A stretch of 64,000 nt of DNA from Clostridia bacterium (GTDB taxonomy: Bacteria; Bacillota; Clostridia; Oscillospirales; Acutalibacteraceae), in the NCBI GenBank assembly GCA_017410605.1, contig JAFQQN010000006.1, forward strand, positions 1 through 64,000. Direction: 5' to 3'. Made by a program: the position numbers and the translations under genes. The notes under the pieces were generated by a model. That model did not search any database and was not told the DNA's origin. It worked only from the letters and a program-made list of their open reading frames with translations. Shown here one piece after another: positions 1 through 64,000 of this stretch (the stretch's first letter is position 1; each line of letters begins with the position of its first letter).

Positions 1-89
1 AAGAATAAAGCAAAAATTTAGTCCGTAGGTGGAGTGTGATTTCTTTGAGGTATCCTTGTGTAGTACAAGTAGTATATCGAAAAGCTTTT

Positions 90-120
90 AAGCACTTATC
101 TTCGGATAGGTGCTTTTTTC
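90..120 (+). terminator. Rho-independent terminator
   Basis: An 11-bp stem (one G-T pair) closes a TTCG tetraloop and is followed by a T run. It ends a forward transcript that begins left of the window. No gene is seen in 1-298 apart from this site. Confidence 0.75.
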
Positions 121-298
121 TTTGTATTTTTGTTTTCTGACAAAATTACTGTCAGAGGACAATGTATCCAAAAGAAGGTAGTTTTAAAATGTCGAGTTGT
201 TGTTCAAATTGTGACGGGAAGTTAGTTGCACCAAAGGCTTGGTGCCGAGTACTACAGTCTGAGTTCTGCGACAGACTGAGAATCACTAGCAGAAAATC

Positions 299-800
299 TT
301 GTGCATTAAGCATACTGTGTGCCGAATATCCGTTGATGGTAAGGATGTAATTGTTCGCAAAGATACTACGAAGAATAAGACGAGTCTTAGAACGTTACCC
401 CTAATACCTGATGTTGAAAAACTATTGCTTAAAACCAAAAAGCAGCAAGAGAGCAACAGAAGAAAATGTCGCAATGCGTACAACAAGAAATTCCTTGATT
501 ATGTTTGTGTAGACAGTTTGGGCGTATTACTTAAGCCCGACTATCTGACACAGCATTTTGAAATTATAATTAAAAAGAAACAACTTAAAGTATATTCGGT
601 ATCACGATTTGCGACACTCTTGCGCTTCGTTACTGCTTGCCAACGGTGTATCATTAAAAGAAATCCAAGACTGGTTAGGCCATTCGGATTTCAGCACAAC
701 GGCAAACATTTATAGCCATTTAGAGTATGGAGCCAAGGTCAAGTCTGCTAACAAAATTGCAGAAAATTTGAGCCTTGAGGAAAAGACAAAGGACGGGTAA
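299..800 (+). pseudogene. Broken tyrosine recombinase (integrase), C-terminal part
   Basis: Two forward frames together give the C-terminal half of a phage/ICE-type tyrosine recombinase. The first (from about 299) contains the strand typical of these enzymes ending in SLRTLPLIPDVEKLL. The second (609-800) holds the catalytic end: RHSCASLLLANG, the LGHSDFSTT histidine box and the nucleophile tyrosine in IYSHL. The shift between frames lies near 590-610, where the HTxR region should be. The N-terminal arm and core-binding domains are missing, so this is a decayed gene and not a programmed frameshift. It ends about 150 bp from the 3' end of the split tRNA-Leu, a usual position for an integrase that uses a tRNA 3' end. 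It is distinct from the intact integrase at 7855-8808. Confidence 0.8.
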
Positions 801-910
801 ATCCCGTCCCATACATAACTTATTTCTAACAGATTTCTAACGGATTTTTGGTAGTAATACCTTGTTTTGACATTGTAATCACTTGAATTTAAAGAGATTT
901 TTGGACAAAG

Positions 911-950
911 AAAATCTCTCAAACCCGCATAAACACTGGGTTTGAGAGAC
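911..950 (-). terminator. Terminator of the tRNA-Leu 3' half
   Basis: A perfect 12-bp stem (915-926 with 938-949) lies directly 3' of the CCA end of the split tRNA-Leu, and its reverse-strand tail is T-rich. It is the original terminator of that tRNA gene. Confidence 0.8.
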
Positions 951-952
951 GA

Positions 953-1010
953 TGGTGCGGATAACAGGAATCGAACCTGCACCGAGTTGCCCCGACTAGA
1001 ACCTGAATCT
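953..1010 (-). tRNA. Split tRNA-Leu(CAG), 3' half
   Basis: Read on the minus strand, this piece runs from the anticodon arm (AGATTCAGGTTCT) through the long variable arm and T arm to the 3' acceptor strand TATCCGC, discriminator A and an encoded CCA. The matching 5' half is 8.2 kb away at 9223-9262. Joined at the shared 11-bp core they give an 87-nt tRNA-Leu with a perfect acceptor stem (GCGGATA/TATCCGC), a CTAGA/TCTAG anticodon stem and a CAG anticodon. The DNA now beside this half does not supply a replacement D arm or 5' acceptor strand. The gene should therefore be non-functional while the element is integrated. Confidence 0.9.
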
Positions 1011-1110
1011 TACGTGCCAACCGCACACCGCTTTTCTGCTGAGAATGCCAGTCTTTTCGGGATATTTCGGCGGTTCGGAAACTCGTCAAAAATGGTGTAA
1101 AAACCTGAAT
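1001..1110. repeat. Left 110-bp terminal direct repeat of the integrated element
   Basis: Identical base for base to 9122-9231. It starts and ends with the tRNA anticodon-loop core (ACCTGAATCT at 1001, AACCTGAAT at 1102). This means the left end carries two tandem attachment cores about 100 bp apart. Confidence 0.95.
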
Positions 1111-1170
1111 TTTACGAGTGTTCTATCCTACCATTTATCCGAAAAATTTTGTACCTATAATGTAACCCTG

Positions 1171-1288
1171 CGTAAGACTATTACGCTTTTTCACTCGTAA
1201 GACTTCACGATTCCTGAGGAAAGTCTTATTCGCATTCCACCAAGAACGTTTTGCCTCATTTCATAGTAATTATATCTAAAGTCTTACG
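1171..1288. other. Cluster of inverted 10-mers, candidate integrase arm sites or iterons
   Basis: The motif CGTAAGACT occurs at 1171 and 1196. Its reverse form AAGTCTTA(C/T) occurs at 1221 and 1279. The extended form TTTCACTCGTAAGACTT (near 1190-1205) resembles sequences at the other end of the element (about 8838-8880). The position inside the left end fits integrase arm-type sites. An origin for the neighbouring ATPase is the alternative. The 1111-1522 gap otherwise shows no gene. Confidence 0.45.
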
Positions 1289-1410
1289 AAAAGTAAAGTG
1301 GTTCCCCAAAAGTTTTTTAAAAAGTTTACGATTACACTATAAAAAGGCTGTAAGGAACAACAAAAGGTGAGTAAAAGTTTTTTATAGGGTATCAAATTTA
1401 ATACTCAGCC

Positions 1411-1476
1411 CACAAATAAAGGCTACCATTTTTAACGGTTTTTAAGTCAGTTTAAGCCGTATTTAATGGTAGCCTT
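1411..1476 (-). terminator. Hairpin terminator after the large ATPase gene
   Basis: The 12-bp stem AAGGCTACCATT / AATGGTAGCCTT has a long internal loop that can pair further. It lies just downstream of the reverse-strand ATPase gene, and the reverse-strand tail is T-rich (TATTTGT). Confidence 0.55.
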
Positions 1477-1522
1477 GTGTTACTTAAACACTTTTAATGG
1501 TTAAAGGGGTTAATTTTAAAAT

Positions 1523-3085
1523 TTAATTATCATCATCAGCGGTGGACTCGTCAATAAGCTGGGCAAGAATCTTGCGATTTTCGTCTATATCAAAGACAAT
1601 AGGCTCACGTCCCAACTTGATAGCCTTTCTTATTACCCAATCGGTAGTAATGCTTATTTCACTATTACCGTCCGAGTTCTTTTTAATAAATATGGTTACT
1701 CCCTTACTGGATAATGCGGATTCATATTTTTTTAATTCAGAACTAAAATGGTTGGAAGCCTTAGGGTATGCCTCTCTAGGATAAACATCACTATCATTTT
1801 CGTTCATAAAATCCCTTAATGCCTTATATAAGAATGTCATAGTACTACACCATTCGCCGTCATTTTCCTTAAGGAAGTCTATAAGCAAACGAATCAACAT
1901 AGCGTTTTCGCAAGTTATCTCCATTTGTCTGTCCTTATTAGACTTTAACACCTCGTCAAATTCCTTGCCCCTATCTCCCATAGCTTCAGCTACAGCATAA
2001 CCGAATCTATGAAAATCGGCTAATCTTATAGGGTTTTCAATTTTTACATTGGGGGCAATTTTGAGAGCTGAGGAAAGCAAATCAAAGATACCGCCTAGTA
2101 TATATGGTAAGTCCTCGTTGAACGAATCCCATATTTCGCTTTCTTCCAATCTATTACTATCTCTAATAAGTTTTGTTGAAAAGAATAAAACACGTTCCGC
2201 AAGGTCAGCACGAAAGACAAAATTTGAAATACCATTAAGACACATACTGCTCTTTAAATGAGTACAATCTATATCCTTATTTGTGTAGTATTGCCTTTCC
2301 GTACTGCTTGTTCCAGTTACAACCTTGCATAAAAAATCACTTTGCTTATCTGTTAACCTTGAAATATTATCAAAAGCGGTGTAATAACAAGCATTTAACC
2401 TTACTCTTAAATTGTTAAGAGAATCTGGAAAAGATTCCAAATCACTAATAGAGGGGTCAATGATTTTTTTAACAATTCTTGATAATGTGCTTTTACCAGA
2501 GCCGTTTGTACCATTTACAGATATAGACGGATATACAATATTGGGGTTAAAACAAGTTACTATATATACAGCGAATAATAGCTTTTCTTCTGCCGATATA
2601 TTAAGGTACTTATATAGACGTTCCCACCCTCTCTCACTATGAATCGGTGTAACTTGTGGTAACTGGTCTTTGCTTTGAATAAACATTGGGTAGTTGTTAT
2701 CTTCAATTTTCCAACCGTCTTTGTCGATTTTTACGCATTTACCATTAGATAAGTCGTAAATAATTGAATTATCTGCATAGGGTGAAATGCGATACTTTGC
2801 TTCCGTTATTTCCTTGTTGTAGGCAAGATTTTTGATATAGTCAATACAATCTCTCATAGTTGTACTGATAGGAAATGAGCCTGTAAGTTCCTTAAACTCG
2901 CTTTTTACGTAGAATATAAATTCAGCACTATTTAAGGATACATTACACGTCTTTCCGTTTCGTGTGATTTTCGCAAAGATATCCGTATCCGTCCTTAACA
3001 GCGGATAATCTTTCATCATATCAATTAAGATATCTTCTTGATTGGCTTTCTTGCCCTTAGGGGCGGTTTTCTTTTTTGCACTCAT
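1523..3085 (-). CDS. Helicase/primase-like P-loop ATPase (D5/SF3-like)
   Basis: A 520-residue cytoplasmic ATPase of the kind found in phage satellites and integrated plasmid-like islands, probably driving replication of the element. Visible motifs are Walker A GTNGSGKST at residues 192-200, a Walker B-like hydrophobic strand ending FDN at 238-240, a sensor CLNGIS at about 282-287, and a candidate arginine finger in ADLAERVL (R298). The N-terminal ~95 residues are lysine-rich and then may hold a substrate domain. The C-terminal ~120 residues look like a winged-helix region. The start is ATG at 3085 behind AGGAGGTAC. It is a paralogue of the shorter protein at 3358-4263, aligned from about residue 98. 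The class is inferred from motif order; SF3 versus another AAA+-like clade cannot be settled by eye. Confidence 0.65.
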   Translation of the reverse strand: MSAKKKTAPKGKKANQEDILIDMMKDYPLLRTDTDIFAKITRNGKTCNVSLNSAEFIFYVKSEFKELTGSFPISTTMRDCIDYIKNLAYNKEITEAKYRISPYADNSIIYDLSNGKCVKIDKDGWKIEDNNYPMFIQSKDQLPQVTPIHSERGWERLYKYLNISAEEKLLFAVYIVTCFNPNIVYPSISVNGTNGSGKSTLSRIVKKIIDPSISDLESFPDSLNNLRVRLNACYYTAFDNISRLTDKQSDFLCKVVTGTSSTERQYYTNKDIDCTHLKSSMCLNGISNFVFRADLAERVLFFSTKLIRDSNRLEESEIWDSFNEDLPYILGGIFDLLSSALKIAPNVKIENPIRLADFHRFGYAVAEAMGDRGKEFDEVLKSNKDRQMEITCENAMLIRLLIDFLKENDGEWCSTMTFLYKALRDFMNENDSDVYPREAYPKASNHFSSELKKYESALSSKGVTIFIKKNSDGNSEISITTDWVIRKAIKLGREPIVFDIDENRKILAQLIDESTADDDN

Positions 3086-3261
3086 TTTGAGTACCTCCTA
3101 AAATAATTATAATGTCAGCCGTACAAGTCCCTCTTGAACGTCTGCAATATAAATAAAGGGGAAAGCTGAAAACCCATAAGGCATTTTTACAAGAAAATCT
3201 TGAAAAAACCTCAACTTTTGCAACTGTAAGAAACAAATCCGCAACAAAAAAGAGCTTAAAA

Positions 3262-3303
3262 GTCAAAAAGATTGGCACTATCGACTAAATAATCGGTAGT
3301 GCC
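3262..3303 (-). terminator. Terminator after the short ATPase gene
   Basis: A GGCACTACCGA / TCGATAGTGCC stem has a TCTTTTTG tail on the reverse strand. It lies between the two ATPase genes, so they are probably separate transcripts. Confidence 0.6.
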
Positions 3304-3357
3304 GTTTAACTTTTATTGTGCAAGAGGTAGATTTTTTGCTGTTTCCTGCATTCTGCC

Positions 3358-4263
3358 TTAAATCAAGCCTTTTATATGTGTTTCTATATGATTTTTCAGT
3401 ATATCGGTAAAGTTATCTCCGTACCCTCCCATAGCCTCAGCTACTGCATAACCGAATTTATGAAAATCTGCTAGACGAATAAGATTTTCAAGGTTAATAT
3501 ACTGATGAATATCAAGAGCCGTAGCCAATAGGTCAAATATACCACCTAGAATGAAAGGTAGATCTGCATTAAAATCATTACACAAGGTGCTTTTTTCTAC
3601 ACGGTTTTTATCCAACGATTTCATTGTGAATGATAACGTTCTTTCGGATATATCAGCATATTCGAGGAACTGGGGATTACCAGTAAAACAAAGCCTATTA
3701 TCAAAATGTATATGTTCTTCTTTATTGTATTTTTTACGGCAAATGGAAGCTTTTATTATAGCCATATAAAACATATCTTTTCTTTTAGGGGACAGCTTGT
3801 AAACGTCATCAAACACTTCAAAATAGCCATTACTTAAAAGCACTATCAAATCACTAGGAGTAAGGCTGTTTGCAACGAAATTTGCATACGTTGTTGGGTC
3901 AACAATAGTTTTTAGCATTCTTGACAAAAAAGTTTTTCCGCTAGCTGACTCTCCCTTTATACATATAGTAGGAAGATATATAGACGGATTGAAACAACAA
4001 ACTAAAAACACCTTTAGCAGTAGTTTTTCATCCTCCGATATATTTAGGTACTTGTCGAGTCTATTCAAGCCGTTATCACTTTTGATAGGCTCAACCTGAG
4101 GTAATTCCGTAGGTCTTTCAGCAAACAAATTTAAGTGGTTTTCGCTCACTTCCCAAGCGTTATTGCTTATAGTTACAGTTTTTTCTTTACTCAGCTTATA
4201 GACGATAGAATCGTCAAAACTGGATATACGATAAGCACCCTTTTTCTTCTTATTCTCAGCCAT
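3358..4263 (-). CDS. Short paralogue of the helicase/primase-like ATPase
   Basis: A 301-residue protein related along its length to residues ~98-400 of the upstream-lying 520-residue ATPase. Shared features are the YRIS opening, the NPSIYLP strand, Walker A GESASGKT (104-111), an FDD Walker B-like end (151-153), a TGN sensor (194-196), an ISERTL candidate arginine finger, and the segment FADFHKFGYAVAEAMG-like near the C-terminus (here LADFHKFGYAVAEAMG). It lacks the first ~95 and last ~120 residues of its paralogue. I chose ATG at 4263 because AAAGGAGAT lies 8 bases before it; an in-frame TTG 18 bases earlier overlaps that site. It may be a subunit of a mixed ring, a regulatory partner or a decaying duplicate. 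The intact ATPase motifs argue against simple decay. Confidence 0.65.
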   Translation of the reverse strand: MAENKKKKGAYRISSFDDSIVYKLSKEKTVTISNNAWEVSENHLNLFAERPTELPQVEPIKSDNGLNRLDKYLNISEDEKLLLKVFLVCCFNPSIYLPTICIKGESASGKTFLSRMLKTIVDPTTYANFVANSLTPSDLIVLLSNGYFEVFDDVYKLSPKRKDMFYMAIIKASICRKKYNKEEHIHFDNRLCFTGNPQFLEYADISERTLSFTMKSLDKNRVEKSTLCNDFNADLPFILGGIFDLLATALDIHQYINLENLIRLADFHKFGYAVAEAMGGYGDNFTDILKNHIETHIKGLI

Positions 4264-4349
4264 TTTATTATCTCCTTTCAAAGCTATAATGCTTTCTAAA
4301 AGAATACCATAAAAAGCGTTTCTATTGGTTGCTATTAAGATGTTTTTTG

Positions 4350-4390
4350 CAACAAAAAACCGTTACCGATTTTTATATCAGTAACGGTCT
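4350..4390 (-). terminator. Terminator after the lipoprotein gene
   Basis: A CCGTTAC/GTAACGG stem is followed on the reverse strand by a TTTTTTGTT tail. It is placed downstream of the lipoprotein gene. Confidence 0.65.
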
Positions 4391-4519
4391 TATTTTTGGT
4401 ATCAGCCTAAAAGCAATTTTAAGGTGTTTTCCGCACGTTTTACCGATTTCATACGATAAGGTGGGGTAAGCCTTAAAAACAACGCTGAGGGCAAAAGGAA
4501 CAGCGGAGAGGGTGTAATA

Positions 4520-5500
4520 TCAATCAAACCATATTTCGGGGTAAAGGAAATATAAATCCCCTCCGTCCCTGTAATCTTCGATCCTCGCAAAGATACTACA
4601 CTTTTTACCTATATCATCATCAGTTAAGTAATAGGACTTTTCGCTGGAGTCTATCAGCTCCGTATCGTCATAGAAATACAATACCGAACATTCATATATT
4701 TTTGAGGAATCGGCAAAATAGGGGTCATTCAGTTGTATAGTGATAGGTTCTTCAAGCTGTAAGCAGTATTTACCAATATCAATGGTAAGGTTTCCAGTAC
4801 TCATTATTGTACCACTTACCAAAATTCTTTCGTCTACATTTACATTGAAATCAACGTCAATTTCCGTATTGTTGCTAGTGTTGTTATCGGTACTAGGTGT
4901 TGATGATTCTTCGGGGGGATTTTTTGTAGGGATATAAGTACCCGTGCAAATAATAGGCAGTTCCACTCCCAATAGTTCATCAAGACTTGTTATAAAAATA
5001 TGCTTTGTTCCATCTGTGCATATTCTATATTCTATGTCGATATCCTCGTCTAAAGGTGAAATAAATTTATAACTCCAACCATAAGCAAATGAATCTTTAT
5101 AATAACCTCCTTCGTACTCGGCATAGTCTATATACTTTGCAGTTGACATATCGACTTTGAGTTCTCTATATGCATTACTGTTTTTCTCTGTAAACACAAA
5201 AACTATTTCTGTATCGTCATTAACACCTTTTCCTGCGAAAACAGCAAGATATCTGGTATCAGACATTTCTGTAGGATTTGACTCAAAATAAGAAACAGAA
5301 GACCTTGAATTATAAAAATTAGCGTTTTCTTCCCACCACTTATAATCAGCGGTATATGTAGTTTCTTGTTCTTTGTTTGTACTTTCGCCACCGTTTTGAC
5401 CTTTATTATCGTTAGAATTACAGCCAACGAGTCCAAACAATAGTATAATTATAGTAAACAAACTGAGTATTCTTATTGAGATAGGGTGATTTGTAGTCAT
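4520..5500 (-). CDS. Secreted lipoprotein of unknown function
   Basis: A 326-residue protein with a lipoprotein signal peptide: hydrophobic residues ~9-24 and lipobox LVGC (Cys27). A Ser/Thr/Asn/Gly/Glu-rich linker follows. The mature part has two segments: one of about 150 residues rich in Tyr and Trp, and, after a second low-complexity linker (PPEESSTPSTDNNTSNN), a C-terminal ~100-residue beta-rich domain with alternating hydrophobics that looks OB-fold-like. It is anchored outside the cytoplasmic membrane. The start is ATG at 5500 behind AAGGAGG. It is transcribed divergently from the XRE/cohesin-dockerin pair. I do not recognise a named family. Being cargo of the mobile element, it may alter the host surface. 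Confidence 0.65.
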   Translation of the reverse strand: MTTNHPISIRILSLFTIIILLFGLVGCNSNDNKGQNGGESTNKEQETTYTADYKWWEENANFYNSRSSVSYFESNPTEMSDTRYLAVFAGKGVNDDTEIVFVFTEKNSNAYRELKVDMSTAKYIDYAEYEGGYYKDSFAYGWSYKFISPLDEDIDIEYRICTDGTKHIFITSLDELLGVELPIICTGTYIPTKNPPEESSTPSTDNNTSNNTEIDVDFNVNVDERILVSGTIMSTGNLTIDIGKYCLQLEEPITIQLNDPYFADSSKIYECSVLYFYDDTELIDSSEKSYYLTDDDIGKKCSIFARIEDYRDGGDLYFLYPEIWFD

Positions 5501-5722
5501 AGATTTTTACCTCCTTGGGGACAAGCTGAATCGTTACCGCCGAATACAGCCAATTATTCACATTATATTATATCACAAAATCGTGAATAAAGCAACTATC
5601 AGCAACAATTTTGTACTGGTTTTGCAACCACTTTTTAAGAATATGTCAAATGCAACTATAAAGAGCCTCTATGTTTCAATGAGAAACGCTGATTTTGTTA
5701 TCATATTATAGAGGTGATGTTT

Positions 5723-6040
5723 ATGGTTATTTGTCTATCTGTACGCCTTAAGGAACTTCGCACAAGTAAGAATCTTACACAAGCACAAGTGGCTCAGTAC
5801 GTAGGAGTTACAAGAGCCGTTATAAGTGCCTATGAAACTGATATACGTCAACCGTCCTATGACATCTTGATTAGGCTAGCTGTCCTATATGGGGTAACTA
5901 CCGATTATCTACTGTGTATAGAGGGAAAACGGTATGTTGATATATCAGCATTGACAGATCGAGAAGCTGCCGCCGTATATGAGATGATAAATTTGTTTAT
6001 GGAAAACAAAAAAGAACTGAAAGGAATACATAAGCTATGA
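5723..6040 (+). CDS. XRE-family DNA-binding regulator
   Basis: A 105-residue protein with an N-terminal Cro/CI helix-turn-helix (LKELRTSKNLTQAQVAQYVG, then AVISAYETDIRQPSYDILIRLA) and a short helical C-terminal tail that probably dimerises. I chose ATG at 5723 because GAGGTGAT lies 8 bases before it; GTG and ATG codons just upstream lie inside that site. Its stop overlaps the next start (ATGA at 6037-6040), so it is translationally coupled to the cohesin-dockerin protein. It sits between divergent transcripts, a usual place for the element's master repressor. The upstream gap has an inverted TTATTCAC/GTGAATAA pair that could be its operator, though this is only a guess. Confidence 0.85.
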   Translation: MVICLSVRLKELRTSKNLTQAQVAQYVGVTRAVISAYETDIRQPSYDILIRLAVLYGVTTDYLLCIEGKRYVDISALTDREAAAVYEMINLFMENKKELKGIHKL

Positions 6041-6726
6041 AGAAAAAACTTTTATCCCTTATTATGGCGGTATGCCTTGTAACAACGTGTATGCTCTCTA
6101 TGGGTATATCAGCGTCAGCGGCAACCCCTACAATAATCGTTATGGAAAGAGAATGTAAAGTCGGTGATATGGTAGAGCTTGAAGTATATGCTAATGAGCC
6201 TCAAAGCTATGCTTGTATAGTTTTCTCTCCGTCTTTCGACCATTCGATTTTTGAAATTGTCGGTGTAAACTGCAATATAGAGAGTGGTACTTTCCTTTAC
6301 AACGAGGATACTGAAAATCCTAAATTTATATGGTATAATACTGAGAATTATACAACAAGTATTAGTGAGATTCTTTTCACTATTTCGCTGAGGGTACTTG
6401 AAGACGCACCTGTCGGCAAACACGCTGTTACCGTAGACTATGAAGCAAAGAACATTTGCGACGAAAACGGTGAACTTGTAGAAGTGGAGGTGCGACAGGG
6501 TTCTGTCACTACCTTTCTCAGCATCCGAGGGGATTCCGACGGTGATTTACTTATCACTGGGTCTGACGTTGTTATGCTTGCTCGTTATTTGGTGGATTTG
6601 GAAACGGAAATCAACCAAGGGGCAGACGTAAACGGTGATGGCAGTATTGACGGTCGAGATTTGGTTAAGCTGTCAAGATACTTGATAGACCTTGAAGAAA
6701 TCGACAATCCGTATAATCAGCCTTAA
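6037..6726 (+). CDS. Secreted cohesin-like plus type I dockerin protein
   Basis: A 229-residue secreted protein. Residues 1-28 form a signal peptide ending in ASA. Residues ~30-160 look like a cohesin-type beta sandwich (opening VGDMVELEVYA, central strands, then the VGKHAVTVDY strand). Residues 165-221 form a type I dockerin: two Ca-binding loops, DSDGDLLITGSD and DVNGDGSIDGRD, each followed by a helix of the form VxLxRYLxDLE. Dockerins bind cohesins on scaffoldins, and a cohesin recruits dockerin-bearing enzymes. One short protein with both is a minimal adaptor or self-assembling unit. The ATGA overlap with the XRE gene means joint expression. Its place on a tRNA-borne mobile element is unusual. 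The cohesin assignment is weaker than the dockerin. Confidence 0.8.
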   Translation: MKKKLLSLIMAVCLVTTCMLSMGISASAATPTIIVMERECKVGDMVELEVYANEPQSYACIVFSPSFDHSIFEIVGVNCNIESGTFLYNEDTENPKFIWYNTENYTTSISEILFTISLRVLEDAPVGKHAVTVDYEAKNICDENGELVEVEVRQGSVTTFLSIRGDSDGDLLITGSDVVMLARYLVDLETEINQGADVNGDGSIDGRDLVKLSRYLIDLEEIDNPYNQP

Positions 6727-6843
6727 AACATATCCAACGGCGGTACGGCGGTAACTTTTCAAAAAACATAATTTTTCTATAAACAAATAATCTCATACGT
6801 TCAAAGGAGTATGTTGACTATGGCTTACGCCATAGCAACGAAA

Positions 6844-6892
6844 GGGAGTATTTTGCATAGGCAAAGCCTAGCAAAATGCTCCCACATTTTTT
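6844..6892 (+). terminator. Strong terminator after the cohesin-dockerin gene
   Basis: An 18-bp near-perfect stem (GGGAGTATTTTGC.. / ..GCAAAATGCTCCC) with an AAA loop is followed by a T-rich tail. A smaller ATGGC/GCCAT hairpin lies just upstream (about 6820-6835). Confidence 0.8.
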
Positions 6893-6901
6893 ATGTATAA
6901 A

Positions 6902-7180
6902 TTACTCTGTATCATAATTAACATTACCTACTTCTACCATAATTTTCATAGCAAGAGTAAAACCCTCTACAAAAGCGTTAACCTCAGTAACCCCTAGCAG
7001 TTCATTGTTACAATCTTTATACTTTTCAAAGGTTTCTTTTTGCTTATCCGTTAGGGTAGATAATAGTTCTTCCTCATTCCTACTGGATAGCTTTTCAAGG
7101 TGTCTTAGCCTATCTATATTCCTAGCTGTTCTTTCATTAGGTTGAATATTCCCATAATACAAATTTTCAAGAGTAGTCAT
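6902..7180 (-). CDS. DUF6809-like small protein
   Basis: A 92-residue helical protein opening MTTLENLYYGNIQPNER. This resembles the short proteins with an LYYGNIxPxE start that are frequent on Firmicutes ICEs and phages (DUF6809). The rest is amphipathic helix with a Glu/Lys/Arg-rich middle and a hydrophobic helix near the C-terminus (VEGFTLAMKIMVEV). The function is unknown. AAGGAAAGG precedes the ATG. It faces the cohesin-dockerin gene across a shared terminator. The family name is given from memory of its start motif. Confidence 0.6.
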   Translation of the reverse strand: MTTLENLYYGNIQPNERTARNIDRLRHLEKLSSRNEEELLSTLTDKQKETFEKYKDCNNELLGVTEVNAFVEGFTLAMKIMVEVGNVNYDTE

Positions 7181-7334
7181 ATCTTATTACCTTTCCTTTC
7201 AAGAGTCTAATACTAGGGATAATTTTTCGGACGTTGCCGAAAAATCACCCCAACCGTTATACTCTTTCCCTATAAAAAATTGAATAAATTTCAAAAAGTA
7301 TCTCCGTATATCCGTTACAGTAAAATACTTATAT

Positions 7335-7420
7335 TTTGGGGACGAGCGTAAGCGAAGTCCCCTCAACCTTTTAATACATATACAGTTGACGGAGCGTAGC
7401 GTAGTCAACGTATATGTATT
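7335..7420. repeat. Two hairpins with GAGCGTA(A)GCG loops
   Basis: Hairpin 1 (7336-7366) pairs TTGGGGAC with GTCCCCTCAA around GAGCGTAAGCGAA. Hairpin 2 (7372-7420) pairs AATACATATACAGTTGAC with GTCAACGTATATGTATT around GGAGCGTAGCGTA. The stems differ but the loops are alike. They fill most of the gap 7181-7499; a 69-codon reverse frame across them is explained by the hairpins and is not called a gene. Confidence 0.6.
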
Positions 7421-7499
7421 AGATTATTCTTAGCGGTAAAAAATCTATAACTTTCAAGATTTTATCGCCGTATCGCCGTTACACCTTATAGGCTGATAC

Positions 7500-7841
7500 T
7501 CAGTTATCAAAGCCGATTATCCATACTAGCCTACCGTCTATCAGCCTTAGGAGTGCTTTATAGTTCCACCCCTTAGGAATACCTGACGGATAGAGAAAAC
7601 GCAAAACGGTGTCAAATTTCCGCTTTTCTAGGCATATAACCGTAGTCCACCCAATATGCTTAGAAATACATAAATTGCTGTCTATTTCTCTCAGTAGACC
7701 GTAAACACGTTTACTATCGGGGAACTGAGGGGATAGGCATTGCCGACAGCCTTGCCTTATTGCTTGTTCTCCACTCATAGCAATATATACGGCTACGGTG
7801 TAGCCTATATCGGGAGAATCCTTGTTTTTGTACTCTTTCAC
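7500..7841 (-). CDS. Unknown 113-residue protein downstream of the integrase
   Basis: A short basic protein that starts with GTG at 7841 behind GGGAGGTTTAGCT, 13 bases after the integrase stop, so it is probably cotranscribed with it. It has no signal peptide or membrane segment. It has Cys residues at GCRQCLSP and CISK and several Trp residues, and looks like a compact alpha/beta domain. An excisionase would fit the position but usual Xis proteins are shorter and have a visible winged helix. I do not recognise the family. Confidence 0.5.
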   Translation of the reverse strand: MKEYKNKDSPDIGYTVAVYIAMSGEQAIRQGCRQCLSPQFPDSKRVYGLLREIDSNLCISKHIGWTTVICLEKRKFDTVLRFLYPSGIPKGWNYKALLRLIDGRLVWIIGFDN

Positions 7842-7854
7842 AGCTAAACCTCCC

Positions 7855-8808
7855 TCAGTTATTAAAGCCTACTTTTGCTTGATTTCTTACAGTTCCTAAG
7901 GTGTCGAGAGGGTTATAATCACTATAATCCTTAGACAAATCACTACTGAACATATTTACATACTCTTTTACCACAGTTAAATCACTATGACCGAGCAGTT
8001 TTTGAAGTCTAAAGATGTCCCCACCGTTGAGAATCCAACGTTTAGCGAATGTATGACGGTAAAGGTGGGCTGAGGTTTTGCTTACCCCTCTAGCCTTGTT
8101 ATACTTAGCCAACATTTCTTGATAGGAACGGATCTCGCCTTGTCCTCCGTAGGAATTACAGAAAACATAATCGTCAAGCTCTCCCTTGCGGTAAGTAAGG
8201 TATTCTTTCAGTATTACCGCCAACGATGAAGCCATAGGTACGATTTGAGCCTTACGGTTCTTCATTTTGTTAAGCTGGATAACGTTATTGTCAAAATCCA
8301 AGTCCCTAATTTGAAGATTCAAGACGGTTGATATACGGTTGCCAGTAGCAAGTAAGTAATTGGAAAATACCCACGTTTTGTACTCGTTGAACTCACAGCG
8401 TTTAAGGTTAGGTTTCTTCAACAGCTTTTTCAGTTCTTCATCGGTGTAGGTTTCCTTGATTTTCTTATCAGCCTTAGGCAGTTTAATTTTGTATTCGGGA
8501 GTAAAGCCGTTATTCATAAGGTAGTAGAAAAATGCTCTTATATCCCTTATGTAGGATTGGACGGTTATATCGTTGCACCCTCTCTTTTGTAGATAGAGGA
8601 TAAAGCCGTCAATAACGTCTTGGTCAATCTCAGACGGTTTCAGTTCCTTGCCGTTAAGGTACTTTTGAAATACTGAGAATCTAACCTCGTAGATTTCAAG
8701 TGTTTTGTCGGATAGGTTTCTAGCTCTGCATTTTGCCATATAGTCGGCAAAGCATTCTTCCAACGTTACGGTATCAGCGTCTAAGGGTTGCATTTTGATT
8801 TTTGCCAT
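7855..8808 (-). CDS. Tyrosine recombinase (integrase) of the element
   Basis: A 317-residue site-specific recombinase. Residues ~10-105 form the SAM-like core-binding domain (LEECFADYMAKCRARNLSDKT start). The catalytic domain shows R158 (ATGNRISTVL), H248xxR251 (AHLYRHTFAKR), H274 (LLGHSDL) and nucleophile Y283 (VVKEYVNMF). All expected residues are present and length is normal, so it should be active. It is one gene away from the right end, with the tRNA-Leu copy and attachment repeat beside its start. This fits it as the enzyme that recombines the ACCTGAATCT core of tRNA-Leu. ATG at 8808 follows AAGGAAGT. Confidence 0.92.
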   Translation of the reverse strand: MAKIKMQPLDADTVTLEECFADYMAKCRARNLSDKTLEIYEVRFSVFQKYLNGKELKPSEIDQDVIDGFILYLQKRGCNDITVQSYIRDIRAFFYYLMNNGFTPEYKIKLPKADKKIKETYTDEELKKLLKKPNLKRCEFNEYKTWVFSNYLLATGNRISTVLNLQIRDLDFDNNVIQLNKMKNRKAQIVPMASSLAVILKEYLTYRKGELDDYVFCNSYGGQGEIRSYQEMLAKYNKARGVSKTSAHLYRHTFAKRWILNGGDIFRLQKLLGHSDLTVVKEYVNMFSSDLSKDYSDYNPLDTLGTVRNQAKVGFNN

Positions 8809-8903
8809 AATAAATTACTTCCTTTCATAAAAAAATTTCACTCGTCGGACTACCTCAAATGAGTTTTGAAATCCTACGAATGAAATCTAAGCCATTATTA
8901 TGG

Positions 8904-8944
8904 AAAAAGAAAAGACCTTGTAAACTGTAATAGCTTACAAGGTC
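8904..8944 (-). terminator. Terminator of the intact tRNA-Leu
   Basis: A 12-bp GACCTTGTAAGC / GTTTACAAGGTC stem just after the CCA end is followed on the reverse strand by TTTTCTTTTTCC. Confidence 0.8.
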
Positions 8945-8946
8945 GG

Positions 8947-9033
8947 TGGTGCGGGTAACAGGACTTGAACCTGCACAGCCTTGCGACCAATAGAACCTGA
9001 ATCTATCGCGTCTGCCAATTCCGCCATACCCGC
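8947..9033 (-). tRNA. tRNA-Leu(CAG), intact, inside the element
   Basis: 87 nt including encoded CCA. The acceptor stem is GCGGGTA/TACCCGC with discriminator A. The anticodon stem ATAGA/TCTAT frames the loop TTCAGGT, so the anticodon is CAG. The long variable arm is typical of leucine. It is the same isoacceptor as the split gene but differs in several stem positions. Its anticodon loop carries the same integration core (8994-9004). No strong promoter is seen directly upstream. Confidence 0.93.
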
Positions 9034-9121
9034 ATATAGGTTTACCTTATTTTTACTGACGGAGAGGTAACACCTCCGTAGTTGTACCTAAAATCCAGTA
9101 TTTTTCACTCTTAGAATGAAT

Positions 9122-9231
9122 ACCTGAATCTTACGTGCCAACCGCACACCGCTTTTCTGCTGAGAATGCCAGTCTTTTCGGGATATTTCGGCGGTTCGGA
9201 AACTCGTCAAAAATGGTGTAAAAACCTGAAT
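9122..9231. repeat. Right 110-bp terminal direct repeat of the element
   Basis: A perfect copy of 1001-1110. It begins with ACCTGAATCT and ends with AACCTGAAT, which continues into the tRNA-Leu 5' half. Confidence 0.95.
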
Positions 9232-9262
9232 CTAGCGCGTCTGCCAGTTCCGCCATATCCGC
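9223..9262 (-). tRNA. Split tRNA-Leu(CAG), 5' half
   Basis: Minus-strand 5' acceptor strand GCGGATA, D arm (GGCGGAACTGGCAGACGC) and the 5' side of the anticodon arm to the core AGATTCAGGTT. It completes the 3' half at 953-1010. Past the core it runs into element DNA that does not resemble a tRNA, so no complete tRNA can be processed from it. Confidence 0.9.
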
Positions 9263-9369
9263 ATATTAAGTTAACCTCTATTTTTACACGGCGAGGCAAC
9301 CGAGTTGGAGCTTACTTTCGGATAAATCTTACTTTTCTGCTTAATCCACTGCCTTTTTACAACAAGAGT

Positions 9370-9398
9370 ATTATACTTTAAATATAAACCGTTGTCAA
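9370..9398 (-). promoter_or_regulatory. Consensus sigma-A promoter of the split tRNA-Leu
   Basis: Read on the minus strand: TTGACA, 17-bp spacer, TATAAT, about 105 bases before the tRNA 5' half. It is the native tRNA promoter. No terminator is seen between it and the intact tRNA-Leu at 8947-9033, so it may now transcribe that gene. The rest of 9267-9640 contains only the operon promoter at 9549-9577. Confidence 0.85.
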
Positions 9399-9548
9399 GG
9401 TCAATTTTGGGCTTTTTGGCTTTACTTTATTTGCCGAATCAATCTAAAAATATTTCAAACATGCGCATAGCCGGGAAGACTTTAAAGGTAACAGTTATAT
9501 TATTAAAATAATCCTCTTGCTCAATGTATAAAATAATAATTTTATCTA

Positions 9549-9577
9549 TTGTAAATTTTATATATTTGTGATATTAT
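9549..9577 (+). promoter_or_regulatory. Candidate promoter of the exopolysaccharide operon
   Basis: TTGTAA, 17-bp spacer, TATTAT, about 60 bases before the first glycosyltransferase start. Confidence 0.45.
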
Positions 9578-9640
9578 ATAAGATGTAAAATCATATTTAA
9601 ACAAGATTTTACAATACACAAAAATAAGGGTGGACGAGCT

Positions 9641-10759
9641 TTGGAAAAGAGAATATTGTTTACTGCAAATTTAAGCTCATTTTTTATTAAGTTTTTAATA
9701 CCGCAGCTGAAATGGTTTAAGGATAACGGCTATGAGGTTCATATTGCCGCTAAAATGGAAAATTTTGAAATACCTTACTGTGACAAGGTGTTTGATGTTG
9801 ATTTTGCCCGCGGCTTTAACCTAAAGCAAAATATAACCTCTTATAAGCAAATGGTGGAAATTTTTAAAAATAACCAATATGATATTGTAAGCTGTCATAC
9901 ACCTTTTGGCGGCGCCATTACAAGATTAGCCGCAAAAAAGGTTAAACCCCAGAATACCAGAATGGTTTATATGGCTCACGGCTTTCATTTTTATAAGGGT
10001 GCGCCAAAGCATAAATATTGGCTTTTTTACACGGCTGAAAAGTGGTTGGCAAAATATACCGACGAAATTATAACCATAAACCTTGAAGATTATGAGGTTG
10101 CAAAGGCAGATTTTGATACAACAGTTTCTTATGTTGAGGGTGTTGGTCTGGATAAAGCAAAGTTTGAGTTCCCCTTTGATGACGCCGAAAAGGACGAGCT
10201 TAAAAGGTCTTTAGGTATAACCGATGGCGATTTTGTTATGATATACCCAGCCGAGCTGCTTCCCAGAAAAAGGCAAGAATGGCTTATTAACACCTTGGCC
10301 CCCCTAATGCAAGAAAACCCTGCATTTAAACTGCTCTTACCGGGAAAAGATTCTATGAACGGCTTTTGCCAGGCCCTGGCCAAAAAGCACGGGCTTGAGG
10401 AAAAAATACATTTTCTCGGGTTCAGGCGTGATATTCCAAAGCTTATAAAAATATCCGATATTGCTGTTAGCTCCTCTAATCAAGAGGGTCTTCCTGTTAA
10501 TGTTATGGAGGCAATATATGTTGGTTTGCCCATTGTGGCAACCGCCTGCCGTGGCAATGCCGATTTAATTGATAATGGTAAAAACGGTTATATTGTTGAT
10601 ATTAATGACAGTAAGGGCTTTTGTGAAAATGTTATGAAGGTTTATAATATGACCCAAAGCCAAAGGGAAGAAATTAAAGAGTACGATAAAACCGTTATAA
10701 AGCAATATTTACTTGAAAATGTAATAGAAAAGATAGTGAATATATATTTGAATAAGTAG
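9641..10759 (+). CDS. GT4-family glycosyltransferase
   Basis: A 372-residue cytoplasmic or membrane-bound glycosyltransferase of GT-B fold. The N-terminal half is the acceptor-side domain typical of capsule GT4 enzymes (HGFHFYKGAP, WLAKYTDEIITINLEDY). The C-terminal half binds the nucleotide sugar and ends with the EX7E motif EGLPVNVME. It would add a sugar to the lipid-linked repeat unit. I used the TTG at 9641, preceded by GGGTGG, because the N-terminal LFTAN strand begins right after it. It is first in a six-gene-length forward run of polysaccharide genes with tiny gaps. The donor sugar cannot be told. Confidence 0.85.
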   Translation: MEKRILFTANLSSFFIKFLIPQLKWFKDNGYEVHIAAKMENFEIPYCDKVFDVDFARGFNLKQNITSYKQMVEIFKNNQYDIVSCHTPFGGAITRLAAKKVKPQNTRMVYMAHGFHFYKGAPKHKYWLFYTAEKWLAKYTDEIITINLEDYEVAKADFDTTVSYVEGVGLDKAKFEFPFDDAEKDELKRSLGITDGDFVMIYPAELLPRKRQEWLINTLAPLMQENPAFKLLLPGKDSMNGFCQALAKKHGLEEKIHFLGFRRDIPKLIKISDIAVSSSNQEGLPVNVMEAIYVGLPIVATACRGNADLIDNGKNGYIVDINDSKGFCENVMKVYNMTQSQREEIKEYDKTVIKQYLLENVIEKIVNIYLNK

Positions 10760-10769
10760 GGTTGTTTTC

Positions 10770-11729
10770 ATGAAAAAGCTAACAATAGTTATTCCTGTCT
10801 ATAATGCTGAGGCCTATATAAAAAGGTGCCTTGACAGCGTTGTTGAAAATGAAGCTTTTGTTGAAGAGCTTATTTTAATTGACGATGGCTCGTCAGACAA
10901 TGGCGCAGAAATTTGCAAGGCATACGCTCAAAAATATTCATATATTAAATATTTTTATCAGCAAAATAGTGGTCCCTCTGCCGCCCGAAACAAGGGTTTG
11001 TCCTTGGCAAGTGGTGAATATATAATGTTTTTAGACAGTGATGATTATATTGAAGACCTTAGTGAGGTTCATAGGGTTTTAGGACAATATAACAGCGATT
11101 ATTACATTTTCCCAAATCTGGAAAAAATAAATAGAGAAAACAGCCCCAAAACAAATATTAAAGAGGATAAATATAAAGTTTCTCAAAGCCAAGAGATTAT
11201 AAGGCTTCTCATAAAAGAGGAAAAAATCAATTCTCCCTGTTCTAAGGTATATAAAAGAAAGATAATTAAAGAGCATAATATAAGCTTTAACAGTCAATAT
11301 AATATGGCTGAAGACCTGCTTTTTAATATGGAATATTTGAATTGCTGTGATAATTTTGTGGTTAACTGCACCCCATTTTATTATTATTGCTTTGTTAACT
11401 CTGAGTCGCTAACCCAAAGGTACATAGAAAATAAATATGATATGCTAATGGCGGTTAACCAAAGGCTTAAAGAGATATTCGGTAATTTGTCAGTAGACGA
11501 TATGTATGATTTTTTGGTTTACAAAAACACCTTTTCGTCGATTAAAGATTTTTCTCATAGTGGTTGTAAATTAAGCTTAAGAGAAAAGCTTTTAAAAATT
11601 AAAAAATATAAAAAACAAACCTCTAAAAAGATAATTACAAATTGCGGTCTTAAAATGTTGGTATGGAGTTTGATTTTTTGTATCTTCCCTAGAGGAATGA
11701 TATATCTATTTACAAAAATAGGAGGTTAA
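10770..11729 (+). CDS. GT2-family glycosyltransferase
   Basis: A 319-residue GT-A enzyme: opening TIVIPVYNAEAYIKRCLDS, nucleotide-binding LIDDGSSDNG, and the DXD-type LDSDDYIE metal site. The C-terminal part is basic with a hydrophobic end (LVWSLIFCIFPRGMIYLF) that probably holds it to the membrane. It acts on the lipid-linked sugar in the exopolysaccharide pathway. It lies 10 bases after the first glycosyltransferase and one base before the fusion gene. Confidence 0.88.
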   Translation: MKKLTIVIPVYNAEAYIKRCLDSVVENEAFVEELILIDDGSSDNGAEICKAYAQKYSYIKYFYQQNSGPSAARNKGLSLASGEYIMFLDSDDYIEDLSEVHRVLGQYNSDYYIFPNLEKINRENSPKTNIKEDKYKVSQSQEIIRLLIKEEKINSPCSKVYKRKIIKEHNISFNSQYNMAEDLLFNMEYLNCCDNFVVNCTPFYYYCFVNSESLTQRYIENKYDMLMAVNQRLKEIFGNLSVDDMYDFLVYKNTFSSIKDFSHSGCKLSLREKLLKIKKYKKQTSKKIITNCGLKMLVWSLIFCIFPRGMIYLFTKIGG

Positions 11730-11730
11730 A

Positions 11731-14700
11731 ATGAAGGTTATAAATAATGTTGTGCAAAAGGTTTTTGATATTGGCTTTTTTAAGCTAGTTTTTTTAATTT
11801 CCTGTTTTTTTTATTGTATTCCATTTACCAACTTTTTGTTAGTGAGTGTTTTTAAGGTTTTTATTTTTTGGGGAATAGCAATTTTTTTGTATAATTATTT
11901 CTGCAATAAAAAATATGTTCTTAAAAAGGCAGACTATCTGTTATTTGGTTTTTTAGGTTTGGCAGCACTAAGCTGTGTGTTTAATTTCAGGCAAAACCTT
12001 GTTCAAAATGTAATTGCAGTGGCATATTTGTTTGTTCAAACAGTTTTAATGGTTTCTTATAACAGAAAACCTTCTTTAGACCAAACGGTTAAAGAAATTA
12101 AAATGTTTGCAAATGCGGCGGTTATTTTAACCTTCCCCTGCGCTGTTCTTTCAATTTTAATTTTTTTGCTAAACTTTAAGTTTTCCTTTAGAGTAGGCTT
12201 TCAGCAGTATGTTTTCGGTGTTTTTGAGGGTCGTTTGTGGGGCATACAGGGCAACCCAAATACCTTGGCTCAGTTTGCTCTTGTTTCAATTTGGTTAAGC
12301 ATAATTTTGCTTTTTATAAACAAAAAATACGGTGGTAAAAAAGGGCAAAGAGTTTTCCTTTATACTAATATAGTATTACAAATAATTTGTTGTGTTTTGT
12401 CAAATTCCCGTTCAACTATAATAGGTGCCTGTGTAGCTGTTTTTGCCTTTGCCCTGGCTTTAATAGGCCTTAAGAAAAGAAAAGCCGACCAAAATGTTTT
12501 AAAGGCAATTTTCAAAAATTCTTTAACAACTGTTTTAAAACTTGCTAGTGTGGTTATTTGTGTGGTTCTTGTTTTTGTAGTTGTAAAACAAGGTATGAGA
12601 ATTGCTTCTATTCCTTTTAAAAATGTTGACCTTGATTTTCTGCCGGTTTATGAAGAAGAAGCACCTGAAGATACTGAACAAAATAAGCCTCAGAGTAACA
12701 TAAACAAAACCGATAGAGAATATTTAACCGACGATTATTCTAACGGTAGATTAGAAATATGGCAGGGTGCTGCTAAGGTTATACTTAAAAACCCCATTTT
12801 CGGTGTGGGCGTTAAAAATATAAACGAAAGTGTTAATGCATTTTTAAGCGAGACCACTGTAGCTGCCACCCCAAAGCTTTCTGAAAATATGCACAACATT
12901 TATATTCAGGTGTTGGTAGCTAACGGTATAGTTGCCTTCCTATTTTTTGTTTTATACCTGGCAATCACCGTCTTAAAAAATATAAAATTTTTATTTACCT
13001 TCAATTCAGATGATGAAAATAACAAATTTATATTTAAACTGGTTTTGGCCCATTTATGCTTGATTGGCGGGTTACTCATAATCAATTTGTTTGATTCAAA
13101 CCTTCTTTATTTTTGCTCAATATTCATGGTTCCGGTGTTCTGGTCTTCTATTTCTCATATTAATGCTCTCAAAGACAGCGTCACAGGTAAAAAGAAAAGA
13201 GTGTTATTTTCTATTAGCAATCTTGGTGGCGGCGGCGCCGAAAAAGTGCTTATGGATGTAACCAACAATATGAATTTTGAAGAGAATGAGGTTGAGGTTC
13301 AAACAATTTTCAATGAAGGAAAATATATAAAAGAATTAAATGAGAATATAAAATATTCCTATATCTTAAAAAAGCCCACTCTTCTTAAGAAAAGAATTTT
13401 AAGCAGAGTTATTAAATATTTCCCAGAAAAATTTGTTTACAACTTTTTTATTTATAAAAATTATGATGTAGAAATAGCATTTTTAGAGTCGTTACCCGTT
13501 AAACTTCTTTGCGGTAGTAACTCTTCTGCAATAAAGGTTGCCTGGCTTCATGCAGATATTTTTTCTGTAAAAGAAACTTTGGCTCTGTTTATAAACAAAA
13601 AAAGACTTACAAAGTGTTATCAAAGCTTTGACAGGGTAGTTTGCGTTTCCGACAGTGTTAGAGAGTCTTTTGTTTCTAATACAAAATTATATCAAAATGC
13701 GGTTACCATTTATAACCCTATTGATAAAAAACAAATTATAGAAAAAGCCGGGCTTAATTGTGATATTAAGGCCGATAAAAACAAATTTACCATTGTAACC
13801 GTTGGCAGTCTTACTTATGCCAAGGGCTTTTTAAGGTTGTGCCAGGTTATAGAAAAAATAGCCGAGAAAAATAAAAACATAGAATTGTGGATAGTGGGAG
13901 AAGGCCCTGAAAGAGCAACGCTGGAAAGTTTTATAAACGAAAAACAGCTTGGTGAATATATTAAGCTTTTAGGCTTTAAAGATAACCCATATTCCTATTT
14001 AAACCAAGCAGACCTTTTTGTATCAAGCTCTATTACCGAGGGTTATAGTCTTGTTTTGGCCGAGGCTATGGTTCTGGGTATTCCTGTATTAAGCACTAAC
14101 ACAAACGGACCGGCAAATGTGTTGCAAAACGGCAAATATGGCTGTATTGTGGAAAATTCCTTTGAGGGGTTATATGATGGCATAAAAAATTTAATAGATA
14201 ACCCAAACGAGCTAAATAAGGTTAAAGAAAAGGTTTTGCAAAGGCAAGGCTTCTTCAAGCTTGAAGAAAAAATAGAGCAGGTTGAAAATTTATTTAAGCT
14301 AAAGGATAATATTAATAAAGAAAGCGACCTGTTTTGTACAGTATTTACTCCAGCATATAACAGAGGTTATATTATAGAAAAGCTATATAACTCTCTTAAA
14401 AACCAGACCTGCACCGATTTTGAATGGGTGGTTGTAGATGATGGAAGCACTGACAACACCGAAGAGTTGTTTAAAAAGTGGTGCAAGGAGGAAAATTCTT
14501 TTAAAATTAATTATATTAAGGTTCAAAACGGAGGTAAACAACGGGCCATTAATAAAGGCGTTTCGGTGGCAAGGGGAAAAATGTTTTTTATAGTTGATTC
14601 CGACGATTCCCTTACCGAAAATGCCGTTGAAAGACTTAAATTCTATGAGGGAACTATAAAGAATTATAATAATTTTGCCGGTATTTCCGGGCTTAGAGGC

Positions 14701-15207
14701 TATAATAGAGAAAAAGTTATAGGCGAACGGAATGGGGCAGAATATATTGACGCCTTTGGACAGGAAAGAGAAAAGTATAACCTGTTGGGCGATAAGGCCG
14801 AGTGTTATTACACAGATTTGCTTAAAAGATACCTTTTCCCTGAGGTTATAGGCGAAAAATTTGTCACAGAGTGCATTGTTTGGGACAAAATTTCCTTCGA
14901 TGGGTATAAAATCAGGTGGTTTGATGAGATAATTTATCTCGGCGAATATCTTGAGGACGGCTATACAAGTGAGGGCACCTCTTTATTCGACAAAAATCCT
15001 ATAGGATTTTTGCTTTATGTTAGGAACGAAAAGCTGTATTTCCCTTTAGACATTAAAAAACAAATAGGAAACTATTACCGTTATTTTAAAATGATGAAAG
15101 AAAGCAAATCTTTAGGCGAAATTTCTGAAGATCTGCTTACAAGCAAGTCTTTTATTAAATTCTGCGACCTTTTATACAACGTTAAGCTTAAAATTAAGGG
15201 AAGATAA
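11731..15207 (+). CDS. Fusion: O-antigen-type polymerase + GT4 + GT2
   Basis: A 1158-residue protein of three complete parts. Residues ~1-480 form a multi-span membrane protein of the O-antigen polymerase/ligase (Wzy/WaaL) type, with the large outer loop after residue ~295 and the signatures GRLEIWQGA, NPIFGVG and MHNIYIQVLVANG. Residues ~488-860 form a GT4 glycosyltransferase (SNLGGGGAEKVL start, VGSLTYAKGF, EX7E in EGYSLVLAE). Residues ~865-1158 form a GT2 enzyme (TPAYNRGY, VVDDGSTDN, VDSDDS). AGGAGGT precedes the ATG. The frame is open throughout. The chain would link subunit assembly and polymerisation in one polypeptide with both catalytic parts in the cytoplasm. A fusion by assembly error is unlikely because two joins would both need to stay in frame. 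Confidence 0.9.
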   Translation: MKVINNVVQKVFDIGFFKLVFLISCFFYCIPFTNFLLVSVFKVFIFWGIAIFLYNYFCNKKYVLKKADYLLFGFLGLAALSCVFNFRQNLVQNVIAVAYLFVQTVLMVSYNRKPSLDQTVKEIKMFANAAVILTFPCAVLSILIFLLNFKFSFRVGFQQYVFGVFEGRLWGIQGNPNTLAQFALVSIWLSIILLFINKKYGGKKGQRVFLYTNIVLQIICCVLSNSRSTIIGACVAVFAFALALIGLKKRKADQNVLKAIFKNSLTTVLKLASVVICVVLVFVVVKQGMRIASIPFKNVDLDFLPVYEEEAPEDTEQNKPQSNINKTDREYLTDDYSNGRLEIWQGAAKVILKNPIFGVGVKNINESVNAFLSETTVAATPKLSENMHNIYIQVLVANGIVAFLFFVLYLAITVLKNIKFLFTFNSDDENNKFIFKLVLAHLCLIGGLLIINLFDSNLLYFCSIFMVPVFWSSISHINALKDSVTGKKKRVLFSISNLGGGGAEKVLMDVTNNMNFEENEVEVQTIFNEGKYIKELNENIKYSYILKKPTLLKKRILSRVIKYFPEKFVYNFFIYKNYDVEIAFLESLPVKLLCGSNSSAIKVAWLHADIFSVKETLALFINKKRLTKCYQSFDRVVCVSDSVRESFVSNTKLYQNAVTIYNPIDKKQIIEKAGLNCDIKADKNKFTIVTVGSLTYAKGFLRLCQVIEKIAEKNKNIELWIVGEGPERATLESFINEKQLGEYIKLLGFKDNPYSYLNQADLFVSSSITEGYSLVLAEAMVLGIPVLSTNTNGPANVLQNGKYGCIVENSFEGLYDGIKNLIDNPNELNKVKEKVLQRQGFFKLEEKIEQVENLFKLKDNINKESDLFCTVFTPAYNRGYIIEKLYNSLKNQTCTDFEWVVVDDGSTDNTEELFKKWCKEENSFKINYIKVQNGGKQRAINKGVSVARGKMFFIVDSDDSLTENAVERLKFYEGTIKNYNNFAGISGLRGYNREKVIGERNGAEYIDAFGQEREKYNLLGDKAECYYTDLLKRYLFPEVIGEKFVTECIVWDKISFDGYKIRWFDEIIYLGEYLEDGYTSEGTSLFDKNPIGFLLYVRNEKLYFPLDIKKQIGNYYRYFKMMKESKSLGEISEDLLTSKSFIKFCDLLYNVKLKIKGR

Positions 15208-15208
15208 T

Positions 15209-16741
15209 ATGAGAACAGAAAACTCGGTTAAAAATTCAATAGCTGCCGTAATATCTAATGTTTTTATAATGGTGCTTGGCTTTGCCATTCAAACAGTATT
15301 TCTCAAAATATTGGGTGAAGAATATTTAGGAATAAACGGGCTTTTTAATAACATTATTTCTATGTTGGCTATAGTTGAGCTGGGAATTGGTCCTGCCATT
15401 GTGTCTAACCTTTATAAGCCCTTGGCTGAAAACGACCAAAACAAAATTAAAACCCTTATGGCATATTACCGAAAAAGCTATAATTTAATTGGCGTTTTAG
15501 TTTTAGTGGTTGGCGTTGCTTTAATGCCTTTTCTTAAATTTTTTGTTAAGACGACAATTAATTTTACAAACCCGGGTGGAATTCATCTTATATTTTTGCT
15601 CTTTATTTTTGATGCAGCATTTTCCTATTTTTATTCTTATAAGCGTTCCTTAATTCAGGCAGACCAAAAAAACAGAATAATAAATATAGTTCATTTAATA
15701 TGCTATTTCCTTATGATAGTTTTTCAGGCTATAATCTTGTTTATAACAAAAAACTATATTTTATTTTTAATAATTAAAATATTTTTCAGGGTTTCAGAAA
15801 ACGTTATTTTGTCTGCCATAGTAGACAGAGGTTATAAATATCTTAAGGGTAAGGCGGATAAAATAAAAAAAGAAGATAAGGATAATATTTTCACTAAGGT
15901 CAAGGGGCTTATTTATCACAAGGTAGGCGGATATATAGTTCTTGGAACAGATAATATTATTATTTCATCCTTTCTTGGTGTTGGGTTAGTTGGTTTATAT
16001 TCTAACTATTACCTAATTATTAACTCACTTTACACCCTTTATTGCCAGATATTTGCTTCCCTTACTGCCAGTGTAGGCAATTTAATAGTTACCGAAACCA
16101 AGGAAGCAAACTTCAAGGTGTATAAAAAGGTTATGTTCCTCAACTTTTGGATATATGGTTTTTCCTCTGCGGCAATTTACTGTATGATGGAGCCCTTTGT
16201 CACCCTCTGGCTTGGGGAAAAGTTTTTGCTTTCCAGCCCGGTTCTTGCAATTTTGGTAATAAATTTTTATATGCTTGGTATGCGTTCCGGCATAGGCACC
16301 TTTAAAGATGCGGCGGGAATTTTCCACGAGGACAGGTTTATTCCAATTTTAGAGTCGGTAATTAATATTGTGGCTTCCCTTGTTTTTGTTAAATATTTGG
16401 GAATGTTCGGTGTATTTTTAGGCACTTTTGTAAGCTCACTTATTGTTGTTTTTTACAGCCTTCCGAAGTTTGTGTTCAAAAAGGTGTTTGATAAGCCGGT
16501 TTTTGAATACTTTAAGCTATATTTTAAATATGCTTTCATAACCGTTTTAGGGGTTGTTGCCACTTGGGGTGCAAAAAGCCTTTTAACACCCTTGCTTGGG
16601 CAGTCGGCAATACTAGCCCTTTTGGTTGCAGTTGTTTTGTCGGCAATAGTACCCAATTTGGTATTTATACTTTTCTTTAGGAACAGTGAAGAATTTAAAT
16701 ATTATGTACAAATTGCGTTAAGTAAGGTAAAAAGAAAGTGA
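15209..16741 (+). CDS. Wzx-type polysaccharide flippase (MOP superfamily)
   Basis: A 510-residue integral membrane protein of about 12-14 spans. It opens with NSVKNSIAAVISNVFIMVLGFAIQ and FLGEEYLGINGLF-like residues (here ILGEEYLGINGLF), typical of capsule repeat-unit flippases. It moves the undecaprenyl-linked oligosaccharide across the membrane to the polymerase encoded just upstream. It starts one base after the fusion gene stop. Confidence 0.9.
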   Translation: MRTENSVKNSIAAVISNVFIMVLGFAIQTVFLKILGEEYLGINGLFNNIISMLAIVELGIGPAIVSNLYKPLAENDQNKIKTLMAYYRKSYNLIGVLVLVVGVALMPFLKFFVKTTINFTNPGGIHLIFLLFIFDAAFSYFYSYKRSLIQADQKNRIINIVHLICYFLMIVFQAIILFITKNYILFLIIKIFFRVSENVILSAIVDRGYKYLKGKADKIKKEDKDNIFTKVKGLIYHKVGGYIVLGTDNIIISSFLGVGLVGLYSNYYLIINSLYTLYCQIFASLTASVGNLIVTETKEANFKVYKKVMFLNFWIYGFSSAAIYCMMEPFVTLWLGEKFLLSSPVLAILVINFYMLGMRSGIGTFKDAAGIFHEDRFIPILESVINIVASLVFVKYLGMFGVFLGTFVSSLIVVFYSLPKFVFKKVFDKPVFEYFKLYFKYAFITVLGVVATWGAKSLLTPLLGQSAILALLVAVVLSAIVPNLVFILFFRNSEEFKYYVQIALSKVKRK

Positions 16742-16748
16742 AAATATT

Positions 16749-17825
16749 ATGAAAATATTGTTTATAACTAAGCTGTTAACAGTAAAAGGCAATGGGGTTT
16801 TAGGCGCCCTTAAAAACGAAATAATATATTTACAACAAATAGCCGATGTAGCTCTTTTTAACATAGGCTTAGAGCTGGAAAAGGATATTGCCCAAACGGT
16901 TTTTACAGCACCGGAGTACCAGACCATAAGTGAGCTTCCCGAACCATATAACAAGCCTGATATTGTTGTTTTTGAGGAGGTTTATAAGCTAGATTATGTA
17001 AAGCTTTATAACGAATGTCTTAAAAACAAAATTCCTTATGTGGTTATTCCCCATGGCTGTCTTGTTACGGCCGAGCAGAATAAAAAGAAGTTAAAGCATA
17101 TGGTCGCCAATATTTTATTCTTTAATAGATATTTAAAAAAGGCGGCGGCGGTTCAATACCTGAACGAGCAGGAACGTGACAACTCAAAATTCAGGTGTAA
17201 AAAAACCGTTATAATACCAAACACAGTAGAATTTAGGGAAAGAACCCAAGATATTGACCAAAGCCTTTTCAGGTTTATATATGTTGGCAGATATGACGTA
17301 ACCGTAAAGGGCTTAGACCTTATGGTGAGCGCCTTTATATCCCTTAAGGATTGGTGCCGTGAAAACAATGTGGTTCTAGAGCTTTATGGCCCTATTGAAG
17401 AAAACCCCGCCCTTGACGCATTAAAGAAAGAGATTGCAGACGCTGATTGCGGTGACTTCATTTCCATAAACGGCCCGGTTTACGGCGAAGAAAAGGCCCG
17501 GAAATTGCAACAGGCCTCAGTATTTATTCAAACCTCCCGTAATGAGGGGCAACCAATGGGAATAATAGAGGCCTTGTCCTACGGTCTTCCCTGCGTTGTA
17601 ACCTATTCAACCTCTTTTGGCCACTACTGTAATCAAAAGGGCTGTGGTATCGGCGTTAATTTTTCTAAGGAAGAGCTTGAGGGTGCCATTAAAAATATTT
17701 TTACCGATAAAGAGTATTTAGCCTCTTGCCGGGTTAGCGCTGTGGAAAATATGAAGAAGGACTTTGATACCAAGGCCGTGTCAGAAACCACCCTTAAAAT
17801 ATATAAAGAACTTATTTCAAAGTAA
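16749..17825 (+). CDS. GT4-family glycosyltransferase
   Basis: A 358-residue GT-B enzyme. The N-terminal domain opens MKILFITKLLTVKGNG. The C-terminal donor domain has YVGRYDVTVKGLDLM and the EX7E motif EGQPMGIIE followed by a glycine-rich strand. It is last in the exopolysaccharide operon and is followed by a strong terminator. It adds one sugar of the repeat unit; its specificity is unknown. Confidence 0.87.
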   Translation: MKILFITKLLTVKGNGVLGALKNEIIYLQQIADVALFNIGLELEKDIAQTVFTAPEYQTISELPEPYNKPDIVVFEEVYKLDYVKLYNECLKNKIPYVVIPHGCLVTAEQNKKKLKHMVANILFFNRYLKKAAAVQYLNEQERDNSKFRCKKTVIIPNTVEFRERTQDIDQSLFRFIYVGRYDVTVKGLDLMVSAFISLKDWCRENNVVLELYGPIEENPALDALKKEIADADCGDFISINGPVYGEEKARKLQQASVFIQTSRNEGQPMGIIEALSYGLPCVVTYSTSFGHYCNQKGCGIGVNFSKEELEGAIKNIFTDKEYLASCRVSAVENMKKDFDTKAVSETTLKIYKELISK

Positions 17826-17839
17826 TAATGATAAAACGA

Positions 17840-17873
17840 AAACAAGGTCTCTTATTTGGAGACCTTGTTTTAC
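17840..17873 (+). terminator. Terminator of the exopolysaccharide operon
   Basis: An 11-bp perfect AACAAGGTCTC / GAGACCTTGTT stem is followed by TTTACTTT. Confidence 0.85.
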
Positions 17874-17913
17874 TTTATAAACTTCTTCACTATTACCTTT
17901 TACTTATTACCTT

Positions 17914-18115
17914 AACTTCCCGCCCTGCCGTAAGTGGCAATTGATAACCTGCAGTAAAGGCAGGTGGGTGACCGCCCCGCGGTTTCGCGCTCCCTTCTTC
18001 CAATAACGGTCAAAGCCGTACCGGGAGGTCTGCAAGCCCGCCGCAGGAGAAAGGCCCCCTATAAAAAAGGTTGTAGGGTTATGCTTTGCCACGGTCCGCG
18101 AACAGGGCAGGAAAA
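17914..18115 (-). ncRNA. ssrS: 6S RNA (SsrS) candidate
   Basis: A ~200-nt GC-rich stretch folds as a long rod on the minus strand. The ends pair (TTCCTGCCCTG with CAGGGCGGGAA). This is followed by an internal loop with TGTTCGC opposite TTACGGC, as in known 6S RNAs, then GTGGCAA/TTGCCAC, a large open middle region and GC-rich distal hairpins. 6S RNA mimics an open promoter and holds the sigma-A RNA polymerase in stationary phase. A 61-codon frame across it is not a gene. I see no clear promoter or T-run, so the ends are approximate. Confidence 0.7.
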
Positions 18116-18132
18116 CTAACTATTAAATGAAT

Positions 18133-18438
18133 TTATTCTTCGTTTATTTCAAACTCGTCCTGTAAACGGGAAATGAAAAGGTCGGCAACGGTTTCGTACT
18201 CGTCATCATCGGGAATATCTTCAAAATATTCCTCGCCGTCCTCATCTAAAATTGATTTTACCAAAACAAGCTCACCGCTGTCATCAAGCTTCTCCTTGGC
18301 ATCGGTGTAATAGGGCAGCATGGCAAGATAACGGCCGTCATCGGTTTCAATGGCATCTAAAACCTCAAAGGCATATTCTTTTCCGTCATCGTCTACAAGG
18401 GTAATAATATCATTACCAAAATTGTTGTTTTCACTCAT
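18133..18438 (-). CDS. DUF1292 acidic protein (YrzB-like)
   Basis: A 101-residue, strongly acidic cytoplasmic protein: NDIITLVDDDGKEYAFEVLD opens the DUF1292 beta domain, and the rest is Asp/Glu-rich. ATG at 18438 is preceded by AGAGGAAAT; a longer upstream reading lacks a ribosome site. The function of the family is unknown. It is a small conserved protein in Firmicutes, often near ruvX in other genomes. Here it follows uracil permease. Confidence 0.8.
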   Translation of the reverse strand: MSENNNFGNDIITLVDDDGKEYAFEVLDAIETDDGRYLAMLPYYTDAKEKLDDSGELVLVKSILDEDGEEYFEDIPDDDEYETVADLFISRLQDEFEINEE

Positions 18439-18525
18439 TTTATATTTCCTCTCTTTTATTTTGATAAATGTTATTGCACCCTCTAATGCCAAACAAAAGC
18501 AACTTGCAAGAGCACAAACTTAAAA

Positions 18526-19947
18526 TCAGTCCTCAATACTTACAGACTCGTTACCTTCCTTTGTGTTTTGGCCTACTGCAAAATTAACGGCCTTGTTGCC
18601 GTTGTTTTCGTCGCCAAAAACATAATCCTTTCCGGGCAGAACGGCATTAAGAACAATACCGGCAATAGAAGCCACTGCAAGGGCAGAAAGAGTAATGGTA
18701 AGACCGAAGATATTAAAGGATACACTTCCAAGGCCTAAAGCGGTAACCAGAATAACGGCGGCAACAATAAGGTTGCGGCTCTTGGAAAAATCGACCTGAT
18801 TTTCTACAACGTTTCTAACACCGATAGCTGAAATCATTCCGTAAAGAACAAAGGATATGCCGCCTATAATGGCTGTAGGAATGGTCTCAATAACAGCCGA
18901 AATAATAGGCACAAAAGAAACAATAACAGCAAAGACAGCGGCAAGTCTTACAACCTTGGGGTCGTAAACCTTAGAAAGGGCTAAAACGCCGGTGTTCTCG
19001 CCATAGGTGGTGTTTGCAGGGCCGCCAAACAGCGAAGCCATAGTGGTTGCAAGGCCGTCACCCATAAGTGTGCGGTGAAGACCGGGCTTTTCAATGAAGT
19101 TTTTACCAACGGTAGAGCCGATAGCCGAAATATCGCCTATATGCTCCATCATTGTTGCAAGGGCAATGGGAACAATGGCAACAATAGAGCTAATAACTAA
19201 AGAGGTGTTAGACCAATCAACACCTAAAACAGTGGCTTCTTTGTGAATGGGAAGACCAATAAGGTTGCCCCAAATTTTGCCCTGTGCTATGTTGTTTATA
19301 ATTTCAGTAACGGGTGTAAAATCAACCTTGTTAAAGCAAACAGCAACAATGTAAGAAACAACAATGCCTAAAACAATGGGAATAATTTTAAGCATTCCCT
19401 TGCCCCAAACATTAAAAATAATAACAACCAAAAGGGCAACAAGGGCAATAGGCCAGTTGGTTTTGCAGTTGTTAACGGCACTTCCGGCAAGGCCCAAACC
19501 AATTGCTATAATAATTGGCCCGGTAACAACAGGTGGGAAAAAACGCATAACCCTTTTTATACCAACAAGCTTAATAAGACCTGCCAAAACAAGATAAACC
19601 AAACCGGCACAAGCAACACCAAGACATGCATAGGGTAAAAGCTGAGCTTGGGTCATTCCCTCTTTACCGGCGGCAGGGGCGACGGCGGCATAACCGCCTA
19701 AAAAGGCAAAAGACGAGCCTAAAAACGCAGGAACTGTTCCACGGGTTATAAGGTGAAAAAGAAGTGTGCCAATACCCGCCATAAGCAGGGTGGTTGCAAC
19801 GTCCAGGCCTGTTAGCATAGGCACTAAGACGGTTGCGCCAAACATTGCAAACATATGCTGAAATCCTAAAAGAAGCATTTTGGGGATACCAAGTTTTCGG
19901 GCGTCAAATATGCCCTCGTCACCAATGACGAACTTTTCTTTACTCAT
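18526..19947 (-). CDS. uraA: Uracil permease, NCS2 family
   Basis: A ~473-residue membrane transporter of 14 spans that imports uracil with protons. It has the NCS2 signatures FAMFGATVLVPMLTG, PAFLGSSFAFLGG and the GPANTTYGENTGVLA segment typical of UraA/PyrP. The start is one of closely spaced in-frame codons (GTG, ATG, ATG at 19956-19947) behind TGGAGAG; I chose the ATG with normal spacing. A promoter (TTTACA-17-GATAAT, 19990-20018) lies upstream, divergent from asnA. Confidence 0.92.
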   Translation of the reverse strand: MSKEKFVIGDEGIFDARKLGIPKMLLLGFQHMFAMFGATVLVPMLTGLDVATTLLMAGIGTLLFHLITRGTVPAFLGSSFAFLGGYAAVAPAAGKEGMTQAQLLPYACLGVACAGLVYLVLAGLIKLVGIKRVMRFFPPVVTGPIIIAIGLGLAGSAVNNCKTNWPIALVALLVVIIFNVWGKGMLKIIPIVLGIVVSYIVAVCFNKVDFTPVTEIINNIAQGKIWGNLIGLPIHKEATVLGVDWSNTSLVISSIVAIVPIALATMMEHIGDISAIGSTVGKNFIEKPGLHRTLMGDGLATTMASLFGGPANTTYGENTGVLALSKVYDPKVVRLAAVFAVIVSFVPIISAVIETIPTAIIGGISFVLYGMISAIGVRNVVENQVDFSKSRNLIVAAVILVTALGLGSVSFNIFGLTITLSALAVASIAGIVLNAVLPGKDYVFGDENNGNKAVNFAVGQNTKEGNESVSIED

Positions 19948-19989
19948 TTTCATCACTCTCCAAAATTATTGAACATCCTGTTCTTATAT

Positions 19990-20018
19990 ATTATCTCACA
20001 AAACCCCTGTTTTGTAAA
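19990..20018 (-). promoter_or_regulatory. Promoter of uracil permease
   Basis: Minus strand TTTACA, 17-bp spacer, GATAAT, ~45 bases before the permease start. Confidence 0.6.
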
Positions 20019-20064
20019 GTGTGATTTTAGCTTTCAATTAATATTAAAATTGAGGGTTTTATTG

Positions 20065-20093
20065 TTGACAAGAAAAAAAAACTGCGGTATAAT
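20065..20093 (+). promoter_or_regulatory. Promoter of asnA-asnS
   Basis: TTGACA, 17-bp spacer, TATAAT; the leader is ~65 bases, too short for a T-box. Confidence 0.8.
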
Positions 20094-20159
20094 ACTAAAA
20101 TAACCATATTATGGGTAATTATAAATTTATAGATATTTTAGGAAAGGAGTAGGGCTACG

Positions 20160-21167
20160 TTGAAAAAAACATATATCCCTGAAAATTATCATCCTCAGCT
20201 GGATAGGTACGATATGCAAAGAGCAATTTCCTGCATAAAGCAAACCTTCCAGAAAGAGCTTTCGGCCGCGCTTAATTTAAAGCGTGTTTCCGCGCCGCTT
20301 TTTGTAACGGAGGCATCGGGCCTTAATGATAATTTAAGCGGTGTAGAACGCCCTGTTTCCTTTGATATTCCGGCAGTGGGGGCAGATGCACAAATAGTTC
20401 ATTCCCTTGCAAAGTGGAAAAGACTTGCCCTTAAGCGCTATGGCTTTAAAATTGGCGAGGGTCTTTATACAGATATGAATGCCATTCGCCGTGACGAAGA
20501 GCTTGACAATCTTCATTCAATATATGTTGACCAGTGGGACTGGGAAAAAATTATAACCGAGGAAACAAGGAATGAAGAGTATCTTCGTCTTGTAGTTAAG
20601 GCAATTGTTAAGGCAATTTGCGATACAAACGACCATTTAAGGCTTCGCTTTCCACAGCTCAAAACTCAGCTAAAAAACGAAGTAACCTTTGTTACCACCC
20701 AACAGCTTGAAGACCTTTATCCAAATCTTACACCAAGTGAGCGGGAAAACGCCTTTGTTAAAGAGCATAAAACAGTTTTCATTATGCAAATAGGCGGCGC
20801 ACTTCGTTCAGGCAAGCCCCATGATAACCGCGCCCCCGATTATGATGATTGGAACCTTAACGGCGATATTTTCTTTTGGGACGAAACCTTAGACCGCGGT
20901 ATTGAAATTTCTTCAATGGGCATTCGCGTTAACGCCGAAACTCTTGATAAACAGTTAAATATTGCCGGTTGTAATGACAGAAGAGAGCTTATGTTCCATA
21001 AAATGCTTCTTGAAAACAAGCTTCCCCTAACGGTGGGTGGCGGCATTGGTCAGTCAAGGCTTTGTATGTTAATTTTAGGGGCCTGTCATATTGGCGAGGT
21101 TCAGTCAAGTATTTGGGATGAACACACTGTAGCAGAGTTTGAAAAGGCCGGAATTACCCTTTTGTAA
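20160..21167 (+). CDS. asnA: Aspartate--ammonia ligase (asparagine synthetase A)
   Basis: A 335-residue enzyme that makes asparagine from aspartate, ammonia and ATP. It is a class II synthetase-like fold: [17 protein letters not shown] start, [24 protein letters not shown], and C-terminal [11 protein letters not shown]. Length is the family norm. It starts with TTG behind AAAGGAGTAGG. asnS follows 35 bases later, so asparagine supply and charging are linked in one transcript from the promoter at 20065. Confidence 0.95.
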
Positions 21168-21202
21168 AACATTTATTCAAACAACCTTTGGAGGTTTTTA
21201 AT

Positions 21203-22591
21203 ATGAAAACAACAGTAAGAGAAATTTATAGGTCACCAGAGCAGTTTGCCGAGAAAACGGTTAAAATTTCAGGTTGGATAAGAACCATTCGTTCCTCCAA
21301 CGTTTTCGGCTTTATTGAAATAAACGACGGTACCTTTTTCAAAAACATTCAGGTGGTTTTTGAAAGTGAAATTATAAATAATTATAAAGAAATTGCCTCC
21401 CAAAACGGCGGCGCCGCCCTTAATATTGAGGGTACCTTGGTGCTCACCCCTGAAGCAAAACAGCCCTTTGAAATTAAGGCCACTAAAATTGAAATTGAGG
21501 GCACCTCTACCCCCGATTATCCTCTTCAGAAAAAGCGTCATTCTTTAGAATATCTTCGCACTATTGCCCACCTTCGCCCCAGAACCAACACCTTTTCTGC
21601 TGTTTTCAGGGTTAGAAGCCTTGCGGCCTATGCTATTCATAAGTTTTTTAATGAGAGAAACTTCGTTTACACCCATACACCCATTATCACCGCAAGTGAC
21701 TGCGAGGGTGCAGGTGAAATGTTCAGAGTAACTACTATGGATTTGGAAAATCTTCCCACCGCTGACGGCAAGGTAGATTTTTCTAAAGACTTTTTCGGAA
21801 AAGGCGCAAACCTTACTGTAAGCGGTCAGCTTAATGCCGAAACCTATGCAATGTCTTTCCGTAACGTTTACACCTTTGGCCCCACCTTCCGCGCAGAAAA
21901 TTCTAATACCACCCGCCATGCCGCAGAGTTTTGGATGATTGAGCCGGAAATTGCTTTTGCCGACCTTAACGACGATATGCAGTTGGCCGAGGATATGCTT
22001 AAATTTGTTATAAGCTATGTTTTAGAAAATGCCCCTGAAGAGATGGAGTTCTTTAACAAGTTTGTAGATAACGGTCTTCTTGAAAGACTTAAAGGCATTG
22101 TTGAGTCTGATTTCGGTCGTGTTACCTATACCGAGGCTATTGAGCTTCTTAAGAAGAATAACGATAAGTTCGATTACCCTGTAGAGTGGGGCTGTGATTT
22201 ACAGACCGAGCATGAGCGTTATCTTACCGAGGTTATTTTCAAGCGCCCTGTTTTTGTAACCGACTACCCGAAAGAGATTAAGGCCTTCTATATGCGCCTG
22301 AATGACGACGGAAAGACCGTTGCCGCAATGGACTGCCTTGTTCCCGGTATTGGCGAAATAATAGGCGGCTCACAAAGAGAAGAGCGCCTTGATGTTCTTA
22401 CCGCAAGAATGGCAGAGCTTGGCCTAAAGGAAGAAGACTATTGGTGGTATTTAGACCTTCGTAAATATGGCGGAACTAAACACGCCGGTTACGGCCTTGG
22501 CTTTGAAAGAGCAATTATGTATCTTACCGGTATGTCTAACATTCGAGACGTGCTTTCCTACCCCAGAACAGTAGGCAACGCAGAATTTTAA
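21203..22591 (+). CDS. asnS: Asparaginyl-tRNA synthetase
   Basis: A 462-residue class IIb synthetase. The N-terminal OB fold ([23 protein letters not shown]) binds the anticodon. The catalytic core shows motif 2 [20 protein letters not shown] and motif 3 [12 protein letters not shown] chose ATG at 21203, preceded by GGAGG at 21190-21194; an in-frame TTG upstream overlaps that site. It has a full-length family size and is cotranscribed with asnA. Confidence 0.96.
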
Positions 22592-22612
22592 TTAAATTCA
22601 ATAAGCAAAATG

Positions 22613-22645
22613 AAACAACCTTCGGATTTTTGTCCAAAGGTTGTT
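22613..22645 (+). terminator. Terminator of asnA-asnS
   Basis: ACAACCTTcGGA / TCCaAAGGTTGT stem with TTTTTG loop and TTTTTATT tail. The A-rich left flank makes it usable for the reverse LCP gene too. Confidence 0.8.
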
Positions 22646-22675
22646 TTTATTATAGCAGTTATGAAATTAGATAGT

Positions 22676-23929
22676 TTATCTTGCCACATCTGCATACCAG
22701 TCGTTTTTGCGAATTTCGTGCTGCTGCATATAAATTGTGGGGTCAATATCGTCATAAATAAAGGCATGAACCACCTCGGCAGCATAGTCGCGGTCAAAAT
22801 ATACATAAGAGCCAACGCCCGAAAGGGTTCTTGGGGCGGGCATTTGGTATTCATCTAAGGGTATACGCGACTGCTCCATAGTGGGAGAATTAAGCATAAT
22901 TTTTACCGCAAGGCTAAAAATTTCGTCTGTACTAAGAGAGGTCTCTACATAAGGCATCATTGCCTTTATAAGGTCGAGATATTTTGTCTTTTTAAGGCCT
23001 TTAACCTTTTCAAAAAGCTGTGAGAGAACATAACGCTGACGCTCTGTTCTTCCCTGGTCGTTATTACTTCCCCAAATGTTTGAAACATAACGCAATCTCG
23101 AATAAGCTGCTGCCTGAAGGCCGTTTAGGTGGTGTTTTCCGGGCTTTAAAATGTAGTATGGTGTGGGGTCTTCACCTGTTTGCTCACAAATGATTCTTAT
23201 AGATTCGTTAAGGGCATAATCACCGGCGCTTATCGGAACAACCTCTCCGGGGGTAAGCTCAACTTCTATTCCGCCAACAACGTCTATAAGGTCGGCCATA
23301 CCGAACCAATTAACTGTGGCATAGTCAGAAATATCAAGCCCAAAATTTTGGTTGATTGTTTTAATAGCAAGTTCAGGGCCGCCCTTACCATAGGCACTGT
23401 TAATTTTTTTAAAGGTGGTATTACCTTCGTGATTAATTTCAACCAAGCTGTCGCGCATAATAGAAATAAGCTTAATTTCTTTTGTTTTTGTGTTGGCGCT
23501 TAAAATCATAATGCTGTCGGTGTTTCCGGTCATAGACTGGGTGTTTCTGGTATCAACACCAAAAAGGGCAACGTTTATAATTTGCTTGTCTATAAACTCA
23601 TTAAAGCCAAGCTCACTGTTTGTGGCATCAAGCTCGTTATAATTATAGTCAAACTCACCCAAAATGGCGGTAATAGCCACAACAAGAGCAACTAAAATGG
23701 CGGCAAGAGCTGTAAGCACCGAAATAAGGGCAATTTTAAGCTTTTTTCTTTTTTTGCTTTTCTTTTTTCGGTTTTTTGCGCTACGGTAATAGTGTTCGCC
23801 TATATTAGGGGTTTGCTCAGAAGAGGAAAAAACATCTTCAAACTGCAAATTCTCATTCTTTTTAGAGGAAGAGGAATAAATATCATCGCTATTATTATCT
23901 TGAAAATCAAAAATATCGTCATTTTTCAT
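22676..23929 (-). CDS. LytR-CpsA-Psr (LCP) family cell-wall ligase
   Basis: A ~417-residue type II membrane protein. An N-terminal cytoplasmic tail rich in Asp/Asn/Ser and then Lys/Arg precedes one membrane span (IALISVLTALAAILVALVV). The extracellular LCP domain has DTRNTQSMTGNTDSIMI, LISIMRDSLVEI, INSAYGKGGPELA and the arginine-bearing AYSRLRY segment that binds polyprenyl pyrophosphate. LCP enzymes attach teichoic acids or capsular polysaccharide to peptidoglycan; here the substrate could be the polymer made by the 9.6-17.8 kb operon, though that is inference. No strong ribosome site is visible, so the start (ATG 23929) is uncertain. Confidence 0.9.
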   Translation of the reverse strand: MKNDDIFDFQDNNSDDIYSSSSKKNENLQFEDVFSSSEQTPNIGEHYYRSAKNRKKKSKKRKKLKIALISVLTALAAILVALVVAITAILGEFDYNYNELDATNSELGFNEFIDKQIINVALFGVDTRNTQSMTGNTDSIMILSANTKTKEIKLISIMRDSLVEINHEGNTTFKKINSAYGKGGPELAIKTINQNFGLDISDYATVNWFGMADLIDVVGGIEVELTPGEVVPISAGDYALNESIRIICEQTGEDPTPYYILKPGKHHLNGLQAAAYSRLRYVSNIWGSNNDQGRTERQRYVLSQLFEKVKGLKKTKYLDLIKAMMPYVETSLSTDEIFSLAVKIMLNSPTMEQSRIPLDEYQMPAPRTLSGVGSYVYFDRDYAAEVVHAFIYDDIDPTIYMQQHEIRKNDWYADVAR

Positions 23930-24148
23930 ATTATACACCCATTTTTCAACAGTAATATATAGTATTAATTTGCTACTCGCTATTATACTACAAAAAGAAA
24001 CAAAAATAAAGGATAATTTGTAAACAAATTATTTGTGACATTTTTCACTAAAATATAACATAATAAACTAAAAATAAACATTTTTCATACATAGTAAAGG
24101 TTTTGAGAATCAATATAAATTTATTTGCGTCTTTTAAATTTGAAACTA

Positions 24149-24177
24149 TTGCAAATTTAAATTGAGTATGGTATACT
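24149..24177 (+). promoter_or_regulatory. Promoter of the GNAT-like gene
   Basis: TTGCAA, 17-bp spacer, TATACT, ~100 bases before the start. The remaining 23930-24277 gap is AT-rich and shows nothing else. Confidence 0.55.
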
Positions 24178-24277
24178 TAGCCAAAATATTCAAACTAGAA
24201 TCAGATTTGTCAAACAAGGATTTTATGCTGCGCTTAAGAAAACTTGTGTTGAATGTAACGTAAAAAGGGGTTTTATA

Positions 24278-25507
24278 ATGACTTTTGAAGAGTTGACAAA
24301 AAAACTAGGCGTTGAAGATCACCAACCTATACCAAATGGCTATTACCCCGTGCCCGACCAAAGAAAAGGTGAGCTTTGCACCGTCGGAATGATTGATAAT
24401 CTGCAAAAAAAATATGGCCTTTTTGAAGAATATTATGAAGCCGTGCGCGAAGGTTTTCTAGATTTGGAAAATGACCCCTTAAGAAAGACCTATCTTGAGT
24501 CAATAAGCCTTTATTTTAAAGATTTAACCGCTTTAGAAGCCACCACAATGAAAATTAAATATCCATCGTCAGTGAATACTCCCGCTTCAAATATGCTACC
24601 GCTCTTGGTACATTTACCCAGCATTGACGGCACCTATGAAACATACAGACAAAAAGGCTTAAGCCACGATGAGGCGATTGCTTGTCTGAAAATATATTCT
24701 ATATATTTAAGGGAAGAGGAACACTATAGAAGCAAAATAATAGGTATTTCTCCTGCAATTTCTAACTGGATGTCCCGCTTTACAAAGTGTACTATCATCT
24801 ATCTTGGACATGCGGGTCTTAACTTTCAACCTGCAAGTCTGCCGGACAATTCTCCTTTTATTTTAAAGAACCTTAGAAGCGGTGAGCTTGTGGGTGTTTT
24901 TGGGAAAAACATTCCCGTTCATAAAAGCGGAATACCACTGGGTAGCGCCGGAGCAGAGGATGAAGAGGGTTCCTTTATAGCAAAATTTGAGGAAACAGAC
25001 GAGGCCTACATAGGTCATAGGGCAAATGAAAGATACATATCAAAAGAGCCTACAACCTTTCTAAAGAAAGAATGGCAGTTAGTTCTTTCTCCGGGAGATG
25101 ATATGATTAGCGTTCATATTTTTTGGGAGGCAGATTTTACACCCGAAAAAGTATCGGCCTCTCTTGAAGAGGGCGTAAGAAGAGCTATTGCTTGTTATCC
25201 TGAATTTAATTTCAAGGCACTTCACTGTAATTCCTGGCTTATGAGCCCAGATATAAATGAAGCGTTAGGAGAAAAATCCAAGCTTAGCCAGTATTCCGCA
25301 CGTTTTATGCGTTTTCCTGTTAAAGATGCGGGTATTGCGACCTTGAACTATGTTTTTCCAAATGGTTATGAAAAACTAGAAGAGCTGGAAGAAAAAACCA
25401 CTCTGCAAAGAGCCATTAAGAAAAAATTGTTAGCCGGACAACATATTTATGTTACTCGCGGTGTTATACCCTTAACAGAGGTTACTTTTGATAATAATAA
25501 AGATTAA
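24278..25507 (+). CDS. GNAT-like acyltransferase-domain protein
   Basis: A 409-residue soluble protein. It resembles Firmicutes proteins annotated as acyltransferase-domain proteins with an N-terminal helical domain (about 1-150: YYEAVREGFLDLENDPLRKTYLESISLYF) and a C-terminal GNAT-like domain (about 150-400: ISVHIFWEADFTPEKV, HCNSWLMSPDINE). No secretion signal is present. The substrate and reaction are unknown. It is a single-gene unit with its own promoter and a terminator at 25521. The family match is from overall memory, not from a diagnostic catalytic motif. Confidence 0.5.
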   Translation: MTFEELTKKLGVEDHQPIPNGYYPVPDQRKGELCTVGMIDNLQKKYGLFEEYYEAVREGFLDLENDPLRKTYLESISLYFKDLTALEATTMKIKYPSSVNTPASNMLPLLVHLPSIDGTYETYRQKGLSHDEAIACLKIYSIYLREEEHYRSKIIGISPAISNWMSRFTKCTIIYLGHAGLNFQPASLPDNSPFILKNLRSGELVGVFGKNIPVHKSGIPLGSAGAEDEEGSFIAKFEETDEAYIGHRANERYISKEPTTFLKKEWQLVLSPGDDMISVHIFWEADFTPEKVSASLEEGVRRAIACYPEFNFKALHCNSWLMSPDINEALGEKSKLSQYSARFMRFPVKDAGIATLNYVFPNGYEKLEELEEKTTLQRAIKKKLLAGQHIYVTRGVIPLTEVTFDNNKD

Positions 25508-25520
25508 TTATTAAACCAAA

Positions 25521-25556
25521 AAACAAGACACTTTGCGGTGTCTTGTTTTTTATTTT
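25521..25556 (+). terminator. Bidirectional terminator
   Basis: A perfect AACAAGACAC / GTGTCTTGTT stem with T-rich tail; it separates the converging GNAT-like and cyclophilin genes. Confidence 0.85.
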
Positions 25557-25560
25557 GCTT

Positions 25561-26220
25561 TTATTTTATAATTTTTATAGATTTAATAACCGGTTGGGCT
25601 TTTTTAGGAATTGTGCCGTTGCCATCAGTGGGCTTAGCTTCGGTGCAAACCTTGTCAACCACCTCTATACCCTCGGTAACATAGCCGAAAACAGCATAGC
25701 TACCGTCTAAAAAGGTGCTGTCCTCGTGAACAATAAAAAACTGAGAACTTGCGCTGTCATAGCTCTGACTTCTTGCCATTGAAAGGGCGCCTCTTGTGTG
25801 GGAAAGGGTGTTGTTAACTCCGTTAGCCAAAAATTCGCCCTTAATGTTTTGGTCGCTTCCCCCATATCCTGTACCCTCGGGGCAACCGCCCTGCATCATA
25901 AAGCCCTCCATAATTCGGTGAAAGGTAAGGCCGTTGTAAAAACCCTCTTCCGAAAGCTTTACAAAATTGCTTACGGTAATTGGGGCGGCGTCGGCATTAA
26001 GCTCTGCTTTAATGGTGCCGTAATCTTCAATTTCAATAACGGCGGTAACATCGCCTGTAACGGTTGTGCTGTCAGCATCATCTGGTACTGAAGAGGCGCT
26101 TTGCAAACCGTTGCTTTGGGCATTTTTGTCTGATGCAGTGGTTTCGGCTGAGCTACAACCCGCAAACAAGAAAAGAACAAGTAAAATGGTTAAAAGTGAT
26201 GAAAACTTTTTAATGCTCAT
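25561..26220 (-). CDS. Lipoprotein peptidyl-prolyl cis-trans isomerase (cyclophilin)
   Basis: A 219-residue lipoprotein with signal peptide and lipobox LFAGC (Cys22), then a Ser/Thr/Asp-rich linker to ~55. The cyclophilin domain shows VSNFVKLSEEGFYNGLTFHRIM, GFMMQGGCPEGTG and GALSMARSQSYDSASSQFFI, including the catalytic Arg-bearing FHRIMxxFMxQGG pattern. It helps fold secreted proteins outside the membrane. Confidence 0.93.
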   Translation of the reverse strand: MSIKKFSSLLTILLVLFLFAGCSSAETTASDKNAQSNGLQSASSVPDDADSTTVTGDVTAVIEIEDYGTIKAELNADAAPITVSNFVKLSEEGFYNGLTFHRIMEGFMMQGGCPEGTGYGGSDQNIKGEFLANGVNNTLSHTRGALSMARSQSYDSASSQFFIVHEDSTFLDGSYAVFGYVTEGIEVVDKVCTEAKPTDGNGTIPKKAQPVIKSIKIIK

Positions 26221-26242
26221 AATAATAACTCCATAACTATAT

Positions 26243-26268
26243 TAAAGGTCTGCTAATGGGCAGACCTT
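26243..26268 (-). terminator. Hairpin between nrdR and the cyclophilin gene
   Basis: AAGGTCTGC / GCAGACCTT stem with a short weak T tail on the reverse strand, so it may attenuate more than stop. Confidence 0.45.
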
Positions 26269-26270
26269 AT

Positions 26271-26726
26271 TTATTTAGAATTTAAAAGCTTACTAAGCTC
26301 ACTCATAAAGGTGCCAATATCTTTAAACTGGCGGTAAACCGAGGCAAACCTTACATAAGCAACCTCGTCAATATCTTTCAATTTGTCCATTGCAAGTTCG
26401 CCAATTTTCTCGCTGGAAATTTCTCTATCTAATGAGTTTTGAATGACCGATTCAATATCATCAATCATATTTTCAAGGTCCTCAAGAGAAACAGGGCGCT
26501 TTTCACAGGCACGAAGCAAACCGTTAAGAAGCTTGTCGCGGTTAAACACCTCGCGAGATTTATCTTTCTTTATAACAACTATAGGAAGACTTTCAATAAT
26601 TTCGTAGGTTGTAAAACGCTTTTGGCACTGAAGACATTCTCTTCTGCGGCGAATACGCTCACCCTCGTCTGTGGGGCGGGAATCTATAACCTTGCTTTCT
26701 TCAAAAGAACAATATGGACATTTCAT
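26271..26726 (-). CDS. nrdR: Transcriptional repressor NrdR
   Basis: A 151-residue regulator of ribonucleotide reductase genes. The zinc ribbon has [16 protein letters not shown] and [12 protein letters not shown] (four Cys). It is followed by the ATP-cone domain ([25 protein letters not shown]) that senses ATP/dATP. Full length. Adjacent to sigG, as often seen in Clostridia. Confidence 0.96.
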
Positions 26727-26946
26727 AAAAAATACCTACTTTCGTAGAAAAAATTTACAATTAGTATATTTATTTTATCATCATTACCCCATTAAGTCAA
26801 GAAAATTATTATATGTCGAAGTGTGATATTTTTTGCGATAATTATTATTTAAAAAATGGAATTTTAAGCCCCCTTTTCTGGCAATACTTTTAGTATAGCC
26901 TAAGAGAGTCGAGCTCGGGCTACAGACTGCTAAAAGGGGTAATAAA

Positions 26947-27711
26947 ATGCAGCATAATAAGGTCATAATTTGCGGAGTAGATACATCAAAGCTTCCTGTT
27001 TTAAGCGAGAGCAAAAAAACCGAGCTTTTAAAAAAGGCCAGAGAGGGTAGCAAATCGGCAAGAGAAGAGCTTATAAACGGAAATTTAAGGTTGGTTTTAA
27101 GTGTTATAAAAAGATTTTCTTCAAGGGGCGAAAATCCCGACGACCTTTTTCAAATTGGTTGTATAGGTTTAATTAAAGCCATTGATAATTTTGATATTAG
27201 CCAAAATGTAAGATTTTCAACCTACGCGGTGCCAATGATAATAGGTGAAATCAGGCGATTTTTGCGTGACAATAATCCCATAAGGGTAAGCCGCTCAATA
27301 AAAGATTTGGCATATAAGGCAATGCAGTCGAAAGAGCGGCTGACTGCGGCGCTTGGCAGAGAACCCACTGTCAGCGAAATTTCTAATGACCTTAAGGTGC
27401 CCAGACCCGATGTGGTTGTTGCCCTTGAAAGTATTGTAGAGCCAATGTCACTTTACGAGCCGGTTTTTTCAGACGGCGGAGATACACTTTATGTTTTAGA
27501 CCAGGTCGGCGATAAAACCGAACAGGCCGGTTGGGTAGATGAAATATCTTTTAAAGAAACTATGCGAAATTTATCTGATAGAGAAAAGCTAATTATGAAG
27601 CTAAGGTTTATTCATGGAAAAACCCAAACAGAAGTATCAAAAGAAATTGGAATATCTCAGGCTCAGGTCAGCCGTTTGGAAAAAGGAGTTATTGGAAAGA
27701 TAAAGCAATAG
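26947..27711 (+). CDS. sigG: Forespore sigma factor SigG
   Basis: A 254-residue sigma-70 family protein with the characteristic N-terminus KVIICGVDTSKLPVLSE, region 2 (NLRLVLSVIKRFSSRGENPDDLFQIG and RFSTYAVPMIIGEIRRFLRD), region 3 and the region 4 HTH (TQTEVSKEIGISQAQVSRLEK). SigG directs late forespore transcription, so the organism very likely forms endospores. The upstream 70 bases hold a TAGCC..GGCTA inverted repeat and AAAGGGG ribosome site. Confidence 0.95.
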   Translation: MQHNKVIICGVDTSKLPVLSESKKTELLKKAREGSKSAREELINGNLRLVLSVIKRFSSRGENPDDLFQIGCIGLIKAIDNFDISQNVRFSTYAVPMIIGEIRRFLRDNNPIRVSRSIKDLAYKAMQSKERLTAALGREPTVSEISNDLKVPRPDVVVALESIVEPMSLYEPVFSDGGDTLYVLDQVGDKTEQAGWVDEISFKETMRNLSDREKLIMKLRFIHGKTQTEVSKEIGISQAQVSRLEKGVIGKIKQ

Positions 27712-27885
27712 AGCTTTTTACGACTTACCTATTTTAGAGATTTTTTAACTGTTGCAACTAATTAAAATTGTTATAAGTTTAAAAACAGTTAATTAATGTA
27801 AAAATTAATCATCCGGCACATTTACTCTAAAGCTTAAATTTGATATTATAATTTTGGAAGAGACGAAAAATTTTCCTACCCAAAG

Positions 27886-27923
27886 AAACGCGGCCCGGCA
27901 TTTGCCGGGTCGCGTTTCTTTAT
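27886..27923. terminator. Bidirectional GC-rich terminator
   Basis: AAACGCG.CCCGGC / GCCGGG.CGCGTTT stem with an ATTT loop and T-rich ends on both strands; serves sigG and the ABC operon. Confidence 0.8.
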
Positions 27924-27948
27924 AGCCAAAGCATTTAATTTTTGTGTT

Positions 27949-28782
27949 TTAACCCTTGACTGCACCAGCAACAACACCCTTAATAATATATTTTTGACAT
28001 AGCAGATAAAATATAATAATAGGGATAATAGAAAGCACAAGCATTGCCATAAGGGCGCCCATATCTCGCGAACCGTAGCCCCCTTGAAGATATTGTACCG
28101 CAATAGGAATGGTTTTATAATCGCTGCCTATTATAAGGTATGGAAGAAGATAGTCATTCCAAATCCACATGGCGTTTAAAATTGCAACCGTAACGGCGGT
28201 AGGCCGCAAAATTGGGAAAATAATATAAAAAAACATTCTTACAGGGCCGCAGCCGTCAACGGTGGCGGCCTCTTCAATTTCTAAAGGTATTGCTCTGGCA
28301 AATCCGGTGAAAATAAAAACCGAAAGCCCTGCACCAAAGCCAAGGTAAATTAGTATTAGCCCTAGAGGATTGTCAAACCTTAAAGTATTGGCTATTTTTG
28401 AAAGGGTGAACATTACCATTTGAAAGGGCACTATCATGCTGAAAACAAAAAGGTAATAAATTAAAGATGAAAGCTTACCCTTTACACGGGCCAAATACCA
28501 GGCGGTCATTGAGGTGCATAAAACAATAAGCCCTACCGCGCCTATAGTTATTACCAGTGAATAGAAAAAAGCCCCGAAGAAGTCGGTTTTTTCAATACCG
28601 TTTATATAATTTTCAAACCCTGAAAAGGTGCCGCTGTTTGGAAAGGTAAAGGGTGAGTCGGCAATGAAAAACTGCCCTTTAAAGGAGTTTATTACAACAA
28701 TTATAACAGGGGCAATAAAAACCAGCGACAGCAAAGCTAAAAAAATTATGGTTAAAATATTCTTAAAGCTCAATTTTTCCAC
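27949..28782 (-). CDS. Sugar ABC transporter permease (MalG type)
   Basis: A 277-residue membrane protein with six spans of the CUT1 family. The EAA loop for the ATPase contact is EIEEAATVDGCGPVRMFFYIIFPILRP (split over residues ~190-215). It overlaps the MalF-type gene by one base. It completes the channel for the sugar delivered by the binding lipoprotein. No ATPase gene is present, as in many CUT1 operons that share an MsmX-like ATPase. Confidence 0.92.
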   Translation of the reverse strand: MEKLSFKNILTIIFLALLSLVFIAPVIIVVINSFKGQFFIADSPFTFPNSGTFSGFENYINGIEKTDFFGAFFYSLVITIGAVGLIVLCTSMTAWYLARVKGKLSSLIYYLFVFSMIVPFQMVMFTLSKIANTLRFDNPLGLILIYLGFGAGLSVFIFTGFARAIPLEIEEAATVDGCGPVRMFFYIIFPILRPTAVTVAILNAMWIWNDYLLPYLIIGSDYKTIPIAVQYLQGGYGSRDMGALMAMLVLSIIPIIIFYLLCQKYIIKGVVAGAVKG

Positions 28783-29627
28783 TAAGCCTCAACCTCCTTA
28801 GAACGGGTAAGATAAACCTGAAGCAATGCCAATACCGCTACAAGCAGAAAAAATACAACACCCTTTGCCTGGCCTACACCCTCATAGCCTATTCTTCCAT
28901 AAAAGGTGTTATAAATGTCTAAGGCAAGCATAGAGGTTTCTCTTCCCGGCGCACCGGCTGTAAGGGCTAGGTTTTGGTCGAACAGCTTAAAAGAGTTGGT
29001 AAGGGTTAAAAAGGTGCAAATAGTGAAAGAGGGCATTGTAAGGGGCAGAGTTATTTTTCTTAAAATTTGAAAGGGGGTTGCCCCGTCAATTTTAGCCGCC
29101 TCAATAAGTTGGGGAGAAATATTGTTTATTCCGGCAATATAAATTATCATCATATAGCCTATCATCTGCCAGTTGGTAAGCACCACAAGCCCCCAAAATC
29201 CATAATTGGCATTAAAGGTAAGGTCCACACCGTAGGGCAGTAAAATTCCGTTAATAATAACCTGCCAAATATAGCCAAGAACAATTCCGCCAATTAGATT
29301 TGGCATAAAAAATACCGCTCTGAAAAGGTTGGTACCCTTTAGCCCCTTAGAAAGGGCAAGGGCCAACAAAAACGCAAACAGATTAACGGTTATAATTGAA
29401 ACCACAGCAAATTTCACAGTAAACCAAAGGGCATTTAAAAAGGTACTGTCGCCGGTAAAGGCATCAATATAATTTTGAAAACCAACAAACTGCGCATTAG
29501 AAACGGTGGTGAATTCGGTAAAAGAAAGATATACCCCTAAAACAAAGGGTACTATAAAAAATACCGTAAAGGCAATTAATGTGGGAAGTAAAAAAATGAA
29601 AAAGTGTTTTTTAAGAGAGCTGTGCAT
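28782..29627 (-). CDS. Sugar ABC transporter permease (MalF type)
   Basis: A 281-residue CUT1 permease: start FLLPTLIAFTVFFIVPFVLGVYLSF, and an EAA loop LIEAAKIDGATPFQILRKITLP. It pairs with the MalG-type permease encoded directly after it. Gap to the binding protein gene is 20 bases. Confidence 0.92.
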   Translation of the reverse strand: MHSSLKKHFFIFLLPTLIAFTVFFIVPFVLGVYLSFTEFTTVSNAQFVGFQNYIDAFTGDSTFLNALWFTVKFAVVSIITVNLFAFLLALALSKGLKGTNLFRAVFFMPNLIGGIVLGYIWQVIINGILLPYGVDLTFNANYGFWGLVVLTNWQMIGYMMIIYIAGINNISPQLIEAAKIDGATPFQILRKITLPLTMPSFTICTFLTLTNSFKLFDQNLALTAGAPGRETSMLALDIYNTFYGRIGYEGVGQAKGVVFFLLVAVLALLQVYLTRSKEVEA

Positions 29628-29647
29628 TGTAAACCCCTCTCAAAGGA

Positions 29648-30991
29648 TTATTTACTTTCTTTTTCCCAGGCAGAAATAACATTATTTTTAAGTGTTTCAA
29701 AATCGTGTTTGCCCTGAGCGTAGGAAAGCAGTGCAGAACCGAAGCTTTCTTTAAAGTTTTGGCTTGGAAATACAGTAAAGTTCCAGGGAATTGTGGTAAC
29801 GTTGTCTTTTTTCATCCAACGAATAACCTCTTTGGCAAGGGGGTCACCGGGAACCTCGTCTTCCTCAAAGGTGTCAAATGGAGCTATAAAATCAAGCTTT
29901 TCGGTAACAAACTTTTTTCCGTCGCTGCTGGAAAAAAGCCAGTAAAGAAAATCTTCAGAAAGCTTTTGCTTGGTTTCGTCTACGTTCTTGTTTATGCAAA
30001 GAAAGTTTTCGGTGCCAATGCAAAGGCCTTGTGTGGCATCGGAAGAGGTGCCGGTGTAAATTGGTAAAAACTTAATGTTTTCTTGCTTAACGGTATTGCC
30101 CGAAACCTTGTTTATCTGGCTCCAAGCCCAGTTACCGTTTTGAATCATAGCACATTTCCCAAGGGCAAATTCGGCCATAGAATCGGCTACAGATTTGCTT
30201 CCAAGAAGCTTTTTGTCAGTTGTAGAATTATTAATATAAAGGTCGAAAACATTTTTAAAGTTTTCGGCATATTTCAGGTCAATCTTTTTGGTGTCGTCGC
30301 CGGCAAGGTCAATGTTCTTATCGGTAAATTCATAGTAGAGGGGAATGTTGGCAAGGTGGGTGTGCCAACGCCAGTCTTCGCCTGTTTGAAGCGAAGTGGC
30401 GCCAAATACACCCTCAATCCCAAGCTCACCTTTAAGGCGGGTCATATCTTCTACCACTGCCTTAAGGGTGTCAAAGCTATTTATCTCTTCAGTAGAGTTA
30501 ATTGAAACCTTTTTGCCGTCAAGGGAAAAGTATTTGTCCATTATTTGTGAATTATAAATAATTCCATAACCCTCTACAACATAGGGAATACCGTAAACAC
30601 CGCCATTAGATGTAACGGCCAGACTTTTGTCACTTAAAATTTTGTAAAGCTCACTGTCTTTAAGGTCTTTACAATAGTCTTTCCAATTTACAAAGCCCTT
30701 AGGCCCGTTTATCTGAAATATGGTGGGCGCTTCTGTCTTGGCCATTTCAGATTTTAAGGTTTGCTCATAGGTGCCCGAAGCAGCAGTAACAATTTTTAGC
30801 TCAACACCCTTTTGGTCTTTATATACCTTTGCAATTTCCTCCCAGGCCTCGGCAATTTCGGGTTTAAAATTAAGGTAATAAATTGTTTGAGTGTCGTTGT
30901 TCATATCATCGGTTTTGCCCATACAGCCGGTAGTAAAAATCGCAAGTAAAGCAATTAAAGCCGCAAGTATGGGGGATAAAAATTTTTTCAT
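29648..30991 (-). CDS. Sugar ABC transporter substrate-binding lipoprotein
   Basis: A 447-residue extracellular binding protein. The signal peptide ends with lipobox FTTGC (Cys23). The mature domain is of the SBP_bac_1/8 type: NFKPEIAEAWEEIAKVYKDQKGVELKIVTA start, GIPYVVEGYGIIYNSQ, and KCAMIQNGNWAW. It captures an oligosaccharide and is first in the transport operon. The ATG follows TTGGAGGAA. Confidence 0.93.
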   Translation of the reverse strand: MKKFLSPILAALIALLAIFTTGCMGKTDDMNNDTQTIYYLNFKPEIAEAWEEIAKVYKDQKGVELKIVTAASGTYEQTLKSEMAKTEAPTIFQINGPKGFVNWKDYCKDLKDSELYKILSDKSLAVTSNGGVYGIPYVVEGYGIIYNSQIMDKYFSLDGKKVSINSTEEINSFDTLKAVVEDMTRLKGELGIEGVFGATSLQTGEDWRWHTHLANIPLYYEFTDKNIDLAGDDTKKIDLKYAENFKNVFDLYINNSTTDKKLLGSKSVADSMAEFALGKCAMIQNGNWAWSQINKVSGNTVKQENIKFLPIYTGTSSDATQGLCIGTENFLCINKNVDETKQKLSEDFLYWLFSSSDGKKFVTEKLDFIAPFDTFEEDEVPGDPLAKEVIRWMKKDNVTTIPWNFTVFPSQNFKESFGSALLSYAQGKHDFETLKNNVISAWEKESK

Positions 30992-31063
30992 AAAATTCCT
31001 CCAAAAATTATTTATGAATATTTTTCCCCCGAAAAATAATTTTAATACAAATAATTTTAAAAA

Positions 31064-31316
31064 ACGCGTGGCGTTTTATCCAATTCCGTATAAGACTTCG
31101 ATTATAACCTAGCTTTCCCCCGAAGCCGAAGGGCTAGCACACGTTATGATTTTTAACGCGTGGCGTTTTATCCAATTCCGTATAAGACTTTAATTATAAC
31201 CTAGCTTTCCCCCGAAGCCGAAGGGTTAGCACACGCTATGATTTTTAACGCGTGGCGTTTTATCCAATTCCGTATAAGACTTTAATTATAACCTACTTTC
31301 CCCCGAAGCCGAAGGG
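31064..31316. repeat. Three tandem copies of a 92-bp repeat
   Basis: Units begin at 31064, 31156 and 31248 with ACGCGTGGCGTTTTATCC. Each includes a hairpin formed by CTAGC ... CCC / GGG ... GCTAG around a CGAAGCCGAA loop. Copies are almost identical; the third lacks one G and ends in the hairpin. This is part of a 632-bp gap without genes between the ABC operon and the flippase. Confidence 0.92.
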
Positions 31317-31323
31317 CTTGGTA

Positions 31324-31447
31324 TGTGATCACGCTTTAGCGTGTAAGGCATCACAGCAAGTTGTATTTGCTCGGCTTGATTACATGCCACCTACGGTGGA
31401 TTACATACAACACTGCGTGTTGTTTACATTCACGTCTTTGCTGTGAT
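31324..31447. repeat. Branched multi-hairpin structure
   Basis: A perfect 10-bp outer stem ATCACAGCAA (31350-31359) / TTGCTGTGAT (31438-31447) encloses a CCACC/GGTGG hairpin (31387-31399) and an ACAACAC/GTGTTGT hairpin (31407-31423). Linkers repeat the word TTACAT. A CACGC/GCGTG hairpin (31330-31343) lies just outside. The layout is cloverleaf-like. No gene is supported in it. Confidence 0.8.
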
Positions 31448-31623
31448 TTTATATGATTCCGGTGGCGGTGAGTACCTTGTGCTATTTTACGTAAAATTAT
31501 ATATTCATATAAAAAGAGTTAATAAAAAGTAATAGCAGTTAAAGGGCCTTAAAATTAAACATTATTCTCATATAAAACTCTAAAATCTCATAAATATTAA
31601 TATGGTTTTTTAGGGGGATAAAA

Positions 31624-33153
31624 ATGAAAAAGGTTTTGTTTTTTAAAAATGCAATTATAATGGCAATTACCTCTATAGCCCTTCGCACAGTGGGAATTTT
31701 CTTTCGTGTGTGGCTTTCTTCGGCAATAGGGGCCGAGGGAATTGGGCTTTATCAGGTTATTTTTTCGGTTTATGTTTTGGCTTCTACCTTTGCAACAAGC
31801 GGAATATGTACCGCCGTTACAAGAATTACGGCAAGTAAACTTGCGGTAGGTGATAATCAAGGGGCTTTACGCTGTGTTAAAATTTCGGTTTTGCTGTCAT
31901 CGGCAATCGCTCTTTTTAGTATGTCGGTTATAATTTTGTTCGCAAGGCCTATTTCTCTTTATATAATTAAAGATATAAGGGCAGAAAACAGCATTAAAAT
32001 TTTAAGCCTTAGTTTGCCCTTTATGGGGGTGTGCTCTTGCCTTAGGGGCTATTTTTTGGCGAGAAGAAGTACGCTGCCGCCCTCTTTTTGTCAAATAGCC
32101 GAACAGGTGGTTAGAATACCAATAATAATGTTTCTTGTGGTAAAAACCGCACCATACGGTCTATCAGCCTCAGCCGCCTCGGTAATTATAGGCGATGTTG
32201 CATCTGAGGTGGTGGGGGCCACCCTGCTTTGGCTTTGCTATATTGGTGATAAAAAGCGCCTGGCTAAGGGGGAGAAAACAAAGGGGGGAATATTAAAAGA
32301 GCTGCTTAGAATTGCCACCCCCATTTCAGCAGGAAGATATTTGCACACAGGGCTTCGCACAGGGGAGAATTTACTAACCCCCATTTGCCTTTCAAAATAT
32401 TGTTCTGATACGTCTGTAGGGCTTGGCCAGTTTGGAATGATTAAGGGAATGGCCTTGCCCCTGCTTTTGTTCCCTGCCTCTTTGCTTTCTTCGGTGTCTA
32501 CCCTGTTGGTACCAGAAATGACCGAGGCCATGGAAAAAAACAATAAAGCCTTAATCAGGTCGGCAATTGATAAAATTTTTTATACAACGTCGGTATTTTC
32601 TTTTTTAATTGGCGGAGTTTTCTTTGTCGCTTCGGGGCAGATAGGCCAGGTTTTTTATAAAAGCCGCGAGGTGGGTTACCTTATAAGAGCCCTTTCTCCC
32701 CTTGTACCCTTTATGTATATAGACCTTATTGCCGATGGAATTTTAAAGGGCTTAGACCAACAAAAGGTGCTGCTTAGAAATAATGTTATAGATTCTTTGG
32801 TAAGAATAATTTTGGTTGTTTTGTTGGTTCCCCGATTTGGTATGACAGGCTTTTTGGGTGTAATGCTTTTCAGCAACCTGTTTACAGCCACCCTTTCGGT
32901 TGTGCGAATTTTAAAAGTAACCGAAATGAAATTGGGTCTATATAAAACAATGTTCGCGCCCTTTTTGTCAATTTTCGTGGCCTCGGCAATAGCCCAAAAG
33001 CTTCTTCGGCCTTTTAGTCACAACCTTTATTTATATATTTCTGTCTCGACTGCCGGAATATCCATTTTATATTTTATCTTAATGGTAATAATGGATGGTA
33101 AAGAGCTGAAAAAACTCTTCCCCCAGAAGTTAATAAAATCCAGAAAGGTTTAA
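31624..33153 (+). CDS. SpoVB-like polysaccharide/lipid flippase
   Basis: A 509-residue MOP-superfamily protein with ~14 spans. It matches the SpoVB branch: FFKNAIIMAITSIALRTVGIFFRVWLSS-type start (residues 6-33) and GAEGIGLYQVIFSVYVLASTFATSGI. SpoVB-like proteins move lipid-linked precursors during spore cortex synthesis. This fits with SigG and PdaA in the window. Related MurJ-type flippases are an alternative. Confidence 0.85.
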   Translation: MKKVLFFKNAIIMAITSIALRTVGIFFRVWLSSAIGAEGIGLYQVIFSVYVLASTFATSGICTAVTRITASKLAVGDNQGALRCVKISVLLSSAIALFSMSVIILFARPISLYIIKDIRAENSIKILSLSLPFMGVCSCLRGYFLARRSTLPPSFCQIAEQVVRIPIIMFLVVKTAPYGLSASAASVIIGDVASEVVGATLLWLCYIGDKKRLAKGEKTKGGILKELLRIATPISAGRYLHTGLRTGENLLTPICLSKYCSDTSVGLGQFGMIKGMALPLLLFPASLLSSVSTLLVPEMTEAMEKNNKALIRSAIDKIFYTTSVFSFLIGGVFFVASGQIGQVFYKSREVGYLIRALSPLVPFMYIDLIADGILKGLDQQKVLLRNNVIDSLVRIILVVLLVPRFGMTGFLGVMLFSNLFTATLSVVRILKVTEMKLGLYKTMFAPFLSIFVASAIAQKLLRPFSHNLYLYISVSTAGISILYFILMVIMDGKELKKLFPQKLIKSRKV

Positions 33154-33189
33154 ATTTTCGCTGTAGGTCTTTAAAAAGTTAAACTTTAT

Positions 33190-33219
33190 TTTACCGCCCA
33201 TGTAATATAAAATTATAAT
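33190..33219 (+). promoter_or_regulatory. Candidate promoter of ung
   Basis: TTTACC, 18-bp spacer, TATAAT. A TTAAACTTTA / TAAAGTTTAA inverted pair (33179-33188, 33221-33230) surrounds it and could be an operator. Confidence 0.45.
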
Positions 33220-33253
33220 GTAAAGTTTAAAAAGAAAAGAAGGCATTAAATTA

Positions 33254-33925
33254 ATGGTAAACATAGGCAACGATTGGGACGGTATTTTGGCCGACGAATG
33301 GAAAAAGCCCTACTACCTACTTTTAAGGCAGTTTTTAAAGGAAGAATATTCTTCTAAAGAAATATATCCTCCAATGGGGGATATATTTAACGCTTTAAAA
33401 TATACCTCCTTCCAGGGGGTAAAGGCGGTTATTATAGGGCAAGACCCTTACCACGGCCCGGGTCAGGCTCACGGCCTTTGCTTTTCGGTGAAAAAGGGTG
33501 TAGAGCCACCACCCTCTTTGCAGAACATTTATAAAGAAATGGCGGCAGATGTGGGCATTGTTCCACCAAGCCACGGCGAGCTTACCCACTTGGCAAAGCA
33601 AGGGGTATTGCTTCTTAACACAGTTTTAACGGTACGCCGCTCAGCGGCAGCAAGTCACCGCGGCCAAGGGTGGGAAAACTTTACCGACAGGGTTATAAAA
33701 GAGCTTAATAACAAAAAAGACCCCATTGTTTTTCTTCTCTGGGGGCGCCCGGCTGCCGAAAAGGCAAAAATAATTACTAACCCAATACACCTAAAGCTGG
33801 AGGCACCCCACCCAAGTCCGCTTTCGGCTTATCGCGGCTTTTTCGGATGCAAGCATTTTTCTTTAGCAAATGAATATCTTGTTAAAAATGGAATAGAGCC
33901 CATTGAATGGCAGATACCTGATTAA
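33254..33925 (+). CDS. ung: Uracil-DNA glycosylase, family 1
   Basis: A 223-residue enzyme that removes uracil from DNA. It has the catalytic motif GQDPYHGPGQAHGLCFSV with the water-activating Asp, the FLLWGRPA strand and the HPSPLSAYRGFFG loop with the catalytic His. Length is the family norm. It is a single-gene unit with its own terminator. Confidence 0.97.
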   Translation: MVNIGNDWDGILADEWKKPYYLLLRQFLKEEYSSKEIYPPMGDIFNALKYTSFQGVKAVIIGQDPYHGPGQAHGLCFSVKKGVEPPPSLQNIYKEMAADVGIVPPSHGELTHLAKQGVLLLNTVLTVRRSAAASHRGQGWENFTDRVIKELNNKKDPIVFLLWGRPAAEKAKIITNPIHLKLEAPHPSPLSAYRGFFGCKHFSLANEYLVKNGIEPIEWQIPD

Positions 33926-33943
33926 AACACACTTAAAACAAAA

Positions 33944-33982
33944 AACAGCATCCCTCGAAAACGAAAGGGATGCTGTTTTTAT
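33944..33982 (+). terminator. Terminator of ung
   Basis: ACAGCATCCCTcg / cgAAAGGGATGCTGT stem and TTTTTATT tail. Confidence 0.85.
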
Positions 33983-34005
33983 TATGGCTTTTAGCCCTTG
34001 TGCAA

Positions 34006-34074
34006 ACCACCTGTTTGACGGGTGGTTATTTACGGCCTAAGTCGCCTGCAATTTAATTACAGGGCGACTTAGTT
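34006..34074 (-). terminator. Two hairpins downstream of the EamA gene
   Basis: AACCACC/GGTGGTT (34006-34028) and CTAAGTCGCC/GGGCGACTTAG (34037-34074). Placement suits termination of the reverse-strand transporter gene, but T-runs are poor. Confidence 0.4.
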
Positions 34075-34092
34075 AATATATAATATGTATTA

Positions 34093-34977
34093 TCAAATTT
34101 TTAAAATTTCTATTTCCGGCAAGGCTATAAGTAAAATTATTCCGAAAAAGGATATTATAACTGCTAAAATTTCTTTTGGAGAAGGCTTTTTAGCAGATAA
34201 TAAGCTGATAACGGTAGATACTATCATGGTTCCACCGGTTACAAAGGGGTATTGTGCCGAGGCAGGAAGATTTAACAGCGCAACCAAAAGCAGCCAGTTT
34301 GCAATATTGCCTAAGATTCCGCTTCCGGCCATAGCAATAATACATTTAAAGTTTATGGGTTTCTTTTCGCCCTTAACAAAAACAAGGAGAACCGCAACAA
34401 TAACAATTAATATTACAGCCTTTAGAATAGAGTATCCGGCAGAAGATATTTTATTAAAAGGCAGTGCCTGATATACTTTTGAAAGAACACCAGCCATACC
34501 GTTGAAAAAGAAAATACCCAAATAATATATGTAGCCATTTTTATTATCACCCTTTTCCACAGTAATAAAAAGAGCGATGGTTATAATAATAAAGCAAAGA
34601 ACCTTGTTTACTGTAATAGGCTCTCCATGGAATAAAATTCCGCTTAAAAAGGGCAAAGCCATTCCGCCAAGCATAGAAAAAAGAGAATATAATGAAAGGT
34701 TAATTTTACCTAACGCCTTAAGACTGCAAAAAGAAAAGGCAAGACCGTTAAGCCCTGAAATAATAGCCATTATAAGGGCAAAAACAGAGAATTCAAAAAC
34801 AAAGCCTTTAATAATAAGCAGCGATATTAGACCGAAAATACCTCCCCCAAGGCTCATAACCAAGGTGGCCTTAAAACCACTACCGTAGTTACTTCTAAAA
34901 ATATCTTTAAAGAAGAACATAAACCCAAACATAACAGTTGAGAGGGTTAACAGACCATAGCTAAATAAGTTTTCCAA
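34093..34977 (-). CDS. EamA/DMT-family transporter
   Basis: A 294-residue membrane protein with ten spans in two five-span halves, as in the drug/metabolite transporter superfamily (LNGLAFSFCSLKALGKINLSLYSLF, then GSGILGNIANWLLLVALLNLPASAQYPF). The substrate is unknown. It stands alone. Confidence 0.82.
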   Translation of the reverse strand: MENLFSYGLLTLSTVMFGFMFFFKDIFRSNYGSGFKATLVMSLGGGIFGLISLLIIKGFVFEFSVFALIMAIISGLNGLAFSFCSLKALGKINLSLYSLFSMLGGMALPFLSGILFHGEPITVNKVLCFIIITIALFITVEKGDNKNGYIYYLGIFFFNGMAGVLSKVYQALPFNKISSAGYSILKAVILIVIVAVLLVFVKGEKKPINFKCIIAMAGSGILGNIANWLLLVALLNLPASAQYPFVTGGTMIVSTVISLLSAKKPSPKEILAVIISFFGIILLIALPEIEILKI

Positions 34978-35038
34978 AATAATTCCTACTTTCTTAACAT
35001 ATTACGGTTATCCGTTTTTGCAATATAACAAGAGCTAT

Positions 35039-36292
35039 TTAACCCTTTAATACTTTATTAAAATTTTCTATCTGCCTATCGCTTGGCTTGTAATCCGGGT
35101 CAGAGCAAGGGGCAATGGTTGGCTCTCTGCCGTCAGAATAATAAAAAGGTGAAAGGGTGTCGTTTCTATATTTGTCCCTGTCTTCTTTGTTTTTAAAATT
35201 AGGCAGGTCATAGGGCATTCCAAACTCTAAAAGACTTCGGTGACCCAGAATAGCAACGCTTGACATTTTGGTTGCAAAATAAACATCAAAATCGGGTTTT
35301 CGGTTTTCTCTAACACAGCTTATAAATTCTCTTACCACACAAAAGTCGCCCCCACCGTGACCGGTGTTTTTAATAAGCTTGGCATCGGGGTCGTTCCATT
35401 TAGGCATATAAAAATTGTTTTCTTCCCTGCCGTCTGGTATTTGCCACGGGTCATAGCGAAGCATAATTTTACCGCCCGTGCCCCTTATATTTTCAATTTG
35501 ACCCTTTTCACAGCAAAGACGGTAAGAATTATCACTGGCACCAAAGGTTGAACAGCCTGTAAATTTAAAAACAGAGTTATCGTTGTTAAGGGTGGTGATT
35601 ATAGCCGCCTTTTCCCCAACGTAACTGGCCCTTGAGCAATCCTTAGGCAGAGGAAAATAAACCGGCATAGCAGTCACCCTTATAGGTGTTGCGCCCGTTG
35701 CATACATAATTGGGGCTAGAGAATGGGTTACATAATAGGTTCTGGGCAGGTGGCATCGCCAATGCTTCTCCCCGTCAAATAAAACCTTAATATTGTTCCA
35801 TGCATCGGGTGTAGAACAGTAGGGGTCGCCGTTGTGGTTATATTCGCCCTCTGCATAAAAGCACTTGCCAAGAGAACCGCCTTCATAAATACGTTTCATT
35901 TCTTGGTTAAATAACATATAGGGGTAGTTTTCTGCTAACATATAAATCGCTTTGCTTTTTTCGGCCGCTTCAACCAGCCTTACGCCCTCTGCCATAGTGG
36001 CATTAGAAATACATTCGCAAAGCACGTGAATATTTTTTTCTAAACATCGAATAGCATATTCAGTGTGCTCATGAAAATAGTTTGCTATAACAACGGCGTC
36101 TAAGGGGTGGTTGATAAATGACTCAAAGTCTTCATAGTATTGGGTGGTGTCACCAAGCTTTTTACGGGCCTGTTCAAGCCTGTCTTTTCTTTTATCGCAA
36201 ACGGCCACAACACTTGTGTTATTGGTTAAAAGGTGATCAACATAATATGCGCCGCGGCAAAAACCAAAAATACCAATTCTAAGCTTTTTCAT
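35039..36292 (-). CDS. Gfo/Idh/MocA-family oxidoreductase
   Basis: A 417-residue NAD(P)-dependent sugar or polyol dehydrogenase. The N-terminal Rossmann fold (LRIGIFGFCRGAYYVDHL, VAVCDKRKDRLEQA, DAVVIANYFHEHTEYA) is followed by the usual position of the EKP motif, here CECISN, so the catalytic Lys is absent or moved. The C-terminal beta domain is normal in size. I used ATG at 36292 behind GGGGGGTG. It is divergent from an AraC regulator that probably controls it. Lack of EKP suggests a subclass with different chemistry or a lyase-like role. Confidence 0.85.
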   Translation of the reverse strand: MKKLRIGIFGFCRGAYYVDHLLTNNTSVVAVCDKRKDRLEQARKKLGDTTQYYEDFESFINHPLDAVVIANYFHEHTEYAIRCLEKNIHVLCECISNATMAEGVRLVEAAEKSKAIYMLAENYPYMLFNQEMKRIYEGGSLGKCFYAEGEYNHNGDPYCSTPDAWNNIKVLFDGEKHWRCHLPRTYYVTHSLAPIMYATGATPIRVTAMPVYFPLPKDCSRASYVGEKAAIITTLNNDNSVFKFTGCSTFGASDNSYRLCCEKGQIENIRGTGGKIMLRYDPWQIPDGREENNFYMPKWNDPDAKLIKNTGHGGGDFCVVREFISCVRENRKPDFDVYFATKMSSVAILGHRSLLEFGMPYDLPNFKNKEDRDKYRNDTLSPFYYSDGREPTIAPCSDPDYKPSDRQIENFNKVLKG

Positions 36293-36393
36293 TATGGCAC
36301 CCCCCAAAAAGTCATCTAAAAATATTTTACCACAAGAGAGAGCAATGAAAATGGAAATTTTCTATGAGAATATTTAATTTTTCTACTTAATTG

Positions 36394-36421
36394 TTGCAAA
36401 AGCATATATTTATGTTACAAT
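36394..36421 (+). promoter_or_regulatory. Promoter of the AraC regulator gene
   Basis: TTGCAA, 16-bp spacer, TACAAT, ending 17 bases before the start; the short leader includes GGTGATT. Confidence 0.55.
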
Positions 36422-36437
36422 ATCCTTGGTGATTAAA

Positions 36438-37226
36438 ATGAAATATCGTGATAATATTTGCAAATTTATTTCCGATCAAAGCGAAGAAAGCCTTAAAACC
36501 ACGGCCTTTGTATTGGAAACTGACCTTAATAGAATATCCAACGAAAAAGTGCTTAAGGATAATGCACTCCATATTGTTATAAGTGGAAGAGGAACCCTGG
36601 TTACTGATGCTGTAAAAAAACAACTAAAACCGGGCTATGTTTTTTTCACCTTTGCCGATGAGTCCTATAAGGTGGAGGATGCAAAGGATATGGCATATAT
36701 GTATATAAATTTCAGCGGAAGCCGAAGTGACGAACTTTTTAAAAGGTTTGGAATTACGCCATCTTCTTGCGTTTTCGAGGGTCACGAGGGTCTTTTGTCT
36801 TTGTGGCAAAGTGCTATAGTGATGGCTAACACTAAAAATTCTGACCTTATTAGCGAGGGTGTGCTGCTTTACACCCTAGGTGAAATGACCCCTTTTGAAA
36901 AAAATAAAGAGCAAGAACTTATGGGCGCAGTTTTGAAATATGTTCAAAACAATTTTAGCGACTGCGAGCTTAGCCTTGCCGGATTGGCACAGAAATTGGG
37001 TTATAACGAAAAATATCTTTCACGAATTTTCAAGGATGATATGAAGGTGAACTTTTCGGCCTATCTTACAAACCTACGTATTCAACATGCAATTTTTCTT
37101 ATTGAGCAGGGGGTAACTGCTGTTAAAAACATTGCCATTCTTTCCGGATATAAGGACCCATTTTATTTTTCGAAGGTTTTTAAGGCGGTGGTAGGAAAAT
37201 CACCCAGAGAATATATGAAAAAATAA
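36438..37226 (+). CDS. AraC-family transcriptional regulator
   Basis: A 262-residue regulator. The N-terminal part is a cupin-like sensor (ALHIVISGRGTLVTDAVKKQLKPGYVFF). The C-terminal ~100 residues hold two helix-turn-helix motifs: LSLAGLAQKLGYNEKYLSRIFKDD and VKNIAILSGYKDPFYFSKVFK, ending KSPREYMKK. It probably responds to a sugar and controls the divergent oxidoreductase. ATG at 36438 follows GGTGATT. Confidence 0.92.
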   Translation: MKYRDNICKFISDQSEESLKTTAFVLETDLNRISNEKVLKDNALHIVISGRGTLVTDAVKKQLKPGYVFFTFADESYKVEDAKDMAYMYINFSGSRSDELFKRFGITPSSCVFEGHEGLLSLWQSAIVMANTKNSDLISEGVLLYTLGEMTPFEKNKEQELMGAVLKYVQNNFSDCELSLAGLAQKLGYNEKYLSRIFKDDMKVNFSAYLTNLRIQHAIFLIEQGVTAVKNIAILSGYKDPFYFSKVFKAVVGKSPREYMKK

Positions 37227-37253
37227 TTAAAGCGTGTTAATAGACCACAAAAG

Positions 37254-37673
37254 TTGACGAAATCTATCCATAACGACAATTATTATGTAAATGGTGCAAT
37301 CACAGGAATAGGCGGAGTAGTTAAGATAGGTGACGATTACTACCTTATTGCCGCCAGCGGCAAGGTGCTTACAAATATTGAAAAACACCTTGGCGAAGAG
37401 CTTACCAAGGGCGTAATTCCTGTAGGCCCCTATAAGTTCGGCGAAGACTGTAAATTAGAGCGCTTTACCGGAATTAAAAACGGCTACTATTATGTAGACG
37501 GAATAATCGGTGCTAACGCAGGACTTATTCAGCTTGACGGCGATTACTACTTCATAACCAAGAGTGGACTTGTAGCTAAGAATCAGAAGAGAACCATTAC
37601 AGAAGAAACTGCAAACGGTTTCGTAAACCCAGGCAGATATACTTTTGGCGAAGATGGTAAGATGATTATTTAA
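37254..37673 (+). pseudogene. 3' remnant of a secreted cell-wall-binding-repeat protein
   Basis: 139 codons of Tyr/Gly-rich repeats (NGYYYVDGIIG, LDGDYYFITKSG, GRYTFGEDGKMII) like those in the 1283-residue protein at 43083-46934. There is no signal peptide or ribosome site, and the frame opens right after the AraC stop in the same frame. It is therefore a leftover 3' end. A palindromic terminator follows, into whose edge an IS inserted. Confidence 0.7.
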
Positions 37674-37684
37674 TTATTAAAATA

Positions 37685-37716
37685 AGCCGGTGTGCTGATT
37701 AGTCAGCACACCGGCC
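37685..37716. repeat. 32-bp target duplication (palindromic terminator), left copy
   Basis: Contains a 30-bp palindrome GCCGGTGTGCTGA / TCAGCACACCGGC. Identical to 39228-39259 on the other side of the IS. Confidence 0.92.
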
Positions 37717-39227
37717 CAGTCTGTCGAATAACCCCAAATCTCAAACGAGGTTTGGGGTTAAGTTTTTAAAATTCTGAAAATTTGAGAAAAAACAATCATA
37801 TAAGCCGTATAGGTGGGACATATTCCACCTATGAATTGCATACTTTTTCAGGTTCATTGCAGCAAATTTAAGCCTAACCCAGTTCGTAACTTGGGATAAG
37901 CCTCGGTATGGTGTGTATCGCATTGCGTGTTTCTCTTTTGCATCTGCGAACACTCTTTCAATTGTCTCTTTTCGTCGCTCGTATAATTCTTTGTATTCGG
38001 GAGTGTATCTAATATCTTCTACCGTTTCAAGGTAATCTAACCAAACATGTTTTGTAACAGTTTTTTCGTTCTTTTGGTTTTCGGTGCATAAATGTTTAGT
38101 GGGACATTTCTCGCAAATATATCCTTTGCTCTTAAATTCTCGGTAGCCTTCTCGGTTTGTGGTGGCATAGTTTAATACTTGGTTTTCAGGACATACTACA
38201 CAATCAAAATACTCATCATATACATATTCGTACGGTGGATAATTTCCTTTCTTTCCCATTGGTCTTTTGTATGGAAGTACGGGTATTCTGCCATCATCTA
38301 AAACTCGTTTGCTTATCCACGGTGTTTTGTAGCCTGCATCAGCTACTATGTTTTCAATTTCAGGATTCTTTTCGGTTAATCTGTCATATAATCCGTCAAA
38401 TGCTACACTATCGTGTACATTTCCCGGATTAACTGTTACATCCATTACATAGCCGTTTTTATCGCAACCTGTTTGTGCGGTATATGCAAAGCATTTCTTA
38501 TGCTCGCCCTTATGAAATACTCCGCTTTCGGGGTCTGTAGTAGATGTTGTAATCTCTTTGTCTTCAGGCGGTTTTGGTCCGTCAAATGGTTTTTTGTCGT
38601 GGTCTTCTCGGTCTTGGTTTATCTCTGCCATCAGTTCTTCTTCATAGCGCTTTGCCGCTTGTGGTACAGCTCTCTTTACTACCTTTTTAATATTTGCATT
38701 CGCCTTAATATGCGTTCCGTCTATGAATACTGTTTCGGGTGAAAGATAACCCGCTCTCTCTATCTCATTTAATATCCAATAAAATATTCCCTCTATGGTT
38801 CTTTCGGTGTATCTATGTTTAAAGTTATAGCTTATTGTAGAAAAGTGCGGTATCTCTTCATTCATTAAATATCCTAAAAACCAACGGTATGCTACATTCA
38901 TCTTAATTTCTTCTACTGTTCTTCTAAGTGACGGAATCCCATATATATGCTGTATTAACACCATTTTAAATATTACAACGGGGTCTATACTTGGTCTTCC
39001 GTTATCCTTACAGTATAAATCTTCGACCAAGTCATATATATGTATAAAATCTACTGCGCTATCTATTTTTCTTAATAAGTGGTCTGCCGGTACAAATTCT
39101 TCTATGCTGAACATTTCAAGTTGGTCTCTATGTATTCTGTCTTTTACTATCATTTTTATCACCAACTTTATTATACCATAAAATGCAGAAAAAGCCCAGC
39201 AAAAAACTGGACTTTTTCGACAGACTG
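37717..39227 (-). mobile_element. IS1182-like insertion sequence, 1511 bp
   Basis: Terminal inverted repeats CAGTCTGTCGAAtAA / CAGTCTGTCGAAaAA lie exactly at the ends. It holds one transposase gene. Both flanks carry the same 32-bp palindrome, so the element duplicated a full terminator on insertion. The ends and gene are intact, so the insertion is probably recent. Confidence 0.92.
37741..39153 (-). CDS. IS1182-family transposase
   Basis: A 470-residue DDE transposase. An N-terminal DNA-binding domain (GRPSIDPVVIFKMVLIQHIYG) precedes the catalytic residues in FIDGTHIKANAN, VADAGYKT and the C-terminal ERVFADAKEKHAMR. A Cys-rich zinc-binding insert (CVVCPE...CEKCPTKHLC) lies between. ATG at 39153 has GGTGAT before it and a TATAAT-like box inside the IS end. 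No frameshift is seen, so it should be active. Confidence 0.93.
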   Translation of the reverse strand: MIVKDRIHRDQLEMFSIEEFVPADHLLRKIDSAVDFIHIYDLVEDLYCKDNGRPSIDPVVIFKMVLIQHIYGIPSLRRTVEEIKMNVAYRWFLGYLMNEEIPHFSTISYNFKHRYTERTIEGIFYWILNEIERAGYLSPETVFIDGTHIKANANIKKVVKRAVPQAAKRYEEELMAEINQDREDHDKKPFDGPKPPEDKEITTSTTDPESGVFHKGEHKKCFAYTAQTGCDKNGYVMDVTVNPGNVHDSVAFDGLYDRLTEKNPEIENIVADAGYKTPWISKRVLDDGRIPVLPYKRPMGKKGNYPPYEYVYDEYFDCVVCPENQVLNYATTNREGYREFKSKGYICEKCPTKHLCTENQKNEKTVTKHVWLDYLETVEDIRYTPEYKELYERRKETIERVFADAKEKHAMRYTPYRGLSQVTNWVRLKFAAMNLKKYAIHRWNMSHLYGLYDCFFSNFQNFKNLTPNLV

Positions 39228-39259
39228 AGCCGGTGTGCTGATTAGTCAGCACACCGGCC
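39228..39259. repeat. 32-bp target duplication (palindromic terminator), right copy
   Basis: Identical to 37685-37716. It is followed by TTTC and serves as terminator for the reverse FAD oxidoreductase gene side. Confidence 0.92.
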
Positions 39260-39289
39260 TTTCATTTATTATAGAAAAAACTCTACAAA

Positions 39290-41980
39290 TTATTCGTATA
39301 TTCTTACTTCGGTAATATAGGCTCGTTGGTCGTCAATAGTTTTATTAACTGTTATTTTAACCGCTTCTGCCTTTTGCTTTTCAAAATGTATTACAGACTG
39401 TTTAAAGCAGTTATCAGTAATATGGGCAACCTGAACCCATTTATCATTTTGCAAAAGAGAAACTGTAAAATCCTCTGCTGTGCCGGTTGAAATAACAGAC
39501 GGCTTAAAACAGTAAGAGGGATAAGACAGTTCAACACGTGTCGTTACTCTGACCTCGCTTATTTCTTTTTCCTCGGGAAGAGCAAGGGTGATACTTGCGG
39601 GAAGTCCGTTTGTTCGGTTGCTTACCCATCCGTTAAAGTGAGTCTCGGTAGGACGGTTCTTACCGTTTGTTATATTTTCAGGCGAACAGTCGGCCAAGCT
39701 TTCGGTTTTGGAGGAATAAAGAAGTTCTCTGCCTTGATCTGGTAGCTCTGTGAGGTCCCCTTTTCTTTCAAGGGTGAAAAAGCTTTGTTTAACCCAGGCT
39801 CTTTTGCGCCAGAATAGATTTTCAGAAGCTGCAATAGATACGGCAAATTGTCCGTTTTCTATACTACCCTTAAAAGGAATATCAATATATCCCTCGAAAT
39901 TTGCAGGAACGGTTATATCAGAGGCTTCAACCTCCTCTAATGTTTGAGCTATATTATTTTGTTCACTGTACTTATAAAGTGTTGCTTTTACGGTTATTGC
40001 TGTATCAGAGACGTTTTTAAGCTCAGCCTTATAATATTCAGGGGCAAAGATACTTGTGTCATTGCAGGGACCTGTAAGGGTCTCGTTTTTAATTTCTTCC
40101 CAACCGTCTTTTGCTCCATGTATTTTAAGAATATATAGGTCATCTGCAACAGAATCGGCTAAAACTTTACATTCTCTGGCAAGGTCTTCGGGGTCATTAT
40201 TGTCTATGCCCGGTATAGTAAGGTCGTGGCGGAGAAGAAGTTGTTGAAGCTCGGTTATATGGTTTTCATAAATGCCTCTTGGGGTGGTGCTGTGCTTTTT
40301 ACAAAGAGAAGCGGCAAGGCCAGCGGCTTGACCTAGAGTGGCAAGGGTAGATTCTACCCTAATAGAACCAAGCCCAATATGTGAGACAGAGCAACATCTA
40401 CCGGCCATAAACAGATTATCAATGTTTTTAGAATATATAATTCGATAGGGCACGGGGGTTATAGGAACTATTTTATTGCTATAAAAAACTCCTTCCTTGC
40501 CTGAATAAACACCTTTGGGGTGGTGTACATCAAGAACCCAACCGCGATAGCTAATTGCATCGGGAAAAGTAGTGCCTGGCACACAATCGTTTTGATTAAA
40601 AACGTAATCACCTATAAGACGTCGGTTTTCTCGTTTAGAGTTGTGAAGAGCCAAACCACGAAGCTCATAGAATTCTATCTGTTCTGCTAACTCGGGTTTA
40701 AGGGGAGCAGAATTTTTAAGCCAGTTGAAATAACCAACACCAAGACGAATCATCTCATCTCTTGCGAACTCATCGTCCCAAACGTCGTCATGGTCATTAG
40801 AATTTTCAAGCCACCACTCGGCGTGGTCAAGCTGTGCTACTTTGCGATGAAGAGCTTCACCCTCAGGTAGCTTTATAGCCCAATCTGGGGCAGTAAATGG
40901 GGTGGGAGTATTATTCATACTCGTTTTAAAAACTCTCATATGGGGCATACCCGGTTGTTCATCACAAAGGCAACCGCTCATAGAAAGGGTGTCAGGATTG
41001 TCGGGAGCAAAGTCTTCGCCATATTGCCATTTTGCTTCTCTTCCTATATGGTAGACGGCACCTGCATAATATCCAAGCCAACCGTCACCGCTGCAATCGC
41101 AGAAAAAGTCAGCAGAAAACTTTTTCTTTAAAAGTGTATTGGTATTTACTGTGGTAGCCGAAACAATATGGTTATTTTCACTTTCTGCATCAATACAAAG
41201 CTCATTTACAAATATTGTGAGGTTTTCTTCCCTCTCACAAAGGGTCTCCATAGACCTTTGCCAAGAAAGTTTTTTGGTAATATGCAAATTCCTAATTTCG
41301 TTGGCTATGCCGCCCTCCCAAGCCTCGCGGTTTCTACAGGCGGCGCCGTCTAGACCAATGGTGCCCTCGTCACTTGCGTTACCGCCAATGGTGGGTCTAC
41401 CCGAGATAAGGGCGGTTTTAAGACCGTTTCTGGCTGCCTCTATGGCGGCAGGTACGCCGCCCGGTCCGGCACCTATAACAACAAAATCAAAATGCAATTC
41501 TTCGGTGTCGGCGGTAATACCTTTTATCTGGGCTCTTTGACGCAACATTCTTTCTACTTCGGGGGTTGGGGTAAAATCCATATCGTTTGTAATTACTATA
41601 CTTGCGAAACGGGAAAGCCAACCTGTTTTGTCAACAGCAGAAAGAGTATGCACGCCCTTTTCAAGATAAACATCACCGGCAATTTCCCAATACCATTTAT
41701 GTGTTGGCATTTTTCCTAAAATATTGGGCAGCTCTTCATCGTCTACCGAAAGGGCAAATTGACCGGGAGCCTCGGGGAATTTCCAGTTTTTTGTGCGAAC
41801 GTGAAGACGGTAAACGCCATCCTCTTCTACCTTAAAGGAATAGGTGGCATTTTCCACCGGAACACCCGGTTTGGTACATGCAATAAGATAGCTTTGTCCC
41901 ACGCTTCGTACGAATTGACTGTCTTTTTTCCATCCGCCTAAATTTTTAAACTCAGCGGCATCAACCCATAATGTTTGCAT
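39290..41980 (-). CDS. FAD-dependent oxidoreductase with flanking beta domains
   Basis: An 896-residue protein without a signal peptide. Residues ~1-150 form a beta-sandwich like those that bind sugars (YSFKVEEDGVYRLHVRTKNW, GVHTLSAVDKTG). Residues ~165-620 form an FAD oxidoreductase of the GG-reductase-like type: FVVIGAGPGGVPAAIEAARNG (dinucleotide site 170-175), GGNASDEGTIGLDG, and C-terminal NIDNLFMAGRCCSVSHIGLGSIRV. Residues ~640-750 are a further beta region and ~760-896 resemble an F5/8 type C module. It may oxidise a sugar or glycoside. It lies divergent from a PocR-AraC regulator and near the Gfo/Idh gene. Domain edges are approximate. Confidence 0.78.
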   Translation of the reverse strand: MQTLWVDAAEFKNLGGWKKDSQFVRSVGQSYLIACTKPGVPVENATYSFKVEEDGVYRLHVRTKNWKFPEAPGQFALSVDDEELPNILGKMPTHKWYWEIAGDVYLEKGVHTLSAVDKTGWLSRFASIVITNDMDFTPTPEVERMLRQRAQIKGITADTEELHFDFVVIGAGPGGVPAAIEAARNGLKTALISGRPTIGGNASDEGTIGLDGAACRNREAWEGGIANEIRNLHITKKLSWQRSMETLCEREENLTIFVNELCIDAESENNHIVSATTVNTNTLLKKKFSADFFCDCSGDGWLGYYAGAVYHIGREAKWQYGEDFAPDNPDTLSMSGCLCDEQPGMPHMRVFKTSMNNTPTPFTAPDWAIKLPEGEALHRKVAQLDHAEWWLENSNDHDDVWDDEFARDEMIRLGVGYFNWLKNSAPLKPELAEQIEFYELRGLALHNSKRENRRLIGDYVFNQNDCVPGTTFPDAISYRGWVLDVHHPKGVYSGKEGVFYSNKIVPITPVPYRIIYSKNIDNLFMAGRCCSVSHIGLGSIRVESTLATLGQAAGLAASLCKKHSTTPRGIYENHITELQQLLLRHDLTIPGIDNNDPEDLARECKVLADSVADDLYILKIHGAKDGWEEIKNETLTGPCNDTSIFAPEYYKAELKNVSDTAITVKATLYKYSEQNNIAQTLEEVEASDITVPANFEGYIDIPFKGSIENGQFAVSIAASENLFWRKRAWVKQSFFTLERKGDLTELPDQGRELLYSSKTESLADCSPENITNGKNRPTETHFNGWVSNRTNGLPASITLALPEEKEISEVRVTTRVELSYPSYCFKPSVISTGTAEDFTVSLLQNDKWVQVAHITDNCFKQSVIHFEKQKAEAVKITVNKTIDDQRAYITEVRIYE

Positions 41981-42114
41981 ATAAATACACTCCTTATAAA
42001 TTTAGCATATTTTTATTGAAATTCGCAAAAAACTTGATTTAATTTTATTATAGAGGTAAAATAAAAGAAAAACTTTAAATTTGTGCTTTTTATCATTGAT
42101 TTTGGGGTGAAAAT

Positions 42115-42996
42115 ATGAAGACAATTCAAAATTTGGTTAAATATATTGAAAGACTTTGTCAAGATAATGAATGGCATATAATAATTAGTGATTACTATAA
42201 TGTTTTAAGAGATTATGAAAGCATAAGACCTTATCTTGCACAAAATAATTGGCACACAAACCCTTATTGTATGAAGGTCAAGGAAAGCAAACATTTCACT
42301 AGACGGTGTGTTGCCCTTAAAAATGCCGGAAGAAGAAATATTAAGCGGCGTGGCACAGCGGGGTGGAATTTTTGTTATTGCGGTGTTGCAGAATATACGC
42401 TGCCCATATTTTCGGGGAACATTCACGCCTTTACGGTGTCGGTGACCGGCTTTTTAGCACCAAAATCTCAAAGGATTTTAACAGCTATAGCCAATAAAAC
42501 CAAAAGCTCTTTACAAGAAATAGAAAGTATTCGAAATGAAAATCTTAAAAAAATAACGCCAGTTATAGAGCAGAGGTTAGAATGTTATGTTGCCGTAATT
42601 GGCAATATGCTGGAGAAAATTTTAGAAAATAACCCACTTTTAACGTTTAAAAAAGATGAGGCCAGTCACGAACAAAAATATGTTTTAACAGCTATAGATT
42701 ATATTGAAAAGCATTATGCCGAAGAAATAACCCCCGAAGATGTTGCCGAAGAGTGCAATATCAGCCTTTCACATTTACAACACTTGTTTATAAAATTAAC
42801 CTGTGAGGGCATAGCAACTACAATCAGAAGAAAGAGAATAGAACGCGCCTGCGAGCTGTTAATAAGCACACACCGAAGCGTGAGAGATATAGCTCTTTCC
42901 TGTGGGTTTTATGATACCAATTATTTTTCTGTTGTTTTCAAGAGGATTAGAGGGATGACGCCCCTTGAATTTAGAAAGAGAAAAGGGCAAAACTAG
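42115..42996 (+). CDS. AraC-family regulator with PocR sensor domain
   Basis: A 293-residue regulator. Residues ~5-150 match the PocR-type ligand domain: NPYCMKVKESKHFTRRCVALKNAG, then FCYCGVAEYTLPIF, with Cys residues spaced as in that family. The C-terminal part has two helix-turn-helix units (ITPEDVAEECNISLSHLQHLF, VRDIALSCGFYDTNYFSVVFKR) and ends MTPLEFRKRK. It probably switches on the divergent FAD oxidoreductase in response to a small molecule. Confidence 0.9.
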   Translation: MKTIQNLVKYIERLCQDNEWHIIISDYYNVLRDYESIRPYLAQNNWHTNPYCMKVKESKHFTRRCVALKNAGRRNIKRRGTAGWNFCYCGVAEYTLPIFSGNIHAFTVSVTGFLAPKSQRILTAIANKTKSSLQEIESIRNENLKKITPVIEQRLECYVAVIGNMLEKILENNPLLTFKKDEASHEQKYVLTAIDYIEKHYAEEITPEDVAEECNISLSHLQHLFIKLTCEGIATTIRRKRIERACELLISTHRSVRDIALSCGFYDTNYFSVVFKRIRGMTPLEFRKRKGQN

Positions 42997-43020
42997 AGGC
43001 ACACAAATTTTTCATACAGA

Positions 43021-43056
43021 AACGGGGGCCATTGCAATATTGCAATGGCCCCCGTT
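43021..43056. terminator. 36-bp perfect palindrome, bidirectional terminator
   Basis: Eighteen bases are followed at once by their exact reverse complement (AACGGGGGCCATTGCAAT and its mirror). It sits between converging genes. The tails are weak (GATTTAGTTT). Confidence 0.7.
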
Positions 43057-43082
43057 GATTTAGTTTAATAGCTTAAAAGGTT

Positions 43083-46000
43083 TTATCCCACCCAGAAGTA
43101 ATTGTGGAAATAATACTCTCTTCCTCCGATAAGATATACACCGTCACCGGCTACGTCACCTGTTTCGGTAACATAAATCCACTGGCCGTCTACTACATAC
43201 CAACCGGGATTTGTAACTAAAACGCCACCGGCATTATAATATTTTCCGTTCCAAATATCATTGGAAACCATTATGCCATCATAATCGAAGGCATAGTAAG
43301 CGCCGTTTATTAGATATTCAGCCTCTTCGGTTACAACCTTTCCATCAGCACCTACAAAATACCAATCAGAGCCAACCTGGTGCCATCCGTATGAGGTAAT
43401 GGTTTCGGTTAATACTCCGCCATCGTTGAAGTAGTGAAGCTGGTTATTAATAACCTTGTAACCGGTAATCATTTTTAAAGTGGGATTTTTGAAAGCGCCT
43501 GATACTTCTTGGTAATAGTATTTACCGCCGTCTAAAACCCAACCAACATTGACAAAAGAAGAATCGTTAAAGTACACCCAGTTGTTGTTTATAAACTGCC
43601 AACCGGTATATTCTGCACGGGCGCCGCTGGAGGTGTAGTAAGCGAAGCCATCATATTTATAGTAACTGCCATTGGCAAATCTATTACTAACCATAATACC
43701 GTCTTCGTCAAAGTAATACCATTCGCCATCAATATATAAGGTCTCGTCTATTATAGCCTCGCCGGCCATAGAGAAATACCAGTTTCCGTTAAGCTGTACC
43801 CAACCGTCAGCCATATTGCTGAAGTCGAATTCGTCATCAGAGGCAACCTCGCCAAGCCAAGCACCGCTTTCGGCGAATTTGTGGTATGCACCGTCAATTT
43901 CCATAACTTGGTCATAAACCATAGAATAGCCATCAAAATAATACCATGTGTTGCCCGAATAGAGCCAGCCATCTTCAACTAACGAGCCGTCGGCATTAGC
44001 ATAAACCCAGTCGTTTTCATAGCGTTCATACCAGCCGTTAGATATAAGCAAGCCTTTTTTATCAAGGCAGTAATGTTTTTCGGTTTCGTAATCATAAATA
44101 ACTCGGTTTATAACCAAACTGCCGTTATCAATGTAATAGTTACCAAGCCAACCGTCATAGCTTTCTCCGTTAACAAAGTAGTAGACTTCGCCCTCGTTCC
44201 AATTGTTATCGTGGCTGTAAACCCAACCGTTTGCAGCTGTTTTGCTTATAACTTCACCGTCGCTGTTTGTGGTAACCAAAGCATCGTAATTCCAGCTGTA
44301 GAATGTTTGGTTTTGTATAAGCTGACCCTTAGAGTTAAAGGCATATTCTTTATTGCCAATGTCATAAACATCACGGGCATAAAGGTAGCCGTGGTCTTCG
44401 GGATTGCCGTAATACCAATAACCGTCTATAAAGAACCAACCCTTTAAGGCATCGCCGTTAGAACCAAGATAATAATCATCATAGAATTGGTTACTTAACA
44501 TTCTGCCTTGGTGATCAAAGGCGAAAAATCTGCCATCTTCAGCATAATAGCTGCCTGTTACATAGTCTTTATAGGGTGCTGAGTCATATTCATCATCGTA
44601 GGTTTTAACAAGGTACCAGTCGTTACCAACCTGGTTCCAACCCTCTTCAGAGAAGGAGCCAATTTTTTGGCCGTTAATATCGGTAACATACCATACGTCG
44701 TCAATTTTTGTGATATTGTCTACAATAAGTTTGCCCGATGAGCTGAACACATAGCCGGAAGAGTCTAAACCTGTAAAGAGCGAACCGTCTGCAGCAGCCC
44801 AATACCAGTTACCATAGCTGTCGCGAACCCAACCGCTGTTACACATTCTGCCGTTTATATCGAAGTAATAGTAAACACCTTTTATTTTAGTGGTAGTATC
44901 AGCAAATATATTTCCTTCGCCGCTGCAGAAATACCAATATCCGTTATCGTATACCCAATCACCAGCAACAAGCTTACCTTCTCTTATATAATAGGTATCG
45001 CCGTTTATTGTGAGGAACCTTGTGGTAGTAAGCTTTGTGGCAATACCCTGGGTATTCACAGCAGAAACATAGTAGTCTTTATCAACAATAAATGTGCAGT
45101 AGGACATATATGGGTCCATATAATATACATCGAATAGCCAACCTCTATGAAGTGAAGAATCTTCGGTCAGGTATACATAGTTGCCGTTAACAGTTTTCCA
45201 CACATTTTTTTCTTTGCATACTGAACCGCCGTTGCCGTATTCGTCCATATAGGTGAGCAAATACTGTTTTCCGGAAGCATCGTCATAATAAACCCTGTCG
45301 GTCAACAACTCTCCATCATAATCAAAGGCGTAACTGTTAGCGCCAAGTTGATAAATTCCGTCTTTAAGAAGTGCGCCGTCTTGTATGTATATCCAGTACC
45401 AATTTTCTTTATACGAGCTAAGGTCGTTAAGGAACCAACCATCGGAAAGTTTGGTACCCTTACCGTCTTCACCGAAACAGAAAACACCCTCCTCAAGTTC
45501 CTGAACGCCGTCGCAATAAACTCTGCCATAACTGGTCCACATATAATAATAAACTCCGTTAAGAACATAAAGGCCGCTTTCTTCGGGAATAGAACAGTCT
45601 TCGCCAAACAGGAAGTAATCCTTATCACCATAACGACTAATATACAAAACTTCGTTTTGTGCTAATACACCGCCGGGTTTGGCATAATAACATTTCTCAC
45701 CTAAATAGTTCCAGTCGTCATCGTAAATGGAAAGGTAGAAAAATTCATTGTCATACATTTTGCCTTCCCAGTCGAAGGCGTAATATTTTCCATCTATCAG
45801 GTAAACATCGTGGTCGCATATTTCGTTGTCTTGAACATAATACCAGTCGCCGTTAAACTGTGTCCAGGTATTGTTAAACAGCTGGCAGGCGTTACCGTCT
45901 TTGTCGGCAATGAAAAACTTCCTTACATCGTTTTCATAAAAAGAGTAAGAACCGTTTTCCAGCATACTGCCTGAAGAGGTAAAGCAATAGTTTTTACCGC

Positions 46001-46934
46001 CTATATTGTAAAGGCCATGGGTATAAAACTTACCGTTGGCACCGCAATAATACCAGGTGTCGTCATTATGCTCTGCCAAATGGGGCTGACACCAACCGTT
46101 TGTAAGTAATGCGCCGCTTTCTAGTGCATAATAATAATCCCAACTGTCTGTTTCGTGATTATACACCTCGGCTATTTCGCCACTAAACATTTTGCTATCA
46201 TAACCGAAGGCGTAAAGAGTGCCGTCGACAGAAACTACTTCGTTTTCTGCTCTGGCGCAATTATCCTTGTAGTAAACCCAATCGCCGTCATCATCTGTAG
46301 CCCACGTATTTTGGGCAAGTGCACCGTCATGTGCGCCGCCTTGGGCGTAGTAAAATAATACATCATCAGAAGCTTCGTCATATTTCCCAAAGGTTTGGTC
46401 ATAGAACATTTCGCCTCTGTTTTCGTCAAAATAGTAATACTTTCCACCTATATACTGCTTTCCCATAAGAAGAACATAGTCGGGCCCTGCATAATACCAT
46501 TTTGTGTTTTCTACACCCTCGCAGGTATAGGTTGGTTTTGCCCAAGAGTCTTTAAATAAAGCTCCGCCCGGCTTAGCACAGTACCAGGTTTCAACAAAAT
46601 AGCCAAGGTCTTCGCTGTATTCAGACAAAAAGAAATGCTCGTCATCATACATAATACCGTTGTAATTAAAACCGTACAAAACACCGTCTATTTCATATAC
46701 ATTACCACGGTAAGGAATACCGTCACCGCCAAAATAGTACCATTCGTTTTCAATTTGATACCAACCGCCGGTAACCATTACGCCGTTGACATAATACACA
46801 CGTTCTGTATTGCCACCAACATCTTCATACTGCCAACCGGTAAAATCGGCAGGAGCATCGGCTGTTGCTGTTAATGAAAATGCAAACATAATTGCAAATG
46901 CCAGTAACAGCATTAAAAGTTTTTTGAATTTCAA
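43083..46934 (-). CDS. Giant secreted cell-wall-binding-repeat protein
   Basis: A 1283-residue secreted protein. The signal peptide (1-26) ends in ATADA. All the rest is made of ~20-residue Trp/Tyr/Gly repeats of the choline/glucan-binding type (GWYQIENEWYYFGGDG, NGVYYYMWTSYG, GWYVVDGQWIYVTETGDV and many more), with no separate catalytic domain. Such repeats bind teichoic acid choline or glucans on cell surfaces. The protein may be a surface coat or adhesin. It has its own promoter and an AAAGGAGGG ribosome site. A protein built only of such repeats is unusual in size. Related repeats are in the remnants at 37254 and 50200. Confidence 0.88.
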   Translation of the reverse strand: MKFKKLLMLLLAFAIMFAFSLTATADAPADFTGWQYEDVGGNTERVYYVNGVMVTGGWYQIENEWYYFGGDGIPYRGNVYEIDGVLYGFNYNGIMYDDEHFFLSEYSEDLGYFVETWYCAKPGGALFKDSWAKPTYTCEGVENTKWYYAGPDYVLLMGKQYIGGKYYYFDENRGEMFYDQTFGKYDEASDDVLFYYAQGGAHDGALAQNTWATDDDGDWVYYKDNCARAENEVVSVDGTLYAFGYDSKMFSGEIAEVYNHETDSWDYYYALESGALLTNGWCQPHLAEHNDDTWYYCGANGKFYTHGLYNIGGKNYCFTSSGSMLENGSYSFYENDVRKFFIADKDGNACQLFNNTWTQFNGDWYYVQDNEICDHDVYLIDGKYYAFDWEGKMYDNEFFYLSIYDDDWNYLGEKCYYAKPGGVLAQNEVLYISRYGDKDYFLFGEDCSIPEESGLYVLNGVYYYMWTSYGRVYCDGVQELEEGVFCFGEDGKGTKLSDGWFLNDLSSYKENWYWIYIQDGALLKDGIYQLGANSYAFDYDGELLTDRVYYDDASGKQYLLTYMDEYGNGGSVCKEKNVWKTVNGNYVYLTEDSSLHRGWLFDVYYMDPYMSYCTFIVDKDYYVSAVNTQGIATKLTTTRFLTINGDTYYIREGKLVAGDWVYDNGYWYFCSGEGNIFADTTTKIKGVYYYFDINGRMCNSGWVRDSYGNWYWAAADGSLFTGLDSSGYVFSSSGKLIVDNITKIDDVWYVTDINGQKIGSFSEEGWNQVGNDWYLVKTYDDEYDSAPYKDYVTGSYYAEDGRFFAFDHQGRMLSNQFYDDYYLGSNGDALKGWFFIDGYWYYGNPEDHGYLYARDVYDIGNKEYAFNSKGQLIQNQTFYSWNYDALVTTNSDGEVISKTAANGWVYSHDNNWNEGEVYYFVNGESYDGWLGNYYIDNGSLVINRVIYDYETEKHYCLDKKGLLISNGWYERYENDWVYANADGSLVEDGWLYSGNTWYYFDGYSMVYDQVMEIDGAYHKFAESGAWLGEVASDDEFDFSNMADGWVQLNGNWYFSMAGEAIIDETLYIDGEWYYFDEDGIMVSNRFANGSYYKYDGFAYYTSSGARAEYTGWQFINNNWVYFNDSSFVNVGWVLDGGKYYYQEVSGAFKNPTLKMITGYKVINNQLHYFNDGGVLTETITSYGWHQVGSDWYFVGADGKVVTEEAEYLINGAYYAFDYDGIMVSNDIWNGKYYNAGGVLVTNPGWYVVDGQWIYVTETGDVAGDGVYLIGGREYYFHNYFWVG

Positions 46935-46991
46935 AAAAAACCCTCCTTTAAATATTATAGCAAACTAGAAAATATTACTATTGCTAGTTAA

Positions 46992-47020
46992 ATTATACAA
47001 CTTTGCTATAAAAAAGTAAA
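46992..47020 (-). promoter_or_regulatory. Promoter of the repeat-protein gene
   Basis: Minus strand TTTACT, 17-bp spacer, TATAAT. An ACTAG/CTAGT inverted pair lies in the leader. Confidence 0.65.
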
Positions 47021-47058
47021 GGGGGGTTGTGTAAATTATGCAAATTATTTTTATGTAA

Positions 47059-48120
47059 TCAACCAAAGTAATTATCAAGAGTCTTAAATGTGTAACCTTG
47101 GCTTACGGCAAAATCAATCATACTGCCCAAAGCGGCAGCATTATCTTTTGACACTGCGTGAAGAAGAATAACTGCGCCGGGGTGAAACCGAGAGGTAACT
47201 GTGTTATAGGCAAAATCGGTTCCCTTTTGATTAGAGGTATCCCAATCGGCATAGGCCACCGACCAAAAAACAGACCTAAAGCCAATTGATGTAACAAGTT
47301 CTAAAGAGCATTCAGAATATTCACCTGCCGGGAACCTAAAATAAGGGCTTGTGTAACCAAAAGTTTCCCTTAAATAATTATCAAGGGTTGCTATTTCTTC
47401 CGCCATTTGGGTACGGGAAAGGCTTGGGAAAGATGGGTGGGTTGTACTGTGATTGCCTACTATATGCCCCTCGTCTATCATTCTTTGTACTAAGGCTTTG
47501 TTGCTTTTGGCATAGCTCATAGTTATGAAAAAGGCCGCCTTTACACCCTTTTCTTTTAGCGTGTCAAGAATATCTGCCGTAAGGTTTTCATATTCATAAC
47601 CGTTGTCAAAGGTTAAATACATAACCTTTTCGGCAGTCTTGGTATCAAGGGCAAGAGCCTTTACATTCTCAAATCCGTCAAAGGTGTTTTGGTTAATTAC
47701 CGACTGGCTATGGGGCTTACCGTCTTTAGCAATGCCAAAGGAATAACCCTTTTTTTCGGTAGATAGGCCTCTAAGATTATTCGGGTCGTTTACGGTGTAA
47801 TTTAACGGCTGAACACTGTTTATTATTTGATTTTGCTGTAGCTCATTTTGGCTGTTTTGGGAAGATGTTTGTACCTTAGAAGAGCTATAATTTGCCTTAC
47901 TTGTGGTAGTTAACGGTTTTGAGCTGTATTCACTACTGGTTTCGGGTTTGGAAGAGAAGGCTTCGATTTCTACAATCTCTGGGCTTGTTACCATATTTGA
48001 GCTTGAAGCCTTACTTGTGGTAATGTCTGATAAATCAGCACTCACCGACTTCTTATTTTTGCAGGAACAAGCAGTAATAACCAATGTGGCACAAAGGAGA
48101 ATACTTAAAAATCTTTTCAT
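47059..48120 (-). CDS. pdaA: PdaA-type polysaccharide deacetylase, lipoprotein
   Basis: A 353-residue enzyme. The signal peptide with lipobox VITAC is followed by a ~100-residue Ser/Thr/Lys-rich linker. The NodB domain shows the PdaA form of motif 1, MYLTFDNGYE, the metal-binding HSTTHPSF, and RFPAGEYSE. PdaA removes acetyl groups from N-acetylmuramic acid residues to form muramic lactam in spore cortex. I chose ATG at 48120, with AAGGTAGTG before it. Other peptidoglycan deacetylases are possible but the TFDNGYE motif favours PdaA. Confidence 0.88.
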   Translation of the reverse strand: MKRFLSILLCATLVITACSCKNKKSVSADLSDITTSKASSSNMVTSPEIVEIEAFSSKPETSSEYSSKPLTTTSKANYSSSKVQTSSQNSQNELQQNQIINSVQPLNYTVNDPNNLRGLSTEKKGYSFGIAKDGKPHSQSVINQNTFDGFENVKALALDTKTAEKVMYLTFDNGYEYENLTADILDTLKEKGVKAAFFITMSYAKSNKALVQRMIDEGHIVGNHSTTHPSFPSLSRTQMAEEIATLDNYLRETFGYTSPYFRFPAGEYSECSLELVTSIGFRSVFWSVAYADWDTSNQKGTDFAYNTVTSRFHPGAVILLHAVSKDNAAALGSMIDFAVSQGYTFKTLDNYFG

Positions 48121-48201
48121 AATATTAATCACTACCTTGTGAAAGAAAAATTAAATTGTTGTATAAATTATATCATATTTTTATTTTATTATCAATATAT
48201 A

Positions 48202-48228
48202 CAAAAATCCGCCCCAAACAGGGCGGAT
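48202..48228 (-). terminator. Terminator of the SGNH hydrolase gene
   Basis: ATCCGCCC/GGGCGGAT stem with TTTTTG tail on the reverse strand. Confidence 0.8.
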
Positions 48229-48274
48229 AATAATTTAAAAGTGAATGTTTATATGCAATGAGCAAAGGGAGAAA

Positions 48275-49033
48275 CTATTTATATTTTATATTTGTACCTA
48301 TAAAGCCAACATTTTTAAAGTCGGTTGGGTTTGTTCGTATTATATAATCAATATATGAATCAATTAAATTTGCGGTTAAAATATAGCCCATTGGGTTCAT
48401 ATGACCATGCAAGAAATATTTGCTTTTAAATTCTGCATCATATAGGGGGCCATATTCATAAAGGTCTATTACATAAGAGTTGTCAAAGTGCTCGGCAAGG
48501 GCATACAAGGCATTTATCATACCCTTTGTTTTGTTTTTATCCTTTGCATCGCCCTCGTTGGGGAAGGTTACAAAAAAGAACTTTGCATCAGGACTAATTT
48601 CCTTGTATTTTCTTACTATTTCAGCATAATAGCTAATAAAAGGCCTTTCCTCTGAAAACTTGGTGGCTGTTATATCCTTTGCTTCACCAATTTTTATATT
48701 TTGATTATAAATATCATTAACACCTAAAGCAATTACGTAGGCCTGACAGGCCTTGTCTTTATCCCAAAAGCCTTTTTCTTCTGCAAAACTATCAAGATAC
48801 CATTTTGCTGTCATTCCACCTCTGGAAAAATTATATGCAACAAGTCCGTTCTTTCTTGCAATATACTGTCCCCAAGAATATTCATATAAATCGTGATAAC
48901 CGCGATTTCCAGCAGCATCTATTGTTTCAAACTCGCCAGAAGAAAGGCTGTCACCAATAAAAGCCATTGTTCTGAATATTGCTGTATTACTATAAGCACC
49001 AACAAAATTTTCTAAGGGTTTTTCTTTTATCAT
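48275..49033 (-). CDS. SGNH/GDSL-family hydrolase
   Basis: A 252-residue soluble esterase-like protein. It shows block I FIGDSLSSGEF with the catalytic Ser, the block II glycine in FSRGGMTAKWYL, block III VIALGVNDIYNQN with its Asn, and block V with catalytic Asp/His in SKYFLHGHMNPMGY. It probably removes acetyl groups from sugars. ATG at 49033 is the best spaced start behind AAAGGAG. No secretion signal is present. Confidence 0.85.
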   Translation of the reverse strand: MIKEKPLENFVGAYSNTAIFRTMAFIGDSLSSGEFETIDAAGNRGYHDLYEYSWGQYIARKNGLVAYNFSRGGMTAKWYLDSFAEEKGFWDKDKACQAYVIALGVNDIYNQNIKIGEAKDITATKFSEERPFISYYAEIVRKYKEISPDAKFFFVTFPNEGDAKDKNKTKGMINALYALAEHFDNSYVIDLYEYGPLYDAEFKSKYFLHGHMNPMGYILTANLIDSYIDYIIRTNPTDFKNVGFIGTNIKYK

Positions 49034-49108
49034 AATCATTACTCCTTTTGTGTTATATAGATTCTTATAAATCAGCGTTGTTGGGTTTGTTCTTGCTTAA
49101 AACAGGAA

Positions 49109-49498
49109 TCATTTAACAATACAGTTATTCTTAATGTTATAGTTAAAAAAGTCAAAACCCGAAATAGTTTTTGTCCAACGGTCACGCTCACCGTCACAGT
49201 GGGGATAATTATCTTTGTAAGTATATTGGGGAAAACCAAGCTTAATCTGCCCACTCTCTACAATACATTTTACTTCAGAAAATTTTTCATCACCCGACGA
49301 AGGTGTTTCTGTTTTGGTGGATAAAAGCTTATTTAATTTTGAATCACAAAACTCTATTTGGCCTGTACGAGCTTCAATATTAACGATAATATTTTCGTTC
49401 ACAAATGCCATTTCATTGAGAGATATATGTCCACAAGCAAGATTAATTATTGCACCATTCGGGCAAGTAACACTATCAAAAACTACCTTGTTCACCAT
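49109..49498 (-). CDS. Unknown 129-residue protein
   Basis: A soluble protein without signal peptide, preceded by AGAAGGATTG. The N-terminal half is beta-rich with repeated hydrophobic strands (GAIINLACGHISLNEMAFVNENIIVNIEA). The C-terminal part includes HCDGERDRWTKT. I do not recognise it. It is ~75 bases before the SGNH hydrolase gene on the same strand, so they may share a transcript and act together. Confidence 0.5.
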   Translation of the reverse strand: MVNKVVFDSVTCPNGAIINLACGHISLNEMAFVNENIIVNIEARTGQIEFCDSKLNKLLSTKTETPSSGDEKFSEVKCIVESGQIKLGFPQYTYKDNYPHCDGERDRWTKTISGFDFFNYNIKNNCIVK

Positions 49499-49595
49499 AT
49501 ACTATCAATCCTTCTTATATGTATTATAATGGTTATAGTAAGTCGAAGATATTGTGCCAAATTTTTTATAAAATTTGTCCTTTCCCATTGAAATC

Positions 49596-49641
49596 ATTAT
49601 TGTGCAAAATTAAATATTAGAATTTAATTTTGCACAATAAT
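49596..49641. promoter_or_regulatory. 20-bp perfect inverted repeat between divergent genes
   Basis: Arms 49596-49615 and 49622-49641 are exact reverse complements with a 6-base spacer. The sequence is AT-rich without a T tail. It lies midway between divergent transcripts, so an operator is more likely than a terminator. Confidence 0.6.
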
Positions 49642-49791
49642 CATTATAACACGCACCTTTTTCAATTGCAACAATTAAGATAATGATTTAATGAATGCCT
49701 TGGCTATACAACGCAAAACAGTTATTGCTTTTTTGGTAGAAATGTTATAATTAAAAAGGCAAAATGATGTAGCTCTAAGGAGAAAATAGGT

Positions 49792-50433
49792 ATGAAAAAA
49801 TTCGGGGCAATTTTGTTGGTGGTGGTGATGCTATTATCAATGCTACCAATTAATGCATTTGCACAGACTTCGGAGGGGGAAGTAATAACTTCCGGCAGCT
49901 GTGGAGATAATCTTAGCTGGACTTTAGATGAAAACGGTTTGCTTGTAATAAGCGGCACGGGTGATATGGCTAACTGGAACTTCTGGGATGTCAGCGCCCC
50001 TTGGCTCAACTATTCAGAGCAGATTAGTAAGGTTATCATTGAGGAGGGAGTTACCTCTATTGGTCAAAACGCTTTTTGTAGTGAAGACAGTTATTTCGAC
50101 TATAACGACCATTTTTATAGCGCACTCACCGAAATTGATATCCCAAACACCGTTACTACCATACATACTAACGGTATAAGCGGTCTTGATGTATTGGAAA
50201 CAATTACTCTTCCCCCGTCGGTTACAACAATGGTTGGTGCTATGTAGGTGCCGACGGCTACGCCGTAACCAACAGTTGGAAGAAAGACAGTATTGGTTGG
50301 TGTTATCTTGGTGCTAACGGCAGTCAGGTTAAAAATGATTGGGTATATGATGGCGGATGTTGGTACTTTATTGATGCCGACGGTTATATGGTATCTAACC
50401 AGCGCCGACGGTGTTTGGAAGGCATAAACTGCT
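49792..50433 (+). pseudogene. Decayed BspA-like leucine-rich surface protein with wall-binding repeats
   Basis: The first 151 codons encode a signal peptide (ends AFA) and a BspA-type start (WTLDENGLLVISGTGDMANW, then VIIEEGVTSIGQNAF leucine-rich repeat). That frame stops at 50247. The next frame continues at once as wall-binding repeats (GWCYVGADGYAVTNSW, GWCYLGANGSQVKNDW). Near 50400 a further shift leads to the usual family end SADGVWKA. Two lesions and loss of most repeats mark it as a pseudogene with internal deletions. Confidence 0.82.
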
Positions 50434-50445
50434 AAAACAAAATAT

Positions 50446-50493
50446 CCCTTTACGGTAGTTGCTTTTATTCTACCGTAAAGGGGTTTTTTTATT
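50446..50493 (+). terminator. Terminator after the BspA-like pseudogene
   Basis: CCCTTTACGGTAG / CTACCGTAAAGGG stem and TTTTTTT tail. Confidence 0.85.
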
Positions 50494-50549
50494 GTCTGTT
50501 TTTATCGGGCTTATTTAGTTAAGAGTAGGGGGGATTAATTCAAAAGATA

Positions 50550-51512
50550 TTATTTAACCGTTATAGTTATGTTGCCTGTATCGGTTGTAATTTCACATTT
50601 TCCGCCGGATATTGTTTTGGGGACATCAACTCTTCCGGTATCGGTCTTAGTTATGAACACTTTATCAGAAAGCAAACTGCCCTTAACACTTCCGGTAGAG
50701 GTTTTTATTATAATCTCTGCACCGTCAGAGTCGTCAAAGCTTATATTACCTGTGCTTCTGTGTAAATTAAGCTTTCCACTGGCTATAACATTTTTTAAAA
50801 TAAGGTCACCTGTATCACCTGTTGATGTAATGTTTTGGCCTTTGGCATTTACTATATTGGCCTTGCCTGTTGAAACTGCCACTTTAATATCGCCCTCACA
50901 GGCTACATCAGAAACAGTCACTTTGCCTGTTGAAACCGAAAGGTCAAGGGTATTGGCACAAATGTTTTTAGTAGAAATATTTCCCGTACTTGTGGCAATT
51001 TTAACATTCCCAAAAGCAGATGCAAGGTTGTTTACATGGCCTGTGGTGGTATTTATATCAATACTATCAAATTTAAAATCTTCCCCTATTTCTATATTGC
51101 CTGTATTCCCTTTAACCGAAAGGGCACCGTATTCACCCTGTGGTATATTTACCGTTATTTTAGGTGTGTTAAAATTCACCCCTATATGCTCATACCATTT
51201 TCTGCTATCAACCGCCTCTATTATAAGTGTACCGTCCTTTACCGCAACCGAATGCTTTATATTTTTCTGCTCATAGCAAACAACCGAGGTTTTTGTGTTC
51301 TCACAGGGGGTAAATACAACATCTGCAGTTTTGGTTATTATAGAAATGTTATTATAGTCTTCGTTAATCTCATAATTGTTGGTTTCAAACTTAGTGGTTG
51401 ACAGTTTTGTAAAATCCCATTCTAACACCCACATAACACCTCCAAAAGTTATACAGCCAATTAAAACTAAACAAGTGGCTGTAATAAACCATATTTTTGC
51501 TTTTTTAGTCAT
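50550..51512 (-). CDS. DUF4097 beta-strand-repeat membrane protein
   Basis: A 320-residue protein with one N-terminal membrane span (IWFITATCLVLIGCITFGGVMWV). The rest is a right-handed beta stack made of STGxI/TGNIxI repeats (ATSTGNISTKNI, SVSTGKVTVSDV, KTDTGRVDV), as in DUF4097 (LiaG-like) proteins. It sits outside the membrane. Start ATG at 51512 follows AGGGGGG and is three bases from the DUF1700 gene end. It is last gene of a PadR-DUF1700-DUF4097 operon, thought to answer envelope stress. Confidence 0.88.
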   Translation of the reverse strand: MTKKAKIWFITATCLVLIGCITFGGVMWVLEWDFTKLSTTKFETNNYEINEDYNNISIITKTADVVFTPCENTKTSVVCYEQKNIKHSVAVKDGTLIIEAVDSRKWYEHIGVNFNTPKITVNIPQGEYGALSVKGNTGNIEIGEDFKFDSIDINTTTGHVNNLASAFGNVKIATSTGNISTKNICANTLDLSVSTGKVTVSDVACEGDIKVAVSTGKANIVNAKGQNITSTGDTGDLILKNVIASGKLNLHRSTGNISFDDSDGAEIIIKTSTGSVKGSLLSDKVFITKTDTGRVDVPKTISGGKCEITTDTGNITITVK

Positions 51513-51514
51513 TC

Positions 51515-52111
51515 CTACGCCCCCCTTTTTATTAAGTGTTTTTTTGCCCATAACATAGGTGCCTTTGTAAGCATAAAAGCGCCTTTGGTTGCCGTTTTAC
51601 ATATATATAACATAAAAATAGAAAGACCTGCACAAACCAGTCCTATAGAAATTATAGCAACGGCTGTGAGAGCATTACCGTTACAAGCAAACAAAATACC
51701 TGATAAGATACCTCCAAGGGAACAGGCTACAAATGAGCCCTCTATTGACCACAAGGTAACAATAACAGACCATACTGCAATGTAAGCGGCAATAATTATT
51801 GCGATGAAGGTAATTAAAAGTGAAATCCATATGGGAGAACCCAACACAATAAGCACAATTTCCCAAGCCTTTAGCGCCCTAGGGGGTTCAATCTGCTTTT
51901 TAACAAGCTTGGTGGGTGGTGTGTCGGCTAAAATTTGTGCAACAACACTGTTAACGGGGCCAATTTCACTTACAGCCTCGCTTTCAGAAAGCCCTTCTTC
52001 CATACGGTCGTCAATCATTTCACTATAAAAAGCAATGCGCTCTACAAGGTCTTCTTGGGGTAAACCAAGCAATCCCTTACCCAGCTGTGCAAGAAACTCT
52101 TGTTTATTCAT
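51515..52111 (-). CDS. DUF1700 membrane protein
   Basis: A 198-residue protein. The N-terminal ~70 residues are the conserved cytoplasmic helical head (LGLPQEDLVERIAFYSEMIDDRMEEGLSESEAV). Four to five membrane spans follow. Partner of PadR in many Firmicutes; it may sense envelope state and control PadR. It overlaps the PadR gene by 8 bases. Confidence 0.9.
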   Translation of the reverse strand: MNKQEFLAQLGKGLLGLPQEDLVERIAFYSEMIDDRMEEGLSESEAVSEIGPVNSVVAQILADTPPTKLVKKQIEPPRALKAWEIVLIVLGSPIWISLLITFIAIIIAAYIAVWSVIVTLWSIEGSFVACSLGGILSGILFACNGNALTAVAIISIGLVCAGLSIFMLYICKTATKGAFMLTKAPMLWAKKHLIKRGA

Positions 52112-52424
52112 CAGCTACATCCTCCTTGGTTATAAACCGATATATAGACATAATTTCTTTCCATTCGTTCTTAAAAAAATCAATGCGCTCTAATCCCTTA
52201 GGGGTAATATGATAATATTTTCTAAGTCGGCCACCGTGTTCTGCGGTGTGAACGGTCAGCATATTAGCCGTTTCCAGACGCTTTAAAATGGTATAAAGGG
52301 TAGATTCTGAAAGCTCAATATATGGCTTCATATCCTTAATGATTTTGTATCCATAGGAAGCTTTGTTTTTAATAGCCGCTAACACGCAGATATCTAACAG
52401 ACCTCGCTTTAACTGAATATCCAT
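52104..52424 (-). CDS. PadR-family transcriptional regulator
   Basis: A 106-residue winged-helix repressor: KRGLLDICVLAAIKNKASYGYKIIKDM, LSESTLYTILKRLETANMLTV and GRLRKYYHITPKGLE. It should repress its own operon; an ATACTT..ATGTAT operator-like pair covers the -10 box of the promoter just upstream. Confidence 0.95.
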   Translation of the reverse strand: MDIQLKRGLLDICVLAAIKNKASYGYKIIKDMKPYIELSESTLYTILKRLETANMLTVHTAEHGGRLRKYYHITPKGLERIDFFKNEWKEIMSIYRFITKEDVADE

Positions 52425-52448
52425 AAAATACCTCCCATTATGAAATAC

Positions 52449-52477
52449 ATCATATCACGAAGTATATGTTTTGTCAA
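52449..52477 (-). promoter_or_regulatory. Promoter and probable operator of the PadR operon
   Basis: Minus strand TTGACA, 17-bp spacer, TATGAT. The imperfect dyad ATACTT-N9-ATGTAT covers the -10 box and spacer, which suits PadR autorepression. Confidence 0.8.
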
Positions 52478-52554
52478 GGATTTTTAAAAAGAGTAAAAAA
52501 CGGCTATAATTTAATTGTACGGTATTGAAAATATAAGAGAAAGAAAATTTAAAA

Positions 52555-52597
52555 GGGCAGACTTTACGAAATAAATCGCAAAGTCTGCCCTTTTTAT
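52555..52597 (+). terminator. Orphan terminator
   Basis: GGGCAGACTT / AAGTCTGCCC with long loop and TTTTTAT tail. No forward gene precedes it. The 52425-52927 gap otherwise holds the PadR promoter and the repeat at 52801, with no gene. Confidence 0.65.
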
Positions 52598-52800
52598 AGT
52601 GATTTGTTTTGATAAGTAGTTTAATCTGGTTTCATTTTAATCTCCTTTTATCTCAAAAAACTAATTATGATAGATTTTGTCGTAAAAACAAAATTAATAA
52701 TACAATTGTTTGGCAGATAGAGTATACCATACACTAATCTTTTTTTCAACAAAAAAGTGTTGGCTTTTCGAATATGAAGCATTCGCTATACTTACCGGTC

Positions 52801-52880
52801 TCATAACCGAAGACCGTAAACTCAAAATCAATCTCTGTAATAAAAAACGAAACACCCACCAGAAAGGTGAGTACTTCGTT
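52801..52880 (-). repeat. Terminator-bearing repeat, copy 1
   Basis: About 80 bases similar to 55576-55651 in the same orientation, with a central stretch of over 30 identical bases including CAATCTCTGTAATAAAAAAC. On the reverse strand it contains a CACC/GGTG hairpin followed by TTTTTTATT and would end the SDR transcript. Confidence 0.85.
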
Positions 52881-52927
52881 TTTGCAAGTTGCACCGAAAA
52901 AGATATCGGATTTTTTTGACGCTTGCA

Positions 52928-53665
52928 TTATAACTTTTTTCTACAACCGTCAATCTGTATGTTCTGACCCGAAATATAATTTGCTTCGTCACTTGCTAAA
53001 AATAGAATCAGGTTTGCGTTTTCTCGGTCGGTTCCGGTACGGCCCATATAACTCAAATCAGATGGCTTGAAGAAGTCCATATCCTCGTTTTGAGAAGGGC
53101 TTACACTTCCCGGCGAAACACTGTTGATCAAAATGCCCTTTTCAGCCACCTCTTTGGCTAAGGCTGTGGTCATTGTAATAATAGCGCCTTTTGTTGCCGA
53201 ATAATGCACCATATTTGCATTTCCGTAAACACCCGCAACAGATGCCACATTAATAATTCTGCCGTAACCATTTTCCAACATATTGCCGATTACTGCTCTG
53301 GTACAGTAATACACGCCCATAACATTTACATCCATATATCGTTTCCACAAATCAGAAGACGACTCTGCAAAAGAGGAGCGATCGCGCCAAAGGGCTGCAT
53401 TATTCACCAGAATATCAACCTTACCAAAGCATTTAATTGCATCTGACACCACTTCATTTACCCGTTCTTCGTTGCTAACATCGCATTCATAGGTCAAGAC
53501 TCTGTTGCCAAACTTTTTTGCTTCTTCACCGACATTCTGAAGCAGTTCGGTATTAATATCCAGTAAAACCAAATCAGCCCCCTGCTCGGCAAGGCAAAGA
53601 GCCACAGCCCTGCCTATTCCCACGGAAGCACCTGTTATCATTGCAACTTTTCCTTGAAATTTCAT
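52928..53665 (-). CDS. SDR-family oxidoreductase
   Basis: A 245-residue classical short-chain dehydrogenase. It has the NAD(P) site TGASVGIGRA, NNAALW, the catalytic Ser in INVASVAG, the YSATKGA Tyr/Lys pair, and C-terminal ASDEANYISGQNIQIDGC. An Asp after the second strand (LLDINTE) favours NAD over NADP. Substrate unknown: FabG-like ketoacyl or sugar alcohol. Divergent from the AraC regulator. Confidence 0.93.
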   Translation of the reverse strand: MKFQGKVAMITGASVGIGRAVALCLAEQGADLVLLDINTELLQNVGEEAKKFGNRVLTYECDVSNEERVNEVVSDAIKCFGKVDILVNNAALWRDRSSFAESSSDLWKRYMDVNVMGVYYCTRAVIGNMLENGYGRIINVASVAGVYGNANMVHYSATKGAIITMTTALAKEVAEKGILINSVSPGSVSPSQNEDMDFFKPSDLSYMGRTGTDRENANLILFLASDEANYISGQNIQIDGCRKKL

Positions 53666-53832
53666 AATATTCCTCCTTTTGATTCAATATAGCATTTAGC
53701 GTTTTTTAATTCAATGTCTATAACGGTATATGATTTGATATTTTCGAAACAAAAATACAGATTTATTGTGATAATTCGCAAATTTACTTGATTATTATGA
53801 AATTAAATGATAAAATAAAAAGGGTGATGATA

Positions 53833-54588
53833 ATGAATAGCAAGAGTATAAGAATCGAAAAATTCAAAAGTATTGCCTATGCGAAAGATAAAAAAGGGCG
53901 TATTTTATCCATTAATTCAAGATATGCAAGTTGCTTTATCATCACATTGAAAGGACAAATAAAATTCACATTTAATGACAAAACCATTATAACAAACTGC
54001 AATCAAGGCGTTTTCATTCCGGAAGGAACAGCTTACACAAACGAATGTCTTGAGAGTGCCGAAAGTATCACTGTCAATTTTTACATTTCAGATTCACCGG
54101 CATCGCCGTGTATCCTTAATAGTATCAACGAAAAATTAGCCATGAGCTTTTATCGGGAGATTTCCCAAAAAGCCTATGAAAACACCGAAAGTGCACAATA
54201 CTATTTGCTTTCCAAACTGTACCACCTTGCCTTTTTACTTTTCAAGACAGAGTCTTTCAAAAATGCAAAACAAACACTTGCAGAAAAAGCACTTGCCTAT
54301 ATGCAAAGCGAATTTGCAAGGGCTGATTTGCAAATTGACGAGGTTGCTGCCTTTTGTAATGTAAGTGCGGTTTATCTCCGGAAAGTAGTAAAAGAGGTTT
54401 ATCAAAAAACACCGTTTCTCCTCTTGACCGAACTGCGAATGAAAAAGGCATGTGAAATGCTTTTGGAAAAAAGACCCATTAAAGAAATTGCATCGTCGGT
54501 AGGGTATTCCGATATTTATCAGTTCAGCCGTGCCTATAAGCGCTATTTCGGCTATTCCCCAACAACAGAAGATAGAAAAGGAGCATAA
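53833..54588 (+). CDS. AraC-family transcriptional regulator
   Basis: A 251-residue regulator with N-terminal cupin-type sensor (FIITLKGQIKFTFNDKTI, GVFIPEGTAY) and C-terminal double HTH (LQIDEVAAFCNVSAVYLRKVV, IKEIASSVGYSDIYQFSRAYK). I chose ATG at 53833, behind AGGGTGATG. It probably controls the divergent SDR gene and the esterase gene that starts three bases after its stop. Confidence 0.93.
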   Translation: MNSKSIRIEKFKSIAYAKDKKGRILSINSRYASCFIITLKGQIKFTFNDKTIITNCNQGVFIPEGTAYTNECLESAESITVNFYISDSPASPCILNSINEKLAMSFYREISQKAYENTESAQYYLLSKLYHLAFLLFKTESFKNAKQTLAEKALAYMQSEFARADLQIDEVAAFCNVSAVYLRKVVKEVYQKTPFLLLTELRMKKACEMLLEKRPIKEIASSVGYSDIYQFSRAYKRYFGYSPTTEDRKGA

Positions 54589-54591
54589 AAC

Positions 54592-55284
54592 ATGGAAGAA
54601 AAAACTTTTGAGGAACTTAAATATCTGATCTCTTATCCGGAAGGATTTCAAAAGGATAAGAAATATCCTTTGGTTATCTTTTTACACGGTGCCGGATTTC
54701 GTGACGAAACAACAGATCGCCTGCAAAAAAACGCCTGTGTTACAAACTTTTTGAAGAGGCAGGATGCAAGAGGCTATGTTTTCCTTGCCCCGCTTTGTAA
54801 AAGCGGGAACTGGTATGAATGGATGTCTGTGCTGGTTAGTTTGGTAAAAACCTACCGTGAAATGTCTTATATCGACGAAACCCGTGTTCATCTGACAGGC
54901 AATAGTATGGGCGGCTACGGTACCTGGGCGCTTGCAACGTTGCACCCCAATTGGTTTGCCTCGGCAATGCCAATTAGCGGCGGCGGCATCGGCGCTTTTG
55001 CAATGAATCTGATAAATCTTCCCGTTCGCGCCTTTCATGGGCTTCGAGATAAAACGGTAGATCCTATAGAAAGTCTGCAGATGGTGAAGGCTGTGAATAT
55101 GTATGGCGGTCACGCCGAGCTGATTCTCTTTCCGGAGCTTGAGCATAATTGCTGGGATGAGGTCTATTCCGACGAAAAAAACTACGATTGGCTTCTCTCT
55201 TTCACCGCCAATCCGGACCAATCTCTGGTAGAGGATCTTTCCACCACCTATTACGGCAATAAAAAAATATCTAACAATTGTTAA
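54592..55284 (+). CDS. Alpha/beta-hydrolase esterase
   Basis: A 230-residue intracellular hydrolase: oxyanion strand VIFLHGAGFRD, nucleophile elbow LTGNSMGGYGTW, acid AFHGLRDKTVDP, and catalytic His in FPELEHNCWDE. It resembles phospholipase/carboxylesterase and esterases from polysaccharide loci. It lies directly after the AraC gene and likely removes acyl or acetyl groups from the same sugar that the SDR enzyme works on. Confidence 0.88.
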   Translation: MEEKTFEELKYLISYPEGFQKDKKYPLVIFLHGAGFRDETTDRLQKNACVTNFLKRQDARGYVFLAPLCKSGNWYEWMSVLVSLVKTYREMSYIDETRVHLTGNSMGGYGTWALATLHPNWFASAMPISGGGIGAFAMNLINLPVRAFHGLRDKTVDPIESLQMVKAVNMYGGHAELILFPELEHNCWDEVYSDEKNYDWLLSFTANPDQSLVEDLSTTYYGNKKISNNC

Positions 55285-55386
55285 AAAGAAAACGGGACAG
55301 GTATTTAGTTCAAGTTTTTCCTAATGGTCGTTTTGGGGAAATGATATCTTTTGAATAGCACCTTGAAAAATGGTACGAAAAACCCA

Positions 55387-55575
55387 GAAACCGCCCAGGT
55401 TTCGGGACGACTTGAACCAATTATCGCGCGGCTTTGCCGCTTGCCCTCTTGCGGTGCCCAAAGTTCATTACGGCTTGGGGCGCCTATGAACTTTGACCGC
55501 GGCGCTTCGTTTTGCTCGCTGTATCACCCGCAGGGTGCGCTCGCGACGTCACTGGGCGAGCACCGCTCGTCGGCC
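55387..55575. repeat. GC-rich nested hairpin cluster
   Basis: In the 372-bp gap before tRNA-fMet, base use becomes far more GC-rich than nearby DNA. Visible pairs include GAAACC/GGTTTC, GCGGC/GCCGC, AAAGTTCAT/ATGAACTTT and TGCTCG/CGAGCA around CACCC/GGGTG. No gene is supported here. Confidence 0.65.
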
Positions 55576-55651
55576 TCATAACCCGAAACCGCAAACTCGA
55601 AATCAATCTCTGTAATAAAAAACGAAACACCCGCCATAAAGGCGAGTGTTT
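55576..55651 (-). repeat. Terminator-bearing repeat, copy 2 (tRNA-fMet terminator)
   Basis: Related to 52801-52880. The reverse strand has GAAACACTCGCC / GGCGGGTGTTTC followed by GTTTTTTATT, directly after the tRNA CCA end, so it is the tRNA terminator. Confidence 0.85.
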
Positions 55652-55656
55652 CATTT

Positions 55657-55732
<76 letters not shown>

Positions 55733-55740
55733 ATATTAAG

Positions 55741-55792
55741 TTTCACCTCAAAGGTGTAAAGTTATTATACACCCTTGAGGTGAAAAAAGCAA
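55741..55792 (-). promoter_or_regulatory. tRNA-fMet promoter inside an 18-bp inverted repeat
   Basis: Minus strand TTGCTT, 17-bp spacer, TATAAT (55764-55792). Arms TTTCACCTCAAAGGTGTA and TACACCCTTGAGGTGAAA (55741-55785) match at 17 of 18 bases; the -10 box lies in the loop. Confidence 0.65.
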
Positions 55793-55884
55793 CCCCTTTT
55801 TTAATATTTTTTAAAAAACTTTTCGCATTCTTCGACAAAAAATTAAAAGAAAAGAACAACGGGCTTTATTTTGTCAGTTGCAAG

Positions 55885-57222
55885 TTAAAGTGCGGCTAAA
55901 ACCTTTGAGGCAACCGACAGGGCGGTTCCGCTACCGGCACCCGAGTTTTCTACCACAACTATAAAGGCGTAAGGTTTATCTTCGCTATCTATAAACCCTA
56001 CAAAGAGGGAGTGTGGTGTGGCATTTTTTCCAATTTCGGCAGTTCCGGTTTTTCCGCAGACCTCTAAACCGGGAAAACGGTAGTCGCCGTAGTTTTCTTT
56101 AACATTGCTTCGCATCATTGTTTTAAGCTTTTGGGCATTTTCCTCGCTCATCAACGTGGTTTTAGATTTTGATGAGCTTTTAAGTGTAACACCTTTAGGT
56201 GAGGTTATTTTATTTATAACAAAGGGGGAAATACCCTCACCGCCGTTGGCGATAGCACCTACAAAGGAAAGGTATTGATAAGGGTTTACAAGGTCGTTTT
56301 GCTGACCTATTCCCGACCAGCCAAAGTCAATATCATTGGCCTCGGACACATTATATTTACTCTGAGCGCACTCTATACCGTCCATTTTAAGGGTTTTGTT
56401 AAAGCCAACCTTTTCGGCGGTTTTGGTTAGCGTACTGCGGCCAAGAGTCAGCGCTGTCTGGGCAAAAAAGGCGTTACAGGAATGAACCAAAGCTTTTTCA
56501 ATTTTAATATCGCCGTGCATACCCATACAGGTTAGCTTTTCGCCCATAATATCGACACCGTAGTTACAGCTGAAGCAAAGCTCTTCGGCCTTAGTGTTTT
56601 CCAAAGCCGAAAGGGTGGTCACAAGCTTAAAAATAGAGCCGGGAGCATAAACGCCCGAAAGAAAGCGGTTAACATAAACACCATCGCCCCTTGGGGCGGT
56701 TACCTCGATAGGGTCGAAGGTGGGTGTGTTTGCAATGCACACAATTTCTCCGGTTTTGTAGTTATAAATTCCCACCGTACCTGAGCGGCTTCCTAAAGCT
56801 TTAGTGGCCGAAACACAAAGACTGCTGTCAAGGGTGAGGGCAATATTATTTCCCTTTCCGCTAATATTGAAAACACCGTTTACAAGGTCGTACCCTGCAA
56901 GGGTGGAAAGGTAAGCTGATTGCATTCCTGTAGAGACAAAGCCCTTAAGGTCGCCCACTGTGTGAACGGTAGCCTTTCTTATATCGACATTTGAGTTATA
57001 TTTTCTCGTTTCGTTTTCGGTATAGGCCAAAAATGTTCCCTTACTGTCGGTTATTTCCCCTGCCTTTACCAAAAGACCTTGGTCAAAAATGTGCTTATTG
57101 GTGGGGTAGGTGGCCCAATCCTCATAATAAAGGGCTATTCGGGCAGAGTGAAGTAATATTCCGGCCAAAAACAAGACCACAACCGAAATTATTATTAAGC
57201 TACGGTGTTTGAGCCACTTCAT
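55885..57222 (-). CDS. Class B penicillin-binding protein (transpeptidase)
   Basis: A 445-residue membrane-anchored enzyme. One N-terminal span (LIIISVVVLFLAGILL) is followed by a short pedestal region. The transpeptidase domain has the nucleophile in SIFK (GSIFKLVTTL), the SCN motif (VHSCNAFFAQ) and the KTG motif (CGKTGTAE). It crosslinks peptidoglycan. The gene overlaps the FHA-FtsW gene by 4 bases, a usual SEDS/class B PBP pair that builds glycan strands together. Confidence 0.92.
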   Translation of the reverse strand: MKWLKHRSLIIISVVVLFLAGILLHSARIALYYEDWATYPTNKHIFDQGLLVKAGEITDSKGTFLAYTENETRKYNSNVDIRKATVHTVGDLKGFVSTGMQSAYLSTLAGYDLVNGVFNISGKGNNIALTLDSSLCVSATKALGSRSGTVGIYNYKTGEIVCIANTPTFDPIEVTAPRGDGVYVNRFLSGVYAPGSIFKLVTTLSALENTKAEELCFSCNYGVDIMGEKLTCMGMHGDIKIEKALVHSCNAFFAQTALTLGRSTLTKTAEKVGFNKTLKMDGIECAQSKYNVSEANDIDFGWSGIGQQNDLVNPYQYLSFVGAIANGGEGISPFVINKITSPKGVTLKSSSKSKTTLMSEENAQKLKTMMRSNVKENYGDYRFPGLEVCGKTGTAEIGKNATPHSLFVGFIDSEDKPYAFIVVVENSGAGSGTALSVASKVLAAL

Positions 57223-58856
57223 TCCTCATACCTCCAGGGGCTTATTTCTTTTTTGTGTATTTCAGCCGCCTTGAAAAGGGAGAGCATAAGCCAAGCAGAA
57301 ATAATGCTTGTGCCACCTCGGCTTACAAAAATAAGGGTAACACCCGTAAGGGGCAATAAGTCTAAAGAACCAAAAATGTTAAGCCCCGCCTGAAAGATTA
57401 TCATTACCGCAGAGGACAAAACTGCTATAGAATAAAAGGCTGAGTCGGCATTTTTTGCAAGGCGGTATGCATACATTCCCAGAGCCGCAAAGCAAAGGGC
57501 AAGTGTAATTGCAATTATTGCGCCCCATTCTTCACTTACAATGCCAAAGACAAGGTCGCTGTCTGAGGCCGAAACAGGGGCAAGGTGCCCGTTACCGCCG
57601 CCAACACCCAAAAGCCCGCCACTGGCAGAGGCTATCATAGTTCTGGTTTGCTGATAGCCGGTAGAATCGGCAAAATCCCACGCGTGAAGCCAAACGCTGA
57701 ATCTTCTTGTAACGTGGGGGAAGAATAAAAGCAATGACATCCCACCTAAAGCGGCCGCACCTGTTATTGCTGTAATAATTCCGGGGTGCATAAGCCTTAA
57801 GGAAAGCACCATAAGCATTCCTACAAAGAAAATGGCAACTGCACCAAAGTCATACATAATTGCCAAGGCACCAAGGCACAAAACAGAAAACACAAAAAAT
57901 TCCCATTTAAGTTTTGGGCGGCAAATAATACTATAAAGGCTAGAGGCACCGCACACAACAAAGGCAACCTTACAAAGCTCAGAGGGTTGAAAAGAAAAGC
58001 CTGAAATTGTCAGCCAGTTTTGTGCGCCCCCTAAAATGCTTCCAAAAAAGGCGGTGTAGTAAAGTAGGGCGAGAGTAACTGCCATAAAAACATAACGGCA
58101 TTTTTCTAAAAATTCGGGGTACCTTAAAACGAAGGTAAATATAAGGTATAAAAGTAGGCCGACAAGGTGACATGCGGTTTGTTTTATAAGCTGGTCGGGG
58201 TAAACACAACAGTTTACTGCAAGACCAAAGGTTATAAGAAAAAGCGCCGGAAGTTCAAAAATAAAAGCAAACCTTTTAATTAGTCGTCCTATTATGTAAT
58301 ACAGCCATTCTCCGGCAATAAGCAGGGCAAAGGCTACTGCAACAAATAGGTGGGCTTCTTTTCCAAAGCGAAGCAAAATTTGGCATAACACCAAAAGCTG
58401 AATTACCGTAAGAATTAAAAGGCAGAGCCATGCGCCGGGAATTTTAAAGGTATGTTTACTGTCAACCGCCCTTTTAAAGGTAAGTTCCTGTTTAGAGATA
58501 GTAATTTTATCGCCGTAATCTAAGGGTGCCGGTTGTGAAAGGGTTTGAAGGTTTATTTGAACCTTGCCTTCTACAGGGGCCAAGTGCCAACGCCCACCTT
58601 TAACAAATAAAAGGGCGTGCTTGGTTTTAACGCTTTTAAGGGGAATTAAAATATCTGCCCTTTTGCCCCTGCCTATAATATTTTCCTTGCCTGTTATGGG
58701 AATATTAACACCATCTGAGGTGGTGAGCCCGGCAAGAATTTTCAAAGGCTCTTTACAGTCTCTATAATATTTTATCCAACAAAAGACAAGCATAACCGAA
58801 AGCAAAGGAATAAGCCATCTTGATATGGCCAGATAATAAATATATAAGCCTTCCAA
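57219..58856 (-). CDS. FHA domain fused to FtsW/RodA/SpoVE glycosyltransferase
   Basis: A 545-residue membrane protein. An N-terminal span precedes an FHA domain (about 45-130: ENIIGRGKRADILIPLKSVKTKHALL), which binds phosphothreonine. Ten spans of the SEDS type follow: GGAQNWLTISGFSFQPSELCKVAFV, and the C-terminal QAGLNIFGSLDLLPLTGVTLIFVSRGGTS. SEDS proteins polymerise lipid II. The FHA part suggests control by a Ser/Thr kinase such as PrkC. It is coupled with the class B PBP. Confidence 0.92.
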   Translation of the reverse strand: MEGLYIYYLAISRWLIPLLSVMLVFCWIKYYRDCKEPLKILAGLTTSDGVNIPITGKENIIGRGKRADILIPLKSVKTKHALLFVKGGRWHLAPVEGKVQINLQTLSQPAPLDYGDKITISKQELTFKRAVDSKHTFKIPGAWLCLLILTVIQLLVLCQILLRFGKEAHLFVAVAFALLIAGEWLYYIIGRLIKRFAFIFELPALFLITFGLAVNCCVYPDQLIKQTACHLVGLLLYLIFTFVLRYPEFLEKCRYVFMAVTLALLYYTAFFGSILGGAQNWLTISGFSFQPSELCKVAFVVCGASSLYSIICRPKLKWEFFVFSVLCLGALAIMYDFGAVAIFFVGMLMVLSLRLMHPGIITAITGAAALGGMSLLLFFPHVTRRFSVWLHAWDFADSTGYQQTRTMIASASGGLLGVGGGNGHLAPVSASDSDLVFGIVSEEWGAIIAITLALCFAALGMYAYRLAKNADSAFYSIAVLSSAVMIIFQAGLNIFGSLDLLPLTGVTLIFVSRGGTSIISAWLMLSLFKAAEIHKKEISPWRYEE

Positions 58857-58886
58857 GGGCTCACCTCCTTTAAAAATTAATGCAGA

Positions 58887-59777
58887 CTATCTTTCTAAAA
58901 CGACAAAAACAAGCTCGGGTGGATTAAAAAGCCTGAAACCCTCTGTACCGTTGCCCAGCCCTCGGCTAACAATAAGGGTTTTGTTTTGCTTTTCAAAAAG
59001 TCCGCCGTCATATTCGGGGAAAAAGGTTTTTTCAGGGGAATATACACCGCCCTTAAAGGGAATACGTATCATTCCGCCGTGGGTGTGGCCTGAAAGAGTA
59101 AGGTCGGCACCCCATTTTGCATAAGTTTCAAAATAAAGTGGGTTATGGGTAAGCAAAAGGTTGAAATTTTCATTGTTAGGTTTACCTAAAATTTCTTCCA
59201 TAGCGTCGGTACCAAAATAATAGTTTTGCTCAGTATGGGTGGCATCTTCCGAACGGTCGGTGTAATATCTTAAATTAAACCACATACCGTAAAGGTTTAT
59301 TTTTTCGCCATTCTTTTCAAGGGTTACCATTTTATTGTTAAGGGTTTTCACCCCAAGGCTTTCTACCGACTGGTAAAACAGCTCTGTCCTTTCTTCCCCT
59401 AAAGCTTGTTCGTGGTTGCCTACAATAAAATATGTGTCATAACTTTCGGCTAGTTTTTCAGCAAGGCTGAAAAACACCGAATAATCTGTATCACTGGTGC
59501 TTACCATATCGCCCCCTAACAGAACAAGGTCGGGAGCGGCTTCTTCAAGTTTTTTGATAAGAGTGTTATTATCTTTGCCGAATGAGGCGTTATGCAGGTC
59601 GGTTATAAGTGCAATTTTATAGCCTTTAAAGGAATTTGGAAGTTTAGGGCTTTTAACGGTATAGTTTTTAACGCTTAAAAAGTGGTTGCTGTAAATAAAA
59701 ACAAGGGCGGCCGCAAGGGTAAAAGCAATAAAAACCTTCAAAAGTTTTTTGGTACGTTTAATTTCGGCCACCCCCAA
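58887..59777 (-). CDS. Membrane-anchored metallophosphoesterase (YkuE-like)
   Basis: A 296-residue protein with one N-terminal span and an outer calcineurin-like domain: ITDLHNASFG, LVLLGGDMVS, FIVGNHEQALG, and LSGHTHGGMIRIP give all five metal-binding blocks. It may act on UDP-sugar lipids or phospholipids. The start is uncertain (TTG 59777 or GTG 59771), three bases after prfC. Next in order is the FHA-FtsW gene. Confidence 0.87.
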   Translation of the reverse strand: MGVAEIKRTKKLLKVFIAFTLAAALVFIYSNHFLSVKNYTVKSPKLPNSFKGYKIALITDLHNASFGKDNNTLIKKLEEAAPDLVLLGGDMVSTSDTDYSVFFSLAEKLAESYDTYFIVGNHEQALGEERTELFYQSVESLGVKTLNNKMVTLEKNGEKINLYGMWFNLRYYTDRSEDATHTEQNYYFGTDAMEEILGKPNNENFNLLLTHNPLYFETYAKWGADLTLSGHTHGGMIRIPFKGGVYSPEKTFFPEYDGGLFEKQNKTLIVSRGLGNGTEGFRLFNPPELVFVVLER

Positions 59778-59780
59778 AAA

Positions 59781-61373
59781 TTATTCTTTACTAAATTCCT
59801 CAAGCTCTAGCCCTTCATTTTTTTCCAAGGCCCAGCGAATGTTCCACTCGCTTGTGAAAATAAGAAGGTCGTTTTCCCTTACATCCTTTACCCATTTGGT
59901 GTCGGAAGTTAGGTTAAGGCTTTTAATATCAATTTCTTTATTTTTTATCCAACGAATATGCTGATAAGAAAGGGGTCTTCGGCGAATATCAACGTTGTAT
60001 TCGTTTTTAAGGCGATGCTCTAAAACCTCAAACTGAAGCACACCAACAACGCCAACAATAACCCTTTCCATACCGCTGTCGGGTTCGTGGAATATCTGAA
60101 TAGCACCCTCTTGGGCAATCTGTGTCATACCCTTTACAAATTGTTTTCTTTTAAGGGTATCTATTTGTTCAATTTCGGCAAAATGCTCGGGTGCAAAGGT
60201 GGGAATACCCTCAAACTCTATGCGCTTTTTATCGTCGCAAATTGTGTCGCCAATAGAAAAAATGCCCGGGTCAAAAACACCTATAATATCACCGGCATAG
60301 GCCTCTTCTATAATCTCTCTGTCCTGAGCCATCATTTGCTGGGGCTGAGAAAGCTTAAGCTTTTTTCCCCCTTGCAGATGGAAGTATTCTTTGCCCCTTT
60401 CAAATTTGCCTGAGCAAATTCGCATAAAGGCAATTCTATCTCTGTGTGCTTTGTTCATATTGGCCTGAATTTTAAAAACAAAGGCAGAAAAATGCTCATC
60501 AAAGGGGTCAATCTCAGTACCCTTTGCGGTGCGCTTTAAAGGGGAGGTTGTCATTTCTAAAAAGCTTTCAAGAAAAGGCTCAACACCGAAGTTTGTAAGG
60601 GCAGAGCCAAAGAAAACGGGGCTTAGCTTACCGCTTCTTACCTTTTCAATATCAAACTCAAAACTTGCTCCATCTAAAAGCTCAATCTGGTCTACAAGGT
60701 CCTTGCGCTGGTAGGGGCCTATAAGCTCGTCAAGCTTTTCGGTGTCGGTTATATCGCACTGAATGGCCTTAATTTTGTTTTGGCCTTTATGAAAATCGTT
60801 AAAGGTAAGTATTCTTCGTTTGTCGCGGTCAAAAACACCCTTAAAATCAACACCGCAGCCAATGGGCCAGTTAACAGGGTAGGTGCCAATGCCAAATTCG
60901 GTTTCAAGCTGGTCTAAAAGCTCAAATGGGTCTCTTGCCTCGCGGTCAAGCTTGTTGATGAATGTAAAAATAGGAATGTTGCGCATAGCACAAACCTTAA
61001 AAAGCTTTCTCGTCTGAGGCTCAATGCCCTTTGCGGCATCTATAACCATAACGGCGCTGTCGGCAGCCATAAGTGTACGGTAGGTATCTTCAGAGAAATC
61101 TTGGTGACCCGGGGTGTCAAGAATATTAATGCAAAAGCCGTTATATTCAAACTGCATAACCGAAGAGGTAATAGAAATACCACGCTGTTTTTCAAGCTCC
61201 ATCCAGTCAGAAACGGCGTGACGGGCTGTTGCCTTACCCTTAACGCTACCCGCAAGCTGAATGGCACCGCCGTAAAGCAAAAACTTTTCTGTTAGTGTAG
61301 TTTTACCGGCGTCGGGGTGGGATATAATAGCAAAGGTTCGGCGACGGTTAATTTCGTGTTTTAAATCTGCCAC
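59781..61373 (-). CDS. prfC: Peptide chain release factor 3
   Basis: A 530-residue GTPase that recycles RF1/RF2 from the ribosome. G motifs are ISHPDAGKTTLTEK, DTPGHQDFSEDTYR and NKLDREARDP. The family mark MELEKQRGISITSSVMQF is present. I chose GTG at 61373, preceded by AAAGGATG, because it gives the family length and the usual N-terminus ADLKHEINRRRTFAIISHP; longer upstream reading lacks support. First gene of the prfC-to-PBP operon. Confidence 0.96.
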   Translation of the reverse strand: MADLKHEINRRRTFAIISHPDAGKTTLTEKFLLYGGAIQLAGSVKGKATARHAVSDWMELEKQRGISITSSVMQFEYNGFCINILDTPGHQDFSEDTYRTLMAADSAVMVIDAAKGIEPQTRKLFKVCAMRNIPIFTFINKLDREARDPFELLDQLETEFGIGTYPVNWPIGCGVDFKGVFDRDKRRILTFNDFHKGQNKIKAIQCDITDTEKLDELIGPYQRKDLVDQIELLDGASFEFDIEKVRSGKLSPVFFGSALTNFGVEPFLESFLEMTTSPLKRTAKGTEIDPFDEHFSAFVFKIQANMNKAHRDRIAFMRICSGKFERGKEYFHLQGGKKLKLSQPQQMMAQDREIIEEAYAGDIIGVFDPGIFSIGDTICDDKKRIEFEGIPTFAPEHFAEIEQIDTLKRKQFVKGMTQIAQEGAIQIFHEPDSGMERVIVGVVGVLQFEVLEHRLKNEYNVDIRRRPLSYQHIRWIKNKEIDIKSLNLTSDTKWVKDVRENDLLIFTSEWNIRWALEKNEGLELEEFSKE

Positions 61374-61520
61374 AAACAATACATCCTTTATATAATTATC
61401 ATACCAAATAATTTTAACACAATTTTTCCTATTATTCAATAATAAAATACCTAAAACAGGTGGGCCAGAGGAAAAAGTAATGCCATTTAAAATTTTTTAT
61501 TAATTTAATGCGATAAACTG

Positions 61521-61549
61521 TTTACAAAAAAAAGATTTTGTGTTAAAAT
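61521..61549 (+). promoter_or_regulatory. Promoter of the minD-like gene
   Basis: TTTACA, 17-bp spacer, TAAAAT; the leader ends in AAGGAGGAG. Confidence 0.6.
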
Positions 61550-61591
61550 AAGTTGAATATTGAATGCTTTCAATAAGGAGGAGATAGGCTA

Positions 61592-62326
61592 ATGAGTAGG
61601 CTTATTGCCGTTACATCGGGCAAGGGCGGGGTTGGAAAATCTACCGTTGCCCTTCATCTGGCCGCTTCTCTTTCACGGCAGGGAAACAGTGTTTTACTTG
61701 TTGACCTTGATGCCGGTATGCGTTGCTTAGATTTGCTTTTAGGCCTTTCAGATTCACTGGTTTTTGATCTGTCAGATGTTATAAAGGGCGAAAAAAACCT
61801 GGAAGAGGCTGTAATGCCCTCTAAGCTTTATCCCGGGGTTAGCCTTGTGGCCGCACCCCTTTCGGGCAAAATAAACCCTAACGGTTTAAAAGCCTTTTTA
61901 GAGTCCTTGCCCGAAAAATATGATTTTGTTATTTTAGATTTTCCAGCCGGTTGTGTGGACGAGCTTTATGAGGCTTTGCCCAAATATACCGAAGTATTAG
62001 TGGTATGTAATGCAGATGCCGTATCTGTAAGGGATGCAGGGCTTATGGGAAAAGATATTGAAAAGTTAAAGCCTTTGTCTATTAGGTTAGTTTTAAACCG
62101 GGCAGATATATCATATATGAAAAAAGGTTTCACAGCCAACATTGACGAAGTAATTGACCGCTCCGGTCTAAGGCTTATTGCAGTTATTCCCCAAAGCCCC
62201 GATATTTATTATGCGGCCTGTACAACCACTGCTTTACCAAACCGCACTAAGGCTCAAAGGGCATTTGAAAGGCTAGCCAGGCGAATACTCGGCTACGATA
62301 TTCCGCTGAAATATAAAAAATTATAA
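61592..62326 (+). CDS. MinD/ParA-family ATPase
   Basis: A 244-residue P-loop ATPase with the deviant Walker A GKGGVGKSTVALHLA, LLVDLDAGMRCLDLLLGL and FVILDFPAGC. This is closest to MinD, which places the division site. No minE or minC gene follows. The C-terminus (RRILGYDIPLKYKKL) is not the usual amphipathic membrane helix, so the role may differ from standard MinD. The gene mgsA follows 18 bases later. Confidence 0.82.
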   Translation: MSRLIAVTSGKGGVGKSTVALHLAASLSRQGNSVLLVDLDAGMRCLDLLLGLSDSLVFDLSDVIKGEKNLEEAVMPSKLYPGVSLVAAPLSGKINPNGLKAFLESLPEKYDFVILDFPAGCVDELYEALPKYTEVLVVCNADAVSVRDAGLMGKDIEKLKPLSIRLVLNRADISYMKKGFTANIDEVIDRSGLRLIAVIPQSPDIYYAACTTTALPNRTKAQRAFERLARRILGYDIPLKYKKL

Positions 62327-62344
62327 AGAGAGGTTAAAAAAGAA

Positions 62345-62746
62345 ATGAACATTGCAATCATTGCACACGACGCCAAAAAAGAACTGATGGTTCAGTTTTG
62401 CATTGCTTATTGTGGAGTGCTCAGCAGACACAACCTGTTTGCTACCGGCACCACAGGTAAGCTTGTTTCTGAAGCCACAGGTTTAGATATAGTTAAGTTT
62501 TTAAGCGGTACCCAGGGTGGCGCCCAGCAGATTGCTTCGCGCATTAGCTGTGATGAGGTTGACCTTGTTCTTCTTTTTCGCGACCCCTTAAATCCTAAAC
62601 CCAGTGAACCCGATGAAAGGGTGCTTTTAAACCTTTGCGATGTACACAACATCCCGGTTGCTACCAATATTGCTACTGCAGAGGTTTTAATACACGGTCT
62701 TGAGCGTGGCGACCTTGACTGGCGCGATATTGTTCGACCAAATTAG
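62345..62746 (+). CDS. mgsA: Methylglyoxal synthase
   Basis: A 133-residue enzyme that turns dihydroxyacetone phosphate into methylglyoxal and phosphate. It has [32 protein letters not shown] and [13 protein letters not shown] with the catalytic Asp. Length is typical. Cotranscribed with the MinD-like gene, as in other Clostridia. Confidence 0.96.
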
Positions 62747-62763
62747 GCAAAGAAATTAAACTA

Positions 62764-62800
62764 TCTGGGCGGGTAGGAACTCTCGCCCAGAAATATTTTA
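62764..62800 (+). terminator. Weak hairpin after mgsA
   Basis: CTGGGCG/CGCCCAG stem with AAATATTTT tail; may only partly separate mgsA from aspS. Confidence 0.45.
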
Positions 62801-62828
62801 ACAAGATAGCTTGAAAAGAGGAAGTTAT

Positions 62829-64000
62829 ATGAAGCTTGATACTATGGCAGGATTAAAGCGCACTAACTATTGCGGCACCCTTACTACGGGTGATATTGGT
62901 AAAGAGGTTACTGTTTGCGGTTGGACTGCAAGACAGCGCGATTTAGGTCAGCTTATTTTTATAGATTTAAGGGACAGAACCGGCATTATTCAGTTAGCCT
63001 TTGACGATGCCACCGATAGGGGTATTTTTGAGAAGGCTTTTGCGGTTAGAAGTGAATATGTTTTAATGGCTAGGGGTCTTGTTCGCCGCCGTTCCTCTGT
63101 TAATACCGAAATTCCTACCGGTGAAATTGAAATTGAGGTTAAAGAGCTTAAGGTTTTAGGTAGGGCAGATACTACCCCCTTTGAAATTTTAGACGACACC
63201 TCGGTTAAAGAAGAGCTTCGCCTTAAATACCGTTATTTAGACCTTAGAAGACCCACATTACAGAATAATCTTATGCTTCGCCACAAGGTTACCAAGGTTA
63301 CACGTGACTTTTTTGACAGCGAGGGATTTTTAGAAATTGAAACCCCAACCCTTATTAAATCCACCCCCGAGGGAGCGAGAGATTATCTTGTTCCTTCCCG
63401 TATTCATAAGGGGAGCTTTTATGCCCTTCCTCAGTCGCCACAGATGTATAAGCAGCTGCTTATGCTTTCGGGCTTCGACCGTTATATGCAAATTGCCCGT
63501 TGCTACCGCGATGAAGATTTAAGAGCCGACCGTCAGCCCGAATTCACCCAGGTAGACCTTGAAATGTCCTTTGTAGAGATGGACGATATTTTGGCCTTAG
63601 GTGAGCGATATATTAATTATCTCTTCAAAAACGTTTTGAATGTAGATATAAAGACACCTATTCGCCGTATGACCTATACTGAGGCTATGGAAAACTATGG
63701 CTCTGACAAGCCCGATGTTCGTTTTGATATGAAGCTTATTGATATATCAAAGACTGTTGAGGGCTGTGGCTTTTCTGTTTTTGCCGACACCGTTAAAAAT
63801 GGCGGCACCGTTCGTGGTATAACCGCCAAGGGTGGGGCAAAGGTTTTAACCAGAAAAGAAATTGACAAGCTTACCGAGGCCGCTAAGGGTATTGGCGCAA
63901 AGGGTCTTGCCTTTATTCGTTGGGCAGAGGATGCCGAAGCCCCCACCTGTGCTTTTTCTAAGTTTTTAACCGAAGAAGAGTTTAAGTCAGTCTGTGCCGA
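62829..64000 (+). CDS. aspS: Aspartyl-tRNA synthetase, 5' part (runs off the window)
   Basis: 390 codons of a bacterial-type class II synthetase. The OB-fold anticodon domain (VTVCGWTARQRDLGQLIFIDLRDRTG) is followed by motif 1 (VTRDFFDSEGFLEIETPTLIKSTPEGARDYLVPSR) split over residues ~160-195, motif 2 (IARCYRDEDLRADRQPEFTQ) and the start of the GAD insertion. ATG at 62829 is preceded by GAGGAAG. The frame is open to the window end; motif 3 lies beyond. Confidence 0.95.
   Translation, partial: MKLDTMAGLKRTNYCGTLTTGDIGKEVTVCGWTARQRDLGQLIFIDLRDRTGIIQLAFDDATDRGIFEKAFAVRSEYVLMARGLVRRRSSVNTEIPTGEIEIEVKELKVLGRADTTPFEILDDTSVKEELRLKYRYLDLRRPTLQNNLMLRHKVTKVTRDFFDSEGFLEIETPTLIKSTPEGARDYLVPSRIHKGSFYALPQSPQMYKQLLMLSGFDRYMQIARCYRDEDLRADRQPEFTQVDLEMSFVEMDDILALGERYINYLFKNVLNVDIKTPIRRMTYTEAMENYGSDKPDVRFDMKLIDISKTVEGCGFSVFADTVKNGGTVRGITAKGGAKVLTRKEIDKLTEAAKGIGAKGLAFIRWAEDAEAPTCAFSKFLTEEEFKSVCA

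Follow-up and report, generated by a model that had tools for sequence, protein, structure and literature searches.

The window, the whole stretch of DNA that was analyzed, comprises 64,000 nt of contig JAFQQN010000006.1 (GCA_017410605.1; positions 1-64,000, forward strand) and begins at the contig end. Genomes were searched by region. Close to this end, two halves of a host tRNA-Leu(CAG) gene flank an element of 8,212 bp that occupies positions 1011-9222. A preliminary description of this DNA had reported both halves, which lie on the minus strand, together with their common 11-bp core, AACCTGAATCT, and these sequence facts hold. When the halves are joined in silico, they form the flawless 87-nt tRNA-Leu(CAG) that had been described, with all stems paired. 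The attachment region contains the following features, where no strand is assigned to cores and arms.

953-1010, minus strand: 3′ half of the split host tRNA-Leu(CAG), from the CCA end to the anticodon-loop core; perfect tRNA when joined to 9223-9262
1000-1010: core1, AACCTGAATCT, the left attachment junction (core scan)
1001-1112: left 102-bp attachment arm, taken as native, including core2 (1102-1112, AACCTGAATTT); direct repeat, homologous to the arm beside the displaced half in genome G010
8914-8944, minus strand: intrinsic terminator directly behind tRNA B (terminator scan)
8947-9033, minus strand: complete, putative replacement tRNA-Leu(CAG), here tRNA B, with its own core at 8994-9004 (ARAGORN; Rfam, 53.9 bits; compensatory changes relative to locus L040)
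9034-9120, minus strand: U′, leader of tRNA B, putatively captured from an earlier host; resembles the split gene's own leader (D2, 78%) and is 99% identical in L040
9121-9131: core3, TACCTGAATCT (core scan)
9122-9233: right (extra) copy of the 102-bp arm, including core4 (9223-9233), the right attachment junction; direct repeat, with the same junction in L040 on another host
9223-9262, minus strand: 5′ half of the split host tRNA-Leu(CAG), including the core (joined-tRNA test and uninterrupted homologues)
9370-9398, minus strand: host tRNA promoter, TTGACA-N17-TATAAT, a 12/12 sigma-70 match directed toward the 5′ half and then tRNA B

Read in the direction of the tRNA, the order is host promoter, 5′ half, core4, 102-bp unit, core3, leader U′, tRNA B, and terminator, followed by the integrase, the other genes, core2, the second 102-bp unit, core1, and the 3′ half. 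A direct repeat of 119 nt with 97% identity is common to both junctions (1001-1119 versus 9122-9240), and a scan for the 11-bp core with at most one mismatch found five copies in 9.5 kb (starting at 1000, 1102, 8994 within tRNA B, 9121, and 9223), where about 0.15 would be estimated for random sequence. The long repeat and the number of cores exclude chance as the origin of the junction pair. The 102-bp arm occurs at both ends of the element and nowhere else in the genome, and its two copies are identical. Since the arm beside the displaced tRNA half in G010 is homologous to the left unit, the left unit is regarded as native and the right-hand copy as extra.

The uninterrupted gene that had been proposed as a check is present in the same-genus genomes G006, G002, G003, and G001, with 96-99% identity over approximately 91 bp. 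As previously noted, neither junction rebuilds the host tRNA, and neither holds a proper tRNA by stem pairing or Rfam. The host 5′ half abuts arm sequence and not a 3′ half, so the junction is not of the classical kind that is rebuilt with element-borne 3′ sequence. An ARAGORN tRNA call at 953-1039 was rejected as a chimera in which arm sequence poses as the 5′ half next to the genuine 3′ half; mispairs occur in both the acceptor and the D stem of this call, which has no Rfam hit. A tRNA intron or a split-tRNA gene was also rejected, as a mobile element separates the halves and the gene is uninterrupted in relatives.

The remaining features of the element are its protein-coding genes.

1523-3085, minus strand: putative P-loop ATPase-like replication protein, 520 aa; no Pfam or PHROGs family, conserved in G010 and at locus L042
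3358-4281, minus strand: 307-aa ORF, paralogue-like to the 520-aa ATPase (ORF translation; no family)
4520-5500, minus strand: putative lipoprotein, 326 aa (N-terminal signal and Cys in the translation; no Pfam family)
5714-6040, plus strand: HTH regulator (Pfam HTH_3, 3.9e-17)
6037-6726, plus strand: cargo gene for a secreted protein that combines a cohesin-like and a dockerin I domain (Pfam)
6902-7180, minus strand: DUF6809 protein (Pfam, 1e-24)
7500-7841, minus strand: 113-aa protein kept with the integrase in relatives (ORF; 95% DNA identity in L040, homologue in G010)
7855-8808, minus strand: tyrosine integrase, 317 aa (Pfam Phage_integrase, 2e-28; PHROG integrase; relatives beside tRNA genes)

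No phage structural, relaxase, oriT, packaging, or helper-response families were recognized in the 8.2 kb with Pfam, PHROGs, and NCBIfam, and the carrier is not recognizably a temperate phage. The 520-aa ATPase has distant plasmid relatives at approximately 26% identity, and no relatives of it were found in viral contigs. Phage records yielded distant integrases only, at approximately 30% identity at best. The cohesin-like and dockerin I cargo is unusual for a mobile element and suggests a role in plant-fibre degradation complexes.

The preliminary description had concluded that the interrupted tRNA is left unrestored by the element. That conclusion overlooked tRNA B, a complete tRNA-Leu(CAG) that the element itself brings, positioned between the right junction and the integrase, approximately 200 bp from the junction, and oriented like the split gene. 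On that strand, a scan between the promoter at 9398-9370 and tRNA B found neither a terminator nor another promoter matching at least 8/12 positions. Because the 12/12 promoter lies upstream with nothing of either kind in between, transcription from the host tRNA promoter most likely continues across the orphan 5′ half to tRNA B. With a complete gene of the same anticodon, a host promoter upstream, and a terminator behind, no loss of tRNA output is expected while the element is present. The two further claims, that the tRNA becomes whole only upon excision and that tRNA output is set by the state of the element, thus need to be recast: the host gene is indeed cut and precise excision would mend it, but its function appears to be already replaced by the carried tRNA, and it is the source of the tRNA, one gene copy or the other, that depends on the element. 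In both the window genome and the L040 genome, each an incomplete assembly, B alone was recovered as tRNA-Leu(CAG), and the other Leu genes found are TAA and GAG. B is likely to be the sole tRNA-Leu(CAG) copy in both genomes, judging from these assemblies, whose incompleteness may conceal a further tRNA-Leu(CAG) or a TAG isoacceptor that reads CUG.

Locus L040 (JAFXCZ010000002.1, a metagenome-assembled genome from sheep rectum) provides an independent copy of this arrangement. The same block is present there, consisting of core4, the 102-bp unit, core3, U′, tRNA B, the terminator, and the integrase. It is joined to a different host tRNA-Leu(CAG) 5′ half (acceptor GCACCTG versus GCGGATA) with an unrelated flank, and the host promoter upstream is also a 12/12 match. 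Insertion into a different host gene places the element boundary at core4 and shows that the whole tRNA travels with the element. The displaced host 3′ half of L040 was not found by its acceptor pattern, and the distal end lies outside the assembly. A query with window positions 8900-9233 against 398 family genomes returned no further full-length copy, and the arm-leader junction was not found in viral contigs. The window and L040 copies agree at 97-99% in the arm, leader, and integrase but at 91% in tRNA B, which has eight differences. With pairing taken from the ARAGORN drawing, six of the eight fall into three pairs of compensatory changes, at 3-81 in the acceptor, 11-25 in the D stem, and 47-56 in the variable arm, and the other two (57 and 58) lie outside those three stems. 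Compensatory pairs are the signature of a tRNA that has been kept folded, although a swap for another functional tRNA allele would look alike. The greater divergence of B relative to its flanks could reflect such allele replacement instead of slow compensated evolution. Capture would also fit with the 98% identity, over 91 nt, between tRNA B and tRNA-Leu(CAG) genes of other genera in the family.

Several observations were made at or near other tRNA genes. A palindrome-rich unit of approximately 151 bp, which species of the genus share at 90-93% identity, starts with the first ~20 nt of tRNA-Leu and lies just upstream of intact tRNA-Leu genes (G006:C93:10644-10794, G002:C40:24535-24685, G001:C2:1763-1913, G003:C37:11920-12070, G003:C40:6317-6467, two copies in G004:C80, and G004:C91). 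Related units are found at L037 (12042-12453) and L040 (9370-9540). No Rfam family was found for this unit, which looks like either a small element in the D-loop region with a duplicated tRNA 5′ end or a conserved leader RNA. Window positions 55446-55500, near a tRNA-Met gene (55657-55732), match the palindromic unit upstream of the L040 tRNA-Leu at 82%. A 6S RNA gene lies at window positions 17913-18116 (Rfam). Orphan tRNA-Leu(CAG) 5′ halves cut at the anticodon loop also occur at L100 (G007:C39; 4434-4687) and L101 (G005:C100; 209-504), and each precedes a complete tRNA-Leu(CAG). These could be scars of similar replacing elements.

The integrase family adjoins many different tRNA genes, and its close members place the window element in perspective. 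G010 (loci L037 and L041) encodes a 94%-identical integrase and is the closest complete comparison. It has the classical layout, with the integrase next to a complete tRNA-Leu(CAG) and the distal end marked by an exact 62-nt displaced 3′ half. Loci L048 and L054 show the same classical signature. Given this classical restoration by so close a relative (94% integrase identity), the window case departs from a restoring family and does not belong to one that simply cuts its targets. Homology between the window and the classical relatives covers the integrase and all of tRNA B and ends just upstream of the tRNA, which indicates that B would be the tRNA rebuilt by a classical ancestor in an earlier host. 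By this comparison, the window element appears to represent a recent switch from restoring to replacing within a normally restoring integrase family. More distant integrase relatives (47-48%) are found at L064 (upstream of 10001), L056 (upstream of 3511), and L049 (upstream of 7034), where the 3′ sequence joined to the host tRNA 5′ halves (Arg-TCT, Lys-CTT, and Arg-TCT, respectively) is degenerate or not tRNA at all. The 39-kb viral record of L064, searched in full, yielded no tRNA. These three are possible further non-restoring insertions.

Taken together, the locus is very likely an integrative element of about 8.2 kb whose tyrosine integrase acts at the anticodon-loop core, splitting the host tRNA-Leu(CAG) and replacing it with the whole tRNA B that it carries. 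In the mechanism we propose, the integrase would recombine the 11-bp core in the anticodon loop of tRNA-Leu(CAG), and tRNA B, transcribed from the captured host promoter, would serve as the cell's working tRNA-Leu(CAG). B itself would be a frozen copy of the tRNA rebuilt by a classical ancestor in an earlier host. That ancestor may have excised via a core upstream of the tRNA, taking the 5′ half and leader along, and duplication of the 102-bp arm would then have provided an attachment core separate from the tRNA. The presence of the 102-bp unit at both ends could have arisen, for example, from a circle with tandem arm copies or from a tandem insertion followed by loss of one copy. Precise excision between core1 and core4 should rebuild the host gene. 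With moderate confidence, we extend this account to its evolution: a non-phage element would have turned a restoring site into a tRNA-replacing one by capturing a rebuilt tRNA with its leader, duplicating its arm, and using the host promoter, which would leave the host dependent on it until precise excision, and the switch would be recorded by the presence of both forms in one 94% integrase clade.

Three other explanations were weighed against replacement. The first is tandem accretion with no replacement role, in which B is simply what one integrated element rebuilt, a separate event left the orphan 5′ half as debris, and the block was never mobile as a unit. The locus is a hotspot, with a decayed element X and another 3′ half adjoining, and the orphan 5′ halves of G005 and G007 stand before complete tRNA-Leu genes without a related integrase beside them, and both points favor accretion. 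The L040 block, however, sits on a different host 5′ half and flank with its boundary exactly at core4. Moreover, tRNA B pairs internally without a mismatch, whereas a chimera of the host 5′ half and the 3′ half of B has two mispairs, and accretion is accordingly improbable. Still less probable is the reading put forward in the preliminary description, in which tRNA-Leu(CAG) is silenced by the element and needs excision to work, as in regulated gene integrity. In favor of this reading, neither junction is functional and joining the halves gives a perfect tRNA, but the element contains, 200 bp from its edge, an intact tRNA with the same anticodon that lies under the same promoter and has been kept folded between copies. 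The function lost until excision that defines regulated gene integrity would not be expected where a complete gene of the same anticodon is present. An assembly artefact from mixed strains or collapsed repeats is hardly credible: the genome is metagenome-assembled, the arm copies are identical, and the window starts at a contig end, yet the right junction recurs in the independent L040 assembly with another host flank, and the left junction matches the native end of G010.

The replacing element appears to be the latest arrival at this site. A decayed integrase of the older element X lies outside the 8.2-kb element at 162-800 on the plus strand (Pfam Phage_integrase remnant at 609-800; frame-broken ORFs). 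Contig C23 of the same genome (G000) starts with the reverse complement of window positions 1-93, and this 93-bp overlap of contig starts makes C23 and the window contig (C5) probable neighbors. A second 3′ half, left by another element, is located at C23:6658-6719 (98%), and when it is joined to the window 5′ half, the product is likewise called as tRNA-Leu(CAG). Element X spans window positions 1-950 and G000:C23:1-6719 (L095), between the two 3′ halves. The 3′ half in the window (953-1010) was probably brought by X. In the simplest order of events, X would have inserted classically, leaving the original 3′ half on C23, and the present element would then have split the rebuilt gene.

The closest known system is the tRNA-dependent lysogeny described by Guerrero-Bustamante and Hatfull for the actinobacteriophages Fionnbharth, LeBron, Gaia, and Mollymur (mBio 2024; PMC10865867). 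These phages use a core of 8-17 bp, do not reconstruct the target, and carry a tRNA of the same isotype, and related phages still reconstruct. The authors demonstrated dependence by experiment and left open how widespread it is. The window element shares the tyrosine integrase, the tRNA target, a short core within the host tRNA (11 bp), two junctions that are not rebuilt, a complete carried tRNA of the same isotype and anticodon (in L040 as well), and close relatives that still reconstruct. In contrast to the actinobacteriophages, it is an 8-kb element without recognized phage structural genes, resides in Clostridia, and has the 102-bp arm at both ends. Its tRNA B lies between junction and integrase, downstream of the captured host promoter and without a recognizable promoter of its own, whereas the Fionnbharth tRNA has its own promoter (PMC10865867). 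Dependence, experimental in the phages, is here what we infer. The window element would therefore seem to work like tRNA-dependent lysogeny while not being a strict member of it, as it is not recognizably a phage. Prophage Lj965 of Lactobacillus johnsonii, as cited in PMC10865867, is likewise reported not to rebuild its tRNA and to carry the cognate tRNA, and comes from a Firmicute; it differs, on that citation, in being a prophage. Classical Islander-type anticodon-loop islands, including G010, share the integrase clade (94%), target, and core with the window element and have a displaced 3′ half at one end, but such islands bring no more than the 3′ half, with which the host gene is completed at the junction, whereas the window element carries a whole gene and leaves the host gene cut. 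Regulated gene integrity resembles the window case in that a host gene is split and becomes whole after precise excision, and it differs in that here a replacement is carried and no loss of function is expected. No tRNA-dependent integration outside phages was found among the papers listed by literature searches, which covered few subscription journals.

The case extends tRNA-dependent integration to a small element without recognizable phage genes in gut Clostridia. The occurrence of closely related restoring and replacing forms makes the evolutionary switch between them testable. Use of the host tRNA promoter, if true, would account for expression of a carried tRNA that lacks a promoter. The tRNA supply of the cell probably comes to depend on the element, judging from the gene arrangement, and the replaced tRNA would bind the host to its element because imprecise loss would delete the sole copy found so far.
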